Notes under the pieces: model-generated
What the model was told of the DNA's origin: nothing
Databases searched by the model: none
The model's input: only the letters and a program-made list of their open reading frames with translations
Translations under genes and position numbers: made by a program
NCBI RefSeq assembly: GCF_003634315.1
Contig: NZ_RBXL01000001.1
Location: forward strand, 2,708,501 to 2,772,500
Length of the DNA stretch: 64,000 bases
Source: Thiocapsa rosea
GTDB lineage: Bacteria; Pseudomonadota; Gammaproteobacteria; Chromatiales; Chromatiaceae
Direction: 5' to 3'
Shown: positions 1-64,000 of the stretch, piece after piece
How the letters are laid out: each line of letters starts with the position of its first letter
Position numbering within the stretch: the stretch's first letter is position 1

Positions 1-39
1 GTTCGAGTTCCCCCCTGCGCACCACCGACGACCGAGTGG

Positions 40-1533
40 ATGACACGACACCGCCGCCTTGACCTGACGTTCTCGCTTCTTCAGTTGGTCCTGATCGGAT
101 TCGCTGTCGTCACTTTACCCCTCGGTTTGGCACTCGCTACGGCCTGGTTTGCGGTCGATCACCTCGCCTCGAAGGGGCAAGATGCGGTGGTCGCGGCGGT
201 CCGTGCAACCCAAGCAAGCCGAAATCTGATCGAGGAAATCACGGACGTCGAACGCCTTGCGCGTCAATATCACGTCTTGTCCGATCCGGCACTCCTCGAG
301 TCCTATGAGGCCCAGCGCGAAAGCTTCTTGATCCACTTGGCCGACATTGCGGCTCTGGAGATGGGTCGGTCGGTGCGTACCCTGGCACTTGATCTCGAAG
401 CGGCGTCAAAGGCGACGTTCGCAGCCTTGGATAGCGGAGGCACAAGCGCTGAGGCGACGAAAACCGCGTTGGAAAGCTTTGCACATCTCAACGTGCTCTC
501 GCGCGACATCTATCGTGAAAGCGTGCGTGTCGTGGCGCGCGAGGTCGAGGCGATGCATCGCGAAGGGGCGGACACCCGACAACAACTCTTGTGGGAGGCA
601 TCCGCCAGCATCCCGGTAGCCTTGCTCCTGACGTTCATTTTCACAATGCTGATTGCGCGACCCATGCGTCAACTCGATCAGGCGATTCGATCACTGGGTG
701 ACGGACGTTTCGATCGTCCGATTCAGGTTTCGGGTCTCAGTGATCTTGCCGATCTCGGTGAACGCTTGAACTGGCTGCGGCTTCGCCTCATTGAGCTCGA
801 GGAGCAAAAGACCTTTTTTCTTCACCATATCTCGCATGAGCTTAAAACGCCGCTGACCAATATCGTCGAAGGTGCCGAGCTCCTGTCGCAGGATGTTCTC
901 GGATCGCTCGAGCCCGAGCAGCATGAGATTCTGGACATTGTCCGTGTCAATAGCCTTCAGCTCCAGGGACTGATCGAAAACCTTCTCACCGCCAGCAACG
1001 GCGAAGACGCAGCAGCCGTAATTGCTCCACGTCGCATTGACCTTGACGATCTGATTCGTAAGCTTGCCGAGCGCCATAAGTTGCCGGCGCGCGCCAAAGA
1101 GCTCGACATCGAGCTGATCCTCAGCAGCGAGACCTTGTGGTCGGATCAGGAGCGGCTCGCGACGATCGTCGATAACCTCTTGTCGAATGCGATTAAGTTC
1201 ACCGCGGCAAGCAGCCGTGTCCGTATCGTCACCGGGAACTTCAATAACGACATCTATATCGATGTTCGAGATGAAGGAAAAGGCATTCGCCCCGAAGATC
1301 GCGAGAACGTTTTCGAGCGTTTTTTTCAGAAGCCTTCGGTCGGCAACAGCCGCATTCGCGGAAGCGGCCTCGGTCTCTTTATCGCTCGTGAGTATGCCTT
1401 GGCCTTGGGAGGTCGCTTGCAGGTCATGAATTCCGATGAAGGCGCATGCCTTCGACTCCGCTTACCTCGACGTCGATTTTTTGGGGCCTCCGAAGCGGTC
1501 GACGCAGCGAGGACCTCCTCGCAATCAACATGA
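40..1533 (+). CDS. glrK: GlrK/QseE-type membrane sensor histidine kinase
   Basis: This is an inner-membrane sensor kinase that autophosphorylates on His and passes the phosphate to the GlrR-like regulator two genes downstream. An N-terminal membrane helix lies at about residues 17-40. A periplasmic sensor region rich in helices follows, then a second helix at about 190-205 and a HAMP linker. The H-box motif SHELKTPL places the phospho-accepting histidine at residue 266. The N box DNLLSNAIKF, G1 box DEGKGI, F box FERFFQ and G2 box GSGLGLF are all intact. Its 497 aa is normal for the family. Its TGA stop overlaps the ATG of the lipoprotein gene, so the three genes look translationally coupled. 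Order kinase-lipoprotein-regulator matches E. coli glrK-qseG-glrR. The region upstream, where glmY sits in E. coli, is outside the window. Confidence 0.88.
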   Translation: MTRHRRLDLTFSLLQLVLIGFAVVTLPLGLALATAWFAVDHLASKGQDAVVAAVRATQASRNLIEEITDVERLARQYHVLSDPALLESYEAQRESFLIHLADIAALEMGRSVRTLALDLEAASKATFAALDSGGTSAEATKTALESFAHLNVLSRDIYRESVRVVAREVEAMHREGADTRQQLLWEASASIPVALLLTFIFTMLIARPMRQLDQAIRSLGDGRFDRPIQVSGLSDLADLGERLNWLRLRLIELEEQKTFFLHHISHELKTPLTNIVEGAELLSQDVLGSLEPEQHEILDIVRVNSLQLQGLIENLLTASNGEDAAAVIAPRRIDLDDLIRKLAERHKLPARAKELDIELILSSETLWSDQERLATIVDNLLSNAIKFTAASSRVRIVTGNFNNDIYIDVRDEGKGIRPEDRENVFERFFQKPSVGNSRIRGSGLGLFIAREYALALGGRLQVMNSDEGACLRLRLPRRRFFGASEAVDAARTSSQST

Positions 1534-2285
1534 TCATCCCATACGGCCTCGGGAGCGCTTGGCAGACTTGGCGACAGCCCGTCCTGATTGCCGCAAGCGC
1601 GGCGATCCTAGCCCTTCTCACCGCATGCACTCCGAGCGTCCTTTCTCGGGCGTCCAAACCTGTGCCGGAGCCCGTTGATCTCAATCGGGTGTTCGGAACA
1701 GTCGCCTCGCTTCGACAGTCGGACCCAGCCACCCTGCGCGATTCAGCCGCTGCAGCGGACACCGATGACCCGTCGCAATTGTTGGGCTGGGCGCTGGTCA
1801 TGACGATGCTCGGCGAGCCGTCCGACAAGGCGCGCGCGGCGGAGCTGTTTACGGCCTATCTCAATCATCCGATGCAAACGCCGGGATCGATCGCACTGGC
1901 GACGGTCATGCTGGATCAATTGCGGACCGAGGCCCGGCTGCGAAGCAGACTCGGCGTGACCATTCGTCAGCGCGACGCTCTCGACGCACGCCTTGCCGCC
2001 GCACCCAAGCGCGGTCCGGGAGACGCGGACAAGCTTGGGCAAGAGGACGCGGACGTCCTTTCGCTTCAGACCGTCATCCGCGAACGTGATGATGTCGCAG
2101 CGCAACTTGAACAACTTAGGGCGAGCGAACGACAACAGCAGGTGCGTGACCGCGCCCTTCACGCAACGATTCGCGAGCGCGACGCGCTGACGACTCAGTT
2201 GGAAGAACTCAAAGAGATCGAAATGGAGATTCGTGACCGAAGACGCGATTTAAATCTTGCATCACCCGAGGATAATCTCAAGTGA
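1530..2285 (+). CDS. QseG-position coiled-coil lipoprotein
   Basis: This is a 251-aa predicted lipoprotein lying between a GlrK-like kinase and a GlrR-like regulator, the position of QseG in enterobacteria. I chose ATG 1530 because it overlaps the kinase stop (ATGA) and gives a proper signal peptide ending in the lipobox LTAC, with lipidated Cys33. An upstream in-frame start at 1446 would bury the signal. The C-terminal half contains three copies of a heptad-like motif (TIRQRDAL, VIRERDDV, TIRERDAL), suggesting a coiled coil. QseG is known to contact the QseE/GlrK kinase. A similar envelope-sensing role here is inferred from position, not from visible sequence identity. Confidence 0.7.
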   Translation: MIIPYGLGSAWQTWRQPVLIAASAAILALLTACTPSVLSRASKPVPEPVDLNRVFGTVASLRQSDPATLRDSAAAADTDDPSQLLGWALVMTMLGEPSDKARAAELFTAYLNHPMQTPGSIALATVMLDQLRTEARLRSRLGVTIRQRDALDARLAAAPKRGPGDADKLGQEDADVLSLQTVIRERDDVAAQLEQLRASERQQQVRDRALHATIRERDALTTQLEELKEIEMEIRDRRRDLNLASPEDNLK

Positions 2286-3697
2286 CCAACCCGACAAAGA
2301 TCCTCTTGGTGGACGATGACGCCGATCTGCGCAAGCTGCTTTCCATACGCCTCAAAACAGCCGGGCACGAGGTAAGGGCGGTGACCTGCGGCGAGGAGGC
2401 CCTTGCCGTGCTCGCGCACTTCAAACCGCGGCTGGTTGTGAGCGATCTGCGGATGGACGGCATGGATGGCCTAGAGCTGTTCGACTCCATCAGACGGGAT
2501 TACCCGGGCCTACCCGTGATCATTCTGACCGCCCACGGCAGCATTCCCCACGCCGTGGACGCCACCCAACGCGGTGTCTTCGGATTCCTCACCAAGCCCT
2601 TCGACGGCAAGGAGCTCTTGGGCCTCGTCGAGCGTGCGGCAAGGCTTGGCGGCGCCGAAGAGGAACCCTCTTCACGGATTGAGGATTGGCGCGCAAACAT
2701 CATCACGCGAAGCGCAGCGCTAGAAGACGTCCTGCGACATGCTTACCTCGCAGCAGAGACCGACACGAACATCCTGATCCAAAGCGAAAGCGGGACAGGC
2801 AAGGAACTTCTGGCGCGAGCCGTCCATCGGGCCAGCCCGCGGTCCAGTCGCCCCTTCGTGGCGGTCAACTGCAGCGCCATCCCCGAGACGCTCCTGGAGT
2901 CCGAGCTCTTCGGTCACGCCAAAGGATCCTTTACGGGCGCCATCCAGAACCGCAAGGGACTTTTCGAGGAGGCCGACGGCGGTACCCTTTTTCTCGACGA
3001 GGTCGGCGATATGCCGCTTGCATTCCAAGCCAAGCTGCTGCGCGCCTTGCAGGAGGGCGAGGTTCGTCCGGTCGGTGCGAACCGCTCGGTCAGCGTGGAC
3101 GTTCGGGTCATCTCGGCAACGCATCGCGACCTGGACCAGGCGATGGCCGACGGGCAGTTTCGCGCCGACCTTTTTTATCGCCTCAACGTGGTTCGGTTGG
3201 AGTTGCCGCCCTTGCGGGAGCGGCTAGAGGACATTCCCTTGCTTGCGAACCGATTCCTCGCCGAAGCCAACGCACGTAACAAGAGGCAGGTCGAGGGTTT
3301 CGCACCGGACGCGATGGAGTTGATGATGTCGGCTCCCTGGCCGGGAAACGTGCGCCAGCTCCAGAATCTCGTCGAGCAGGCCGCCGCGCTTTGCACGACC
3401 AAGATTGTTCCGGCGACCCTGGTTCAGCGCGCCCTGCGAAACGATCTCGGCACTCTGCCCTCCTTGGCCGATGCGCGTGAGCGCTTCGATCGCGAATACC
3501 TCATCAACCTTCTTCGGATCACCGAAGGCAACGTCAGCAGCGCGGCGCGCATGGCCGGTCGACATCGTACGGAGTTTTACAAGCTCCTGCGCCGCTATCG
3601 TCTCGATTCCGCCTTGTTTCGCCCGTCTCCGACGACTGAAGAGCCTCAAGGCGGCGGATCGGCTTACGCAACGGAGATTCGTGGTCGGGTCGTATAG
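2282..3697 (+). CDS. glrR: GlrR/QseF-type sigma-54 activator response regulator
   Basis: This is an NtrC-family response regulator that would activate sigma-54 promoters after phosphorylation by the upstream kinase. The receiver domain spans about residues 5-120, with acidic pocket DDD at 11-13, phospho-acceptor Asp55 (VSDLRMDG) and switch Lys in TKPF. The AAA+ domain follows with Walker A SESGTGKE and Walker B TLFLDEVGDM. The C-terminal Fis-type helix-turn-helix carries the GlrR-like signature RMAGRHRTEFYKLLRRY. The sigma-54 contact loop reads GSFTGA rather than the usual GAFTGA. The GTG start at 2282 overlaps the lipoprotein stop (GTGA), and the only alternative would disrupt the receiver domain. 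Length of 471 aa is typical. Confidence 0.88.
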   Translation: MTNPTKILLVDDDADLRKLLSIRLKTAGHEVRAVTCGEEALAVLAHFKPRLVVSDLRMDGMDGLELFDSIRRDYPGLPVIILTAHGSIPHAVDATQRGVFGFLTKPFDGKELLGLVERAARLGGAEEEPSSRIEDWRANIITRSAALEDVLRHAYLAAETDTNILIQSESGTGKELLARAVHRASPRSSRPFVAVNCSAIPETLLESELFGHAKGSFTGAIQNRKGLFEEADGGTLFLDEVGDMPLAFQAKLLRALQEGEVRPVGANRSVSVDVRVISATHRDLDQAMADGQFRADLFYRLNVVRLELPPLRERLEDIPLLANRFLAEANARNKRQVEGFAPDAMELMMSAPWPGNVRQLQNLVEQAAALCTTKIVPATLVQRALRNDLGTLPSLADARERFDREYLINLLRITEGNVSSAARMAGRHRTEFYKLLRRYRLDSALFRPSPTTEEPQGGGSAYATEIRGRVV

Positions 3698-3749
3698 GGG
3701 TCCCGCTCGCGGGCTCATTTCGAGTCCAGTCCTCGCGTCGTCCTTTTCA

Positions 3750-4094
3750 TTACTGAGGCTCCGGGCCTACCAACGCGACTATCTTGGCCCTGACGTCGTT
3801 CAGCTCGGCGGTGGACACCTTCCCTTTGCGTAGGGCCTTGCGGGCCACCCAATCGAGGCTCTTGACCTGGTCGGCTAGGACGGCGCCCGGGCGATCCCCC
3901 GGTATCGGTACCTCGAAGGGGTAGCCCTTGACTTGCGTGGTCATGGGACAGCAGAGCATCAGCCCGGTCTTGCCGTTGTAGGCCGAAGGGCTGACAACCA
4001 GCGCCGGCCTGTGGCCAGCCTGCTCATGTCCAGCCTGCGGATCGAAGTGCAGCCACACGATATCGCCGGCCTCGGGAGTGTAGTGCTGAACCAT
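3750..4094 (-). CDS. mazF: MazF-type endoribonuclease toxin
   Basis: This is a type II toxin of the MazF/PemK fold, an mRNA interferase neutralised by the MazE-like protein encoded immediately upstream. The 114-aa sequence has the family signature near its N-terminus (GDIVWLHFDPQAGHEQAGHRP), followed by ALVVSP, a CCPMTTQVKGYPFEV strand pair and ADQVKSLDW, all typical of active MazF. Its ATG overlaps the mazE stop by one base (TGATG), so the two are translationally coupled. The gene converges on glrR with only about 50 bp between them. No truncation or missing core residue is apparent. Confidence 0.9.
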   Translation of the reverse strand: MVQHYTPEAGDIVWLHFDPQAGHEQAGHRPALVVSPSAYNGKTGLMLCCPMTTQVKGYPFEVPIPGDRPGAVLADQVKSLDWVARKALRKGKVSTAELNDVRAKIVALVGPEPQ

Positions 4095-4336
4095 CAGAGC
4101 GCTTCCTTACCCACGGGTCCACCAACGTCAACTTCTGCGTGCAGGTTCTCCGGCGTGATGCCGGCCAGCAATTCAGCAAGGTCGTAGCCCCTGGGTCGTA
4201 TCGGCTCGATCACGATGGTCCCGCCTTCTTCGCGGATATCCACGACTTCATCCAGCGTCAGGTGGGCCGCCTCCATGACGGCGGCAGGTATACGCACCGA
4301 CGCACTGTTGCCCCACTTCTTCACAGTGACACGCAT
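4094..4336 (-). CDS. mazE: MazE-type antitoxin (AbrB fold)
   Basis: This is an 80-aa antitoxin that binds MazF and represses the module. The N-terminus MRVTVKKWGNSASVRIP is a textbook swapped-hairpin AbrB/MazE DNA-binding domain. The acidic C-terminal half (LAELLAGITPENLHAEV) is the toxin-wrapping tail. I start at 4336 because this gives the family N-terminus. A longer reading frame to 4444 only adds arginine-rich sequence from the promoter region. An inverted repeat just upstream is a likely autoregulatory operator. Confidence 0.9.
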   Translation of the reverse strand: MRVTVKKWGNSASVRIPAAVMEAAHLTLDEVVDIREEGGTIVIEPIRPRGYDLAELLAGITPENLHAEVDVGGPVGKEAL

Positions 4337-4349
4337 AGCCGATTTCCGG

Positions 4350-4370
4350 TGTATCTTCAATGTTGATACA
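4350..4370. promoter_or_regulatory. Putative MazE operator upstream of mazEF
   Basis: TGTATC (4350-4355) and GATACA (4365-4370) form a 6-bp inverted repeat separated by 9 bp, starting 14 bp upstream of the mazE start codon. MazE-type antitoxins repress their own promoters at such palindromes. Assignment is by position and symmetry only. Confidence 0.5.
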
Positions 4371-4475
4371 TTACGCCGGAGCCACGCGGCTTGCAAGCTT
4401 GCCGAGCGTCGGGTCGGGTCGCCGCGAAGACCCCGCCAGCGCACGACCCGGTTGGAAGATGATCACTCGGCCTGG

Positions 4476-4553
4476 GCCGCAGTGCGGAAAGATCGGCGGA
4501 AGTCAGGTGAGCGAATCTTAGAAATCGATGACGAGATAATGTTGGAAACAACA
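4476..4553 (+). repeat. 77-bp dispersed repeat, copy A
   Basis: This segment matches the reverse complement of 7387-7463 with about eight differences over roughly 77 aligned bases. It contains the shared core ATCGGCGGAAGTCAGGTGAG. In one frame both copies encode nearly the same peptide (KDRRKSGERILEI, one variable residue, DEIMLET), and most differences fall at synonymous positions. It lies in a gene-poor stretch between mazE and the FN3 gene and is followed about 100 bp later by a TCCC array. It is probably a relic of a duplicated coding sequence or mobile element. Confidence 0.8.
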
Positions 4554-4650
4554 CCCCGGTGGGTGATGCGTCAGATGACCAAGCGCGTCAGTCGCGTCAA
4601 ACCCCTGCATGCGGCACGAAGCGATCAACTGCCGGATCTCGGGGGTGTGT

Positions 4651-4697
4651 CCCTCCCCCCTCCCTCCCTCCCTCCCTCCCTCCCTCCCTCCCTCCCT
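4651..4697. repeat. TCCC tetranucleotide tandem array
   Basis: Nine uninterrupted TCCC units (4661-4696) are preceded by an imperfect C-rich stretch. The complementary strand is a run of GGGA units, able in principle to form a G-quadruplex. Frames open through it encode only PSLP repeats and are not credible genes. The 4337-5140 stretch around it holds no gene I can support. Confidence 0.9.
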
Positions 4698-4831
4698 CGA
4701 TCAAGCCGCACCCCTCTTCTGGCACCGGAGCGGTCCGACAGTACCTCCAGCCAAGTGCCGCGGGCCTTCTCGGAAAGCCCGGTGTCTCCAGACGACTACA
4801 AAAGACCCTCCTATTTGATAGAGGCTTAAGA

Positions 4832-4862
4832 CGCTCATCCGAATTCCTGTAGTCGATGAGCG
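4832..4862. repeat. 8-bp inverted repeat in mazE/FN3 intergenic region
   Basis: CGCTCATC at 4832-4839 is exactly complementary to GATGAGCG at 4855-4862, with a 15-base loop. There is no T-tract, so a terminator role is not supported. It may be a structural or regulatory hairpin. Confidence 0.4.
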
Positions 4863-4896
4863 ACGCGTGGCTTCGCTCTCAAACGTCTGAAGGATC

Positions 4897-4922
4897 TTTA
4901 ACATATTGTTCTATATGTTAAA
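4897..4922. promoter_or_regulatory. AT-rich palindrome upstream of the FN3 gene
   Basis: TTTAACATAT (4897-4906) and ATATGTTAAA (4913-4922) are perfect 10-bp inverted arms around a 6-bp centre. It stands out in a GC-rich genome and lies about 220 bp upstream of the FN3 protein start. It could be a repressor operator or an insertion-site scar. No protein in the window is an obvious binder. Confidence 0.45.
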
Positions 4923-5140
4923 TAAATAAGTGGCATGCGTTTCGCTGAAGCAGGCAGAGCCCCAAGCAACTGCTGCACAGCGGGAGCAACACCAGAGAGA
5001 CAAACGCGTGCCGGTCGACTCCTCGCCAGGCGTCCTAACCACTACCGACGGTTCCCGACTCGGGGATTTCAATTTCTTACAGCTGAGCGCGCTCAGGGAA
5101 GGTTCTTGTTGCCAGCGGTTTTCACGATTCAAGGTTTGTC

Positions 5141-6022
5141 ATGTCCATTGACCGCTTACACCTCGGCCCACGTCTGCGGGTGCGTCTCAATTCGCTGTTC
5201 ATCGCATTGATAGGTCTTCTCGCCTTCACCGAAAGCGCCCTCGCGGGTGATGTGAGACTCGCTTGGAATGGGGTCTCGGGAGCAACCGGTTACCTTCTCT
5301 ACTCCGGGACGGCATCGCGCGGCTACACACAGACACTGGATGCAAAAACCAATACCAGTGCCACCGTGAGCGGGCTGACCGACGGGACCAAGTATTATTT
5401 TGCGGTGCGGGCCTACAAGGGTTCGGTCACCAGCGACTACTCTCAGGAGGTGAGCGTGACGGTCGGCAGTGCAGCTCCCGCGGCTCCCTCCAAGCTTGCC
5501 TCGACGGGGGCGTCCGCCTCGCGGATCAACCTGGTCTGGAACGACAACAGCAGTCATGAGTCCGGATTCCGCATCGAGCGGCGGATCGGCACGGGCGCTT
5601 GGTCGCAGATCGCTTCGGTCGGGGCCAACGTCACGACGTTTGCGAATACCGGACTGAGCTCTTCGACCAACTACGAGTATCGCGTGCGCGCCTACAACGC
5701 GTCAGGCACGTCGGCCTACTCCAATACGGTCACCGTCAGAACAGCCGCGCCGGCGGCGCCTTCGACGCTTGGCGCATCGGTGGCGTCCACATCGCGGATC
5801 AACCTAGCCTGGCGCGACAACAGCAACAACGAGACCGGGTTCCGCATCGAGCGGCGGATCGGCACAGGCGCCTGGTCGCAGATCGCTACGGTCGGCCCCA
5901 ACGCCACCAGCTTCGCCAGTACGGGCCTGATGTCGCAAACCACCTACGGCTATCGCGTGCGGGCCTACAACGGCATCGGGACATCCGCGTACTCAAACGT
6001 GGTGTCGGCGACGACCCGTTAG
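5141..6022 (+). CDS. Secreted three-domain fibronectin type III protein
   Basis: This is a 293-aa exported protein made almost wholly of fibronectin type III modules. A signal peptide with basic n-region and hydrophobic core ends at ALA, with cleavage predicted after residue 35. Domain 1 covers about 36-107, domain 2 about 110-200 and domain 3 about 204-293. Domains 2 and 3 are near-duplicates sharing GFRIERRIGTGAWSQIA and the linker AAPAAPS, and differ at few codons, which implies a recent internal duplication. No catalytic domain, sortase signal or membrane anchor is visible, so an adhesive or matrix role is only inferred. It is flanked by the two inverted copies of a 77-bp repeat together with the next gene. 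Confidence 0.8.
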   Translation: MSIDRLHLGPRLRVRLNSLFIALIGLLAFTESALAGDVRLAWNGVSGATGYLLYSGTASRGYTQTLDAKTNTSATVSGLTDGTKYYFAVRAYKGSVTSDYSQEVSVTVGSAAPAAPSKLASTGASASRINLVWNDNSSHESGFRIERRIGTGAWSQIASVGANVTTFANTGLSSSTNYEYRVRAYNASGTSAYSNTVTVRTAAPAAPSTLGASVASTSRINLAWRDNSNNETGFRIERRIGTGAWSQIATVGPNATSFASTGLMSQTTYGYRVRAYNGIGTSAYSNVVSATTR

Positions 6023-6080
6023 CCGAGGTCGCTGATCCCCGACGGCGACTGGACCGTCTCGCCCGCGACAGCGGCAGCGA

Positions 6081-7127
6081 TCAAATAATCACCGTCTCAT
6101 CCTCGTCATCATCTGGATCGAGTGCGTCGCGATACTGCTCCAACAAGGCCGCGGCGGTCTCAGGCTTGCCGAAGCAGGCGAGGTGATAGAGTGCCTCGCC
6201 CTCGGTGATGAGCGGGAGATTGGTGCGGCCGATGACGATGCCGCTCACGGGCGAGAGCACCGGGTCGTCGACCGGTCGGAAGGGGTCGGTGATGATGCCC
6301 AGGGTGTCGCCCTTGTTGACGTGGGCGCCGAGGGGGGTGAGGGAGAGCAGGATGCCGCTTTGCTGGGCGCGAACCCAGACGCTGGAGCGGGCGACGAGCG
6401 GCTCGTGACCGATCGCTCGGCGCGCCGGGGCGGCACGGATCATCCCGATGTGCCGCATGACCCCGAGGATCCCGCGCAGACCGGCACGGACCGCGAACTC
6501 GTCGAAGCGCAGTGCTTCGCCGCCTTCGTAGAGCAGAATCGGGATGTCGCGTGCCGCGGCCTCCGCGCGCAACGATCCGGGGCGTATCTCCGCGTCGAGG
6601 ATGACCGGTGTCTCGAACGCCTTCGCCAACGCCGGCATGTCCTCGCTCGCGTTGAGCGTGACCCGGATTTGCGGGAGGTTCTCGCGGTGGATTGCCCCGG
6701 TATGGAGATCGATCCCGTGGGTGGAGCCCTCGACCACCTCGCTGATGAGGGTTGCGGCGAGGCGTGCCGCGAGCGAGCCCTTTTCGGATCCGGGAAAGCT
6801 GCGGTTGAGGTCGCGTCGGTCCGGCAGATAGCGCGATTGGCGCACATAGCCGTAGACGTTGACGACAGGCACGGCGAGCAGCGTACCGCGAAGGCGGCTC
6901 AATGACTTGTGCATGAGCAACCGCCGAATAATCTCGACCCCGTTGATCTCGTCGCCATGGATGGACGCCGTGACGAAGAGACGGGGGCCGGGCTTGCGAC
7001 CTCGAACCACATGTACCGGCATGAAGACCGGTGTGGTGGTGTAGAGATTCGGCAGCGGGATGTCGACCCGGGCGCGCTCCCCGGGTTGGATCTCGCGATC
7101 GGCGATGGTGACTGAATCTGCGGTCAT
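6081..7127 (-). CDS. Succinylglutamate desuccinylase/aspartoacylase-family zinc hydrolase
   Basis: This is a 348-aa M14-like zinc amidohydrolase. The zinc-binding pattern is visible as H57 and E60 in SIHGDE and H142 in DLHTG. The DLNRSFPG segment is also conserved in this family. Its substrate is not known. Homologues are often encoded next to RimK ATP-grasp ligases, and here rimK lies on the same strand about 1.5 kb upstream. The two are separated by repeats and an oppositely oriented toxin-antitoxin pair. A role in processing glutamyl or other acyl-amino modifications is inference. The tail DDDEDETVII is acidic and may be dispensable. Confidence 0.8.
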   Translation of the reverse strand: MTADSVTIADREIQPGERARVDIPLPNLYTTTPVFMPVHVVRGRKPGPRLFVTASIHGDEINGVEIIRRLLMHKSLSRLRGTLLAVPVVNVYGYVRQSRYLPDRRDLNRSFPGSEKGSLAARLAATLISEVVEGSTHGIDLHTGAIHRENLPQIRVTLNASEDMPALAKAFETPVILDAEIRPGSLRAEAAARDIPILLYEGGEALRFDEFAVRAGLRGILGVMRHIGMIRAAPARRAIGHEPLVARSSVWVRAQQSGILLSLTPLGAHVNKGDTLGIITDPFRPVDDPVLSPVSGIVIGRTNLPLITEGEALYHLACFGKPETAAALLEQYRDALDPDDDEDETVII

Positions 7128-7203
7128 CGGCTGGCGTCCTTGGAGACAGACGCCGCGATCTTGTCATGAAATGGCCATCTTGTGGGGTTTGGCTTTCGGG
7201 TTC

Positions 7204-7354
7204 CTGCCTTCAGCCTCCTGCCTTCAGCCTCCTGCCTTCAGCCTCCTGCCTCCTGCCTCCAGCTCTCAGCTCTCAGCTCTCAGCTCTCAGCTCTCAGCTC
7301 TCAGCTCTCAGCTCTCAGCTCTCAGCTCTCAGCTCTCAGCTCTCAGCTCTCAGC
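7204..7354. repeat. Tandem array: 14-mer block then about 13 AGCTCTC heptamers
   Basis: Positions 7204-7260 contain imperfect copies of a CAGCCTCCTGCCTT-type unit. From 7261 to 7354 there are about 13 exact head-to-tail copies of AGCTCTC. Any reading frame through it yields SQLSAL repeats, so the track of open frames here is artefactual. Together with the 77-bp repeat copy B, this fills the 7128-7686 stretch. No gene is supported there. Confidence 0.95.
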
Positions 7355-7386
7355 GAGGCGACTCACCCCTCATCCCTCTCTCCTCT

Positions 7387-7463
7387 GTGGTTTCCAACAT
7401 GATCTCGTCGCAGATTTCTAGGATTCGCTCACCTGACTTCCGCCGATCCTTCTGCACTGCGGC
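7387..7463 (-). repeat. 77-bp dispersed repeat, copy B (inverted relative to copy A)
   Basis: This is the reverse-complement partner of 4476-4553, encoding on the minus strand KDRRKSGERILEI, Cys, then DEIMLETT. A simple-sequence array (AGCTCTC) lies about 30 bp 3' of it, just as a TCCC array lies 3' of copy A. The inverted pair encloses the FN3 and M14-hydrolase genes. Confidence 0.8.
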
Positions 7464-7674
7464 ACCGGCCGAGAGGCGGCGGAAGGGGCCGTTCTCGACC
7501 CGGACCCGCCGCTCGTTGCCTGGTCCCGAGTGCCCGTTCTGGACGCGTTGCGGTCGGTCGCGGTTAACCCTGTGAGCAACTCTGGACGGACAATAACGGT
7601 AACAGCCGCGGTCTCGATGACTGCCTGCCCAGCGACGCAGAGCAGGCACCCAAGCGCCTTATGCGGCATTGACG

Positions 7675-7680
7675 TATAAT
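7675..7680 (+). promoter_or_regulatory. Consensus -10 box TATAAT abutting the toxin start
   Basis: A perfect TATAAT ends 6 bp before the toxin ATG at 7687. Transcription would then start on or next to the A of the start codon, suggesting a leaderless mRNA. No convincing -35 box is visible at 17 bp spacing. Confidence 0.5.
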
Positions 7681-7686
7681 CACGCC

Positions 7687-8007
7687 ATGCTGACCGTTGT
7701 GGAAACGCCCTCCTTTACGCGCCTTTGGCCCGACTACTGGACGGAGGACGAGCGTGGAGAATTCTGTGCCTGGATTGCGGGCAACCCGCTTGCCGGTGAT
7801 GTCGTTCCGAGCACTGGCGGTGTGCGTAAGGTCCGTTGGTCCCGGTCCGGTGGCGGAAAACAAGGCGGCGTTCGGGTCATTTATTACAACCGGCTGGCAG
7901 ACGGGCGCATCTGGCTCCTCTTGATTTACGCCAAGAGCGCGCGAGAGAACCTGCCGGCGCATGTGCTCAATGCTGCACGGGAGATGCTGGATCATGCCAA
8001 AGACTGA
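7687..8007 (+). CDS. RelE/ParE-superfamily toxin
   Basis: This is a 106-aa toxin-like protein with the RelE/HigB pattern: a central strand region VRKVRWS then GKQGGVRVIYY, and a C-terminal strand LLLIYAKSARENL. I start at ATG 7687 rather than the TTG at 7669 because it gives the usual short N-terminus. It overlaps the downstream helix-turn-helix gene by 14 bp. This toxin-first order is characteristic of HigBA and RelE/NadS modules. By family it would inhibit translation by ribosome-dependent mRNA cleavage. That activity is assumed from family membership. Confidence 0.8.
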   Translation: MLTVVETPSFTRLWPDYWTEDERGEFCAWIAGNPLAGDVVPSTGGVRKVRWSRSGGGKQGGVRVIYYNRLADGRIWLLLIYAKSARENLPAHVLNAAREMLDHAKD

Positions 8008-8302
8008 ACAAGAGCTGCTCGCAAGAGACGCCGATCGTGATATCGGCGCTGAATTGCTCGAGTCCATCCGCGAGATGAACTCCGAGAAGGTGGGCGCAAT
8101 CCACGGCCCGGTGGCGCTCGCACGCTATCGCGTCAAGATGTCCCAAAGCGAGTTCGCGAGGCTCCTAGGCGTGTCGGTCAGGACGCTGCAGGAATGGGAG
8201 CAGGGTCGACGCGAGCCGAGCGGTGCGGCGCGATCGCTCATTCGTGTGGCACAGGAACGCCCGGAGGTTCTTCGCGAACTGTTTCTCGACCAGGTCGCCT
8301 GA
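7994..8302 (+). CDS. nadS: NadS/HigA-family helix-turn-helix antitoxin
   Basis: This is a 102-aa XRE-type regulator partnered with the RelE-like toxin. The helix-turn-helix is clear in MSQSEFARLLGVSVRTLQEW, followed by EQGRREPSGAARSLI, the pattern typical of NadS-family antitoxins. The start at 7994 (MPKTEQ) lies within the toxin gene. The upstream in-frame start at 7961 would only add out-of-family sequence. It probably represses its own operon and neutralises the toxin. Confidence 0.82.
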   Translation: MPKTEQELLARDADRDIGAELLESIREMNSEKVGAIHGPVALARYRVKMSQSEFARLLGVSVRTLQEWEQGRREPSGAARSLIRVAQERPEVLRELFLDQVA

Positions 8303-8653
8303 AAAACCCTCCGTCCTCTCAATGATCGCCGGAGAGAGTGTCCGCTTTGGATGCCTTCCGGATCGCTCGCGCAAATAGAGCGACTGACCGGAATGGGACG
8401 CAAACGGCCGATCCGGAGCGTGATCGCCAGCGTCCTCGACGCGCGTGGAAGAGTCACTCGGCTTGAGTTGACGTGCAACGGCTTGTGGCCGGATGCCGCC
8501 AATAGAGCCGGCTGAACCGATCCAAGACCGGCTGGACCGCAGGCAGCCGCAAGAGCGGTGGACGAATCCGGTAGGGTCAGCGCGGATTACTCTGAGGAAT
8601 TCGCGTGAAATTAGAGTGACCGACAACACTTCCTCACTCCTCACTCCTCACTC
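8303..8653. other. Gene-free stretch between nadS and rimK
   Basis: I see no supported gene, tRNA or strong promoter in this 351-bp interval. Its only structure is three TCACTCC heptamers at its right edge, running into the rimK stop. Confidence 0.6.
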
Positions 8654-8654
8654 C
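8634..8654. repeat. TCACTCC heptamer, three copies at the 3' end of rimK
   Basis: Three exact head-to-tail copies of TCACTCC abut the rimK stop codon. The period is the same (7 bp) as the AGCTCTC array at 7261-7354. Confidence 0.85.
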
Positions 8655-9559
8655 TACCCCTGCCCCCGCGTACGCGTCTTGCCGAGGACCGCGTTCTTCT
8701 CGATGAGCTCGATCATTTGCGTGGCGATGTCCTTGCCCGTGGCGCGCTCGATCCCCTCAAGCCCGGGGGATGAGTTGACCTCCATCACCACCGGGCCGTG
8801 GTTGGAGCGCAGGATGTCCACGCCGGCGACGTTCAGGCCCATGATCTTCGCGGCTCGCGTGGCGGTCGAGCGCTCCTCGGGCGTGATGCGGATCAGCGAG
8901 GCGCTTCCGCCGCGATGCAGGTTGGAGCGGAATTCGCCGGGCTTGGCTTGGCGTTTCATGCTCGCGACCACCTTGTCGCCGATCACGAAGCAGCGGATGT
9001 CGGCCCCGTTCGCCTCTTTGATGTATTCCTGGACCAGGATGTTGACCTTCAGGCCCATGAAGGCTTCGACCACGCTTTCGGCGGCCTGCTGGGTCTCGGC
9101 CAGCACCACGCCGATGCCTTGCGTACCCTCCAGGAGCTTGATGACCAGCGGGGCGCCGCCGACCATCTTGATCAGATCCTCGACGTCATCCGGTGCGTGT
9201 GCGAATCCGGTAATCGGCAGGCCGATCCCTTTACGCGAGAGCAGCTGTAGGGAGCGCAGTTTGTCGCGCGCGCGGGTGATGGCGACCGATTCGTTCAGCG
9301 GATAAACCCCGAGCATCTCGAACTGACGCAGCACCGCGGTGCCGTAGAAGGTCACGGATGCGCCGATGCGCGGAATGACCGCATCGAAATCGGTCAGCTC
9401 ATCGCCGCGATAGTGAATCGAGGGTGCGTGCGAGGTGATGTTCATGTAGCAGCGCAGGACGTCGACGACCTTGGTCTCGTGTCCCCGGGCGCGCGCGGCT
9501 TCCACGATGCGGCGGGTCGAGTAGAGGGTCGGATTGCGCGACAGGATGGCGATTTTCAT
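8654..9559 (-). CDS. rimK: RimK-type alpha-L-glutamate ligase (ATP-grasp)
   Basis: This is a 301-aa ATP-grasp ligase of the RimK family, which in E. coli adds glutamate to the C-terminus of ribosomal protein S6. Recognisable parts are the N-terminal pre-ATP-grasp domain ([17 protein letters not shown]), the substrate region [39 protein letters not shown] and the metal-binding end [14 protein letters not shown]. Its ATG overlaps the lspA stop (ATGA), so it is translationally coupled to the ileS-lspA operon. The nearby M14-family hydrolase is a frequent genomic partner. The S6 substrate is assumed from E. coli. Confidence 0.9.
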
Positions 9560-10038
9560 GGTGTCTCGGGCGTTGCCAGGGTGGTGATCAGCATGATCAC
9601 GACGCCGATGCTGATGGCGCTGTCCGCGATGTTGAACGAGGGCCAGGGATTAAAGACGGCAAGCGGGATCACGGGAAGATACACCTGAATGAAGTCGACG
9701 ACGTGACCGAGCAGTACCCGGTCGATGAGGTTGCCGACGGCGCCGCCGATCAGAAGCGCCAGGCCGAGCGCCAGCCAGCCCTCGCCCGACTTCAGGCGCA
9801 GCAGCCAGACCGTGAGGACGCCGGTGATGCCCACAGCGACGAGCGCGAACAGCCAGCGCTGCCAGCCTCCGGCGTCGGCCAGAAAGCTGAAGGCCGCGCC
9901 GGTGTTGAACATCAGGGTCAGGTTGAGATTCGGGAACAGCTCGATGACCTCGAACGGCTCGAGCAGCCCCAGCACCAACCACTTGGTCGCCTGGTCCAAA
10001 ACCAATACAGCGAGCGAGAGCCAGAGCCAGCGTTTCAT
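9556..10038 (-). CDS. lspA: Lipoprotein signal peptidase II
   Basis: LspA is the inner-membrane aspartyl protease that cleaves prolipoprotein signal peptides after Lgt has lipidated them. From ATG 10038 the protein is 160 aa with four membrane helices. The catalytic aspartates are D115 (VVDFIQVY) and D139 (FNIADSA). The FNTGAAFSF and GNLIDR motifs are intact. A strong GGAGG lies 7 bp upstream of this start. A second in-frame ATG at 10152 overlaps the ileS stop and has a GAGG 9 bp upstream. It would add 38 residues rich in Ser, Thr and Gly. The short form fits the family length. Confidence 0.92.
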
Positions 10039-10144
10039 GACGGCGCCTCCGATGCTCGGGCCAGTCGTCGAGCCAGTCGTCGAGCCGCTCCCTGAGCCCG
10101 TTGCCGAGTTACCCACGGAGGCGTTCGTCGCCGACGCCCGAGCC

Positions 10145-12976
<2,832 letters not shown>

Positions 12977-13112
12977 GTGGCTTGCTCTCGGTGCGTCGGA
13001 AGGGGTCGCGTAGGATCCTCGAACGGGCTCCGGGGCGAACAGGGTACGATTGTGGCTTGCTCGGCCGCGCGAGGCAAAGGCGATCGCGTCCCGGTCCGAA
13101 CCTCGAACCGAC

Positions 13113-14114
13113 TCAGGGCTGGAGGCTGGCGGTTGGGGGCTGGGGGCTGTCGAAGTCATTCGGCCCGGTCGATCGGAGATACTCGCGCGCCACCCGCGCA
13201 TCGACCTGGATCTGCTCCTTGAGCGCATCGAAGGACTCGAACCGCTTCTCGTCGCGCAGCTTCAGTTGAAACTCGACCTCGAGGTGGCGTCCGTAGATCT
13301 CCCGATCGAAGTCGAAAAGATGGACCTCGAGGCGATAGTCTTTGCCGTTGACCGTTGGGCGCGTGCCGACATTGGCCACACCCGGGAGCGGAGTCGGGCC
13401 GAGTCCGGACACCATCACGGCGTAAACCCCGCGCACCGGGCTGAACCGGCGGTGTAGGTCGATATTTGCGGTCGGGAAGCCGATGCTGCGACCGCGTTTG
13501 GCGCCGTGGGAGACGCGGCCCTGCATCCGGTAGGGGCGCCCGAGCAGGTGACGGGCCTGCTCGAGGTCCCCGCGACCGAGCGCCTCGCGCACCCGGGTGC
13601 TGCTGATCCGCTCGGTGCCGTGCGTAATGGTATGCAGATCCTCGACCTCGAAACCGCTGTCGTCGTTCCGGCCGGCCTGTCCCATCGCGTGCAGCAGGGC
13701 ATAGTCCCCCTCGCGTCCGCGACCGAAGCGGAAGTCGTCGCCGACCAGGAGATAACGCACGCCGAGCCCGTCGAGCAGGAGCCGTTGCACGAAGTCGCGT
13801 GCCCCCATCCCGGCAAGCTTCGGGTTGAACTCGAGGAGCATCACCTGCTCGATGCCGCAGTCCTGGATCGCCGCCAGCTTTTCACGCAGCCGCGTGAGAC
13901 GGGCAGGCGCCGAATCGGGCGCAAAGAACTCCATCGGCTGCGGCTCGAAGGTGATGACGGTCGCCGGCAGACCGAGCTCGCGTCCGCGCGCCAACAGCCG
14001 CTGGAAGACGGTCCGATGTCCTAGATGAACACCGTCGAAGTTGCCGATGGTCGCAACGCAACCTCGGTCGGTCGGGCGCAGGTTGTGTAAGCCTCGGATC
14101 AGCCGCATTGCCAT
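13113..14114 (-). CDS. ribF: Bifunctional riboflavin kinase / FAD synthetase
   Basis: RibF makes FMN and FAD from riboflavin. The N-terminal adenylyltransferase domain shows [10 protein letters not shown], and the C-terminal flavokinase domain starts near [18 protein letters not shown] with GFPTANI. From the ATG at 14114 it is 333 aa; a second ATG two codons downstream is also possible. A GAGG motif favours the first. The last dozen residues ([12 protein letters not shown]) are encoded by a tandem GGGGGCT/GGAGGCTG-type sequence, so the C-terminus appears extended by a repeat. It lies upstream of ileS as in enterobacteria. Confidence 0.93.
13119..13151. repeat. Heptamer-like GGGGGCT repeat within the ribF 3' end
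   Basis: On the plus strand the sequence reads as degenerate copies of a seven-base GGCTGGA/GGGGGCT unit. It encodes the final residues of RibF and resembles the CAGCCTC heptamers near 17970. Confidence 0.6.
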
Positions 14115-14238
14115 CTGCCTCGGGAAACCGGAACGTCAGTATACGCGAGCACCGCGAAGCCCCGAACCGTCAAGCAGGCATTGTCCGGTCGAGCCGACTG
14201 CCGATCGCCAGCGGCCGCCGTCGGCCGGCGACCGCGGC

Positions 14239-15774
14239 TTAATCCCGCCCCATGAAGTGCCGCGGACGAATGCCCATTGCGAGGAGTGCTCCCGCATAGA
14301 CGGCCCCGCCGACCAGGATCCACATCAGCAGGCGCCAGATCCGCTCGCCGAGACCCATGGCGATCCAATCCGCGGTTGTGCCCACACCCCAATAGATGAC
14401 CGCCCCCATCAGGAGGTTGGCGATCGGTGCCTTGATCATGAGCGCGATCCAGGAGCGCTTGGGGCGAAAGATGCGTTCCTTGAGCAGCCCGCGCAGCAGC
14501 AAACCGGCGTTGGTGATGGCCGCGATCGTCGTGGCTGCCGCCAGTCCGGCATGGCCGAACGGGAACATCAGGATCAGGTTGAAGACCATATTGGTCACCA
14601 GCGCGATCACCGCGATCCGCACCGGGGTCTTCATGTCCTGACGGGCATAGTAGCCGGGCGCCAACACCTTGATCCCCATGAAGGCGACCAGCCCGAGCGA
14701 GTAGGCCATCAGGCTCAGTCTGGCGTTCTCGACATCGTTCGCGCCGAACTCGCCGGAATAGAAGAGCGTGGCGATCATGGGGCCGGCCAGGAGGAGGAGG
14801 CCGACGGCGCAGGGAACGCCCAGCAACAGAACCCAACGCAGCGCCCAGTCCATCGTGTAGGAGAAGGCGACCGGATCGTCTGCGGCATGACGTTGCGACA
14901 AGCGCGGCAGGATCACCGTCGCCAGCGCCACGGCGAGGATCCCCAACGGGAACTCCATCAAGCGGTCGGAATAATAGAGCCAGGAGATGCTCCCGGTGAC
15001 CAGAAAGGAGGCGAGCAGGGTATCGAGCAGCAAACTGATCTGGCCGACCGAGACCCCGAAGAGGGCCGGCACCATCAGCTTGACCGTCTTGCGCACACCG
15101 GGATCCGTCGTTGCCAGGCGTGGACGGGGGAGCAGCTTGAGTTGAAGCAGGAAGGGGATCTGAAAGAGCAGTTGCGCGATGCCGGCGATGAAGACACCCC
15201 AGGCCAGCGCGACGATCGGTCGATCCATCAGCGGCGCGAGATAGACCGCGCAGAGGATCAAAGAAATGTTGAGCAGGACCGGCGTGAAGGCCGGGATGCC
15301 GAAGCGCTCGTAGGTGTTGAGGATGCCGCCCGCGAAGGCGGTCAGCGAGATGAACAACAGATACGGGAAGGTGAGCCGCAGCATCTCGGTGGCCAGGGCC
15401 AACTGCTCGGGCTCGTTCACGAAGCCCGGGGCGAAGACCAGGATCAGCAGGGGCGCACCCAGGACGCCGAGCACCGTGACCAGCAGCAGAACGGCCCCGA
15501 GCGTGCCGGCGACCGCATCGACATAGGCCTTGAGCGCCTCGAAGCCGCGCTTCTCCTTGTACTCGTTCAGTACCGGCACGAAGGCCATCGAAAAGGCGCC
15601 TTCGGCGAAGAGCCGGCGCATGAAATTCGGGATCTTGAAGGCGACGAAGAAGGCATCCGTTCCGGCGTCGGCGCCGAAGATCCGAGCGACCACGAGGTCG
15701 CGTACGAAGCCGAGGACCCGCGAGATAAAGGTGTTGCTACCGACCTTGGCGATCGATGCGGCGAGAGAGGCCAC
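14239..15774 (-). CDS. murJ: Lipid II flippase MurJ
   Basis: This is a 511-aa polytopic membrane protein of the MOP superfamily that moves lipid II across the inner membrane. The N-terminus carries the family signature SRVLGFVRDLVVARIFGA and FAEGAFSMAFVPV. Around 14 hydrophobic segments follow. The start is GTG at 15774, which gives the usual short cytoplasmic N-terminus. It lies 125 bp upstream of ribF on the same strand and is probably part of the same transcription block. In many gammaproteobacteria murJ lies close to the divergent rpsT. Here a lipoprotein gene and a HepT/MntA pair lie between them. Confidence 0.95.
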   Translation of the reverse strand: MASLAASIAKVGSNTFISRVLGFVRDLVVARIFGADAGTDAFFVAFKIPNFMRRLFAEGAFSMAFVPVLNEYKEKRGFEALKAYVDAVAGTLGAVLLLVTVLGVLGAPLLILVFAPGFVNEPEQLALATEMLRLTFPYLLFISLTAFAGGILNTYERFGIPAFTPVLLNISLILCAVYLAPLMDRPIVALAWGVFIAGIAQLLFQIPFLLQLKLLPRPRLATTDPGVRKTVKLMVPALFGVSVGQISLLLDTLLASFLVTGSISWLYYSDRLMEFPLGILAVALATVILPRLSQRHAADDPVAFSYTMDWALRWVLLLGVPCAVGLLLLAGPMIATLFYSGEFGANDVENARLSLMAYSLGLVAFMGIKVLAPGYYARQDMKTPVRIAVIALVTNMVFNLILMFPFGHAGLAAATTIAAITNAGLLLRGLLKERIFRPKRSWIALMIKAPIANLLMGAVIYWGVGTTADWIAMGLGERIWRLLMWILVGGAVYAGALLAMGIRPRHFMGRD

Positions 15775-16003
15775 GGCTGATGAGACTCCGCAAAAAGCGC
15801 GGATTATAGGGGTGTAGAGGTGCTGCGGCGATCGATCGATTGGATTCGCGCAAGCGCGCCGGTCGGATGCGGTTCTTCAAGGTCTCGGATGTGTGCGATG
15901 CAGCGAGGTGACATCGGTGTCCGGAGGGTGGCGCCTTCGGTACGAAGCGCCGCGGCGTCGTGTCCGCAACGGCGGAGGCGTGTCGTTTCCATCGGTGTTG
16001 CCG

Positions 16004-16043
16004 CGTAAGCCGATCGCCCGGGTGACGGACGTTTCGGCTTACG
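16004..16043. terminator. Inverted repeat downstream of the glycine-zipper lipoprotein gene
   Basis: CGTAAGCCG (16004-16012) and CGGCTTACG (16035-16043) are perfect 9-bp arms around 22 bp, about 24 bp past the leftward lipoprotein gene. No T-run follows, so a terminator role is tentative. Confidence 0.35.
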
Positions 16044-16066
16044 GGTTGTCAGTCGTTCGTGGATGG

Positions 16067-16345
16067 TTACCGGTACAGCTGCTGGTTGCGCTGTGCCTGC
16101 CAGGCCTCGCGGTCCCGCTGTTGTTGAAGCTCCTTCTCATGCTGATCGTACGCGAAGGAGCCGAGTGCCCCGACGCCGGCGCCGATGAGAGCACCGCGGC
16201 CGGCATTGGCGCTGAGTGAGCCGATGGCCGCACCCGTAGCGGCACCGGCGGCCGCTCCGGTCGTGGTCCGGGATGCCGTGGTGGTGCCGCAGCCGACGAG
16301 GGCGGCGGAAAAAATAATGCTGAAAAACAGAGGTATTTTCTTCAT
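16067..16345 (-). CDS. Glycine-zipper outer-membrane lipoprotein
   Basis: This is a 92-aa small lipoprotein. Starting at ATG 16345 it has a lipobox ending VGCG with the lipidated Cys about 18 residues in. A glycine/alanine zipper follows (TGAAAGAATGAAIGSL and GRGALIGAGVGALG) and then a charged, Gln-rich tail (HEKELQQQRDREAWQ). This architecture resembles YMGG/glycine-zipper lipoproteins, which associate with the outer membrane. A precise function is not known. The longer frame to 16465 is not used because it displaces the signal peptide. Confidence 0.8.
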   Translation of the reverse strand: MKKIPLFFSIIFSAALVGCGTTTASRTTTGAAAGAATGAAIGSLSANAGRGALIGAGVGALGSFAYDQHEKELQQQRDREAWQAQRNQQLYR

Positions 16346-16469
16346 GCTTCCGATCTCCGAATCACTGGTCGTACGTGCTCTTTGAGGATAGATGCGGCTC
16401 GTTCCGGGAGCACGCGGTATAAGGTCTTGAACGTCGAGATCTGGGATAGAAAACGAGGAATTCAAGGGA

Positions 16470-16910
16470 TCATGGGCTCGTCGTGTCGGAGGTGTTTAGG
16501 CTCGACAGTTTGGCGCGAATCGCAGCCACGAATTGCAGCAGATCGTCCAGATGCCGCTGAACTACGTCTCGGACCACCGCCGGATCGACCGCCTGATACC
16601 CGTGGACCAGGATGTTGCGAAACCCGACCATCCCAGCAAGGCTCGGAGCCAGGTGCGGCGGTAGCCATCCGTCGCGCAGGAGTGCCTCGAAGAGCGCGCG
16701 GTTGTTGGTCGGCTCGCCCAGGCGCTCGTCGGCGACGATGTGCGATGCGGCATCCAGGGCCGCTTGTATGGCGATCTGAAGCGTATACGCCACGAAACGC
16801 TGCTCGCGCAGGTCAGCCTCGATCAGCTCGGGTCGGGCCAAGTGCCGCAGATCGGCGATGCAGGATTCGATAAAGGCAAGCTTTTTCTCCACCAACTCTT
16901 GATCCGTCAT
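16470..16910 (-). CDS. hepT: HepT-family toxin (DUF86 RNase)
   Basis: This is a 146-aa helical protein of the HEPN/HepT family. The RNase-type motif is visible as R98, H103 and Y105 in FRNILVHGY. In the MntA-HepT family that tyrosine is the residue AMPylated by the antitoxin. The MntA-like gene lies directly upstream with a one-base stop/start overlap (TGATG). As far as I can see all key residues are intact, so the module should be functional. Confidence 0.85.
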   Translation of the reverse strand: MTDQELVEKKLAFIESCIADLRHLARPELIEADLREQRFVAYTLQIAIQAALDAASHIVADERLGEPTNNRALFEALLRDGWLPPHLAPSLAGMVGFRNILVHGYQAVDPAVVRDVVQRHLDDLLQFVAAIRAKLSSLNTSDTTSP

Positions 16911-17377
16911 CAGCGCTTCTCCTCGTCAACCGGTTCGGCGGCCCGATGTCCGACGCGCCGATAACGCAACAGGTGCGGCAGCAGGTCAAAGTATTCGTTG
17001 CGGGCACGGACCTCGAAGCGGATACGCGCCGATCGATCTCGCTCGAGGAGCAGGATGCCGTCGCGCAAGACACGGTGGACCAGATCGACGGGTGCCCGGT
17101 TCATCACGACGAGATCCACCGGCCGACCGACCTCGCCGGTCAGCCGGTCCGCCAGATCGAGATGCAGTCCTTCCAAGGTCCGCGGCGGATCCTCGCTGAA
17201 CAAGACGGCGAGATCCAGGTCACTGGTCGGTCGTCCTGTGCCGCGCGCGCGGCTCCCGAAGAGCCAGGCACAGGCAATTGCGCCGGACCCATGGCCGGGC
17301 TCGTGGGCGAGTGCGGCTTCCAGTCGGGAGACCAGCGGGTCATCCGTGCCGCGCCGATCCGTATCGCGTGTTGACAT
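16910..17377 (-). CDS. mntA: MntA-type nucleotidyltransferase antitoxin
   Basis: This is a 155-aa minimal nucleotidyltransferase that by family would neutralise HepT by adding AMP to its active-site tyrosine. The active-site pattern is FGSRARGTGRPTSDLDLAV, with G41-S42 and metal ligands D53 and D55. A later acidic residue of the triad lies in PVDLVVM. It is the first gene of the pair and is translationally coupled to hepT. The module sits between rpsT and murJ, a position usually free of genes in relatives, which suggests insertion. Confidence 0.85.
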   Translation of the reverse strand: MSTRDTDRRGTDDPLVSRLEAALAHEPGHGSGAIACAWLFGSRARGTGRPTSDLDLAVLFSEDPPRTLEGLHLDLADRLTGEVGRPVDLVVMNRAPVDLVHRVLRDGILLLERDRSARIRFEVRARNEYFDLLPHLLRYRRVGHRAAEPVDEEKR

Positions 17378-17534
17378 GAGCTGAACGGCGGCGGGTTGAT
17401 GGAGGCGACAAGCGCGGCGTTCGGATGTTGAAGTCCGGTGTGCAGGGTCAGATTAGCCGGCTCTGCGGCATGGCGCAACGCGGCTCTGACGGATCAGGCA
17501 GGCGACTCGGCCCGCGCGCAGCGCCACGCACGCA

Positions 17535-17563
17535 TTGACAGCACCCGAAGGCACATGGATACT
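17535..17563 (+). promoter_or_regulatory. Sigma-70 promoter for rpsT
   Basis: A perfect -35 box TTGACA (17535-17540) is followed after exactly 17 bp by GATACT (17558-17563), a 4/6 match to TATAAT. It would give a leader of about 50 nt before the TTG start of rpsT. Confidence 0.7.
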
Positions 17564-17618
17564 ACGCGGTCTTTACTCGGATTGCAGCACTAGAGCGCCG
17601 GATTTTCAGGAGACCCCT

Positions 17619-17882
17619 TTGGCCAACTCAGCACAAGCCCGCAAGCGCGCCCGCCAGTCGGAAGACCGTCGTCAGCAAAACGCCTCGCAGCGCAGTACCC
17701 TGCGTACCTTCATGAAGAAGGTCATCAAAGCCATCCAGGCCGGCGACAAAGAAGCTGCCGTCCAAGCCTTCAAGGACGCGGTTCCGCGTATCGACCGGGC
17801 TGCGCGTAAGGGACTCATCCATGCCAATAAGGCCGCTCGTCACAAGAGCCGGATGAATGCCCACATCAAGGAGATGAGCTAG
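17619..17882 (+). CDS. rpsT: 30S ribosomal protein S20
   Basis: S20 (87 aa) is a primary 16S rRNA-binding protein. The sequence begins [14 protein letters not shown] and ends HIKEMS, with the expected basic helical composition. The only start that gives the correct N-terminus is TTG at 17619, with AGGAG a few bases upstream. E. coli rpsT also uses UUG as part of autogenous control, so the rare start is probably conserved and functional. A terminator follows. Confidence 0.96.
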
Positions 17883-17913
17883 TCGCTGTTCGGCACCGAT
17901 CTCCGGCACACGA

Positions 17914-17943
17914 TAAAACCGGCCTTTAGGGTCGGTTTTTTTA
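17914..17943 (+). terminator. Rho-independent terminator of rpsT
   Basis: An AAACCGGCC arm pairs with GGTCGGTTT (one wobble) across a short loop, and the 3' arm runs into seven T residues. It lies about 30 bp after the rpsT stop. Confidence 0.85.
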
Positions 17944-17967
17944 TGCCTGCATAGGGGGCGAGAGAGC

Positions 17968-18003
17968 TGTCAGCCTCCAGCCTCCAGCCTCCAGCTGTCA
18001 GCC
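17968..18003. repeat. CAGCCTC heptamer repeats between rpsT and lgt
   Basis: CTGTCAGCCTCCAGCCTCCAG contains three CAGCCTC-type heptamers bracketed by two AGCTGTCAGCC-like units. It resembles the 14-mer block at 7204-7260 and the repeat in the ribF 3' end. Confidence 0.7.
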
Positions 18004-18069
18004 GCCGACACCAAGCAACCCAAAAAGCTTACGGCGACGGCCGGTGGCCTGCACTCCGACGGTCTCGGC

Positions 18070-18903
18070 CTACGACGACTGCGGACGACGCCTGTAGGCG
18101 AGCGCGAGCAGCAGTGCGCCGAACAGGATCATGGGCATCGACAGCAGTTGACCCATGGTCAGCCAGTCGAAGGCGAGATAGCCGATATGGGCGTCGGGCA
18201 CGCGCACGAATTCGACGGCAAACCTCGAGAGGCCGTAGCCGAGCAGGAAGACCCCCGAGACGGCCATCATGGGACGCGGTTTGCTGGAAAAAATCCAGAG
18301 GACAATGAAGAGGGCAAGACCCTCGAGCGCGGCCTGATAGAGCTGAGAGGCATGCACCGGGATGCTCCAGACCGTCCCTTGGGGCAGATCCGCGCATTGC
18401 GCCGGGAATTCCAGGCAGGGCAGGCGCATCCCCCAGGGGAGATCGGTCCGATGGCCCCAGAGCTCGCCGTTGATGAAGTTGCCGATCCGCCCGGCGAAGA
18501 GCCCCAGAGGAACGAGCGGAGCGAGGAAATCGCCGACCTGAAAGAACCGCATGCGATGGCGGCGCGCGAACAAATAGATCGCGATCAGCACGCCGATCAG
18601 TCCGCCGTGGAAGGCCATTCCGCCTTCCCAGACCTTGAGGATGTTCAGCGGGTTCGCGGCCAGTTGGTCGAACCCGTAGAAGAGCATGTAGCCGAGCCGA
18701 CCTCCGACGATGGTGCCGATGACGCCGTAGAAGATGAGGTCATCCACCATCTCCGTAGTCCAGCCCGACTGGGGCCGGCCTGCCCGCCAGCGCCCGAGCA
18801 TCCAGGCCGCGGCGAATCCGACGAGGTACATGAGCCCGTACCAATGGATCCGCAGGGGTCCAAGGCCGAGTGCGACGGGATCGATATCGGGGTAGGTCAA
18901 CAT
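18070..18903 (-). CDS. lgt: Prolipoprotein diacylglyceryl transferase
   Basis: Lgt transfers diacylglycerol from phosphatidylglycerol to the lipobox cysteine, the step before LspA. The 277-aa protein has seven hydrophobic segments. The Lgt signature [13 protein letters not shown] is exact, preceded by FHGGLIGV and RWYG-like HWYGLMYL. Start ATG 18903 gives the expected [18 protein letters not shown]-terminus. It is transcribed leftward and convergent with rpsT. Confidence 0.95.
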
Positions 18904-19045
18904 GGCGGCGCTAGTATACAGGGCGGTTTCGGGTTGGAAGATTTAAGTTTCGAGACGCATGGCCTCGCATGTCGCGGGCGGCATCTGTCGGGCAACCCTG
19001 TGTCGGGCAATCGCGTGGATTGCCGACAGCCTGTCGTCGGCCCGA

Positions 19046-21109
19046 TCAATCCCCGTGCCCGAGCTCCGGGGTCGGAGTGCCCCGGACGAACGCATGCGCC
19101 GTGCCTCGGAAGTCGAAGGCCGGAAGTTTGGACTGGAACTGCCCGGTGAATTGAGATGCCCACTGCGGATCGCTCCCCTCGGGATCCAAGCGGAGCGGGT
19201 CGACGAGCTTGGCCCCGGGCCTGATCGGGCGCAGGGATGTTGCCGAGAAGCCGGCGACGCCCGTGTACCGGAAGATCCCGTAGAAGCCCTCCGCCCCATA
19301 GCTCCCGCCGTGATTCAAGGTCGATTCCGCGAGACCGAGGCCGGCGAGCGGGATGTTCTGGGCTGATTTGTGCGGCTCGTCGAAGGCCTCGAAGGCGTGG
19401 ATTTGAACCTTGTTGTCGCGCGACCAGCGGAATGCCTCGGTCAAGAAGGCGGCGCTCGTCGCGGTGTTGAAATAGGCATGGAAGGCATCGATGCCCGGCT
19501 GCTCGATGCGGGTGTCTCCGTCGGCGAGATGCTTGCGGACACGGGCGAATGCCGAACCGGTTGCGACGGACCGGGCGCCCACGACATAGCCGGGGAGATT
19601 GAAGGCGATACCGTTGGTGGGATGACCGATCTCCCCGATCATGAGTGCGATCCTCTTGCCGTCGGCGAGGCCCTCGATCGACGTCTCCAACCGGCGCCAC
19701 TGGATAGACAGCTCGCCGTCTTCACGGTCGAAGAAGGCGTCCCAATGCCCGGTCGCTCGCGCCTGCTCCACCGCCTCCGGGCTTGGGTAGATGTTCTCCA
19801 TGAGGACGTCCGCGACCTGGATCAGCTCGCGCACATCCTGCGTGAACCGTCGAATCGCAGGGTCCGTCGAGTCGGCATCCGCGCCCCGGAAGGCGTGGCT
19901 CCGGACACCGATGGCGAGTCCGAGTCCCGCGAAGTCGCCGCCGGGCGCCATCTGCGCACGGGCAAAGCGCACCATCTCCGTCACCTGTCGGGTCGGCCCC
20001 GGCGTGTCGCCGACCTGCGGGATGCTCTCGGCATATTCATTGGAGATGATCAGATGGGTGACGGTGCCCGGATGGCGGCTATTGGCGGTCTGTGCCTGTG
20101 CGAGGGCCGAGCGGATGGCGAAGCGCATGCGCGCGTTGTTCAAGGTGCCGTCCAGGACGATGTTCGGCACACCTTGCTTGATGGTCAGCCGTGTCGCGCC
20201 GGCGCTTGCGTTGATCTCGGCCGCGGCGAGCGCGACCTGTGCGTTGGCGTCGCCGAGGAAGAAGCCTGGGTTCAGGACGGCCCCGTGCGCGTCTCGATGC
20301 GCCGGCTCGAAGAGACGCAGATGGACGGCCGCGAGTGCGAGGTCATGCCCGGCGGTCCCGGTCGTTTCCAGGATGACCCGGTCCGGGGCGGGTACGACAA
20401 AGGTCGCCTCGGGTGGGAAGTAGACATCGAGCTCGTCGATCGCGGTTTGGGTGGTCGGTGTTGCCGCATCGGCGGCGAAAAAGTCGACCCGGTTCTCGGC
20501 CCAGACCGGGAGGGCCACGAAGTCCTCCTCGCCGAGTCGGCGCCAATAGCCGAGGTCGAAACCGGTGCCGTAGGTGGAGAGGGTCAGCGGGGCCCCGTCG
20601 GCCTCCTGCACCAGAAAGGCGAGCTGGCGATAGACCGAGCCCCGATGGTCGAGCGAGACCGCGGTCTGCGGAGTCGGACCCTCGAAGTGCTTGAAATAGG
20701 TCCGGCTCCAAGCGCTTGCGCTCGCGTCCCGGAGCGCGGAAAGATCCAGGGTCAAGACCCCCTGCGCCTCGATCCTGCTCACCCGGCCTTCGCGATCGAA
20801 ATGCAGCGCCACCTGCCGACGGGCTGCCCAGAGACCGGCGTGCTGCTCCGTCGCGGAGATGGCCCCGCGATAGCTGTTGAACGTGGGTGTGTAGAGCCGG
20901 CCGGGTGCAAATGGGTTATCTGCGGTGGCGCTCCATTGACCGACATAGGGCTGATAGGCGAGTCCCATGATCGGTTCCCCGGCCGCCGCGGGAACAACGA
21001 TCATGGGCGCGATGATCCGTAGGACGCCGACCGTGGTTTCGCGCCATGTCCGACGGCCGGGCGTGCCCGTCGGAGGGTTCGGATTCCGTCCGGCGCGATC
21101 AGAATTCAC
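19046..21109 (-). CDS. Secreted GH17-like glycoside hydrolase
   Basis: This is a large exported protein of about 687 aa whose C-terminal half resembles family GH17 (beta-1,3-glucanase clan). Candidate catalytic residues are the acid/base Glu in HLIISNEYAES and the nucleophile Glu in MIGEIGHPT. FEAFDEPHK matches the GH17 end motif. The N-terminal half is beta-rich and not assigned. The start is uncertain. GTG 21109, just after the Smr stop, gives a hydrophobic stretch VGVLRIIAPMIVVPAAAG like a signal peptide, but lacks a clear Shine-Dalgarno. ATG 21004 or 20968 are alternatives. The open frame to 21385 overlaps smr and is not used. GH17 assignment rests on motifs only. Confidence 0.6.
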   Translation of the reverse strand: MNSDRAGRNPNPPTGTPGRRTWRETTVGVLRIIAPMIVVPAAAGEPIMGLAYQPYVGQWSATADNPFAPGRLYTPTFNSYRGAISATEQHAGLWAARRQVALHFDREGRVSRIEAQGVLTLDLSALRDASASAWSRTYFKHFEGPTPQTAVSLDHRGSVYRQLAFLVQEADGAPLTLSTYGTGFDLGYWRRLGEEDFVALPVWAENRVDFFAADAATPTTQTAIDELDVYFPPEATFVVPAPDRVILETTGTAGHDLALAAVHLRLFEPAHRDAHGAVLNPGFFLGDANAQVALAAAEINASAGATRLTIKQGVPNIVLDGTLNNARMRFAIRSALAQAQTANSRHPGTVTHLIISNEYAESIPQVGDTPGPTRQVTEMVRFARAQMAPGGDFAGLGLAIGVRSHAFRGADADSTDPAIRRFTQDVRELIQVADVLMENIYPSPEAVEQARATGHWDAFFDREDGELSIQWRRLETSIEGLADGKRIALMIGEIGHPTNGIAFNLPGYVVGARSVATGSAFARVRKHLADGDTRIEQPGIDAFHAYFNTATSAAFLTEAFRWSRDNKVQIHAFEAFDEPHKSAQNIPLAGLGLAESTLNHGGSYGAEGFYGIFRYTGVAGFSATSLRPIRPGAKLVDPLRLDPEGSDPQWASQFTGQFQSKLPAFDFRGTAHAFVRGTPTPELGHGD

Positions 21110-21128
21110 GGCGAGGGGCGGCAAGGGC

Positions 21129-21677
21129 TCAGGGTGTCCGGCTCGACTTGCTCGGGTTGCGCAGCAGGATGTAGACGGCGCCTGTTCCGCCGTCTTTCCG
21201 GGTGGCGGAGCAGAAGGCCAGTACATTGTCGTAGAGACGCAGCCAATAATTGACCTTCTGTTTGAGGACCGGCTGCCGGCCGGCGGAGCGATAGCCCTTG
21301 CCGTGGACGATGAGTGCGCAGCGGACATGACGACGCCCGCATTCGGCAAGGAACTCGGCGAGGAGTCCGCGCGCCTGCTCGGCATGGAGTCCGTGCAGGT
21401 CGAGTTCGAGTCCGACCTCGATGCCGCCGCGCTGCAGCTCGGCCATCAGGCGCCGCTGTACTCCGGGGCGAGCGAAGAGGAGAAACTCATGCGTCTCCAC
21501 CTCCGACTCGGACAGCAGCGTGCCGCCCTGTTCTTCGGGCAACTGCACAGGACGCGGGCGCGGGACGGGTGGCGGTCTGCGGCGTTCGTGCTCGACTTGG
21601 TCGTGGCGAACCGGTTCTGCGTCCTGGACATGCTCGCGAAACAATGCCAAATCAGATTCTTGGATTTGTTTCTTCAT
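21129..21677 (-). CDS. Smr-domain protein (SmrA/SmrB-like)
   Basis: This is a 182-aa protein ending in a small MutS-related (Smr) domain. Motifs are LDLHGLH near residue 93, IVHGKGYRS and the end motif GGTGAVYILLR, matching the SmrA-like group in E. coli. Smr domains act as nucleases. E. coli SmrB cleaves mRNA on collided ribosomes, but whether this protein does so cannot be judged from sequence. The start ATG at 21677 gives MKKQIQESDLALFREHV, typical of the subfamily. It probably precedes the GH17-like gene in one transcript. Confidence 0.82.
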   Translation of the reverse strand: MKKQIQESDLALFREHVQDAEPVRHDQVEHERRRPPPVPRPRPVQLPEEQGGTLLSESEVETHEFLLFARPGVQRRLMAELQRGGIEVGLELDLHGLHAEQARGLLAEFLAECGRRHVRCALIVHGKGYRSAGRQPVLKQKVNYWLRLYDNVLAFCSATRKDGGTGAVYILLRNPSKSSRTP

Positions 21678-21982
21678 GTCTGGACAGGGTATTGTTGCGC
21701 CTCGACGAAAGGTGTCGCCTGCTGGTCCGGCTTAGGACAGTCCCCAAGACAGTCCGTGGCGGCGAACGTCCGCAGGTATGATCACGCCGGCATCCTCCGG
21801 TTGCGATCCATCGGTCTCGTCGTCCGGCGTCGACGCGTCGCTCGGCGCCGCAGTATAGCAGCGCTGCCCGACCGCGGCGGGCCAAAGCGCTCGGGATGCC
21901 CGTCAGGATGCTTTTGAGTATGATCCGGGCGTCCGCGGCGCGGTGGACCCTGATCGAGTATCGGTTTTCTTCGGATGCGGTT
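21678..21982. other. Gene-free stretch between smr and surE
   Basis: This divergent intergenic interval must hold promoters for smr (leftward) and surE (rightward), but I cannot point to convincing boxes. No gene is supported. The final part before surE is a terminal-inverted-repeat element listed separately. Confidence 0.5.
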
Positions 21983-22067
21983 TAAACCGCGCAAACTCCA
22001 TCGGTCGTCAATTCTTCCGGGGCCGATCCCATCCAAAAACATCGCATACCGCGCCGGGCGCGGTTTA
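21983..22067. repeat. TIR element family, copy 1 (upstream of surE)
   Basis: This 85-bp element is bounded by TAAACCGCGC (21983-21992) and its reverse complement GCGCGGTTTA (22058-22067). Its interior matches the reverse complement of 34296-34381 with about 12 differences. It ends 7 bp before the surE ATG, so the surE ribosome-binding sequence AGGA begins at its last base. Confidence 0.9.
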
Positions 22068-22074
22068 GGACGAC

Positions 22075-22824
22075 ATGAAGATTCTCGTGAGCAACGACGA
22101 CGGTTATCAGTCGCCCGGCCTGATCAGGCTTGCCGACGCCCTTTCCGCGCTGGGCGAGGTCCTGGTCGTGGCGCCCGAGCGCGATCGCAGCGGGGCGAGC
22201 AATTCCTTGACACTCGATGTGCCCCTGCGGGCGACCCGGATGGCGAACGGCTACATCCGCGTTGACGGAACCCCGACCGATTGTGTCCACCTCGCTTTGA
22301 CCGGTCTCGCGGACGTCGATCCCGATATCGTCGTGGCCGGGATCAATCACGGTCCGAATCTCGGCGACGACGTGCTGTATTCCGGGACGGTTGCGGCGGC
22401 CACCGAGGGGCGGTTTCTCGGCCTGCCCGCGATCGCCGTGTCCATGCACGCGCATGAGCCGCAGCATCTGGACACCGGCGCGGCCGTTGCGGTGGAGCTG
22501 GTCACCCGTTTGCGCGCGGCACCGCTCGAGTCCACCATCATTCTGAACGTCAACGTACCTGACGTTCCGTATGACCAGATCAAGGGCTTCGTCGCGACCC
22601 GTTTGGGGCATCGGCACAAGGCGGAGGCCGTCGTCCCGGCATTGGATCCGCGCGGGCGTCGGATCTATTGGGTGGGGCCGGCCGGACCGGAGCAGGACGC
22701 CGGCCCCGGTACGGATTTCTTCGCCGTGCGCAGCGGTTTCGTCTCGATCACCCCGTTGCAGGTGGACCTGACCCGACACAGTGCGCTGGAGTCCGTTCGT
22801 CAATGGTTGGATGCGAGCCCTTGA
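22075..22824 (+). CDS. surE: 5'/3'-nucleotidase SurE
   Basis: SurE is a metal-dependent nucleotidase/polyphosphatase linked to stationary-phase survival. The 249-aa protein begins [15 protein letters not shown], with the D8-D9 metal ligands, and has [14 protein letters not shown] and [24 protein letters not shown], all diagnostic. It heads the conserved surE-pcm-nlpD-rpoS block. Confidence 0.96.
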
Positions 22825-22853
22825 GCACCGGGTCTATCCACCAAGGGATCGGC

Positions 22854-23486
22854 ATGACCTCGCAGCGCACCCGCGCGCGCCTGATTCAGCGTCTGGAAGA
22901 GGCGGGGATCCGAATGCCGGAGCTCCTCGAGGTGATCCGCCGATTACCGCGGCATCTGTTCGTCGACGAGGCGTTGGCGAGCCGGGCCTACGAGGACTCG
23001 GCGCTGCCGATCGGCCATGGCCAAACCATCTCTCAACCCTACACGGTCGCGCGCATGACGCAGGCGTTGATGGAGCCATCCAAGCCCGATACCGTGCTCG
23101 AGATCGGCACCGGCTCCGGGTTTCAGACGGCTGTGCTCGCATCGCTGGTGCGCCGGGTCTACAGCGTCGAGCGGATCGGTGCCTTGCTCGAGCGCGCCCG
23201 GGATCGACTTCGGCTGCTCGAATATCGAAACATCCGGTTTCGTCATGACGACGGTGCGCTGGGCTGGCCCGAATATGCCCCCTTCGACGGTATCCTGGTG
23301 ACGGCGGCGCCGCGAGGTGTCCCGCGCGTCCTGGCCGAGCAGTTGGCGCCCGGGGGCGTCATGATTCTGCCGATTTGGGAAGGGGATGCCCAAGTGCTTC
23401 TGCGTGTCACGCGCACCGCGCAAGGCTTCGAGCAGGAAGTGCTCGAGCCGGTCAGTTTCGTGCCCCTGGTTTCGGGCGTGTCTTGA
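22854..23486 (+). CDS. pcm: Protein-L-isoaspartate O-methyltransferase
   Basis: Pcm methylates isoaspartyl residues to repair aged proteins. The 210-aa sequence from ATG 22854 ([10 protein letters not shown]) has an AAGG-like ribosome site. It shows [15 protein letters not shown], the S-adenosylmethionine motif [16 protein letters not shown] and a C-terminal PVSFVPL, all conserved. Longer frames upstream overlap surE and are not used. It lies 29 bp after surE. Confidence 0.95.
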
Positions 23487-23499
23487 ACCTGGATCCGGC

Positions 23500-23583
23500 T
23501 AAACCGCGTCCAGAGCGAGATGCTCACTTTCGAGCGAGTTCGACGTTTGGTGCAACCACGACCCTTAGCGGGGACGCGGTTTA
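23500..23583. repeat. TIR element family, copy 2 (between pcm and nlpD)
   Basis: TAAACCGCGTCC (23500-23511) and GGACGCGGTTTA (23572-23583) are perfect 12-bp inverted ends of an 84-bp element. The interior differs from copy 1, so this is a second subtype. Its left end matches 31136-31172. It lies inside the surE-pcm-nlpD-rpoS operon. Confidence 0.85.
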
Positions 23584-23621
23584 CTTGTTTCCGACATGTG
23601 ACTGATTGCCGTATGTACCGA

Positions 23622-24488
23622 ATGGATCACATCGAAATCTCGAGCGGTCTGCTCGCCACCCCGTCGGACGATGGTCGCTACGGTCCCCGTGCACGCCCTG
23701 CGCGGCCTCGTGCCATGCTGTCGGTCGGTGTCTACGGACTTGGTCTGTGCGTGATCCTGCTGCTCGGGGGGTGCGCCTCGAAAGCGCCGGCACCGGTCGG
23801 CGGATGGGATTGGGTCGGTCCGGTTCCGGACGGCTACTACCTGATTCGCCGGGGCGACACGCTCAGCGAGGTCGCGACTCGGCACGGCGTGGGTCTTCGA
23901 ACGCTTGCGGGTTGGAATGGCCTGGAGTCACCGTACTCGATCTATGCCGGTCGACTCCTGCGGGTGGCCCCTCCGGACGGATCGCCCGCGCCGCAACCCT
24001 CCGCACCCCGGAGGACGCCTGCGGTCGTCGCCGCCCCCGCGACCCCGGAGCGCGCTGCGCAAGCGACCGGCACGCCAAAGGCACCGCAGGCCGGCCCCGC
24101 CGCAGCCTCGGGCGTGTCCTGGGCCTGGCCGCTCCAGGGCTCGCTCGCGCAGAGGTTCAGCGCCGGCGACCGCACGCGCCAGGGCATCCGGATTCGCGCA
24201 CGTGCAGGCACGCAGGTGAAGGCCGCAGCCGATGGCCAAGTGGTCTACAGCGGCAGTGGACTCGAAGGGTACGGCAACCTTATCATCATCAAACATAACG
24301 ACAAATATCTGAGCGCTTACGGGTTTAATCGCAGGCTGCTCGTTGCCGAGGGGGATCGGGTCACGCGCGGACAGGCGGTCGCCGAGGTGGGTCAAGCGGT
24401 CGATGGGGGCGGCTACCTTCTGCACTTCGAGATTCGCCGAGACGGCACGGCCGTCGACCCGCTACTCTATCTGCCTCCGCGATCGTAA
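23622..24488 (+). CDS. nlpD: NlpD-like LysM/M23 lipoprotein
   Basis: This is an outer-membrane lipoprotein that in relatives activates septal amidases. The lipobox LLLGGC is followed by a LysM domain (YYLIRRGDTLSEV to GRLLRV), a Pro/Ala-rich linker and a C-terminal LytM/M23 domain (WPLQGSLAQRFSAG onward). The zinc ligands are degenerate: GIRIRARAG replaces the usual HxGxD pattern and the His-x-His is lost to LHFEIR. This is as expected for a non-catalytic NlpD. The start is uncertain. ATG 23622 includes the arginine-rich n-region, 23715 gives a minimal signal peptide, and longer frames enter the repeat element. Confidence 0.85.
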   Translation: MDHIEISSGLLATPSDDGRYGPRARPARPRAMLSVGVYGLGLCVILLLGGCASKAPAPVGGWDWVGPVPDGYYLIRRGDTLSEVATRHGVGLRTLAGWNGLESPYSIYAGRLLRVAPPDGSPAPQPSAPRRTPAVVAAPATPERAAQATGTPKAPQAGPAAASGVSWAWPLQGSLAQRFSAGDRTRQGIRIRARAGTQVKAAADGQVVYSGSGLEGYGNLIIIKHNDKYLSAYGFNRRLLVAEGDRVTRGQAVAEVGQAVDGGGYLLHFEIRRDGTAVDPLLYLPPRS

Positions 24489-24512
24489 CCGCGTCCGACC
24501 CGACGGAGGAAG

Positions 24513-25553
24513 ATGTGGATGTCAAGCGCCGATGCTCGTGAGCCCAAGGTCGATGTTTCCGATCTCGCTGCGGACCTTGACGGCGAGATCCTGCTCGACG
24601 GCGAGGACTCCGAGCCGACCGACGAGGAGATCGACTCCGACGAGTCCGAGCCGGTCGAGTCCGAGACGGTCGAGCCGGCGGCCGTCGAGCCCGCGGCCCA
24701 GCGCTTCAGCTCGGGAGAAGGCGATTTCGATGCGACCCGTCTCTATCTGAACGAGATCGGCGAGTCGAAGCTTCTCACGGCGGAGGAAGAGGTGACGCTC
24801 GCGCGCGCCGCTCAGAGCGGCGACAACGCCGCGCGCCATCGCATGATCGTCTGCAACCTCCGCTTGGTGGTGAAGATCGCCCGGCGCTATCTCAATCGCG
24901 GCCTCCCTCTGCTGGATCTGATCGAAGAGGGCAATCTCGGTTTGATCCGGGCCGTGGAGAAATTCGATCCGGAGCGGGGATTTCGGTTCTCCACCTACGC
25001 CACCTGGTGGATCCGCCAGACGATCGAGCGGGCGATCATGAACCAGACGCGGACCGTGCGTTTGCCGATTCATGTCGTGAAGGAAATCAATATCTATCTC
25101 AAGGCGGCGCGCAAACTCTCGCAGAGTCTCGATCACGAGCCCACCACCGAGGACATCGCCGTCCTGCTCGACAAGCCGATCTGCGAGGTCAAGCGAATGC
25201 TCGGGCTGAACGAGCGCATTGCCTCGGTGGATACGCCCTACAGCAAGGACGCCGACAAGCCGCTCGTCGACATGCTCCAGGACGAGGCTGCCGATGACCC
25301 GGCCGACCGCATCCAGGACACCGATATTCAAGCCAATCTCGAGCACTGGCTGGGAAAGCTCAACGCCAAGCAGCGCGAGGTGGTGGAGCGTCGCTTCGGT
25401 CTGCATGGTTACGAGAACTCGACCCTCGAGAACGTCGCGCAGGAGCTGGGCGTAACCCGAGAGCGCGTGCGTCAGATCCAGATGGACGCGCTGCGGCGCC
25501 TGCGCGATATCCTGGAAAAGGAAGGGTTTTCGATCGACGCTTTTTTCAAGTAA
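24513..25553 (+). CDS. rpoS: Stationary-phase sigma factor RpoS
   Basis: RpoS (346 aa) is the general stress/stationary sigma-70-family factor. An acidic N-terminal region 1.1-like stretch (up to about residue 62) precedes [21 protein letters not shown]. Region 2 has [26 protein letters not shown] and [17 protein letters not shown], and region 4 has [20 protein letters not shown]. It follows nlpD as usual. ATG 24513 and ATG 24519 are both possible. GGAGGA just upstream is better spaced for 24519. Confidence 0.95.
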
Positions 25554-25590
25554 TACCGTTCGTCCGGATGTCGAAATCCCCGATCCGAAC

Positions 25591-25604
25591 CTGATCCAGA
25601 TCAA
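25591..25604 (+). promoter_or_regulatory. FNR/Anr-type site upstream of ccoNOQP
   Basis: CTGATCCAGATCAA matches the FNR consensus TTGAT-N4-ATCAA with one mismatch. A class II arrangement centred at -41.5 would put the transcription start near 25639, with CATATG (25624-25629) near the -10 position. Such regulation of cbb3 operons by FNR/Anr is established in other proteobacteria. Confidence 0.6.
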
Positions 25605-25780
25605 TGCTTGTTGTGGTATATCCCATATGGATCGGGTCGGATGCCCTGCTCCTATGTTGACTTTCCGACTCTGATCCAGTGATATGAACGGCGCATCGTC
25701 GCCCGATGGAGCGACATCACGAGACGGCTGGATCGCCTTATAATCCTTGTTGTTTTCCCGACGTTTTCTGGGAGGGTCTA

Positions 25781-27214
25781 ATGGAAGCCAGTCTGGAACG
25801 GAAGTACAACTTCGACGTTGTACGCTGGTTCACGATCATGGCCGTCGTCTACCTGGTGGTGGGCGCGTCTGTCGGGGTTTATATCGCAGCGGAGCTGGCT
25901 TGGCCGGCACTGAATCTGGATAGCCCCTATTTATCGTTCGGGCGTCTGCGCCCGCTCCACACCAATGCCGTCATCTTCGCCTTCGGCGGCTGTACCCTGA
26001 TGGCAACCGCCTTCTATACCGTCCAACGCACCTGCGGCGCACGCCTCTGGAGCGATAAGATGGCGTGGTTTACCTTTTGGGGTTGGAATCTCGTCATCGT
26101 TTTGGCCGTGATCACCCTTCCGCTGGGTCTGACGCAATCCAAGGAATACGCCGAGCTCGAATGGCCGGTCGACATCCTGATCGCCGTGGTTTGGCTCTCG
26201 TTCACCATCAATTTCGTGATGACCATCGCCAACCGGAAGTCCTCGCACATTTACGTGTCGAACTGGTTCTTCCTCGGCATGATGATCATGATCGTCTATC
26301 TGCACGTGGTGAACAGCCTGGCGATCCCGGTCGGACTCTTCAAGTCGTACTCGGTCTTCTCGGGTGTACAGGACGCCATGATCCAGTGGTGGTGGGGACA
26401 TAACGCGGTCGGGTTCTACCTGACGGCAGGCTTCCTCGGGATCATGTATTACTTCGTGCCGAAGCAGGCGGGACGCCCGATCTACTCCTACCGTCTTTCG
26501 GTCATCCATTTCTGGGCCTTGATGTTCGGTTACGTCTGGCTCGGTGCGCATCATCTGCAATACACCGCGCTGCCCGACTGGACGGGATCGCTCGGAGCCG
26601 CGGTCTCCATCGCGATGATCATCCCCTCCTGGGGTGGTGCCGTGAACGGCATGATGACCCTATCCGGTGCATGGGATCGGTTGCGGACCGACTATGTTCT
26701 GCGCTTCCTGATCATCGCACTCGCCTTCTACGCCATGTCGACCTTCGAAGGCCCGGTCATGTCGCTGAAGACGGTCAACGCCCTTTCCCATTACACCGAC
26801 TGGACCATCGGTCATGTGCATTCCGGTGCGCTGGGCTGGGTTGCGGGGATCTCGATCGGTGCGATCTACCACCTCATGACACGGCTTTATCACACCGAGA
26901 TGTTCTCGGTGCGCCTGATCAACTTCCATTTCTGGACGGCGACGATCGGGACCGTGATCTATATCGTGGCCATGTGGGTCTCGGGGATCATGCAGGGTCT
27001 GATGTGGCGGGCCTACGACGAGTACGGCACCTTAGCCTACACCTTCGTTGAATCCGTAGACGCGATGCACCCCTACTACGCCATGCGAACGGTCGGTGGC
27101 GCGATCTTCCTGCTCGGCGCCGTCGTCATGCTCTTCAACATCTTGATGACCGTGCGTAAGTCGTTGTCCGAAGGCAGCCTGAGCAAGGCGCGCGCCTTGC
27201 CGGCAGCGGCATGA
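25781..27214 (+). CDS. ccoN: cbb3-type cytochrome c oxidase subunit I
   Basis: CcoN is the catalytic haem b/b3-CuB subunit of the high-affinity cbb3 oxidase. The 477-aa protein has about 12 membrane helices and the family's histidine-rich helices, for example [47 protein letters not shown] and [18 protein letters not shown] 25781 is preceded by GGGAGGG. The longer upstream frame to 25706 is not coding. It heads ccoNOQP. Confidence 0.96.
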
Positions 27215-27231
27215 TCCCGGAGTAGCATCTA

Positions 27232-27978
27232 ATGGCCGATAAAAAGACGAAGCCGAAGTCCTTTCAGGAATGGATGGAGGTCAACATCTGGGGCCTGCTC
27301 ATCGTGACGGCCCTGGTGCTGTCCGTGGGCGGGTTGGTCGAGATCGTCCCGCTCTTCTATATGAAGAACACCATGGAGCACAACACCTATCCGGAGATCG
27401 TGTGGGACAAGGCCGGTCAGGAGCCGATCGTGACGGTCGACGAGGCCGGCCGGCAGCAATGGAACTGGAAGCCGGGCGAGGGGATGCGTCCCTACACGGC
27501 GCTCGAGCTGGCCGGGCGCGACATCTATCAGCGCGAAGGGTGTTATCTCTGCCACTCGCAGATGATTCGTCCCTTCCGCGACGAGCGCGAGCGTTACGGG
27601 CACTACTCGCTGGCCTCCGAGTCCATGTTCGACCATCCCTTCCAGTGGGGCTCCAAGCGCACCGGACCGGATCTCGCGCGGGTGGGCGGCAAGTACTCGG
27701 ACGAATGGCAGCGTCAGCACATGCGTGCGCCGCGCTCCTTGGTCCCCGAGTCCGTGATGCCGGGCTACCCCTGGTTGGACGAGAACTATCTGAGCGGCAA
27801 GAAGATGCAGCGTCACATGCGCGGCATGCGGACCATCGGCGTGCCCTATTCGGATGCCGATATCGCGGCTGCTCCGGCTCTGGTGGAAGGCAAGACCGAG
27901 ATGGATGCGTTGGTCACCTACATGCAGGTCCTCGGCACCATGGTCGCCCTCGACGAGTCCAAGACCTACCGTGAGTAG
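27232..27978 (+). CDS. ccoO: cbb3 oxidase monohaem cytochrome c subunit II
   Basis: CcoO (248 aa) is a membrane-anchored monohaem cytochrome c passing electrons to CcoN. A single N-terminal helix (about residues 20-42) precedes the haem site C104-Y-L-C107-H108. The likely axial methionine lies in VMPGYPWL. It starts 17 bp after ccoN. Its stop overlaps the GTG start of ccoQ. Confidence 0.95.
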
Positions 27979-28186
27979 TCTCAGCGACTATTTTCAGACC
28001 GATTGGCAGGCGATGACGACGAATGATTGGATCGGCACGATCCTCACCGTCGTCATCTTCCTGCTGATGGTCGGTGCCTACTTCTACGTCTTCCGTCCTA
28101 AGAACCGGGAAAAGCTCGAAGCCATGAAACATATCCCGTTCGAAGAGGACAACGAGAACACCGGAGACCCACATGGCCGAAAATAA
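27971..28186 (+). CDS. ccoQ: cbb3 oxidase small subunit CcoQ
   Basis: This is a 71-aa single-helix protein of the CcoQ/FixQ family. The GTG start at 27971 overlaps the ccoO stop and gives [11 protein letters not shown] then a membrane helix ([20 protein letters not shown]) and [12 protein letters not shown], typical of CcoQ. It stabilises the complex in other species. Its last 14 bases overlap ccoP. Confidence 0.88.
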
Positions 28187-29087
28187 CCCCTTTCCCGGTG
28201 AGAACAATACCGGGCATGTCTGGGACGACAACCTTCGGGAACTGGCGAATCCGCCGCCGCGATGGTGGATGCTCGGATTTTGGGCGTCCATCCTCTTCGT
28301 CATCGTCTATACGATCCTTTACCCGAGCTGGCCCGTCGGTCAGCAGGCGACACCCGGACTTTTAGGGTGGACGCAGATTCAGGAGTACGAGAGGGGCGTC
28401 GCTCAGGTCGACGCGAAGCGCGGTCCGTTCGAAGAACAGATCAGCCAGATGACCGCCGAGGAGATCATTGCCGATCCGGGCCTGCTGCAGTACACGCTGG
28501 CATCGGCCAAGGTCGTGTTCGGTGATTACTGCTCGGCCTGTCACGGCAGCGGCGGCCAAGGCAATCCCGGCTATCCCGTCTTGGCGGACGACGACTGGCT
28601 CTACGGAGGCTCGATCGCGAAGATCAAAGAGTCGATTACGAACGGGCGCAAGGGGGCCATGACCGCCCACGCGAGCATCCTCGCCCAAGAGGAGATCGAT
28701 GCACTTGCCCGCTGGGTCGTCGAGATGAATGAGGGTGGCGAAGGCAGCGCGGAGGGTTGGGAGCTGTATCGCGCCAAGGGCTGCAACGCCTGTCACGGCG
28801 AGAAAGCCAACGGCGTGCTGGCCGAGCTGCCCGGCGGAGAGATCGTCAGCGTCGGTGCCTCGAATCTCACCGACAGCATCTGGCGCTTCGAGCCCGGTGG
28901 TTTCGAGAGCGCGCGTCACACGATCATGTACGGCGTGAACCAGCCGGGCGTGCCCGAGACCCGTGACGCCGTGATGCCGGCTTTTGGATCGGTCGCGAAA
29001 GTGGACGATGTCGAGGTTCGCAAGCTCAACGATCAGGATATCAAGAAGCTCGCCATCTATGTCCACCAGCTCGGCGGGGGCGGATGA
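28173..29087 (+). CDS. ccoP: cbb3 oxidase dihaem cytochrome c subunit III
   Basis: CcoP (304 aa) is the dihaem entry point for electrons. After an N-terminal motif HVWDDNLRELANPPPRWW and one membrane helix, the two haem sites are C120-S-A-C123-H124 and C204-N-A-C207-H208. ATG 28173 overlaps ccoQ. A 48-aa membrane peptide gene follows 71 bp later. Confidence 0.96.
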   Translation: MAENNPFPGENNTGHVWDDNLRELANPPPRWWMLGFWASILFVIVYTILYPSWPVGQQATPGLLGWTQIQEYERGVAQVDAKRGPFEEQISQMTAEEIIADPGLLQYTLASAKVVFGDYCSACHGSGGQGNPGYPVLADDDWLYGGSIAKIKESITNGRKGAMTAHASILAQEEIDALARWVVEMNEGGEGSAEGWELYRAKGCNACHGEKANGVLAELPGGEIVSVGASNLTDSIWRFEPGGFESARHTIMYGVNQPGVPETRDAVMPAFGSVAKVDDVEVRKLNDQDIKKLAIYVHQLGGGG

Positions 29088-29158
29088 GTCGACCGCAATG
29101 ACGTGCGGACTGGTTCGCCGGTCCGCGTGAAACGAGGGGTGCACGGGAGGAGATCGAC

Positions 29159-29305
29159 ATGACCGGAGGTTTGACGTGGGACTTCGTGACTTGGATGTCG
29201 CTCGCGATGGTTGCCATTGCGATCTTCATCATCGTATTCCTGGTCTACAAGGTCATCGCCCTGATGAATCGGGATGCAGAGGCGCATAAGAACAACGAGC
29301 ATTGA
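29159..29305 (+). CDS. 48-aa single-helix membrane peptide after ccoP
   Basis: This short gene begins at ATG 29159 after a strong GGGAGGAGATCGAC ribosome-binding stretch and ends at TGA 29305. The peptide has a polar start (TGGLTWDFVTW), one hydrophobic helix (LAMVAIAIFIIVFLVYKVIAL) and a charged, His/Asn-rich cytoplasmic tail ending NNEH. It lies between ccoP and a strong terminator, so it is the last gene of ccoNOQP. Position and form resemble small cbb3 accessory subunits such as CcoM of Pseudomonas stutzeri. Sequence relationship is not shown. No other function is suggested. Confidence 0.7.
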   Translation: MTGGLTWDFVTWMSLAMVAIAIFIIVFLVYKVIALMNRDAEAHKNNEH

Positions 29306-29333
29306 AGGCGTCTGACGTCGTGTCATGTCATCG

Positions 29334-29363
29334 AGGGGGGATCTGAGATCCCCCTTTTTTTGT
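29334..29363 (+). terminator. Rho-independent terminator of the ccoNOQP operon
   Basis: GGGGGATCT and GATCCCCC form a GC-rich hairpin with a tiny loop, followed by eight consecutive T residues. It lies about 30 bp after the 48-aa peptide gene. Confidence 0.92.
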
Positions 29364-29707
29364 ACCGAAAATGGCTTTTGAATCAATTGTTTGTGCTTGC
29401 GAAAACGCATGGCTAAAACATCGCGGGAGGCGTAAGCTGATGCGTTCAAGGAAGTGGTGATCAGGTGACCTGGGCCGGGTAACCTCGGCGGGCCGACGTC
29501 GTTTTCGCGCAGATCAGTCCGACCGGATTCGATCCCCGGTGGGCGTAGCGCCCATCACCCGGCGGTTGAGCCCTCGGATGGCCGCGATCGTCAAGGCCAT
29601 CAGCGCCATGCCTGCCTCGCTTCCCTCTTGCGCGCCATCACGATGCGCCTGAATCGCAATGCCTAAGCGCGCCTGTCGTAACCTTGACCCCGTCGTGGAG
29701 ATGGTCA
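29364..29707. other. Intergenic stretch between cco terminator and ccoG
   Basis: It should contain the ccoG promoter, but I cannot assign boxes. I see no FNR consensus. A minus-strand frame through 29514-29729 encodes a peptide with an Ala/Leu-rich segment. It has no ribosome site or recognisable domain and overlaps ccoG, so I do not call it. Confidence 0.5.
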
Positions 29708-31138
29708 GTGAGCACGAATCCTGTGGCAACCCAAACCGCTGTCGATGACCTCTATGCCGAGGCCGAGCATTGGCATGTCAATACCGGCGGGGAGACGATC
29801 CACGCCAAACGTCTTGCAGGGCGTTGGCGCACCATCAAATGGGCGGCCGCGTCGGTCTGGTTGATCTATTTTCTGGGTCCTTACCTGCGCTGGGACGGCC
29901 GACAGGCGGTCTTGTTCGACATCCCGAACCGGCAGTATCACATCTTCGGCGCGACGGTCCTTCCGCAGGACTTCTGGATGCTCTCGCTGTTGTTGCTGTT
30001 CTTCGCCATCCTGCTCGCCGTGGCAACCGCGTTGGTCGGCCGTGTCTGGTGCGGCTATTTTTGCTTCCAGACGGTTTGGACCGACGTCTACACCTGGATC
30101 GAGGAGAAGCTCGAGGGCAGTCCGCCGCAACGCCGGAAGCTCGACAAGGAGCCGATGTCTCCGAGCAAGTTTCGGATCAAGGCCACCAAACATGCCCTCT
30201 GGCTGCTGATCGGTTTCATCACGGGTATCAGCTTCGTCGCCTGGTTTACGGACGCACCCGCACTGTGGGGGAGCTTCTTCGCCGGCGAGTCGGGTCCCGT
30301 GGCCTACATCACGGTGGCGCTCTTCACGGTCGGGACCTACGGCCTCGCCGGGTTCATGCGCGAGCAGGTCTGCTTCTGGCTCTGTCCCTACGCGCGCATC
30401 CAAGGCGTCATGCTCGACAAAACGACCATCGTGCCGACGTACGATCTGGTGCGCGGCGAGCCGCGCGGACGCGTCAAGCGCGGCGAAACCGGCCAAACGC
30501 GCTCGGGCGGCGACTGTGTGGACTGCAACCAGTGCGTCGCCGTCTGTCCGACCGGTGTCGATATCCGTAACGGGCAGCAGGAAGGCTGCATCACCTGTGC
30601 GCTCTGCCTCGATGCCTGCGATCAGGTGATGGATAAGGTCGGGCGTCCGCGCGGCCTGATCCGCTATGCCTCTCTCGACGAGCTCGAAGGATTGCCCACC
30701 AAGAAACTCTTGCTGCGTCCGCGTGTCTGGGTGTACACGGCGATCATGAGCGTCGCGTTGGCCGGCATCCTCTACGGCTTCTCGACCTTGGCGGCGATCG
30801 ACCTGAAGGTTCTGCACGAGCGTGCGCCGCTTTACGTGCGGCTCAGCGACGGATCCATCCAGAACAAATACACGTTGAAGATCCTCAACAAGATGCCCGA
30901 GGAACTCGCCGTGCGGATCAGCGTGACCGGCCCAGACGGCTTGGTGCTCATGGGTGCGGACGAGCCGATCGTGGCACCGCCGGGCGGGGTGACCCCCGCC
31001 GTCGTCTTCGTGAAGGTGCCGAAGCGCTCGCTCGCGAGCGAGCAACAGCCCGTGCAGTTTCACGTCGAAGCGGCGAGGCCGTCCGGTGCCGTGGTCGAGG
31101 CCGACCGCGACAGCGTCTTCATTGCGCCGCGTCAATAA
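29708..31138 (+). CDS. ccoG: Cytochrome c oxidase accessory protein CcoG (FixG/RdxA)
   Basis: CcoG is a membrane iron-sulfur protein needed for copper handling in cbb3 assembly. The 476-aa protein has several N-terminal helices with CGYFCFQTVW and CFWLCPYARIQ. Two ferredoxin-like cysteine clusters follow (CVDCNQCVAVCP and CITCALCLDACD), then a C-terminal Ig-like domain. The GTG start at 29708 is preceded by GGAG. The start 29684 lies in non-coding leader. Its TAA stop coincides with the start of a TIR-type repeat. Confidence 0.93.
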   Translation: MSTNPVATQTAVDDLYAEAEHWHVNTGGETIHAKRLAGRWRTIKWAAASVWLIYFLGPYLRWDGRQAVLFDIPNRQYHIFGATVLPQDFWMLSLLLLFFAILLAVATALVGRVWCGYFCFQTVWTDVYTWIEEKLEGSPPQRRKLDKEPMSPSKFRIKATKHALWLLIGFITGISFVAWFTDAPALWGSFFAGESGPVAYITVALFTVGTYGLAGFMREQVCFWLCPYARIQGVMLDKTTIVPTYDLVRGEPRGRVKRGETGQTRSGGDCVDCNQCVAVCPTGVDIRNGQQEGCITCALCLDACDQVMDKVGRPRGLIRYASLDELEGLPTKKLLLRPRVWVYTAIMSVALAGILYGFSTLAAIDLKVLHERAPLYVRLSDGSIQNKYTLKILNKMPEELAVRISVTGPDGLVLMGADEPIVAPPGGVTPAVVFVKVPKRSLASEQQPVQFHVEAARPSGAVVEADRDSVFIAPRQ

Positions 31139-31172
31139 ACCGCGTCCAGAGCGACATGCGTCATTTTCCTGT
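31136..31172. repeat. TIR element family, solo left end
   Basis: TAAACCGCGTCCAGAGCGA here is identical to the left end of the element at 23500. Weaker similarity extends to about 31170, but no matching right end follows. Its first three bases form the ccoG stop codon. Confidence 0.75.
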
Positions 31173-31197
31173 AAAGAGATTGAGGCAACAAAAAGCG

Positions 31198-31722
31198 ATG
31201 AGCTCGACGACCCACACCACGGAAACACCCTCCAAACCGACCCCTGCGCTGCGCAGTCCCTGGGTCCTGGCCTGGATCGGCCTGCTCGTCACGGTGCTGG
31301 CCGTGAATCTGACCTTCGTGATTCTCGCGATCCGGACCAACCCCGGGTTGGTCAACGCCAACTATTACGAGCGCGGACAGGAATACGAGCGGACCATGAT
31401 CACGCGCCTTGCCCGGGATCCCGGTTGGCTGATGCGTGCGGACATCCCAAAGCCCCTGACGGCCGGCGTAGAGGAGTCGATTGGTCTGGTGCTGGTCGAT
31501 CAGGCCGGACAACCCGTGGATGTCGACGAGGCGACCTTTTACGCTTACCGTCCGTCCGATGTCTCGCGCGACTTCGCGCTGCCGATGACTCGAGAGGGCA
31601 AAGGGCGCTATCGGGTGGAAACATCCTTCCCCTTGATCGGTGTATGGGACACCCTGATCGCGGTGAAGACCGGCGAGGACGAGTACAGCGTCGGCGAGCG
31701 TGTCAACGTCGCTCGCCCCTGA
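31198..31722 (+). CDS. ccoH: cbb3 oxidase assembly protein CcoH (FixH)
   Basis: This is a 174-aa FixH-family protein with one N-terminal membrane helix ([21 protein letters not shown]) followed by the FixH region [12 protein letters not shown] and a periplasmic beta domain. CcoH is required for stable cbb3 assembly. ATG 31198 is chosen over 31156, which lies inside the repeat. Its 3' end overlaps ccoI by 23 bp. Confidence 0.88.
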
Positions 31723-34282
31723 GGTCCGGGCGACTCCGGGCTCAAGCCCGGAGGCGGAGGTGCACCCGGATGCGTCCTCCACCCGAATACGCTGCTTTCA
31801 TTGCGGTCTTCCGGTCGCCGAATCCGCGCGCGAGACGGCCTTCATTGCCGGGCGCGAGCGGTCCTTCTGCTGCACCGGCTGCAAGTCGGTCTGCGAGGCG
31901 ATCTTCGCCGCAGGACTCGAGGGTTTCTACAAACGCACCCCCGAGGGCGAGATCTTCGGTCCGCCGCCCGAGCCGCCGAAAGACCTGGCCGTCTTCGACC
32001 TCGATGCCGTGCAGGAGGAGTTTACCGACACCGCCGGCGAGTCCCGCGAGATCAATCTCCTGGTCGAAGGCATCCACTGCGCCGCCTGTGTCTGGCTGAT
32101 CGAGAAGGGCCTCTGCGCCATGCCGGGGGTCGAAGAGGCTCGCGTCAACCTCACCGGACGGCGGTTACGCGTGCGCTGGGACAACGGCCGCCTAAAGCTC
32201 TCCCGGATCCTGGGCCGACTCGCCGATCTCGGCTATGCCGCCGCACCCTTCGATCCCGAATCGGCCGAGGGTGCGATCGGACGCGAGAACCGCGCCATGC
32301 TCTACCGCATGGCCTGGGCGGGGTTCGCGATGATGAACCTCATGTGGATCTCGATCGCGCTCTATGCCGGCGCCGACCAAGGCGAGTTCCGCGGTCTCTT
32401 TCAGTGGCTCGGCTTCTTGATCGCCACGCCCACGCTCCTGTACTCGGGCGCGCCCTTTTTCCGCGGGGCGGTGTCCGGTTTGCGCTCGGGCCATCTGAGC
32501 ATGGACCTGCCGATCGCGATCGGCGTGACGACCACCTACGTCTACTCGCTCTATGTCACGCTCGGCGTCTCCAGCATCGGCGACGTCTACTGGGATACGG
32601 TCGTCAATTTTCTCTTCGTTATCCTGGTGGGGCGCTATCTGGAGGCGATCTCGCGCCGCAAGGCCGTGGCCTCGACGCAACGGCTGCTCGATCTGCAACC
32701 GAAGGTCGCGACCCGGTTGGACGGGGAGGACGGGGAGACCGAGTCGGTCGTTCCGGTGCGCGCACTCAAGCTCGGCGAGCGCGTGCTGGTGCGTCCGGGC
32801 GAGCGCATCCCCGTCGACGGCGAGGTGATCTCGGGCGGCAGCGGGGTGGACGAATCCATGCTGACCGGCGAGTCGCGACCGGTCGCCAAGACGCTCGGCG
32901 ATCAGGTCGTTGCGGGCACCATCAACGGCGCCGGTGTCCTGACCGTGCGCATCGGTGCGCTGCTGCGCGAGACCGCGCTGGGTCGCATCATCCGACTGGT
33001 GGAGGACGCTCAAGCCAGCAAGGCGCCGATTCAGCGGCTTGCCGACCGGATCGTGCCTTGGTTCGTCGCGGCAACGCTCGGTCTGGCGACCCTGACCTTC
33101 CTGATCTGGATGCGGATGGATGTCGAGGTCGCGGTCATGGCGGCGACGGCCGTGCTCATCATCACCTGTCCCTGCGCCTTCGGCATGGCCACGCCGATGG
33201 CTGTGGCCGTGGCGACGGGGCTTGCCGCCTCGCGCGGCATCCTGGTGAAGAACGGCGCCGTGCTCGAACGCCTCTCCTCGATCGATCACTTCGTCTTCGA
33301 CAAGACCGGGACGCTGACCGTCGGACGACCGGCCGTGACCGGGCTCGCGAGCGCGCCCGGCCGTTGGCGCCAACTCGAGGGGCCGCACGATCTGACGCCC
33401 GAGGAGCGCGATGTTCTTGCCGGGCTCCAAGCCCTCGAACGGCTCTCCGAGCATCCGATCGCCGCAGCCGTCCTGGACCTCTGCGAGCGTGCCGGGATCG
33501 ACCGTATCGCCGCGCCGGTGGAGGCGGTCGAGGTCGCGCCGGGTCTCGGGATCAAGGGGCAGGTCGGCGGTGTGGAGATCCTCGCGGGCTCGCAGGCGTG
33601 GCTGGTCCGCAACGGCGTGCAGCCTTGGTCCGACGGTGACGAGCAGTCCGCTCAGACCTCGGGTCTTGTCCATTGCGCGCGGGCCGGTCATGAGGTGTTG
33701 CGGCTCGGCGTCGCCGATCCGCTCCGACCCGATGCCGCGCGCGTCATCGCGCGAATGCGCGAGCGCGGGATCCGGGTAACGCTTCTGACCGGCGATCGAC
33801 GCGAGACGGCCGAGGCGATCGCGGCCCAGCTCGGCGGCGGGATCGAGGTCATCGCCGAGGTGATGCCCGAGGACAAGGATCGTGTCATCGCCGAGCTTCA
33901 GCGTGGCGGCCGCCGGGTCGCCATGGTCGGCGACGGGGTGAACGACGCGCCTGCTTTGGTGCGGGCCGATGTCGGCATCGCCATGGGAAGCGGTACGGAT
34001 GTCTCCATCGCCAGCGCGGACATCGTCCTCATGTCCAGCGAGCTCGGGCGTGTCGAAGAAGCCGCCCGACTGTCGCGACGCACCCTTCGGACCATCCGCC
34101 AGAACATCGGCATATCGGTGGTTTACAATCTCATCATGGTGCCGCTTGCGATGGCCGCAGTCATCACGCCACTGATCGCCGCCATCTCGATGCCGCTCAG
34201 CTCTCTGGCGGTCATCGGCAACTCGGCGCGGATCCGTGCGGTCTTCAAGGCCGGGGGGAGCGGCGCACCGCGCGAGCCGTGA
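31700..34282 (+). CDS. ccoI: Copper-transporting P1B-ATPase CcoI
   Basis: CcoI exports or delivers copper for the cbb3 CuB centre. The 860-aa protein starts with a cysteine-rich region (C32xxC35, CCTGCKSVC at 57-65) and a heavy-metal domain GIHCAAC (C127, C130). Eight membrane helices include the transport motif C490-P-C492. D534 in DKTGT is the phosphorylated residue. TGES, SEHP and GDGVNDAP motifs are intact. The GTG start at 31700 lies inside ccoH. Confidence 0.94.
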
Positions 34283-34295
34283 CCCGAGCGGGCGC

Positions 34296-34381
34296 TAAAA
34301 CCGCGCCCCACGCGGTATGCGATGTCTTTGGATGGGACCGACCCCGGCAGATTTGACGACCGCTGGAGCCGGCGCGGTTTA
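34296..34381. repeat. TIR element family, copy 3 (between ccoI and ccoS)
   Basis: This 86-bp element has ends TAAAACCGCGC and GCGCGGTTTA and is the inverted homologue of the element at 21983. Shared interior blocks include GGTCGTCAA, CCCATCCAAA and ACATCGCATACCGCG (read on the minus strand). It separates ccoI and ccoS, which are adjacent or overlapping in many relatives. Confidence 0.9.
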
Positions 34382-34409
34382 ATGGCATGAAGTGGAGGTT
34401 CGAGCGAAG

Positions 34410-34643
34410 ATGGACGTCATCTACGGCCTGATCCCCGGAATGCTGGTCCTTGGACTCGCTGCGGTCGCCGTGCTCTTCTGGGCGACCCGAACCGGTCAAT
34501 ACGACGACCTGGACGGCGACGGTCGCCGCATCCTGATGGACGAGGACACCGAGGACGGCGACCCGCGGCGGGCGCCCCCGATGGACGCCGAGCCCGATCT
34601 GAATCCCGTCGCGAGTGATCCAACTGAATCCCGTCGCGAGTGA
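34410..34643 (+). CDS. ccoS: cbb3 oxidase maturation protein CcoS
   Basis: This is a 77-aa protein with the CcoS signature: MDVIYGLIPGMLVLGLAAVAVLFW helix followed by RTGQYDDLDGDGRRIL. CcoS is needed for cofactor insertion into cbb3. ATG 34410 is the family start; an upstream in-frame codon at 34392 adds only six residues. It is displaced from ccoI by a TIR element. Confidence 0.92.
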   Translation: MDVIYGLIPGMLVLGLAAVAVLFWATRTGQYDDLDGDGRRILMDEDTEDGDPRRAPPMDAEPDLNPVASDPTESRRE

Positions 34644-34685
34644 TCCGCCAGGTGAGATGCGCCATCGACGCCGCACCCATTAAAG

Positions 34686-34705
34686 ATCCCGGTAGACGCC
34701 GGGAT
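34686..34705. terminator. Hairpin downstream of ccoS
   Basis: ATCCCGG (34686-34692) and CCGGGAT (34699-34705) pair perfectly over a 6-nt loop, about 40 bp after ccoS. No T-tract follows directly, so an intrinsic terminator is uncertain. Confidence 0.4.
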
Positions 34706-34736
34706 TCAGGAGATAAAAGCATTAAAAATTAATTAC

Positions 34737-34824
34737 TTAAACTGCGGCGTCCGCCGGCGATTCAAGTGGCTCGGATATCGCCGCAGTGCACGGACCTCTC
34801 GCACACCAAAGCGCCGCAGTTTAA
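34737..34824. repeat. TIR element family, copy 4 (ccoS side of the carbonic anhydrase gene)
   Basis: TTAAACTGCGGCG (34737-34749) and CGCCGCAGTTTAA (34812-34824) are perfect 13-bp inverted ends of an 88-bp element of the same size class as copies 1-3. The TIR is a variant (AAACTGCG in place of AAACCGCG) and the interior is different. It ends within a few bases of the stop of the carbonic-anhydrase-like gene. Confidence 0.8.
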
Positions 34825-34825
34825 T

Positions 34826-35387
34826 TCAGAACTCGTTTTGGAGGCGTTTGTATCCCCGCACCAAATCGACATTGGCGCGGATCACGTCCTCCGAGAACTC
34901 GCTCGCTTGGGGCGTGACCCGCTTGATGGAGTCCAGGTTGGTCGAAGGGCCGATGCGTGTCGTGGAGGGGACGTAGAATTCGGGCGGGAGGTCGCAGCCG
35001 TCCACGACGGCATTGTGGCGGACTACGCAGCCGTCTCCGACGCGACAGTTGTAGAGCACGCTATTGAAGCCGATGAAAACCCGGTTCCCGACATGGCAGG
35101 GGCCGTGGACGATCGATCGATGCGCGATCGAGGTGTTGCTCCCGATCGTGACCGCCGCGCCGGATTTGGAATGGATGACGACGCCGTCCTGGATGTTCGA
35201 GTTGGCGCCGATCACCCACCGGGTCCATTTCGCCCTGCGCATTGACCTCGTCGGCGCGGATGACGGCGTAGGGGCCGACGAAGACGTTCCCGTGGATGAA
35301 GACCTTGCCGCAGATGATCGCGGTCTTGTCGATGTAAGCCGATTCATCGATCACCGGCAGATCGCCGGAGGGGTTCTTGCGGATCAT
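34826..35387 (-). pseudogene. Gamma-carbonic-anhydrase-like protein, interrupted by a +1 frameshift
   Basis: Two overlapping frames together encode one left-handed beta-helix protein of the carbonate dehydratase/gamma-carbonic anhydrase type. The first (from 35387) reads MIRKNPSGDLPVIDESAYIDKT and ends its homology at NAQGEMDP. The second resumes with VIGANSNIQDGVVIHSKSG and continues through IAHRSIVHGP and VRHNAVVDGCDLPP to YKRLQNEF. The break is at a CCC run (35215-35217 on the plus strand). Deleting one base would restore GEMDP-VVIGANS. It may be a real mutation, a frameshift site or a sequencing error. The rest of the protein shows no decay. Confidence 0.8.
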
Positions 35388-35499
35388 TCGAAATGTATGC
35401 CTGTCTGGATAGGCAGCGATGCGCGAGGTCTGCCGAGCAGCATCGATAGGCGCCCGGTCGAGAGTCCGCGCGCACGATGTGCGTCGTGCCGGACGCGGA

Positions 35500-37173
<1,674 letters not shown>

Positions 37174-37436
37174 TCATTAAATGGCCGGTTGCGGGCGCGA
37201 AAGCGTTTCTCGAGTCGGGTCGGAGACGAGGCGTCGGCCGGCCCGTCGGCGGCGCACGCCTCGTCCCGAAAGGCATGCTCGCGCGGCATTGTATCCCCGC
37301 AAGCCCGTGCGACAATACCGGATCGGCTCGGGTGCGTGCCGCCGAGTCCCGGCGACGCGTGTCGGGGGCAGGGCGCGTCCTCGGGATACTCCCATCAATT
37401 CAGTTGGATCGAAGAACGATCGAGGTACTAAAGACG

Positions 37437-39356
37437 ATGACAGTCGAAGCGCACAAAGAAACACTGGAGTTCAAGGCAGAGGTCAGCCAGGTGCTGGATC
37501 TCGTCATCCGGTCGCTGTATTCGAACAAGGAGATCTTTCTGCGCGAGCTGGTCTCCAACGCCTCCGACGCGGCCGAGAAGCTGCGCTTCGAGGCGCTCAG
37601 CGACGACGGGCTCTACGAAGGCGAGAGTGATCTGCGCATCCGGGTCGAGATCGACAAGGAGGCCGGTACGCTGACCGTGTCGGACAACGGGATCGGGCTC
37701 AGCCGCCAAGAGGTCATCGATACCATCGGCAGTATCGCCAGCTCCGGCACGCGGCGTTTCGTCGAGGCGCTCTCGGGCGATCAGGCGAAAGACAGCAAGC
37801 TGATCGGCCAGTTCGGTGTTGGCTTCTACTCCGCCTTCATCGTCGCGGACAAGGTGACCCTGATCTCGCGTCGCGCCGGTCTCGGTGCCGAGCACGGGGT
37901 GCGTTGGGAGTCCGACGGCCGCGGCAGCTTTACCCTGGAGACGCTCGAAAAAACCGGACGCGGCACCGACGTCATCCTGCATCTGAAGGGGGACGAGAAG
38001 GAGTTCTTGGATGCCTGGCGTCTGCGCAGCATCATCGGCAAGTTCTCCGACCATCTCGCCCTGCCGGTGGAGATGCGCAAGGAGCTCTACGGTGAGGAGG
38101 CCGAGAAGGCCAAGGATGCCCCGCCCGAGTACGAGCAGGTCAACCGCGGCACCGCGCTGTGGATGCGCAACAAGTCGGAGATCACGGAGGAGGAATATCA
38201 CGACTTCTACAAGCATGTGTCGCACGACTTCGACGTCCCGCTTGCCTATGCCCATAATCGGGTCGAGGGGACCAACGAGTACACCACCCTGCTCTTCGTG
38301 CCCAAGCGTGCGCCCTGGGATCTATGGGAGCGCGACGCCAAGCACGGCGTGAAGCTCTATGTGCGACGCGTCTTCATCATGGACGAGGCCGACAAGCTGA
38401 TGCCGCACTATCTGCGGTTCGTGAAGGGCGTGGTCGACTCCGACGACATGCCCTTGAACGTCTCGCGCGAGATCCTGCAGCACAATCGCAAGATCGACAC
38501 CATCCGTCAGGCCAACACCAAGCGGATCCTCGGACTTCTGGACACCCTGGCGAAGGACGAGCCGGAGAAGTACGGTGAGTTCTGGGACGAGTTCGGCCGC
38601 GTGCTCAAGGAAGGCCCGGCCGAGGACTTTGCGAACAAGGAGCGCATCGCCGGTCTGCTGCGCTTCGCCAGCACCCGGAGCGAGAGCGACGCCCAGCGCG
38701 AGTCGCTCGACGGCTATCTGGAGCGGATGAAGGAAGGCCAGGAAAAGATCTACTACATCACCGCCGAGAGCGCCGCTGCGGCGCGTCACAGCCCGCATCT
38801 GGAGGTCTTCCGCAAGAAGGGCATCGAGGTGCTGCTGATGTCCGACCGCGTCGACGAGTGGTTGGTCAGCCATCTGAATGAATACAAGGGTAAGACCTTG
38901 CATTCGGTGGCCAAGGGCGACCTGGATCTCGGCGACCTGGCCGATGCGGAGGAGAAGGAGGCGAAGGAGAAGGCCGTTGCCGAGCACGGCGGTCTGCTTG
39001 ATCGGCTCAAGTCCACCCTGGGCGAGCGGGTCGAGTCGGTCAGGCCGAGCACCCGTCTGGTCGACTCCCCGGCCTGTCTGGTCGTCGGCGAGCACGATAT
39101 GAGCGCCCATCTGGCGCGCGTGCTCAAGGCGGTCGGTCAGAGTGCGCCCGAGAGCAAGCCGATCCTTGAGGTCAACCTCGAGCATCCCTTGGTCAAACGC
39201 CTGGAGTCCGAGACGCAGGACGACCGCTTTGCCGACCTCGCGCTGATTCTGCTCGATCAGGCGCAGCTCGCCGAAGGCGGCCATCTCGACGATCCTGCGG
39301 CCTTCGTCGGGCGTCTGAACAAATTGATGCTCGGCATGCTGATGTCCGGCCGCTGA
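37437..39356 (+). CDS. htpG: Hsp90 chaperone HtpG
   Basis: HtpG (639 aa) is the bacterial Hsp90. The ATP-binding N-domain shows [33 protein letters not shown] and GTDVILHL. Middle and C-terminal domains follow normally ([18 protein letters not shown]). ATG 37437 gives the usual N-terminus [18 protein letters not shown]. Upstream in-frame sequence overlaps the divergent pgm and is not coding. Confidence 0.96.
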
Positions 39357-39390
39357 GGGTGAATCCCGCGGCAACGCCGCGTCGATTGCG

Positions 39391-39416
39391 CGCGTCCGCC
39401 GAGATCGGCGGGCGCG
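39391..39416 (+). terminator. GC-rich hairpin after htpG
   Basis: CGCGTCCGCCG and CGGCGGGCGCG form an 11-bp stem (one wobble) with an AGAT loop, 35 bp past the htpG stop. No T-tract follows. Confidence 0.45.
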
Positions 39417-39489
39417 ACGGTGCCGGGCGCCCTTCGGAGTGGCATCCGTCCAGGAGCCCGCCCGATCACGCAATGGATGTGTTCTGTAG

Positions 39490-40215
<726 letters not shown>

Positions 40216-40407
40216 CGAGATTCCGAGCGCGTGTCGCCGACGCGCAGCACCCGGTGTCGGGTCCGGCCGTGCCGGCCCGACCGACCCGAACGGGGTGCGC
40301 GCTCGGCGCAATACCCCTGTTTCGAGTCGGTGAAACTGCCGAAGGGCCGGGATTCTGATACCATCCGAGGCAACGCTACATCGCCGAATTGATCGCAGGA
40401 TAACCTC

Positions 40408-40791
40408 ATGGCCGTAATCGAGCTCGACGGGACCAATTTCGAACAAACAATCCAAGACAACGCATTCGTCGTCGTGGACTTCTGGGCACCCTGGTGCGGT
40501 CCGTGCCGATCCTTCGCGCCCGTCTACGAGAAGGTATCCGAAGACGTTGCCGATGTCGTCTTCGCCAAGATCAATACCGAAGAGCAACAAGAGATCGCGG
40601 CTCACTTCCATATCCGCTCGATCCCGACCCTCATGATCTTCCGCGAGCAGATCATCATCTTCTCGCAGCCCGGTGCGCTCCCGGAGAGTCAGTTTCGAGA
40701 TCTGCTGACCAAGGCCGGGGAGCTCGACATGGTCGAGGTCAAGCGTCAGATCGCAGAGCAGGCTAAGACCCAGGCATCCGGCAACGCTTAG
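40408..40791 (+). CDS. Thioredoxin with short C-terminal extension
   Basis: This is a 127-aa thioredoxin-fold protein. The active site is W-C30-G-P-C33, with FWAPWCGPCR in full and the cis-proline in SIPTLMIF. It is about 20 residues longer than E. coli TrxA, with a helical C-terminal tail (VEVKRQIAEQAKTQ). It should reduce protein disulfides. Whether it is the main thioredoxin is not evident. It lies alone between adk and a DUF1249 gene. Confidence 0.92.
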   Translation: MAVIELDGTNFEQTIQDNAFVVVDFWAPWCGPCRSFAPVYEKVSEDVADVVFAKINTEEQQEIAAHFHIRSIPTLMIFREQIIIFSQPGALPESQFRDLLTKAGELDMVEVKRQIAEQAKTQASGNA

Positions 40792-40829
40792 CTCGACAGT
40801 TGCGCACCACGTTCTCGGTTGCGGTCTCG

Positions 40830-41333
40830 ATGCAGCGCGCTTGCCACCCTTGGGCCACCGCCTGCGTCCTGTCGGGTCGCCCCAACGTCGGCGCGCTGAT
40901 GAGTCTCTGCGAAGAGAACTTCACACGCCTCTCTCGTTTGGTCCCGGATCTGGTCGCGCGTCCCCCGGGTGTCTACGGTTCGTGCTGCAGCGAAGGGGTC
41001 GATCTCTATCTCGAGGTCGAAGAGCAGGCGCGCTTCACGACCCTTCTTCGGTTGACCTATCTCTTCCCTATTCAAGGGGCTGTGCTTGCGGATCCGGATG
41101 CCCGCCTCAGGGTCTATCACGACGCCCGTCAGGTCGAGGTGATCGATCTGCGTCAGACGGTTCTGCCGCTGCGGGCCGAGTATCGTGCGCCGGCGCTCGC
41201 CGAGAAGTGGCAAGCGAATGTATTTATCGGAAAATGGCTGACGTATTGCCTGCGGCAGGGGCGCGTCTTTGCGGATGCGCCGGTCACTCCCCCGACCTTC
41301 GCCTCCGGCGCACGCGTCACACTCTGCCCGTAG
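40830..41333 (+). CDS. DUF1249 (YqiB-like) protein
   Basis: This is a 167-aa protein that resembles E. coli YqiB. Shared features are the N-terminal MSLCEENFTRLSRLVPD, a mid-section ARLRVYHDARQVEVIDLRQ and the C-terminal KWQANVFIGKWLTYCLRQG. The function of the family is unknown. ATG 40830 is selected; a TTG at 40800 in the same frame is also possible. It begins about 40 bp after the thioredoxin stop and may be co-transcribed with it. Confidence 0.75.
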   Translation: MQRACHPWATACVLSGRPNVGALMSLCEENFTRLSRLVPDLVARPPGVYGSCCSEGVDLYLEVEEQARFTTLLRLTYLFPIQGAVLADPDARLRVYHDARQVEVIDLRQTVLPLRAEYRAPALAEKWQANVFIGKWLTYCLRQGRVFADAPVTPPTFASGARVTLCP

Positions 41334-41444
41334 CGGGCAGTCTCTGCTGCGGGCCTAGCCCGCGAGTTCGTGTCCTCCGCCCCCTTCTCTTCGAGACCCG
41401 TTCCCCGGCGACCGATCGCGCGGTTGCGCATTGAAATGTCGAAA

Positions 41445-41471
41445 TTGTTGACTACTTAACTGGAGGATACC
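41445..41471 (+). promoter_or_regulatory. Possible IscR-type site / -35 region upstream of iscR
   Basis: TTGTTGACTACTTAACTGGAGGATACC contains a TTGACT -35-like box and resembles the type 1 IscR site that overlaps the iscR promoter in E. coli. The match is partial, and no good -10 box is seen at standard spacing. Confidence 0.35.
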
Positions 41472-41528
41472 GGGCGACCTCGCGACGATCCGCGCGCCCG
41501 TCGGCTCACTCACTCCAGGCATCCTACG

Positions 41529-41999
41529 ATGAGACTATCGACGAAAGGCAGATACGCGGTAACCGCTATGCTTGATCTTGCTCTGCATTCCGGCAACGGT
41601 CCGGTGACGCTGGCGGACGTCTCGGTGAATCAAGGGATCTCGCTGTCGTATCTCGAACAACTGTTTGCCGCGCTGCGCAGCAAGAAGCTCGTGCGGGGCG
41701 TACGCGGACCGGGTGGAGGCTACTATCTCGGCCGGCCGGCCGAGGAGATCTCCATCGCCAATATCATCTGCGCCGTCGACGAGTGGGTGGAGTTCACCCG
41801 CTGCGGTGGTCGCGAGAACTGTCGAGACGGGCAGCGTTGCCTGACGCATCATCTATGGGATCAGCTCAGCGACGAAATCTTCCGGTTTCTCAGCGATATC
41901 TCGCTGCAGGACTTGGTCGATCGCGGCCGCGCTCGACCCGGAGCGCCCAAGATCGGCGTCGAGGAGCTCGAAGACGACGCGAAACGCCGCGCGGCATAG
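41529..41999 (+). CDS. iscR: Iron-sulfur cluster regulator IscR (Rrf2 family)
   Basis: This is a 156-aa Rrf2-type transcription factor. The winged helix begins [20 protein letters not shown]. The [2Fe-2S] ligands are C92, C98 and C104 with H107 ([17 protein letters not shown]), matching IscR rather than NsrR or RsrR. In most relatives iscR heads iscSUA-hscBA-fdx. Here the next gene is prmB and no isc gene follows, so it is a stand-alone copy or the cluster is elsewhere. Confidence 0.9.
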
Positions 42000-42138
42000 C
42001 CGACCCGCCTCGGCACCCCGGGGCGGGATCCGCATCCGCCCCGTCTCGACGCCGACCGGCAACGGAGCTGAACAGGGGCTCGCGGTAGTGGTATCCTGCA
42101 GCGCTGGATTCACTGACGCGTTCTCTTCGATACTTCGT

Positions 42139-43065
42139 ATGGCCGAGCAGCCGGATGGTTTGATCACGATACAAGACTTCGTGCGGTGGGGCGCAAGCCG
42201 CTTCAACGCCGCCGGACTTTTCTTCGGTCACGGGACCGACAACGCTCTCGACGAGGCCGCTCACCTGGTCCTTGGTGCGTTGACCTTGGATCCGGGACTG
42301 CCCGCCGCCTACCGCGAGTGTCGGTTGACGCCGGCCGAACGCGTGCTGGTGTGCAACATGCTCGAGCGCCGCGTCGTGGAGCGTCTTCCGGCGGCCTACT
42401 TAACCGGACGGACCTGGTTCGCCGGATTGGAAATGATCGTGACACCGGATGTCCTGGTGCCGCGCTCGCCGATCGCCGAGCTGGTCGAGGCCGGCTTCGA
42501 ACCCTGGATCGACGGCGAAATCGTCGGTCGCGTGCTGGATCTCTGTTGCGGGAGCGGCTGTATCGGCGTGGCCGCGGCCGTGCATCTGCCGGATGTGGAC
42601 GTCGATCTGGTCGACATCTCGCCCGACGCCTTGGACGTGGCGAGACGCAACGTGACCCGTCACGGGGTGGAGGATCGGGTTCGCGTCTTTGCCTCGGATT
42701 TGTTCGGGTCCCTTCCGAACGACCGCTACGACGTCATCGTCTCCAACCCTCCGTACATCTCCCGCTCCGAGCTGGATTCACTGCCGCTCGAATACCGCAA
42801 CGAGCCCGAGCTGGGTCTTTTCGGCGGCGAAGACGGTCTGGATATCGTCGTGCGGCTCCTGGCGGATGCCGCGAGCCACCTGACCGAAGAGGGCATCCTG
42901 CTCGTCGAGGTCGGGAGCGCCGCGCCGGAGCTCGAGCGCCGCTTGCCGAGCGTGCCCTTCACCTGGATCGAGTTCGAGCGCGGCGGCGAGGGTGTCTTCC
43001 TGCTGACGCGCGAGCAGCTCGATCGCCATCAGCTCGAGCTGCTCGAAGAGGCCACGGCCCGATGA
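42139..43065 (+). CDS. prmB: Ribosomal protein L3 glutamine methyltransferase
   Basis: PrmB (308 aa) methylates the L3 glutamine residue. It has the N-terminal helical domain (RWGASRFNAAGLFFGHGTDNALDEA), the S-adenosylmethionine site DLCCGSGCIGVAAA and the catalytic NPPYISRSE. DEA and PRSPIAELVE favour PrmB over PrmC. ATG 42139 (MAEQPDG) is chosen over the frame start at 42088. Confidence 0.93.
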   Translation: MAEQPDGLITIQDFVRWGASRFNAAGLFFGHGTDNALDEAAHLVLGALTLDPGLPAAYRECRLTPAERVLVCNMLERRVVERLPAAYLTGRTWFAGLEMIVTPDVLVPRSPIAELVEAGFEPWIDGEIVGRVLDLCCGSGCIGVAAAVHLPDVDVDLVDISPDALDVARRNVTRHGVEDRVRVFASDLFGSLPNDRYDVIVSNPPYISRSELDSLPLEYRNEPELGLFGGEDGLDIVVRLLADAASHLTEEGILLVEVGSAAPELERRLPSVPFTWIEFERGGEGVFLLTREQLDRHQLELLEEATAR

Positions 43066-43267
43066 GCTTGCCTCGGGCGGGAAGATCTGCCGTTCATGGA
43101 TCCGGCCGGCAAGTATGCGGAAGCGATTCCATTCCCTACCCTGCTCAAACAGATCAACGAGACGCACCGTCGCGGCCTCGGTGTCGGCGGGGATGATGCC
43201 TGAGACAGGCGCTACGAACATGGCCGAGCGGGCGTCGCTGCCGACCCCGCGGCCGGAGGGTTGAACG

Positions 43268-44653
43268 GTGGAACAAGGTATTTCATTCGATCTGGATCTG
43301 ATCCGTCGCTACGATCAAAGCGGCCCTCGGTATACCTCGTATCCGACCGCGGTGGAGTTCGACGAATCCTTCGACGCCGCGGCCTATCGCGCGGCCTGCG
43401 AGCGCAGCAATCACAGCGGTCGTCCGCTCTCGCTCTATTTCCACATCCCCTTCTGCGATACCGTCTGCTTCTATTGCGCCTGCAATAAGATCGCGACCAA
43501 AGACCGCTCCTTGGCCCCGCCCTACCTGGAGCGCGTCTACAAGGAGCTCGCCCTGCAGTCCGAGCTCTTCGACAAGTCTCGCGTCGTGGAGCAGCTGCAT
43601 TGGGGCGGCGGCACGCCGACCTTCCTCAGTCACGCTCAGATGACCGAGCTGATGGACACGACGCGTCGGCACTTCAACCTGGCCGGGGACGACGTCGGCG
43701 AGTACTCGATCGAGATCGATCCGCGCGAGGCCGATGCCGCCGGTGTTGCGCTGCTGCGCCGTCTGGGATTCAACCGGATGAGTCTGGGCGTGCAGGACTT
43801 CGACCCGCGCGTCCAGCAGGCGGTGAACCGCATCCAGACCGAGGCCGAGACCATGGCGGTGCTCGAGGCGGCCCGCTCGGAGGGTTTCCGCTCGATCAGC
43901 ATCGATCTCATCTACGGCCTGCCGTTTCAGACACCCGAGAGCTTCGCCCGCACCCTCGAGCGCATCATCGCGGTCGATCCGGAACGCTTGTCGGTCTTCA
44001 ACTACGCGCATCTGCCCGAGCGCTTCAAGCCGCAACGGCGGATCAACGAGGCCGATCTGCCCGCACCCGAGGCGAAGCTGGACATCCTCCAGTCGACGAT
44101 CGAGCGCCTGACCGAGGCCGGTTATGTCTATATCGGCATGGATCATTTCGCGCGCCCCGACGACGAGCTGGCCCGTGCGCAGCAGGCCGGCACCCTCTAT
44201 CGCAACTTCCAGGGCTACTCCACCCACGCAGACTGTGATCTGATCGGGATCGGGGTGACCTCCATCGGCAAGATCGACAACACCTACGGCCAGAATCGGC
44301 GAGGGCTGGAAGAGTATTACGCGGATCTCGATGCCGGACGCCTGCCGGTGTTCCGCGGCATCGAGCTGACCCGCGACGATCTGATCCGGCGCGACATGAT
44401 CACCCGTCTGATCTGTCATTTCGAGCTGGACATCCCGTCCGCCGAGGCCGCTTGGGATATCCGCTTCGACGACTATTTCGCCGATGCGCTCATGAAGCTG
44501 CGCGACATGGCCGGAGACGGGCTGCTGGAGGTCGATGCGCAGAAGATCCGCATCCTCCCGCGCGGGCGACTCTTGGTGCGCAACATCTGCATGGCCTTCG
44601 ACGCCTATCTGGCCACCAAGACGGGGCCGATCGGTTTCTCGAAGGTGATCTGA
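43268..44653 (+). CDS. hemN: Oxygen-independent coproporphyrinogen III oxidase
   Basis: HemN (461 aa) is a radical SAM enzyme that makes protoporphyrinogen IX without oxygen. The cluster ligands are C63, C67 and C70 in PFCDTVCFYC. The conserved WGGGTPTFL and the C-terminal domain GIGVTSIGKIDNTYGQN are present. The start is GTG 43268. It fits an organism making haem and, probably, bacteriochlorophyll under low oxygen. An acyl-CoA synthetase follows after 11 bp. Confidence 0.95.
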   Translation: MEQGISFDLDLIRRYDQSGPRYTSYPTAVEFDESFDAAAYRAACERSNHSGRPLSLYFHIPFCDTVCFYCACNKIATKDRSLAPPYLERVYKELALQSELFDKSRVVEQLHWGGGTPTFLSHAQMTELMDTTRRHFNLAGDDVGEYSIEIDPREADAAGVALLRRLGFNRMSLGVQDFDPRVQQAVNRIQTEAETMAVLEAARSEGFRSISIDLIYGLPFQTPESFARTLERIIAVDPERLSVFNYAHLPERFKPQRRINEADLPAPEAKLDILQSTIERLTEAGYVYIGMDHFARPDDELARAQQAGTLYRNFQGYSTHADCDLIGIGVTSIGKIDNTYGQNRRGLEEYYADLDAGRLPVFRGIELTRDDLIRRDMITRLICHFELDIPSAEAAWDIRFDDYFADALMKLRDMAGDGLLEVDAQKIRILPRGRLLVRNICMAFDAYLATKTGPIGFSKVI

Positions 44654-44664
44654 CGGCAACCTCT

Positions 44665-46239
44665 ATGGTGAGTAGGATCGTCTCGCCCGACATCCCTGCG
44701 CGGTTTCGGGCGACGGCGGCACGATTCGGCGAGTCGATCGGCGTCTGCTCCGATCAGGGTGATTGGAGCTACGCCGCGCTCGATCGGGCCTCCGACGGGG
44801 TGGCCGGTGCGCTGGCCGCAGCCGGTATCCGGGAGGGCGACCGGCTGGGCTTGCTCTGCGGCAACGGTGCCGACTTCGTCATCGCCTATCTCGGTGCGCT
44901 CAAGGCCGGCGGCACGCTCGTGCCGCTCAATCTCCTGCTCAACCCCAAGGAGATGGCCTACATCCTCGCCGATAGCGGGGCGGTCGGGCTCATCCATCAC
45001 GAGGGGTTCGATGCCGCCGCAGCCGCCGCGCTCGACGGCCCGACCGACGTCGGCGTGCGGGTGCGGGTGCGGGTGCGGATCGGGGCGACTCCGTCGGCCG
45101 ATCCGGCGATGCTGGATTTCGCCGCCATGATGCGCAGCGTGGAGCCCGCACCGGTCCGAGCGCGCGATCCGCAGCATGCGACCGCCGCGATCCTCTACAC
45201 CTCCGGCACGACCGGCCGCCCCAAGGGCGCCATGCTGTCCCACGCCAATCTGATCGCGAACGCCGACGGCGTCGCACAGGCGCTCGGACTCTCACCGGCC
45301 GACCGCATCCTGGTCGTGCTGCCGATGTTTCACGCCTTCGCCGCGACCGTCGGTGTGCTGACGCCGTTGCTGCATGGGCTCGGGATCGTGCCTGTGCCCA
45401 AGTTCGATCCGGGGGCGATCTCCACGGCGATCGGTCGTCATGGTGCCAGCGTCTTTCTCGGGGTGCCGAGCCTTTACGGCGTGCTGCTTCGGCTCGATGC
45501 CGAGGTGCTCGCGCACTGGCGCGGCGTGCGGGTCTGCGTGAGCGGAGGCGCGGCCATGCCCGCTGCGCTCATGACGGCGTTTCAGGAGCGTTTCGGGATC
45601 CCGATCCTCGAAGGCGACGGGCCGACCGAATGCGGCCCCGTGACCTGCGTGAATCCGATCGCAGGCGTGCGCAAGCCCGGCTCGATCGGGTTGCCGATCC
45701 CCACGGTCGAGACCCGAATCCTCGACTCCGAGGGCCGCGAGGTGGCGGACGGGATCTACGGCGAGGTCTGTGTCCGCGGCCCGAGCGTGATGCAGGGGTA
45801 TCACAACCAGCCCGAGGCGACCCGCGAGAGTTTCTTCGGCGATTGGTTTCGCACCGGGGACCTCGGCTATCGCGATGCGGACGGCTATCTCTACCTGGTC
45901 GACCGCATCAAGGACCTCATCATCACCAACGGCATGAACGTCTATCCGCGGGTGATCGAGGAGGCGCTGTATGCGCACCCGGAGGTCGCGGAGGCGGCGG
46001 TCGTGGGCGATCCGGATGCACGGCACGGCGAGATCCCGGTCGCCCATGTGGTTCTGCGCACCGGCTCGTCGGCAACCGAGGCGAGCCTGCGTGCCTGGTG
46101 CCGGGAACACTTGGGGCGGCACGAGGTGCCGCGCCGTCTGATCATCCGCGATGCCTTGCCCAAGAACGCGGCGGGTAAGATCCTCAAGCGCGAGCTGCGC
46201 CGCTCCGGCGAGCAGGAGCGGGGTGTCGGCCCGGCGTGA
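44665..46239 (+). CDS. AMP-forming acyl-CoA synthetase
   Basis: This is a 524-aa adenylate-forming enzyme of the acyl-CoA ligase type. Motif A3 reads ILYTSGTTGRPKGAM, the next core VLPMFHAFAA, A5 GDGPTECGP, A8 DWFRTGDLGYRD and A10 PKNAAGKILKRELR with the catalytic lysine. The substrate is not deducible. The length and the LNLLLNPKEMAYIL region resemble long-chain fatty acid ligases. The start ATG 44665 is close to the hemN stop. A GTGCGG microsatellite at 45054-45078 encodes an odd VRVRVRV run. Confidence 0.85.
   Translation: MVSRIVSPDIPARFRATAARFGESIGVCSDQGDWSYAALDRASDGVAGALAAAGIREGDRLGLLCGNGADFVIAYLGALKAGGTLVPLNLLLNPKEMAYILADSGAVGLIHHEGFDAAAAAALDGPTDVGVRVRVRVRIGATPSADPAMLDFAAMMRSVEPAPVRARDPQHATAAILYTSGTTGRPKGAMLSHANLIANADGVAQALGLSPADRILVVLPMFHAFAATVGVLTPLLHGLGIVPVPKFDPGAISTAIGRHGASVFLGVPSLYGVLLRLDAEVLAHWRGVRVCVSGGAAMPAALMTAFQERFGIPILEGDGPTECGPVTCVNPIAGVRKPGSIGLPIPTVETRILDSEGREVADGIYGEVCVRGPSVMQGYHNQPEATRESFFGDWFRTGDLGYRDADGYLYLVDRIKDLIITNGMNVYPRVIEEALYAHPEVAEAAVVGDPDARHGEIPVAHVVLRTGSSATEASLRAWCREHLGRHEVPRRLIIRDALPKNAAGKILKRELRRSGEQERGVGPA
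45054..45078 (+). repeat. GTGCGG hexamer array within the acyl-CoA synthetase gene
   Basis: About four in-frame copies of GTGCGG encode alternating Val-Arg. Being a multiple of three, unit gain or loss would change length without a frameshift. Confidence 0.8.
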
Positions 46240-46245
46240 GCGCCC

Positions 46246-46283
46246 GGGGCATCCGGGGGCATCCGAGGGGCATCGGGGCATCC
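46246..46283. repeat. GGGGCATCCG tandem repeat upstream of tig
   Basis: Four degenerate copies of a 10-bp GGGGCATCC(G) unit lie just after the acyl-CoA synthetase stop. It shows no clear hairpin. Confidence 0.65.
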
Positions 46284-46412
46284 GATAGCGTTCGCCACGG
46301 CCGGCTCGTGCGCTATACTGGACAGCTTTTATGCGGTTTGGGCGTCTCTGCCCGATCCAAGATTCAACAACCTACGGACCCTCTCGGCGAGGGGGCCGAG
46401 CGGAGAGACATG

Positions 46413-47714
46413 ATGCAGGTTTCGGTGGAGACGGGCGAGGGGCTGGAGCGACGGATGAAGATCGATCTGCCTTTCGAGCAGATCGCGGCCGAGGTGGAGA
46501 AGCGTTTGCAGAAGCTCGGTCGCAACGCACGCTTGCCCGGATTCCGGCCGGGCAAGGTCCCCATGAAGGTGCTGCGTCAACGCTATGGCGATGCCGTGCA
46601 CCAAGAGGTCTTCGGCGAACTCGTCGAGTCCAGCTTCTCCGAGGCGCTCCTGCAGGAATCGCTGCGTCCGGCGGGGATGCCGCGCATCGAGCCGGAGATC
46701 GATCCGGTCGAGCAGCGTTTCGGCTACACGGCGATCTTCGAGGTCTTGCCGCAGGTGGAGGTTGTATCCCTGGCCGGGCGCGTCGTGAAGGCCCCGGTCG
46801 CCGAGATCACCGAAGAAGACATCGATGCGATGGTCGAGCGGCTGCGTCGGCAGCACGCGACCCGGCAACCGGTGGAGCGAGCAGCCGCGACGGGCGATCT
46901 TCTGACCATCTCCTTCGTCGGAACCCTCGACGGCGAGCCTTTCGAAGGCGGCTCCGCCTCCGGGGTCAAGCTCGAGCTGGGCACGGGTCGCATGATTCCG
47001 GGGTTCGAGGACGGCTTGATCGGCGCCTCGGCCGGCGAGCAGCGCACGCTCGATCTCGTGTTTCCCGATCCCTATCAGGCCGAGCATCTTGCCGGCAAGC
47101 CGGTCCGTTTCGAGGTGACCGTCGACGCGGTGGAGGAGTCCGTTCTGCCCGAGGTCGATGCGACCTTCATCGAGGCGTTCGGCGTCGCCGACGGAGATAT
47201 CGCGCGTTTTCGCGCTGACGTGCGTCAAAACATGCAGCGGGAGATGAAACAGCGGCTCGACGCCCGCACAAAGGATGCAGTGATGGACCTGCTCCTCGAG
47301 GCCCACGAGATCGTACTTCCCGGCGTCTTGATTCAGGAGGAGATCCGCGCGATGAAGGCGCAGATGCTCGAGACACTCGGCTCCGCGGACGTGGCGCTTC
47401 CGGATGGGCTGTTCGACGAAGCCGCGAAGCGACGTGTCGCGCTCGGACTCATCATCGGCGAGATCGTGAAGCAGCAAGGGCTTCGCCCCGATGCGCAGCG
47501 AGTACGCGCGGCGGTCGAGGAGAACGCCTCGACCTACGAGCATCCGCAGGCGGTTGTCGATTATTTCTACTCCGATCCCAAGCACCTTGCCTCGGTCGAG
47601 AGCCTCGTGCTTGAGGGGCACGTCGTCGATTGGGTGTTGGAACAGGTCGAGGTCGAGGAAGATCCGCAGACCTTCGCCACCTTGTCCGAGTCTGGCCCGC
47701 GTCCGGGCGTTTGA
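46413..47714 (+). CDS. tig: Trigger factor
   Basis: Trigger factor (433 aa) is the ribosome-bound chaperone at the nascent-chain exit. The ribosome-docking signature appears as LPGFRPGKVPMKV. The FKBP-type prolyl isomerase domain spans about residues 160-240 (GDLLTISFVGTLDGEPFEGG), and the C-terminal chaperone arms follow. ATG 46413 fits the GGAG spacing; ATG 46410 just before it is possible. It leads the tig-clpP-clpX-lon-hupB cluster. Confidence 0.96.
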   Translation: MQVSVETGEGLERRMKIDLPFEQIAAEVEKRLQKLGRNARLPGFRPGKVPMKVLRQRYGDAVHQEVFGELVESSFSEALLQESLRPAGMPRIEPEIDPVEQRFGYTAIFEVLPQVEVVSLAGRVVKAPVAEITEEDIDAMVERLRRQHATRQPVERAAATGDLLTISFVGTLDGEPFEGGSASGVKLELGTGRMIPGFEDGLIGASAGEQRTLDLVFPDPYQAEHLAGKPVRFEVTVDAVEESVLPEVDATFIEAFGVADGDIARFRADVRQNMQREMKQRLDARTKDAVMDLLLEAHEIVLPGVLIQEEIRAMKAQMLETLGSADVALPDGLFDEAAKRRVALGLIIGEIVKQQGLRPDAQRVRAAVEENASTYEHPQAVVDYFYSDPKHLASVESLVLEGHVVDWVLEQVEVEEDPQTFATLSESGPRPGV

Positions 47715-47826
47715 CGGCAGCGGATATGACGTCCGGTATCCGTGCGCCGGTCAGGCGCACATCCGCGCGCGGCAAGCGTCCGCGGGCGGATGGCGGATTT
47801 CTTCATTCTGAACGCGAATCAAGGCG

Positions 47827-48483
47827 ATGAAACATCCTATGAGCTATTCTTCGAGCCGTTCGGATTGGCAGCCCTCCGGCCTGGGGCTGGTGCCCATCGT
47901 CGTGGAGCAGACGGCGCGCGGCGAGCGCTCCTTCGACATCTACTCCCGGCTCCTCAAGGAGCGCGTCATCTTCCTGGTGGGTCCGGTCGAGGACCACATG
48001 GCAAACCTGGTGGTGGCGCAACTGCTGTTCCTGGAGTCGGAGAACCCCGACAAGGACATCCACCTCTACATCAACTCGCCGGGCGGCTCCGTGACGGCGG
48101 GCCTGGCGATCTACGACACCATGCGGTTCGTCAGGCCCGACGTCAGCACCATGTGCATCGGTCAGGCGGCCAGCATGGGCGCCTTGCTGCTGGCGGGCGG
48201 TGCAGCGGGCAAGCGCGTCTGCTTGCCTCATTCGCGCATGATGATCCATCAGCCCCTGGGCGGGTTCCAGGGCCAGGCGACGGATATCGATATCCATGCG
48301 CGCGAGATTCTGTATATTCGCGATCGACTCAATCAAATCCTCGCCCATCACACGGGCCAGCCGATCGAGAAGATCGCGGACGATACCGAGCGTGACCGCT
48401 TCATGAGCGGCGAGGAAGCCGTGGCATACGGATTGATCGACAAGGTCATCGACGAGCGCGGTCCTGCGCCGACGAAGGCCTGA
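47827..48483 (+). CDS. clpP: ATP-dependent Clp protease proteolytic subunit
   Basis: ClpP (218 aa) is the tetradecameric serine protease paired with ClpX. The catalytic triad is S116 ([10 protein letters not shown]), H141 ([10 protein letters not shown]) and D190 (DDTERDRFM). The N-terminal propeptide is normal. It lies 112 bp after tig and 202 bp before clpX. Confidence 0.97.
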
Positions 48484-48685
48484 TTGCGACGTCCCGCGCA
48501 GGTCGCGCATATCCGTCTTCGGATCGCCGCTCTGCGCCGGATACCGCCGATCGCATGCGATCCCGTGGTGACGGGCGGGAATCGTCACCATCTTGCCATC
48601 CAACAGCAAACCGTTATGATTCAGTTTGCGCCTTCAGGGAGCCATTTATCCTGAAACCAACCGACCGCACGGAGACTCGACCGCG

Positions 48686-49960
<1,275 letters not shown>

Positions 49961-50097
49961 ACCACGCTCGTCTCCCTCGTGTCCCGCAGTCGTTGCGGGC
50001 ACCGACTGCACCGGGTTTCTGTTGAAGTCGGCTCGGCGCGCCCTGATCCTTACCGCAGACCCTTACTTCACCGACGCACCGAGCCGACGCGCGCTCG

Positions 50098-50125
50098 CGA
50101 GCCGGCGGCAAACCTCGCCGGCTCG
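50098..50125 (+). promoter_or_regulatory. Perfect 10-bp hairpin in the lon leader
   Basis: CGAGCCGGCG (50098-50107) pairs exactly with CGCCGGCTCG (50116-50125) over an 8-nt loop, ending about 30 bp before the lon ATG. It may be a clpX terminator stem or a 5' leader structure of lon. No T-tract. Confidence 0.45.
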
Positions 50126-50154
50126 GGTCGTCCACTTCACGAGAACGGATCCAC

Positions 50155-52614
50155 ATGGCGCACCACGATTCAGTATCCAACTCGGCATCCGGCACCTTTC
50201 AGGAGGTTCCGGTTCTTCCTTTGCGGGACGTCGTCGTTTATCCGCATATGGTGATTCCGCTGTTTGTCGGCCGGGATAAATCGATTCGTGCGCTCGACGC
50301 CGCGATGGCGAGCGACAAGCAGATCCTGCTGATCGCCCAGAAGAGTGCCGATGTCGACGATCCGGGCGTGAAGGATCTTCACGAGATCGGCACCCTGGCC
50401 AACATCCTGCAGCTGCTCAAGCTCCCCGACGGGACCGTGAAGGTCTTGGTCGAGGGCAATCAGCGGGCACGTATCGACCGTTTCCTCACCACGGAAAGCT
50501 CCTTTTCGGCCAACATCGAGCCGATGGACGAGACCCTGGAGGTCGACGAGCGTGAGCAGGAAGTGCTCATGCGCTCGGCGGTCACGCTGTTCGATCAGTA
50601 CGTGAAGCTCAACAAGAAGGTGCCGCCGGAGGTGCTGACCTCGCTGTCGAGCATCGACGAAGCCGGTCGCCTCGCGGACACCATGGCCGCGCACATGTCG
50701 TTGAAGCTCGATGAAAAGCAGCGTGTTCTGGAGATGATCGATATCCAGGCACGCCTCGAGCACCTGATGGGTCTGATGGAGTCCGAAAACGACATCCTTC
50801 AGATGGAGAAGCGCATCCGCGGGCGTGTGAAGCGCCAGATGGAGAAGAATCAGCGCGAGTATTATCTCAACGAGCAGATGAAGGCGATCCAAAAGGAGCT
50901 CGGCGAACTCGAGGATGCGCCCAACGAGATCGAAGATCTGGCCAAGCGGATCGAGGCGGCCGGGATGCCGCGCGAGGCCAAGAACAAGGCGCAAGGCGAG
51001 CTGAACAAGCTCAAGCTGATGTCGCCGATGTCGGCAGAGGCGACAGTCGTTCGCAACTATATCGATACCCTGGTCGCGGTGCCTTGGAAAAAACGTACGC
51101 GCATCCGCAACGACATCAAGGTCGCCGAGGCGGTCCTGGACAAGGACCACTACGGTCTGGAGCGCGTCAAGGAACGCATCCTCGAGTATCTCGCCGTCCA
51201 GCAGCGGGTGCGTAAGCTCAAAGGCCCCATCCTCTGTTTGGTCGGCCCGCCCGGCGTGGGCAAGACCTCGCTCGGCCAATCCATCGCGCGGGCGACCAAC
51301 CGTCAGTTCGTGCGCATGTCGCTCGGCGGTGTTCGCGACGAGGCCGAGATTCGCGGCCATCGTCGGACTTACATCGGTGCGCTGCCCGGCAAGATCATCC
51401 AAAATCTCTCCAAGGCCGGCTCGCGCAACGCCTTCTTCCTGCTCGACGAGATCGACAAGATGGCGATGGACTTCCGTGGCGACCCCGCCTCGGCGCTCCT
51501 CGAGGTCTTGGATCCGGAGCAGAATCACACCTTCAACGATCATTACCTGGAGGTCGACTTCGACCTGTCCGAGGTGATGTTCGTCGGGACCGCGAACACG
51601 TTGAACATCCCGCCGGCGCTCCTCGACCGCATGGAGGTGATCCGTCTCTCGGGCTATACCGAGGACGAGAAGGTCGCGATCGCCGAGCGCTATCTGCTCC
51701 CCAAGCAGATGAAGAACAACGGTCTGAAGGACGGCGAGGTGTTGATTCGCGAGAGCGCGTTGCGCGACATTATTCGTCATTACACGCGCGAGGCCGGTGT
51801 GCGCAGTCTCGAGCGCGAGATCTCCAAGATCTGCCGCAAGGTCGTCAAAGAGGTGCTGCTCAAGAAACGCGACACGGCCACGACGGTCAGCGCTAAGAAC
51901 CTTGAAAAGTACCTGGGCGTGCAGCGTTTCCGATACGGCCGCGCCGACGAGCACGACCAAGTCGGCCAGGTCACCGGTCTGGCCTGGACGGAGGTCGGCG
52001 GCGAGCTGCTTCGGATCGAGTCGGCCTTGGTCCCCGGCAAGGGAAAGTTCACCTACACGGGGCAGCTGGGCGACGTGATGCAGGAGTCCATCCAGGCCGC
52101 GATGACCGTGGTGCGATCGCGCGCCGACGCACTCGGGGTTCCTCCGGACTTCCACAACACGCTCGACGTGCATATCCACGTGCCCGAGGGGGCGACCCCG
52201 AAGGACGGTCCGAGTGCCGGCGTGGCGATGTGCACCGCACTGGTGTCCGCCTTGACGAAGATCCCGGTGAAGGCAAGCGTCGCCATGACCGGCGAGATCA
52301 CCCTGCGCGGGGAGGTGTTGCCGATCGGCGGGCTGAAGGAGAAGCTCCTCGCGGCGCATCGGGGCGGCATCGAGACGGTGATCATTCCGCTCGAGAACGA
52401 GCGGGATCTCACCGAGATCCCGAAGAACATCAAGCAGCATTTGCAGATCCATCCGGTGCGCTGGATCGATGAGGTTCTCGATATTGCGCTGACGCAACGC
52501 CCGGAGCGCATCGCGGCCGAGGCTGACGGAAGCGACCCGATCACGGTTGAAGAGGACAAGCGCGAAGCTCCCGCCGACCCTGTGCGCGATCAGACGGCTC
52601 GGCTCCATCATTGA
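50155..52614 (+). CDS. lon: Lon ATP-dependent protease
   Basis: Lon (819 aa) degrades misfolded and regulatory proteins. The N-terminal LON domain starts [23 protein letters not shown]. The AAA+ module has [11 protein letters not shown] and [10 protein letters not shown]. The C-terminal protease dyad is S687 (DGPSAGVAM) and K730 ([14 protein letters not shown]). It follows clpX as in enterobacteria. Confidence 0.97.
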
Positions 52615-52777
52615 TGTCGACCGGGCCGGGTGCGGGCTGTTCTCGTTTCGTCTACAGATAGCCGTTTTATCGGCCCGAACATCAAAAAGCCGGTTGCCCT
52701 CGTCCGGACTCCGATTTAGCATGCAGCGCAGGTCGGTTGTGCCGCTGAGACGGTGTTACTGTCCCGCTCATCGGCCC

Positions 52778-52797
52778 GGAAGCCGGTTTCGGCTTCC
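52778..52797 (+). terminator. Hairpin between lon and hupB
   Basis: GGAAGCCG and CGGCTTCC form a perfect 8-bp stem with a GTTT loop, about 50 bp before hupB. No T-tract follows, so it may be a leader hairpin rather than a terminator. Confidence 0.4.
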
Positions 52798-52849
52798 TCA
52801 GCGTCGGGGCGCGTTTTGGCGCACAGTGAACGAATCAACAGGGGGAGCA

Positions 52850-53122
52850 ATGAATAAGTCGGAACTCATCGAAAAAATGGCGGACGCTGCGGATATCTCG
52901 AAGGCTGCGGCGGGGAAGGCCTTGGATGCCTTCACCGATGGCGTCGCCGGTGCGCTCAAGGCGGGCGATACGGTCTCCCTGATCGGCTTCGGGACCTTCG
53001 CAGTGAAGGAGCGCGCCGCGCGCACCGGTCGCAACCCTCAGACGGGTGCGGCCATCGAGATCAAGGCGTCGAAGACACCTTCATTTAAGGCTGGCAAAGC
53101 CCTGAAGGACGCAGTACAATAG
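52850..53122 (+). CDS. hupB: Nucleoid protein HU-beta
   Basis: This is a 90-aa HU-family DNA-bending protein. It begins [18 protein letters not shown] and contains [21 protein letters not shown], the DNA-intercalating beta-arm with the RNPQTG tip. The GGGGGAG ribosome site precedes ATG 52850. The frame upstream is non-coding. Confidence 0.96.
53091..53120 (+). promoter_or_regulatory. Putative promoter of the tRNA-Val/tRNA-Asp unit
   Basis: TACAAT (53115-53120) is a good -10 box. CTGGCA (53091-53096) lies 18 bp upstream as a weak -35. It overlaps the end of hupB and would start transcription about 10 bp before tRNA-Val. Confidence 0.4.
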
Positions 53123-53135
53123 TCGTTCGTCTGAA

Positions 53136-53211
53136 GGGTGCTTAGCTCAGCTGGGAGAGCATCGCCCTTACAAGGCGAGGGTCGCAGGTTCGATCCCTGC
53201 AGCACCCACCA
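53136..53211 (+). tRNA. tRNA-Val (anticodon TAC)
   Basis: A 76-nt cloverleaf: acceptor GGGTGCT/AGCACCC with A discriminator and encoded CCA, D arm TAGCTCAGCTGGGAGAG, anticodon loop CTTACAA (TAC) and T arm GGTTCGATCCC. It is located right after hupB. Confidence 0.97.
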
Positions 53212-53251
53212 AGCCCTTAGGAACCAACGCGTTTCCGGGCCAAAGTTTTTC

Positions 53252-53328
53252 GGAGCGGTAGTTCAGTTGGTTAGAATACCGGCCTGTCACGCCGGGGGTC
53301 GCGGGTTCGAGCCCCGTCCGCTCCGCCA
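53252..53328 (+). tRNA. tRNA-Asp (anticodon GTC)
   Basis: A 77-nt cloverleaf: acceptor GGAGCGG/CCGCTCC, discriminator G and encoded CCA, D arm TAGTTCAGTTGGTTAGA, anticodon loop CTGTCAC (GTC) and T arm GGTTCGAGCCC. It follows tRNA-Val by 40 bp and is probably co-transcribed. Confidence 0.97.
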
Positions 53329-53337
53329 TCACTGCCA

Positions 53338-53367
53338 GTCCGGGATACCGCCTTCGGTATCCCGGAC
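53338..53367 (+). terminator. Strong hairpin after tRNA-Asp
   Basis: A perfect 13-bp stem (GTCCGGGATACCG/CGGTATCCCGGAC) with CCTT loop lies 9 bp after the tRNA CCA, followed by a pyrimidine run TTCTCTCCC rather than pure T. Confidence 0.75.
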
Positions 53368-53417
53368 TTCTCTCCCGGATCCATCCTCCACCGCCCCAAT
53401 CAGCAGTTGAACGCCTC

Positions 53418-55340
53418 ATGCTTCAAGCCATTCGGGAACGTGCCCAAGGCTGGCTCGCCTGGGTTATCGTCGGGTTCATCAGTATTCCATTCGCCCTTTG
53501 GGGTATCCAGTCTTACCTGGGTGTCGGGGGCGAGCCCGTCGTCGCAACGGTCAACGGGGTCGAAATCACCGACCGCGATCTGAGTCGGCGCGCTCAGCAG
53601 GCGCGAATCGAGCTGCGCGAGCGTCTCGGCGCCGCCTACGATCCGGCGCTCTTCGAGGAGGGGCGCCTGCGTGCCGAGGTCCTCGACGACATGATTCGGC
53701 AAACGCTGCTGCTGGATGTGTCCAACCGTATCGGTATGCGGGTGTCGGACGAAGAGGTGCGCATACAGATCCTCGCCGAGCCTGCCTTTCAGCGCGACGG
53801 CCGGTTCGACCGCGAATCCTACGAGCGATTGCTCCGTCTACAGGGGCTTTCTCCCGCGCAGTTCGAAGAGCAGTTGCGTCAGCAGTTGATCGGAAATCAG
53901 TTGTTGCGCGCCGTCGTGGGTAGCGAGCTCATCACGAGCCGGGAGCTCGACGATTATCGGCGGCTCTCCGGTCAGACCCGAGAACTCTCGTATGCCCTCA
54001 TGCCCGCGGCGGATTTCCAAAGCGACGCGCCGATCGGCGAGGACGAGATCCAAGCCTTCTACGAGGCCAACGCGGCGCGTTTCCAAAGTCCGGAAATGGT
54101 CAAGTTGGATTATCTGGTGCTTGATGTCGCCGAGCTTGCGAAGGGTGCCGAGATTCGCGACGACGAGCTTCTGCGCGTCTACGAGCAGGATCAGTCACGC
54201 TTTGGTCAGCCCGAGCTGCGCAGCGTGCGTCATCTTCTCGTCACCGTTCCTCAAGATGCGGACGAGGCGTCGGCGCAGGCCGTCGAGGCGCAGGTGCAGG
54301 CCATTCGAGAGCGGATCCTCGCGGGCGAGGCGTTCGACGAGGTCGCGCGTGCCGAGTCTCAGGATCCCGGAAGTGCGAGCGAGGGCGGATCGCTCGGGAC
54401 CATCGAGCAAGGCATTATGGATCCGGTGTTCGATATGGTTGCCTTCGCGCTGCCGGAGGGCGAGCTCAGCCAGCCTGTCCGTACGCGCTTTGGCTACCAC
54501 CTCATCGAGGTCACCGAGATTATTCCGCCGGCCGTGAAGTCGTTTGAAGAGGTCAAGGAAGAGCTTCGTGCCGAGGTCTCGCGCCAGCGTGCCGAATCGC
54601 TCTTCTACGATCTCGGCGAGCGCCTCGCCAATGTTGCCTACGAAACCCCGGATAGCCTCGAGCCTGCGGCGGACGAGCTTGGCCTGACGCTCCAGCAAAG
54701 CGATTGGATCGGCCGCGCGGGCGGGGAAGGCGTGCTCGCGCATCCGCGCGTGACGGGCGCCGCGTTCAGCGACGAGGTTCTCGTGGGCCGCACCAACAGC
54801 GATCTGATCGAGCCCGAACGCGATGTCCTGCGCGCCGTCGTCCTGCGCGTTGCGGATCACCGTGTGGCGGCGGTGCGGCCGCTCGACGAGGTGCGGGACG
54901 AGATCGCCGAGGAGTTGCGTTCGGAGCGTGCACGCGAGTCGGCTCTGCAGGCCGCCGGCACGGCTGTGGAGCAGCTACGGCAAGGCGTGAACTGGTCCGA
55001 GGCGATGCCCTCTGCGGTCGTCGAGTCCCCGGGCGCAGTGGCTCGAGATCTTCAGAGCGTTCCGGCGCCGGTTCGGCAGTTGGCCTTTACCCTGCCTGCA
55101 CCCGTCGAGGGTACGGCAAGCGTCGGCACGACGGTGCTGGAGAACGGTGACGTGGCGGTCATTCAAGTGACCGCAGTCAAGGATGGCGACACGACGCCGG
55201 CGGAAGGCCCTTCACCCGCATCCGAGGCCGAGATGCTTGCCCAACTGCTCGGACGTCACCTCTACGACGGCATGCTCGGCGACATGCAGTTGCGGGCCAA
55301 GGTGGAACGCAAGCCGATCAAGTTGACGTCCGACCTCTGA
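53418..55340 (+). CDS. ppiD: Periplasmic chaperone PpiD
   Basis: PpiD (640 aa) is an inner-membrane-anchored periplasmic folding factor for outer-membrane proteins. A single N-terminal helix (AQGWLAWVIVGFISIPFALWGI) is followed by a SurA-like N domain. A parvulin domain spans about residues 270-365 (RSVRHLLVTVP to RFGYHLIEVTEI). Its position after hupB is conserved. Confidence 0.94.
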   Translation: MLQAIRERAQGWLAWVIVGFISIPFALWGIQSYLGVGGEPVVATVNGVEITDRDLSRRAQQARIELRERLGAAYDPALFEEGRLRAEVLDDMIRQTLLLDVSNRIGMRVSDEEVRIQILAEPAFQRDGRFDRESYERLLRLQGLSPAQFEEQLRQQLIGNQLLRAVVGSELITSRELDDYRRLSGQTRELSYALMPAADFQSDAPIGEDEIQAFYEANAARFQSPEMVKLDYLVLDVAELAKGAEIRDDELLRVYEQDQSRFGQPELRSVRHLLVTVPQDADEASAQAVEAQVQAIRERILAGEAFDEVARAESQDPGSASEGGSLGTIEQGIMDPVFDMVAFALPEGELSQPVRTRFGYHLIEVTEIIPPAVKSFEEVKEELRAEVSRQRAESLFYDLGERLANVAYETPDSLEPAADELGLTLQQSDWIGRAGGEGVLAHPRVTGAAFSDEVLVGRTNSDLIEPERDVLRAVVLRVADHRVAAVRPLDEVRDEIAEELRSERARESALQAAGTAVEQLRQGVNWSEAMPSAVVESPGAVARDLQSVPAPVRQLAFTLPAPVEGTASVGTTVLENGDVAVIQVTAVKDGDTTPAEGPSPASEAEMLAQLLGRHLYDGMLGDMQLRAKVERKPIKLTSDL

Positions 55341-55390
55341 CCTGACCTTCGATCCAGGCGTCGCCGGTCGGCCCGAACGGGGTAACTGCT

Positions 55391-55429
55391 CGGCGGGGCG
55401 ACCGGCACAACTCTCCGGGCGCCCCGCCG
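55391..55429. terminator. Inverted repeat between convergent ppiD and fabI
   Basis: CGGCGGGGCG (55391-55400) and CGCCCCGCCG (55420-55429) are perfect 10-bp arms around 19 bp, in the short space where the two genes converge. A bidirectional terminator is likely by position. Confidence 0.5.
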
Positions 55430-55434
55430 CGACC

Positions 55435-56211
55435 TTAGCCCAATCCCAGGATGTGGTAGCCGGTATCGACGTACAGCACGTCTCCCGTGATGCCGCTCGC
55501 CAGATCCGAGCACAGGAAGGCGGCGGCATTTCCCACCTCCTCGATACTGACGTTGCGCCGCAACGGCGTGCGCTCCTCGACCTTCTTGAGCATATCGCGA
55601 AAATCCGAGATCCCGGCGGCGGCAAGCGTGCGGATGGGGCCGGCGGAGACGGCGTTCACGCGGGTCCCGTGCGGTCCGAGCGAAGCCGCGAGATAACGCA
55701 TGTTCGCCTCGAGACTTGCCTTCGCGACACCCATGACGTTGTAGTTGGGAACGGCCCGCACGGCGCCGAGATAGGTCATGGTGACGAGCGCCCCGTTGCG
55801 TCCCTGCATCATCCCGCGGCCAGCCTTGGCCAGTGCCGCGAAGCTGTAGGAGCTGATGTCGTGAGCGGTCGCGAAGCCTTCGCGGGTGACCGCATCGACA
55901 TAGTCGCCCTCGAGCTGCTCGCGCGGGGCGAAGGCCAGCGAGTGGACGATGCCGTCCAGGCCGTCCCAGCGCTCGGCAAGCGCGGCGAACAGGGCCTCGA
56001 TGTCGCCGTCGCTGCCGACGTCGAGCGGAAAGGTCAGATCCGAGTCGCACTTGGCCGCCATGTCTTCGACGCGGGACTTGAGCTTGTCGTTCTGGTAGGT
56101 CAAGGCGATCTCGGCACCCTCGCGGTGCATGGCCTCGGCACAACCCCAGGCGATGGATCGGTTGCTGGCGACCCCGGTAACGAGGATCTTCTTTCCGCTT
56201 AGGAATCCCAT
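55435..56211 (-). CDS. fabI: Enoyl-ACP reductase (NADH) FabI
   Basis: FabI (258 aa) performs the final reduction of each fatty-acid elongation cycle. NAD-binding [19 protein letters not shown] and active-site residues Y147 (TYLGA), Y157 and K164 (YNVMGVAK) are present. It is a short-chain dehydrogenase of FabI length. It converges on ppiD. Confidence 0.96.
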
Positions 56212-56228
56212 ATTTCGATATCTCTTGC

Positions 56229-56250
56229 GTTCAGTGGGCGTTCAGTGGGC
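56229..56250. repeat. Two tandem GTTCAGTGGGC units upstream of fabI
   Basis: An 11-bp unit is repeated exactly twice just upstream of the fabI start, and could be a regulator-binding direct repeat. No FabR-type palindrome is seen. Confidence 0.5.
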
Positions 56251-56465
56251 CGCGCCGTGAGGCGTGCAGGTGGGTCGGGGCGGGAGCGGCTGCACCGGAG
56301 CAATCGCCCCTTGAAATCGTCGGTGCGATCGTCCGAAGATCGAGGTCCGCGCCGTCGCAGCTGCGACGTGCGACGTCTGCGCCTCGGCGCGAACACCTCG
56401 AGGCCGATGCAATCCCTCGTCTCACCCCCATTTGCGGGGCTAACATTACAGAAACTCGGTTATCG

Positions 56466-58655
56466 GTGAAAGGGTCAGGCGTGCGGTCAATCGAGCGGTT
56501 CGACATCCGGGGACGTTTTCTGTTTGGCCTGGCCGCCGTTCTGTTGGCGGGATGCGGCGAGGCGCCGTGGAACGACCCCTACCCGGCCGGCGAGGCGACG
56601 AGCAATCGGGTCTACAGCTCGTTCGCCGAGCGGCCCAAGCATCTGGACCCGGCGCGCTCCTACAGCGCCGACGAGTATGCCTTCCTCGCACAGATCTACG
56701 AGCCGCCGCTTCAGTACCATTTTCTGCTGCGTCCCTATCGCTTGGTGCCGCTCACGGCGCTTGAGGTTCCCGAGCCTGCTTATTTCGACATCGACGGCAA
56801 CCCGCTCCCGCAGGATGCACCCGTCGAGTCGATCCATCGCAGCGATTATTTGATCCGCATCCAGCCCGGGATTCGCTATCAGCCCCACCCGGCGTTCGCC
56901 TCGGATGATGCCGGCCACTATCGCTATCACACGCTGAACGCCCGTGATCTGCGCGGAGTCAACCAACTCGGGGACTTCGAGCAGACCGGCACCCGCGAGC
57001 TGACGGCGGAGGACTATATCCACCAGATCAAGCGGCTGGCTGCACCCTGGGTCCATTCACCCATTGCGGGTGTGATGCAGAAGCACATCCTCGGGTTCGA
57101 AGACTACGCGGAGAGCCTTGTCGGGAGCGTCGAAACCGATCCGTTGCAGCGCGTAGCCAGACTCAAAGCGTCCGAGATCGCCGGTGTCGAGCGCGTCGAT
57201 CCTTACAGCTATCGCATCAGTGTCAAGGGCAAGTATCCGCAGTTCGCCTACTGGCTCGCTATGCCCTTCTTTGCCCCCATGCCTTGGGAGGCGGAGGTCT
57301 TCTACGCCCAGCCGGGATTGCGCGAGCGCAACATCATGCTGGATTGGTACCCGGTCGGCACGGGGCCCTTCATGCTCGGCGAGAACAACCCGAATCTTCG
57401 GATGGTGCTTGCGCGCAACCCGAATTTCCGCGGCGAGCCTTATCCGAGCGAGGGCATGCCGGACGACGCGGCATCCGGGATCCTCGTCGACGCCGGCCGG
57501 CCGATGCCCTTCATCGAAGAGGCCGTCTACAGCCTCGAGAAGGAAAGCATTCCGCGCTGGAACAAGTTCCTGCAGGGCTTCTACGACAGCTCCGGGATCT
57601 CTTCCGATGCCTTCGACCAAGCCGTTCAGATCGACACCGGGGGCGAGCCTGTCCTCACCGATGCGATGCGCGAGCGCGGGATCACCCTGCTGACATCGGT
57701 CGAGCCGTCCGTCATGTACATGGGATTCAATATGCTTGATCCCGTGATCGGCGGGGACTCCGAGCGGGCGCGCCTCCTGCGCCGAGCCATCGCGATCGCG
57801 GTGGACTTCGAGGAGTTCATCTCCATCTTCACCAACGGACGCGGTCTGGCCGCGCAGGGCCCCATCCCGCCCGGCATCTTCGGCTACCGCGAGGGTGAGG
57901 CGGGGATCAACCCGTTCGTTTACGAATGGATCGGTGACCGGGCCGTGCGTCGGAGTCTCGACGAGGCCCGCGTCCTGATGGAGCAGGCCGGGTATCCGGG
58001 CGGTCGCGACCGGGAGACCGGGCGAGCGCTTACGATCAACTACGAGGCGATCGCGACCGGCCCCGACGACCGCGCCCGTCTGAACTGGATCCGCAAGCAG
58101 TTCGCGAAGCTCGGCATCGAGCTCGTGATCCGCTCGACCGACTACAACCGCTTTCAGGAGAAGATCCGCAACGGGACCGGTCAGGTCTTCATGTGGGGCT
58201 GGAACGCGGACTACCCGGACCCGGAGAACTTCCTCTTCCTGCTCTACGGGCCGAACGGCAAGGTCGAGCATCAAGGCGAGAACGCGTCGAACTATGCCAA
58301 CCCGGAATTCGATCGTCTCTTCAATGCGATGCGCTTCATGGACGACGGCCCCGAGCGCCAAGCGGCAATCGACCGCATGGTCGAGATCGCGCGCATCGAC
58401 GCGCCCTGGCTCTGGGGCTTCAACCCCAAGGCGTTCAGCCTGCACCATCAATGGATGTACAACGCCAGCCCGAACCAGATGGCGAACAATACGCTCAAGT
58501 ATCGCCGGGTCGACCCCGAGCTGCGCGAGCGGCTGCGCCATGACTGGAACCCGCCGATCCTCTGGCCGCTCTGGGCGATCGGCGTGCTCGTCCTGGTGAT
58601 CGTCCTGCCGGCACTCTGGCTGGTGTGGCGGCGGGAGCGGAGCACCGCGCTGTGA
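56466..58655 (+). CDS. Peptide ABC transporter substrate-binding lipoprotein (YejA-like)
   Basis: This is a 729-aa family-5 solute-binding protein of an oligopeptide transporter. The signal peptide ends in the lipobox LLAGC, followed by a bilobed domain with WYPVGTGPFML and GWNADYPDPENFLFLLYGPNG. The C-terminus has a hydrophobic helix (LWAIGVLVLVIVLPALWLVW) and a basic tail. This suggests membrane anchoring at both ends, unusual for the class. It is fused by start/stop overlap (GTGA) to the first permease. GTG 56466 is used; a GTG at 56481 is also possible. Confidence 0.88.
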   Translation: MKGSGVRSIERFDIRGRFLFGLAAVLLAGCGEAPWNDPYPAGEATSNRVYSSFAERPKHLDPARSYSADEYAFLAQIYEPPLQYHFLLRPYRLVPLTALEVPEPAYFDIDGNPLPQDAPVESIHRSDYLIRIQPGIRYQPHPAFASDDAGHYRYHTLNARDLRGVNQLGDFEQTGTRELTAEDYIHQIKRLAAPWVHSPIAGVMQKHILGFEDYAESLVGSVETDPLQRVARLKASEIAGVERVDPYSYRISVKGKYPQFAYWLAMPFFAPMPWEAEVFYAQPGLRERNIMLDWYPVGTGPFMLGENNPNLRMVLARNPNFRGEPYPSEGMPDDAASGILVDAGRPMPFIEEAVYSLEKESIPRWNKFLQGFYDSSGISSDAFDQAVQIDTGGEPVLTDAMRERGITLLTSVEPSVMYMGFNMLDPVIGGDSERARLLRRAIAIAVDFEEFISIFTNGRGLAAQGPIPPGIFGYREGEAGINPFVYEWIGDRAVRRSLDEARVLMEQAGYPGGRDRETGRALTINYEAIATGPDDRARLNWIRKQFAKLGIELVIRSTDYNRFQEKIRNGTGQVFMWGWNADYPDPENFLFLLYGPNGKVEHQGENASNYANPEFDRLFNAMRFMDDGPERQAAIDRMVEIARIDAPWLWGFNPKAFSLHHQWMYNASPNQMANNTLKYRRVDPELRERLRHDWNPPILWPLWAIGVLVLVIVLPALWLVWRRERSTAL

Positions 58656-59632
58656 CCGCCTACATCGTCCGCCGGCTGCTTTACGCCATCCCGATCCTGA
58701 TCGGGGTCAACCTCATCACCTTCGTGCTCTTCTTCGTGGTCAATGCGCCCGACGACATGGCGCGGATGCATCTGGGCGAAAAACGGGTCACCGAGGAGGC
58801 GATCCAGACCTGGAAGCAGGAGCACGGTTACGATCGACCGCTGCTCTACAATCCGGAGGCCCCCGGCCTCGCGCGCTTCACCGACACCATCTTTTTCGAG
58901 AAGTCGATCCGCTTGTTCGTCTTCGACTTCGGCTCGTCCGACAACGGTCGGGATATCGGCTACGACATCTCCCAGCGCATGTGGCCGAGTCTGGCCATCG
59001 CCATCCCCGTGCTGCTGGTCGGACTCGCCTTCAACATCTCCTACGCGCTCTTCATCGTCTTTTTTCGCGCGACCTATGTGGACATCGGCAGCGTCGTCCT
59101 GCTGGTGGCCATGATGTCGATCTCGGGCCTTTTCTACATCATCGGCGGACAGTTTCTGCTCGGGAAGCTCTTTCACTTGGTACCCATCTCGGGTTACGAC
59201 ACGGGCGTGGAGGCATGGAAATTCCTGATCCTCCCTGTGATCGTGGGCGTGATCGGCGGGATCGGGGCCGGCACCCGCTGGTATCGCACCCTCTTTCTGG
59301 AGGAAATCTCCAAGGACTATGTTCGCACCGCAAGGGCCAAGGGCTTAAGCGAGCGGCGCGTCCTCTTCCGCCATGTCCTGCAAAATGCCTTGATCCCCAT
59401 CCTGACCGGTGTCGTGGTGGTGCTGCCGCTGCTCTTTATGGGGAGTCTCATCACCGAATCCTTCTTCGGGATTCCGGGGCTCGGCAGCTACACGATCGAC
59501 GCCATCAACAGCCAGGATTTCGCGATCGTGCGCTCGATGGTGTTCCTCGGGGCCGTGCTCTATATCGTCGGGCTGATCCTGACGGATATCTCGTACACGT
59601 TGGTGGATCCGCGGGTCAGGTTACAGCCATGA
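58652..59632 (+). CDS. Peptide ABC transporter permease 1 (YejB-like)
   Basis: This is a 326-aa inner-membrane permease of the DppB/YejB class with about six helices. It begins TAYIVRRLLYAIPILIGVN and has the ATPase-contact loop DYVRTARAKGLSERRVLFRHVLQNA. The end TLVDPRVRL is typical. GTG 58652 overlaps the binding-protein stop, and its own stop overlaps the next start. Confidence 0.92.
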   Translation: MTAYIVRRLLYAIPILIGVNLITFVLFFVVNAPDDMARMHLGEKRVTEEAIQTWKQEHGYDRPLLYNPEAPGLARFTDTIFFEKSIRLFVFDFGSSDNGRDIGYDISQRMWPSLAIAIPVLLVGLAFNISYALFIVFFRATYVDIGSVVLLVAMMSISGLFYIIGGQFLLGKLFHLVPISGYDTGVEAWKFLILPVIVGVIGGIGAGTRWYRTLFLEEISKDYVRTARAKGLSERRVLFRHVLQNALIPILTGVVVVLPLLFMGSLITESFFGIPGLGSYTIDAINSQDFAIVRSMVFLGAVLYIVGLILTDISYTLVDPRVRLQP

Positions 59633-61047
59633 GCGTGATGCCGGTCGTGCTCTGGACCGACGGTCTGGTGTTTTTGTTGTTGGTGCTGATTGGTGCCTTC
59701 GTGCTCTATGCCTCGCGGCACGAGCATATGCGCGCACCCTGGCGGCGGGTGGTGCGCTCCCGGGTGGGCGTGGCGACCATCGTCGTGCTCGGGTTCTATG
59801 TGGTCGTCGGGCTGCTCGACACGGTGCATTTTCGGCTCGCGCTCGACCGGCAAGGCGACGACAGCGCGGAGATCCGCTATTCGCCCGAGGTCTTGAGTCT
59901 GCTCGACCTGGCGTTGAGCGGGCTACGCGAGCGTCAAGAGAAGACCTATTCGGCGCCCTTTGCCACCCATCTCTTCGTGAAGGAGGCGATCGAGCAGCCG
60001 GACGGGACCCTGGTGCGCGATTTTCCGCGGCTCGAATACGGTGGTGCGCATCTGGAGGATCCGGCGCGTCAGCGCGGCTTCGACATCGCCTGGCGCGCCG
60101 CGTGGGGTGCGCTGCAGGGCTTGGTCATCTGGGTCGTCCTGATCACAGGTATCCTTTGGCTGATCGCCCGCGCGCGCGGGGAGACGCCGGCGGCGACCCG
60201 CGCGGCCATTCTTGCGGGACGCACGCCGACCCCCTGGCGGACCGCCCTCGTGATGCTCGGCATCATGCTGGTGCTCAGCGCTGTAGCGGGCGAGCTGGCG
60301 CTCAAGTACCACGTCCTGGGAACCGACAAGGTCGGCGAGGATGTCTTCTATCAGACGCTCAAGAGCATCCGCACCGGGCTGCTGATCGGCACGCTCACCA
60401 CCCTGGTGATGCTGCCCGCCGCGGTCTTGCTCGGCATCATGGCCGGCTATTTCAGGGGCTGGGTCGACGATGTCATCCAGTATCTCTACACCACGCTGAA
60501 CTCCATCCCGGGCGTCCTCCTGATCGCCGCGGCCATCCTCTTGCTGCAGGTCTACATGAGCAACAATGCCGACGACTTCGCGAGCCTGGTCGAGCGCGCC
60601 GATCTGCGTCTGCTGTTCCTGGTACTGATCCTGGGCGTGACCAGTTGGACCGGTCTGTGCCGACTGTTGCGCGGAGAGGCCCTGAAGCTGCGTGAGGTCG
60701 ACTATGTCCAGGCCTCCACCGCCTTGGGTGTCGGTCACTTCACCCTGATCGGCCGTCACATCCTGCCCAATGTCATGCACATCGTGCTGATCACTCTGGT
60801 GTTGGACTTCAGTGGGCTGGTGCTTGCCGAGGCCGTACTCTCCTACATCAACATCGGGGTGGACCCGACCATGAATTCGTGGGGGAACATGATCAACAGT
60901 GCACGGCTCGAGCTGGCGCGGGATCCGGTCGTCTGGTGGTCCCTGACCGCGGCCTTTGTCTTCATGTTCGCCTTGGTGCTCGCGGCGAACCTTTTTGCCG
61001 ACGTGGTGCGCGATGCCTTCGACCCGAGGCTCAAGGGTGCACGCTGA
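59629..61047 (+). CDS. Peptide ABC transporter permease 2 (YejE-like, long N-terminus)
   Basis: This is a 472-aa permease of the DppC/YejE class. It has an N-terminal extension with two helices and a periplasmic segment of about 100 residues before the usual core. The core shows [34 protein letters not shown] and [29 protein letters not shown] 59629 overlaps the YejB-like stop. It is longer than E. coli YejE (about 340 aa) because of the extra N-terminus. Confidence 0.9.
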
Positions 61048-61137
61048 TCACGTCTGCGAGCACACTGTGTTTGCCGTGCGTGCGGTGCGTCCGTGCGGTT
61101 CAATCGCTCGTTTTGGAACGAAGAGGGTGAGCGTCTG

Positions 61138-63168
61138 ATGTCGTCCGATGTGCTGCTCGAGGTCTCGGGGCTGACGACGCTGCTCGGGGATGCCGCGCGC
61201 CCGGTGCGGGTCGTCGACGGGATCGACCTGACCATTCGCCGTGGCGAGACCTTCGTGCTGCTCGGTGAATCCGGCTGCGGCAAGTCCATGACGGCGCTCT
61301 CGCTGATGCGGCTCCTGCCGCCGTCCGGACGGGTCACGGCGGGCGCGGTGCACTTGGCCGGAACCGACCTGCTGCGCCTGACCGAGGCCGAGATGCGCGG
61401 GGTCCGCGGCGGGCGTATGGCGATGATCTTCCAGGAGCCGCAAACCTCGCTCAACCCCGTGATGAGCGTCGGCGACCAGATCGCCGAGGCGGTCCGGGTT
61501 CACGAGGGCGGCTCGCGCGATCGCACTCCGGCGCGTGTCGTGGAGCTGATGCGCGCGGTCGGTATCCCGGATCCGGCCCGACGGGTCGAGGAATACCCGC
61601 ATCAGCTCTCGGGCGGCATGAAGCAGCGCATCATGATCGCCATGGCCTTGGCAGGCGATCCGCAGCTCCTGATCGCCGACGAGCCGACCACCGCGCTGGA
61701 TGTCACCATTCAGGCCCAAGTCCTGCGGTTGCTGAAGGATCTTCAGGCGAAGACCGGCATGGCCGTGCTCCTCATCACCCACGATCTCGGCGTGGTCGCC
61801 GAGACGGCGGACCGTTTGGCCGTGATGTATGCGGGCCAGATCCTGGAGACCGCGACGACCGAGGCGTTCTTCGCCGCGCCGGCGCATCCCTATAGCCGCC
61901 GCTTGATGGAGAGCCTGCCCGGCGCGGCCAAACGCAGTGCGCGTCTGGCCGTGATTCCGGGGCGCGTTCCGCATCTGGATCAGGCGTTCGTCGGATGTCG
62001 GTTCGCCGAGCGCTGTGATGCGGTCATGCCGCGGTGTCGTGATCAAGCGCCCGTCTGGCGCGACCTGGAGACCGGGCAGGGCGTGCGCTGTCACCTGTGG
62101 GACGAGGACGACGGGCAGCCCGAGGGCTTGACGCACGGGATCCGGGATCCGGTTGTTGTTCCGCCATCGGTCCCGGAGGCCCCGACGGATCCCGGCGCAG
62201 CCCTTTCCCCCATGCTGCAGGTCCGGGATCTCGAGGTCCACTTCCCGATCCACGACGGCGTCTTCCGGCGTGTCGTCGGGCAGGTGCGCGCCGTCGACGG
62301 CCTGACCTTCGACCTGACCCCGGGCCGCACCTTGGCCTTGGTCGGGGAGTCCGGCTGCGGCAAGACGACCGCCGGCAAGGGCATCCTGCAGCTGACGACG
62401 CCAACCGGCGGCTCGATCCGTTATCGGGGAGAGGAGCTGACGGGGCTAGGGCATCGCCGGATGCGTCCCTTCCGCAAGGATCTTCAGATCATCTTCCAGG
62501 ACCCCTACGCGGCGATGAATCCGCGCATGTTGGTCGGCGATCTGATCGGCGAGGGCCTCCAGGCGCTCGGAATCGAGCGCAGTCGGGCGGGGCGGATGCG
62601 GCGCGTGGTCGAGCTGCTCGATCTGGTCGGCATGGACGCCGATGCCGTCGAGCGCTACCCGCACGAGTTCTCCGGCGGGCAGCGTCAGCGCATCTGTATC
62701 GCCCGCGCGCTCGCGGTCGAGCCCAAGCTCATCGTCTGCGACGAGCCGACCAGTGCGCTGGACGTCTCGGTCCAGGCTCAGATCCTCAACCTGCTGAAGG
62801 ATCTTCAGGATCGTCTCGGGCTCGCCTATCTCTTCATCACCCACGACATCTCGGTGGTGGCCTATCTGGCGCATGAGGTGGCGGTCATGTATCTCGGGCG
62901 TGTCGTCGAGCGGGGGCGGGTCGATGAGGTCCTCGATGACCCGCGCCATCCCTATACGCGCGCGCTGCTCTCGGCGGTGCCCGTCATCGATCCGGAGAAG
63001 CGGCGCACGGTGATTCGTCTTGAAGGCGACATGCCCTCGCCGAGCAACCCGCCTTCGGGCTGCTACTTTCACCCGCGCTGCCCGGAGGCGGTTGCGGCCT
63101 GTGCGCAGTCGTATCCGCAGGAGACGCGTCTGAGCGAGACCCGTCTTGTCCATTGTCTGCGGGTCTGA
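61138..63168 (+). CDS. Fused double ATP-binding protein of peptide ABC transporter (YejF-like)
   Basis: This is a 676-aa protein with two complete ABC ATPase modules in one chain. The first has [15 protein letters not shown] and [12 protein letters not shown], and the second [16 protein letters not shown] and [12 protein letters not shown]. Both carry C-terminal oligopeptide/dipeptide domains with cysteine pairs (CRFAERC and [10 protein letters not shown]). The fused arrangement and gene order match yejF. ATG 61138 is used. Confidence 0.94.
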
Positions 63169-63258
63169 TGCGAACAGCGCCACCTCTTGTGTTGAAGGCC
63201 CGCGCGCCGTATGGTTTTGTTACTCCAGTTGGATCCGTGCGCGGCGAGTCCGTTCGCA

Positions 63259-64000
63259 ATGAGCAAAGCGAAGCAAATCCTCTGCATCGACCCCGAACCC
63301 TCGGATCTTCGCATCGCAGCACTCCTCAACCGTAAGGGCATCGCGGTCGATCTGACCGAGGTCTCCACGCGCGAAAGCCTGCGCAGCGCCCTGGAGCGGC
63401 CGAATTGGTGGGATCTGATCTTGTGCGACGGCGAGAGCGTCGAGGGTCTCGGTGTGGAGGCCGCTATCCTGCCTTTTCGGGACGAGCTGGATGCCTCTTT
63501 GGTCCTTGTGAAGGCGGTCGAAAGTCCGTTGAGTGTGCAACAGGGTCATCGTCTCGGCGCCGCAGACTTGGTCGTGCGCGACGAGATCGAGCACCTTCTG
63601 GTGGTGTGCGAGCGCGAGCTGCAGAGCTGCGCCCTTCGCAAGGAGTTACGTGCTCTACGCCGCACGGCGGGGCTCCTCGATCAGGCTGCCCCGCGGTCGG
63701 TCGTGCTGGCGACGATCCATGACTTGAGTCGCAGTGCGCGCCCGGACAAGGAGGGTGTGCAGCGCAACGGCGCGGCGCTCGGCGCAAGCCCGGCTGACGA
63801 TCAGACCCGTATCCGTGCGCTGATCGATGCAGGCGGGCTCACGCTCGAATTTCAACCGATCATCTCGCTGAGCACGCACGAAGAGCATCGAAGCATGTTC
63901 GAGACCTTGGTGCGTCTCAAGGACGACACCGGCAAACTGCTGATGCCCGCTGAATTTCTGCCCGTCCTGGCATCTGCCGGATGGATGACCAAGATCGACC
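63259..64000 (+). CDS. REC/EAL-domain protein, FimX-like, cut by window edge
   Basis: The open frame starts at ATG 63259 with MSKAKQILCIDPEPSDL and continues past the end of the window (247 codons seen). The N-terminal region resembles a receiver domain (ILCIDPEPSD, WDLILCDGES). The last part starts an EAL domain: LEFQPIISLS then ETLVRLKDDTG. The signature residues read ETL rather than EAL. FimX proteins share a degenerate EAL and a degenerate receiver. No GGDEF signature is seen in the visible part. A role in c-di-GMP sensing for twitching motility is inference. Confidence 0.7.
   Translation, partial: MSKAKQILCIDPEPSDLRIAALLNRKGIAVDLTEVSTRESLRSALERPNWWDLILCDGESVEGLGVEAAILPFRDELDASLVLVKAVESPLSVQQGHRLGAADLVVRDEIEHLLVVCERELQSCALRKELRALRRTAGLLDQAAPRSVVLATIHDLSRSARPDKEGVQRNGAALGASPADDQTRIRALIDAGGLTLEFQPIISLSTHEEHRSMFETLVRLKDDTGKLLMPAEFLPVLASAGWMTKID

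Follow-up and report, generated by a model that had tools for sequence, protein, structure and literature searches.

What are the short hairpins in the surE and cco operons of Thiocapsa rosea, and do they belong to one mobile family? The window, a stretch of 64,000 nucleotides of this genome, was initially described as carrying a family of four such elements within these operons. All four hairpins were present, with perfect terminal inverted repeats (TIRs) of 10, 12, 4 and 13 bp as first delimited, and three of them belong to the family. The first (21983..22067, minus strand) is a B module of 85 bp with its outer end at the right, located 7 bp 5' of the start of surE (22075..22824, plus strand; PF01975, E 9e-61) and matched by a B2 profile built without its own copy (E 6e-13). 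The second (23500..23583, plus strand) is an A2 module of 84 bp in the pcm-nlpD gap, 13 bp past the stop codon of pcm (22854..23486, plus strand; PF01135, E 1e-56). Its kinship with the others had been thought to concern the ends only; an A1 profile containing no window copy matched this element (E 3e-8) and also, in the first one, its outer half (22067-22016, E 3e-4). The third (34297..34381, plus strand; B2 profile without its own copy, E 2e-12) is again a B module of 85 bp, in the ccoI-ccoS gap, 14 bp past the stop codon of a ccoI-like P-type ATPase gene (31760..34282, plus strand) and 5' of ccoS/FixS (34410..34643, plus strand; PF03597, E 5e-19). Its left end reads TAAAACC, and since the five relatives holding a unit at that site have TTAAACC, its bounds were set at these positions with one altered end base (terminal T to A). 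The first and third elements are one module in opposite orientations. A truncated A1 module (31136..31172, plus strand; A1 profile, E 1.4e-9), of which only the outer end is left, had been overlooked; it provides the stop codon of a ccoG/FixG-like gene (29723..31138, plus strand; FixG_C and Fer4 domains).

The fourth hairpin (34738..34823, no strand assigned) was left out of the family because none of the four module profiles matched it at E values up to 10. It is specific to its locus, between two convergent genes, ccoS and one for a hexapeptide-repeat protein, and has an orthologue in 8/8 Thiocapsa genomes compared, with compensatory changes in its arms. Hence, its membership was rejected, and it is probably a two-way terminator. 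At gathering scores, Rfam reported two tRNAs only over the whole window and no family for any of the elements; on one A-B pair, it gave two sub-threshold matches only.

A genome-wide search with the element ends, as the preliminary description had suggested, returned 588 exact matches to the two-ended pattern TAAACCGCG...CGCGGTTTA in this genome, and none to the reversed control. By extrapolation, the genome may hold roughly 1,000 modules, dispersed over its whole length and well beyond the surE and cco operons. The exact pattern occurred in 28 of 210 Chromatiaceae genomes, representing 10 of 61 genera; among Thiocapsa, 8 of 11 genomes contained 120-581 copies and three had no exact copy. Scanning IMG/VR for the pattern gave no matches, and a plasmid search with one A-B pair as query led nowhere. 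Two related kinds of module were recognised, A of 84 bp and B of 85-86 bp, which have their 9 bp ends in common and resemble each other in the outer half; subfamilies A1, A2, B1 and B2 were distinguished. Joined modules made up 42 of 99 sampled units, mostly as an A module followed by an AT-rich linker (about 23 bp) and then an inverted B module, giving a composite of about 192 bp. The outer ends pointed outwards in 59 of 63 distinct pairs.

Empty sites in relatives revealed how the elements are inserted. Three clean ones showed insertion at TA with duplication of this dinucleotide, the kind of short target-site duplication that the preliminary description had proposed to look for. The surE site was empty, with exactly TA between the flanks, in four genomes (G064, G061, G058 and G060), and was occupied by A-linker-B pairs in G059 and G063. 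Because the empty state already holds GCGGTTTA, loss of an older copy at this site is possible. Similarly, the site shared by L162:2837 and L166:19751 was empty with exactly TA in G061, G060 and G023, and two further genomes compared at L166:19751 (the own genome and G058) differed by 12 additional bases; the site of L244:13445 was empty with exactly TA in all six alignable relatives. Junction alignment failed at L149:18245, L240:15916, L240:17570 and two sites in L158/L256, and a clean empty site was not found for the 23500 element in the relatives compared. A pyrimidine preceded and a purine followed the TAs in 90 of 99 units (YTAR context). Presence or absence of the element differed between close species. 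Use of the gene tree was confined to three ingroup pairs, namely own genome with G064, G059 with G061, and G058 with G023; it was left unrooted, as its two outgroup rows had partial gene sets and an odd placement. At the ccoI-ccoS site, six of eight Thiocapsa genomes compared carried a unit, in two orientations, and the two empty relatives read TG instead of TA. Inversion of a single ancestral insertion was rejected as the clear cause of these orientations, since opposite-orientation pairs at this site were 0.85-0.89 identical and unlinked copies reached 0.93; inversion plus divergence is possible.

Unrelated local hairpins kept in place would suit the fourth hairpin well. As an account of the other three elements, for which homologous copies number in the hundreds and orthologous sites were seen empty, this reading is scarcely credible; it was refuted for the first and third elements, and for the 23500 element it conflicts with the homologous copies. 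Indeed, the elements have the properties of MITEs, namely a length of 84-86 bp without transposase gene, TIRs, many dispersed copies and TA duplication at the three clean sites, and the latter, together with the Y...R flanks, is as for TA MITEs of the IS630/Tc1 type. IS630 prefers CTAG targets. Very probably, therefore, these elements represent a new superfamily of TA-duplicating MITEs of the ERIC/RUP-like kind, made up of A and B modules that are frequently found as an A-linker-inverted B composite, which at some sites was also the form inserted. The earlier suggestion of non-autonomous MITEs was thus well supported for the three elements and the truncated copy, not for 34738-34823.

Presumably, the mover is a putative IS630-like transposase. 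A DDE enzyme of the IS630/Tc1 type would act in trans on TAAACCGCG ends. Part of the single modules could have arisen when the direct TAAACCGCG repeats within a pair recombined, and some target TAs may have been struck more than once. A transposase with matching ends, for which the preliminary description had proposed to look, was found neither in the families searched nor in the 1.49 Mb scanned. None of 29 PF13358 loci of six genomes was bracketed by family ends within 1.5 kb, a multicopy IS630-type element had ends differing from those of the family, and PF13586 was absent from the three genomes searched. No long copy (up to 4 kb) with exact ends on either side was encountered in the 1.49 Mb, except for one A module with an insert of 110 bp. 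Movement by a RAYT (Y1) transposase, as for REP/BIME repeats, was considered too on account of a resemblance to BIMEs, since inverted modules alternate and the linker between them is fixed. REPs are 20-40 bp long, with GTAG/CGTC tags and RAYT partners. Y1 genes were present in all 16 genomes tested (109 matches) and were commoner in the eight high-copy carriers (3-19 matches) than in five family-free genomes (1-4 matches). However, none of the 30 Y1 loci examined out of these 109 was bracketed by family ends; one locus, L225 of a family-free genome, had an inward pair of ends, one of them inside the gene. Moreover, the family has TA duplication and simple conserved ends, which are not known as features of RAYT systems, making this alternative very improbable.

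The position of the units relative to genes raises the question of a function. Units lay at most 20 bp from a gene 3' end in 54 of 99 cases, compared with 137 of 847 free YTAR sites, and none of the 99 was inside a called gene, the genes of the own-genome sample being called by a simple hexamer script and not by a standard gene finder. In 34 of 99 units, the TAA of the module was the in-frame stop codon of the neighbouring gene, and of 38 gene ends within units, 37 coincided exactly with the element's first codon. The ccoG-like gene of the window is an example, as its TAA comes from the element and six of seven relatives have TAG, the seventh TAA. Because the element begins with TA-AACC, a target TA within TAA or TAG lets it supply the stop codon. 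Among 20 gene ends of this kind examined, 14 had an element-free orthologue ending at the same codon; in four of these 14, all element-free orthologues end in TGA, a codon that contains no TA. Recognition of stop codons as such was rejected, as these accounted for 103 of the 137 free 3'-proximal YTAR sites and for 34 of the 54 that are occupied; the general 3'-end bias accounts for the stops, so that no such recognition is needed.

This bias is one reason to consider that modules are retained because they function as hairpins at 3' ends, be it as terminators, in the protection of mRNA 3' ends or as processing sites, with mobility merely supplying them and any module or orientation sufficing at an occupied site with module turnover. 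Also, the stop codon at L149:15456 held a family end in 8/8 Thiocapsa genomes compared, with a complete module in seven, of type A or B and in varying orientation; in two genomes the end was altered to TGA, which is still a stop codon. Furthermore, modules folded better than mononucleotide shuffles of the same composition, with mean z values between -2.1 and -4.7 for 21-25 copies per subfamily. Yet, the inverted ends required by transposition itself result in such a stem, purifying selection alone, which may have left the copies at gene ends, would also produce a 3' bias, and the exact pattern is missing from three Thiocapsa genomes. Double-change cells for the outer-to-inner fold, counted in copies of exact length, numbered 0 in A1 (null mean 0.5; 36 of 41 copies), 2 in B1 (null mean 3.3; 71 of 81 copies) and 8 in B2 (null mean 3.9, maximum 9; 19 of 25 copies), all within shuffled expectation, so that covariation was rejected as support for an RNA role in these subfamilies. 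Only A2 exceeded the shuffles (7; null mean 0.6, maximum 4; 39 of 54 copies), an excess that may reflect one shared locus. These changes do not establish the suggested role as mRNA elements tuning distal genes, and retention as functional hairpins seems unlikely. With similar reserve, it may be speculated, although doubtfully, that a heterodimeric mobile element has turned into an interchangeable gene-end cassette of the genus, landing in or beside stop codons and giving TAA plus a hairpin; selection would then act for the presence of some module, not for its sequence, so that a site stays filled even as the type and orientation of its module change. The eight Thiocapsa genomes with and three without the exact pattern, together with filled and empty stops of the same genes, such as ccoG and the putative ychF, metY and nifA (these three named by their C-terminal sequences), offer a test of the effect of mobile hairpins on mRNA ends. 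For annotation, part of the stop codons and 3' UTRs in Thiocapsa should be regarded as transposon-derived.

As probable members of a TA-duplicating MITE superfamily, the elements can be compared with known systems. ERIC/IRU/RU-1 of enterobacteria and their relative MITEPlu5 of Photorhabdus are likewise small palindromic repeats with TA ends and TA duplication (PMC2229807, PMC2759123, PMC6267812). MITEPlu5 has ends resembling those of a subset of IS630 elements and 552 complete copies in one genome (PMC6267812), comparable to the family size found here. In contrast, ERIC occurs as single units of 123-127 bp, and the Thiocapsa modules measure 84-86 bp and form pairs of two unlike types, A and B. 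A search of 20,395 E. coli records with one A-linker-B pair gave no match at E 0.01. Also, one RU-1 insertion removed the stop codon of a gene (PMC2759123), whereas the Thiocapsa element supplies one. RUP of Streptococcus pneumoniae is similar in its TA target, its length (107 bp) and its non-autonomous nature, with IS630-Spn1 as proposed mover (PMC2229807, PMC3049150), but is an AT-rich single unit with a matching IS, of which the searches found no counterpart for the Thiocapsa family. The Correia/NEMIS elements of Neisseria are TA-terminated MITEs too, although they have 24 bp ends and forms of 107 and 155 bp, and the portion of the account drawn upon makes no mention of unlike-module pairing (PMC2229807). 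Finally, REP/BIME and REPIN sequences (PMC2817692, PMC3733652) share inverted modules, fixed spacing and a frequent location near gene ends, whereas the Thiocapsa modules differ from them in their length of 84-86 bp and their TA duplication.

All four hairpins of the preliminary description were present in the window, namely those at surE (21983-22067), between pcm and nlpD (23500-23583), between ccoI and ccoS (34297-34381), and on the far side of ccoS (34738-34823; the fourth hairpin). The genome search with the family ends proposed there yielded 588 matches in 6.11 Mb (exact ends and a core of 55-80 bp), against none for the reversed control. In this genome the window occupies contig positions 2708501-2772500, and its SurE has 97% identity to the Thiocapsa protein. 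At up to one mismatch per end, 143 modules were found in an 864-kb sample (the window and 40 evenly spaced 20-kb stretches), which extrapolates to a genome total of about 1,000. Among Chromatiaceae, the exact pattern occurred in 28 of 210 genomes and 10 of 61 genera, the reversed control giving one match, in one genome. Eight of the 11 Thiocapsa genomes contained 120-581 exact copies and three none; two further genera had 264 and 80 copies, each in one genome, two more had up to 93 and 46 in single genomes, and all remaining positive genera had 1-3 per genome. The family comprises two related modules, A (84 bp; subfamilies A1 and A2) and B (85-86 bp; B1 and B2), whose nine end bases are the same and whose outer halves are related according to profile cross-matches; only these cross-matches were taken as evidence, as the A2 and B1 profiles were built with the window's own copies included. 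Among 99 units (one or more joined modules) sampled from the window genome, 42 were composite, with two or three modules each. Of these, 35 were clear A-B pairs whose outer ends face outward, two were triples, three included one unclassified module, and two had a contrary order. When a linker of 15-30 bp was required, the outward order was found in 59 of 63 distinct pairs from the window genome and its relatives (four exceptions), with linkers of 20-25 bp (23 bp in 37 of the 59) and a mean of 84% A+T. One triple type (B+B+A-, L147:669-943; L numbers denote genomic stretches) has a single TA common to both B modules, as if one B had inserted into the duplicated TA of the other; the second type is A+B-A+. 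A minimal palindrome of 23 bp was present too. At L157:7246-7439, an A module was interrupted by a 110-bp insert with apparent inverted ends (GTAGCTTCTCAATAA / TTATTGAGAAGTTAC), which looks like another mini-element of a different type lying inside the first. In the A2 module L167:13727-13810 and its orthologues in the relatives G058 and G023, both ends were altered jointly to TAAAGCGCG/CGCGCTTTA, which suggests that, within the hairpin, one arm served as the template for correcting the other. Other window repeats included runs of a 14-bp repeat of the GCCTTCAGCCTCCT type in two places (7192-7282 and 17966-18014).

Orthologous regions from seven other Thiocapsa were compared for filled and empty sites. 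Empty sites with a target duplication, which the preliminary description had suggested looking for, were indeed retrieved: exactly TA was left in genomes lacking the unit at surE (G064, G061, G058, and G060), at a site upstream of surE (L162:2837, L166:19751; G061, G060, and G023), and at the G064 pair L244:13445 (six of six alignable relatives). A pyrimidine preceded and a purine followed the TAs in 90 of 99 units (YTAR context). However, the empty surE allele already carries GCGGTTTA, and both empty relatives show TG at the cco site, which counts against a perfect TA insertion picture. The window genome and G058 displayed 12 additional base differences at L166:19751, several other sites were unalignable at the junction, and the pcm-nlpD element had no clean empty counterpart in the compared Thiocapsa. 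Upstream of ccoG (29441-29628), the alignment was broken in seven of ten Thiocapsa relatives, with the flanks aligned. At surE, the window contained B alone and G059 and G063 contained A-linker-B; at ccoI-ccoS, B was alone in the window and G061, in the order B-linker-A in G064 and G063, and in the opposite order in G059 and G060. As pair and single states occur at the same sites, single modules can be deletion products of pairs, whereby the direct TAAACCGCG repeats of a pair would recombine. The two orientations at ccoI-ccoS were no more alike than unlinked copies, so that one TA may have been hit repeatedly, a reading tentatively preferred to inversion.

The modules had a marked tendency to be located at gene ends, where they provide stop codons. 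An in-frame stop for the adjacent gene was supplied by 18 of 54 units in a first sample and 16 of 45 in a second, fresh one, compared with stop codons at 52 of 427 and 51 of 420 free YTAR sites (intergenic ones and those at stops), respectively (binomial P 4e-5 in each sample). Gene ends within units coincided with the element's first codon in 37 of 38 cases, the other one lying at base 53. Orthologues confirmed that such ends are native: for 14 of 20 gene ends of this kind in the first sample, at least one element-free relative ended at the identical codon (an element-free stop being TAA or TAG in ten and TGA alone in four), and an element-free orthologue was absent from the compared set for the remaining six. 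Exceptions among the relatives were L160 in G057, ending 27 bases later, and L155 in G062, ending one codon earlier. The ccoG stop in the window came from a truncated A1 copy (31136-31172) that the preliminary description did not contain; it was TAG in six of seven relatives and TAA in G064. This supply of stops probably has a general cause in the 3'-end bias of the units, 54 of 99 having a gene 3' end no more than 20 bp away, versus 137 of 847 free YTAR sites. Recognition of stop codons was rejected, since stops were not over-represented within this zone (34 of 54 occupied versus 103 of 137 free sites); the pattern is therefore read as a retention of copies at gene ends that, combined with TA targeting, would supply stops. 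Pairs between convergent genes at L145:13250-13441 and L147:8264-8455 gave both stop codons, one per end.

The fourth hairpin (34738-34823), located between the convergent ccoS and hexapeptide-repeat genes, had been assigned to the same family, yet it was unmatched by the module profiles and present in all eight compared Thiocapsa. In five of these genomes its arms were TTCGGC/GCCGAA, although in G060 one more arm base was altered to give a wobble pair; the window genome, G064, and G023 have TGCGGC/GCCGCA instead. The paired arm change arose at least twice, given that G023 clusters with G058. The simplest reading would be a two-way terminator; it may also be a very old, diverged family copy, which is still conceivable because its size and end letters resemble those of the family. 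For the suggestion that the elements are structured mRNA elements, the results were mixed: the folds of the modules had greater stability than those of mononucleotide shuffles, but compensatory changes stayed within shuffles for A1, B1, and B2. A2 had seven such changes, where the shuffles averaged 0.6 and did not exceed 4, an excess possibly derived from one shared locus. The apparent conservation of the ends is partly due to the copies having been found by requiring intact ends. Rfam gave no match on the elements above the gathering score, and two matches on one A-B pair were both below threshold.

A transposase with matching ends, the mover anticipated for such elements, was not retrieved in the families searched: PF13358 genes occurred in all six genomes tested, but the multicopy PF13358 insertion sequence ends in TATACCTC, unlike the modules, and PF13586 was absent from all three genomes tested. 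The 1.49 Mb scanned contained no longer element (up to 4 kb) that retains the exact ends. Y1 genes, which belong to the rival RAYT reading, were present in 16 of 16 genomes and more numerous in carriers of the family. The initial interpretation as non-autonomous miniature inverted-repeat transposable elements (MITEs) is well supported for a dispersed family with TA duplication at clean sites and unsupported for the fourth hairpin, which is not counted as a member. The module family was not described among the literature matches listed, an earlier account elsewhere being possible, and the Thiocapsa BBS genome paper (PMC10892978) contains none of the terms 'repeats', 'mobile element' and 'transposase'. 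The module family is a new, high-copy, often heterodimeric form of TA-duplicating bacterial MITE; although MITEs of this kind are already known, the paired architecture and the supply of stop codons are distinctive here.
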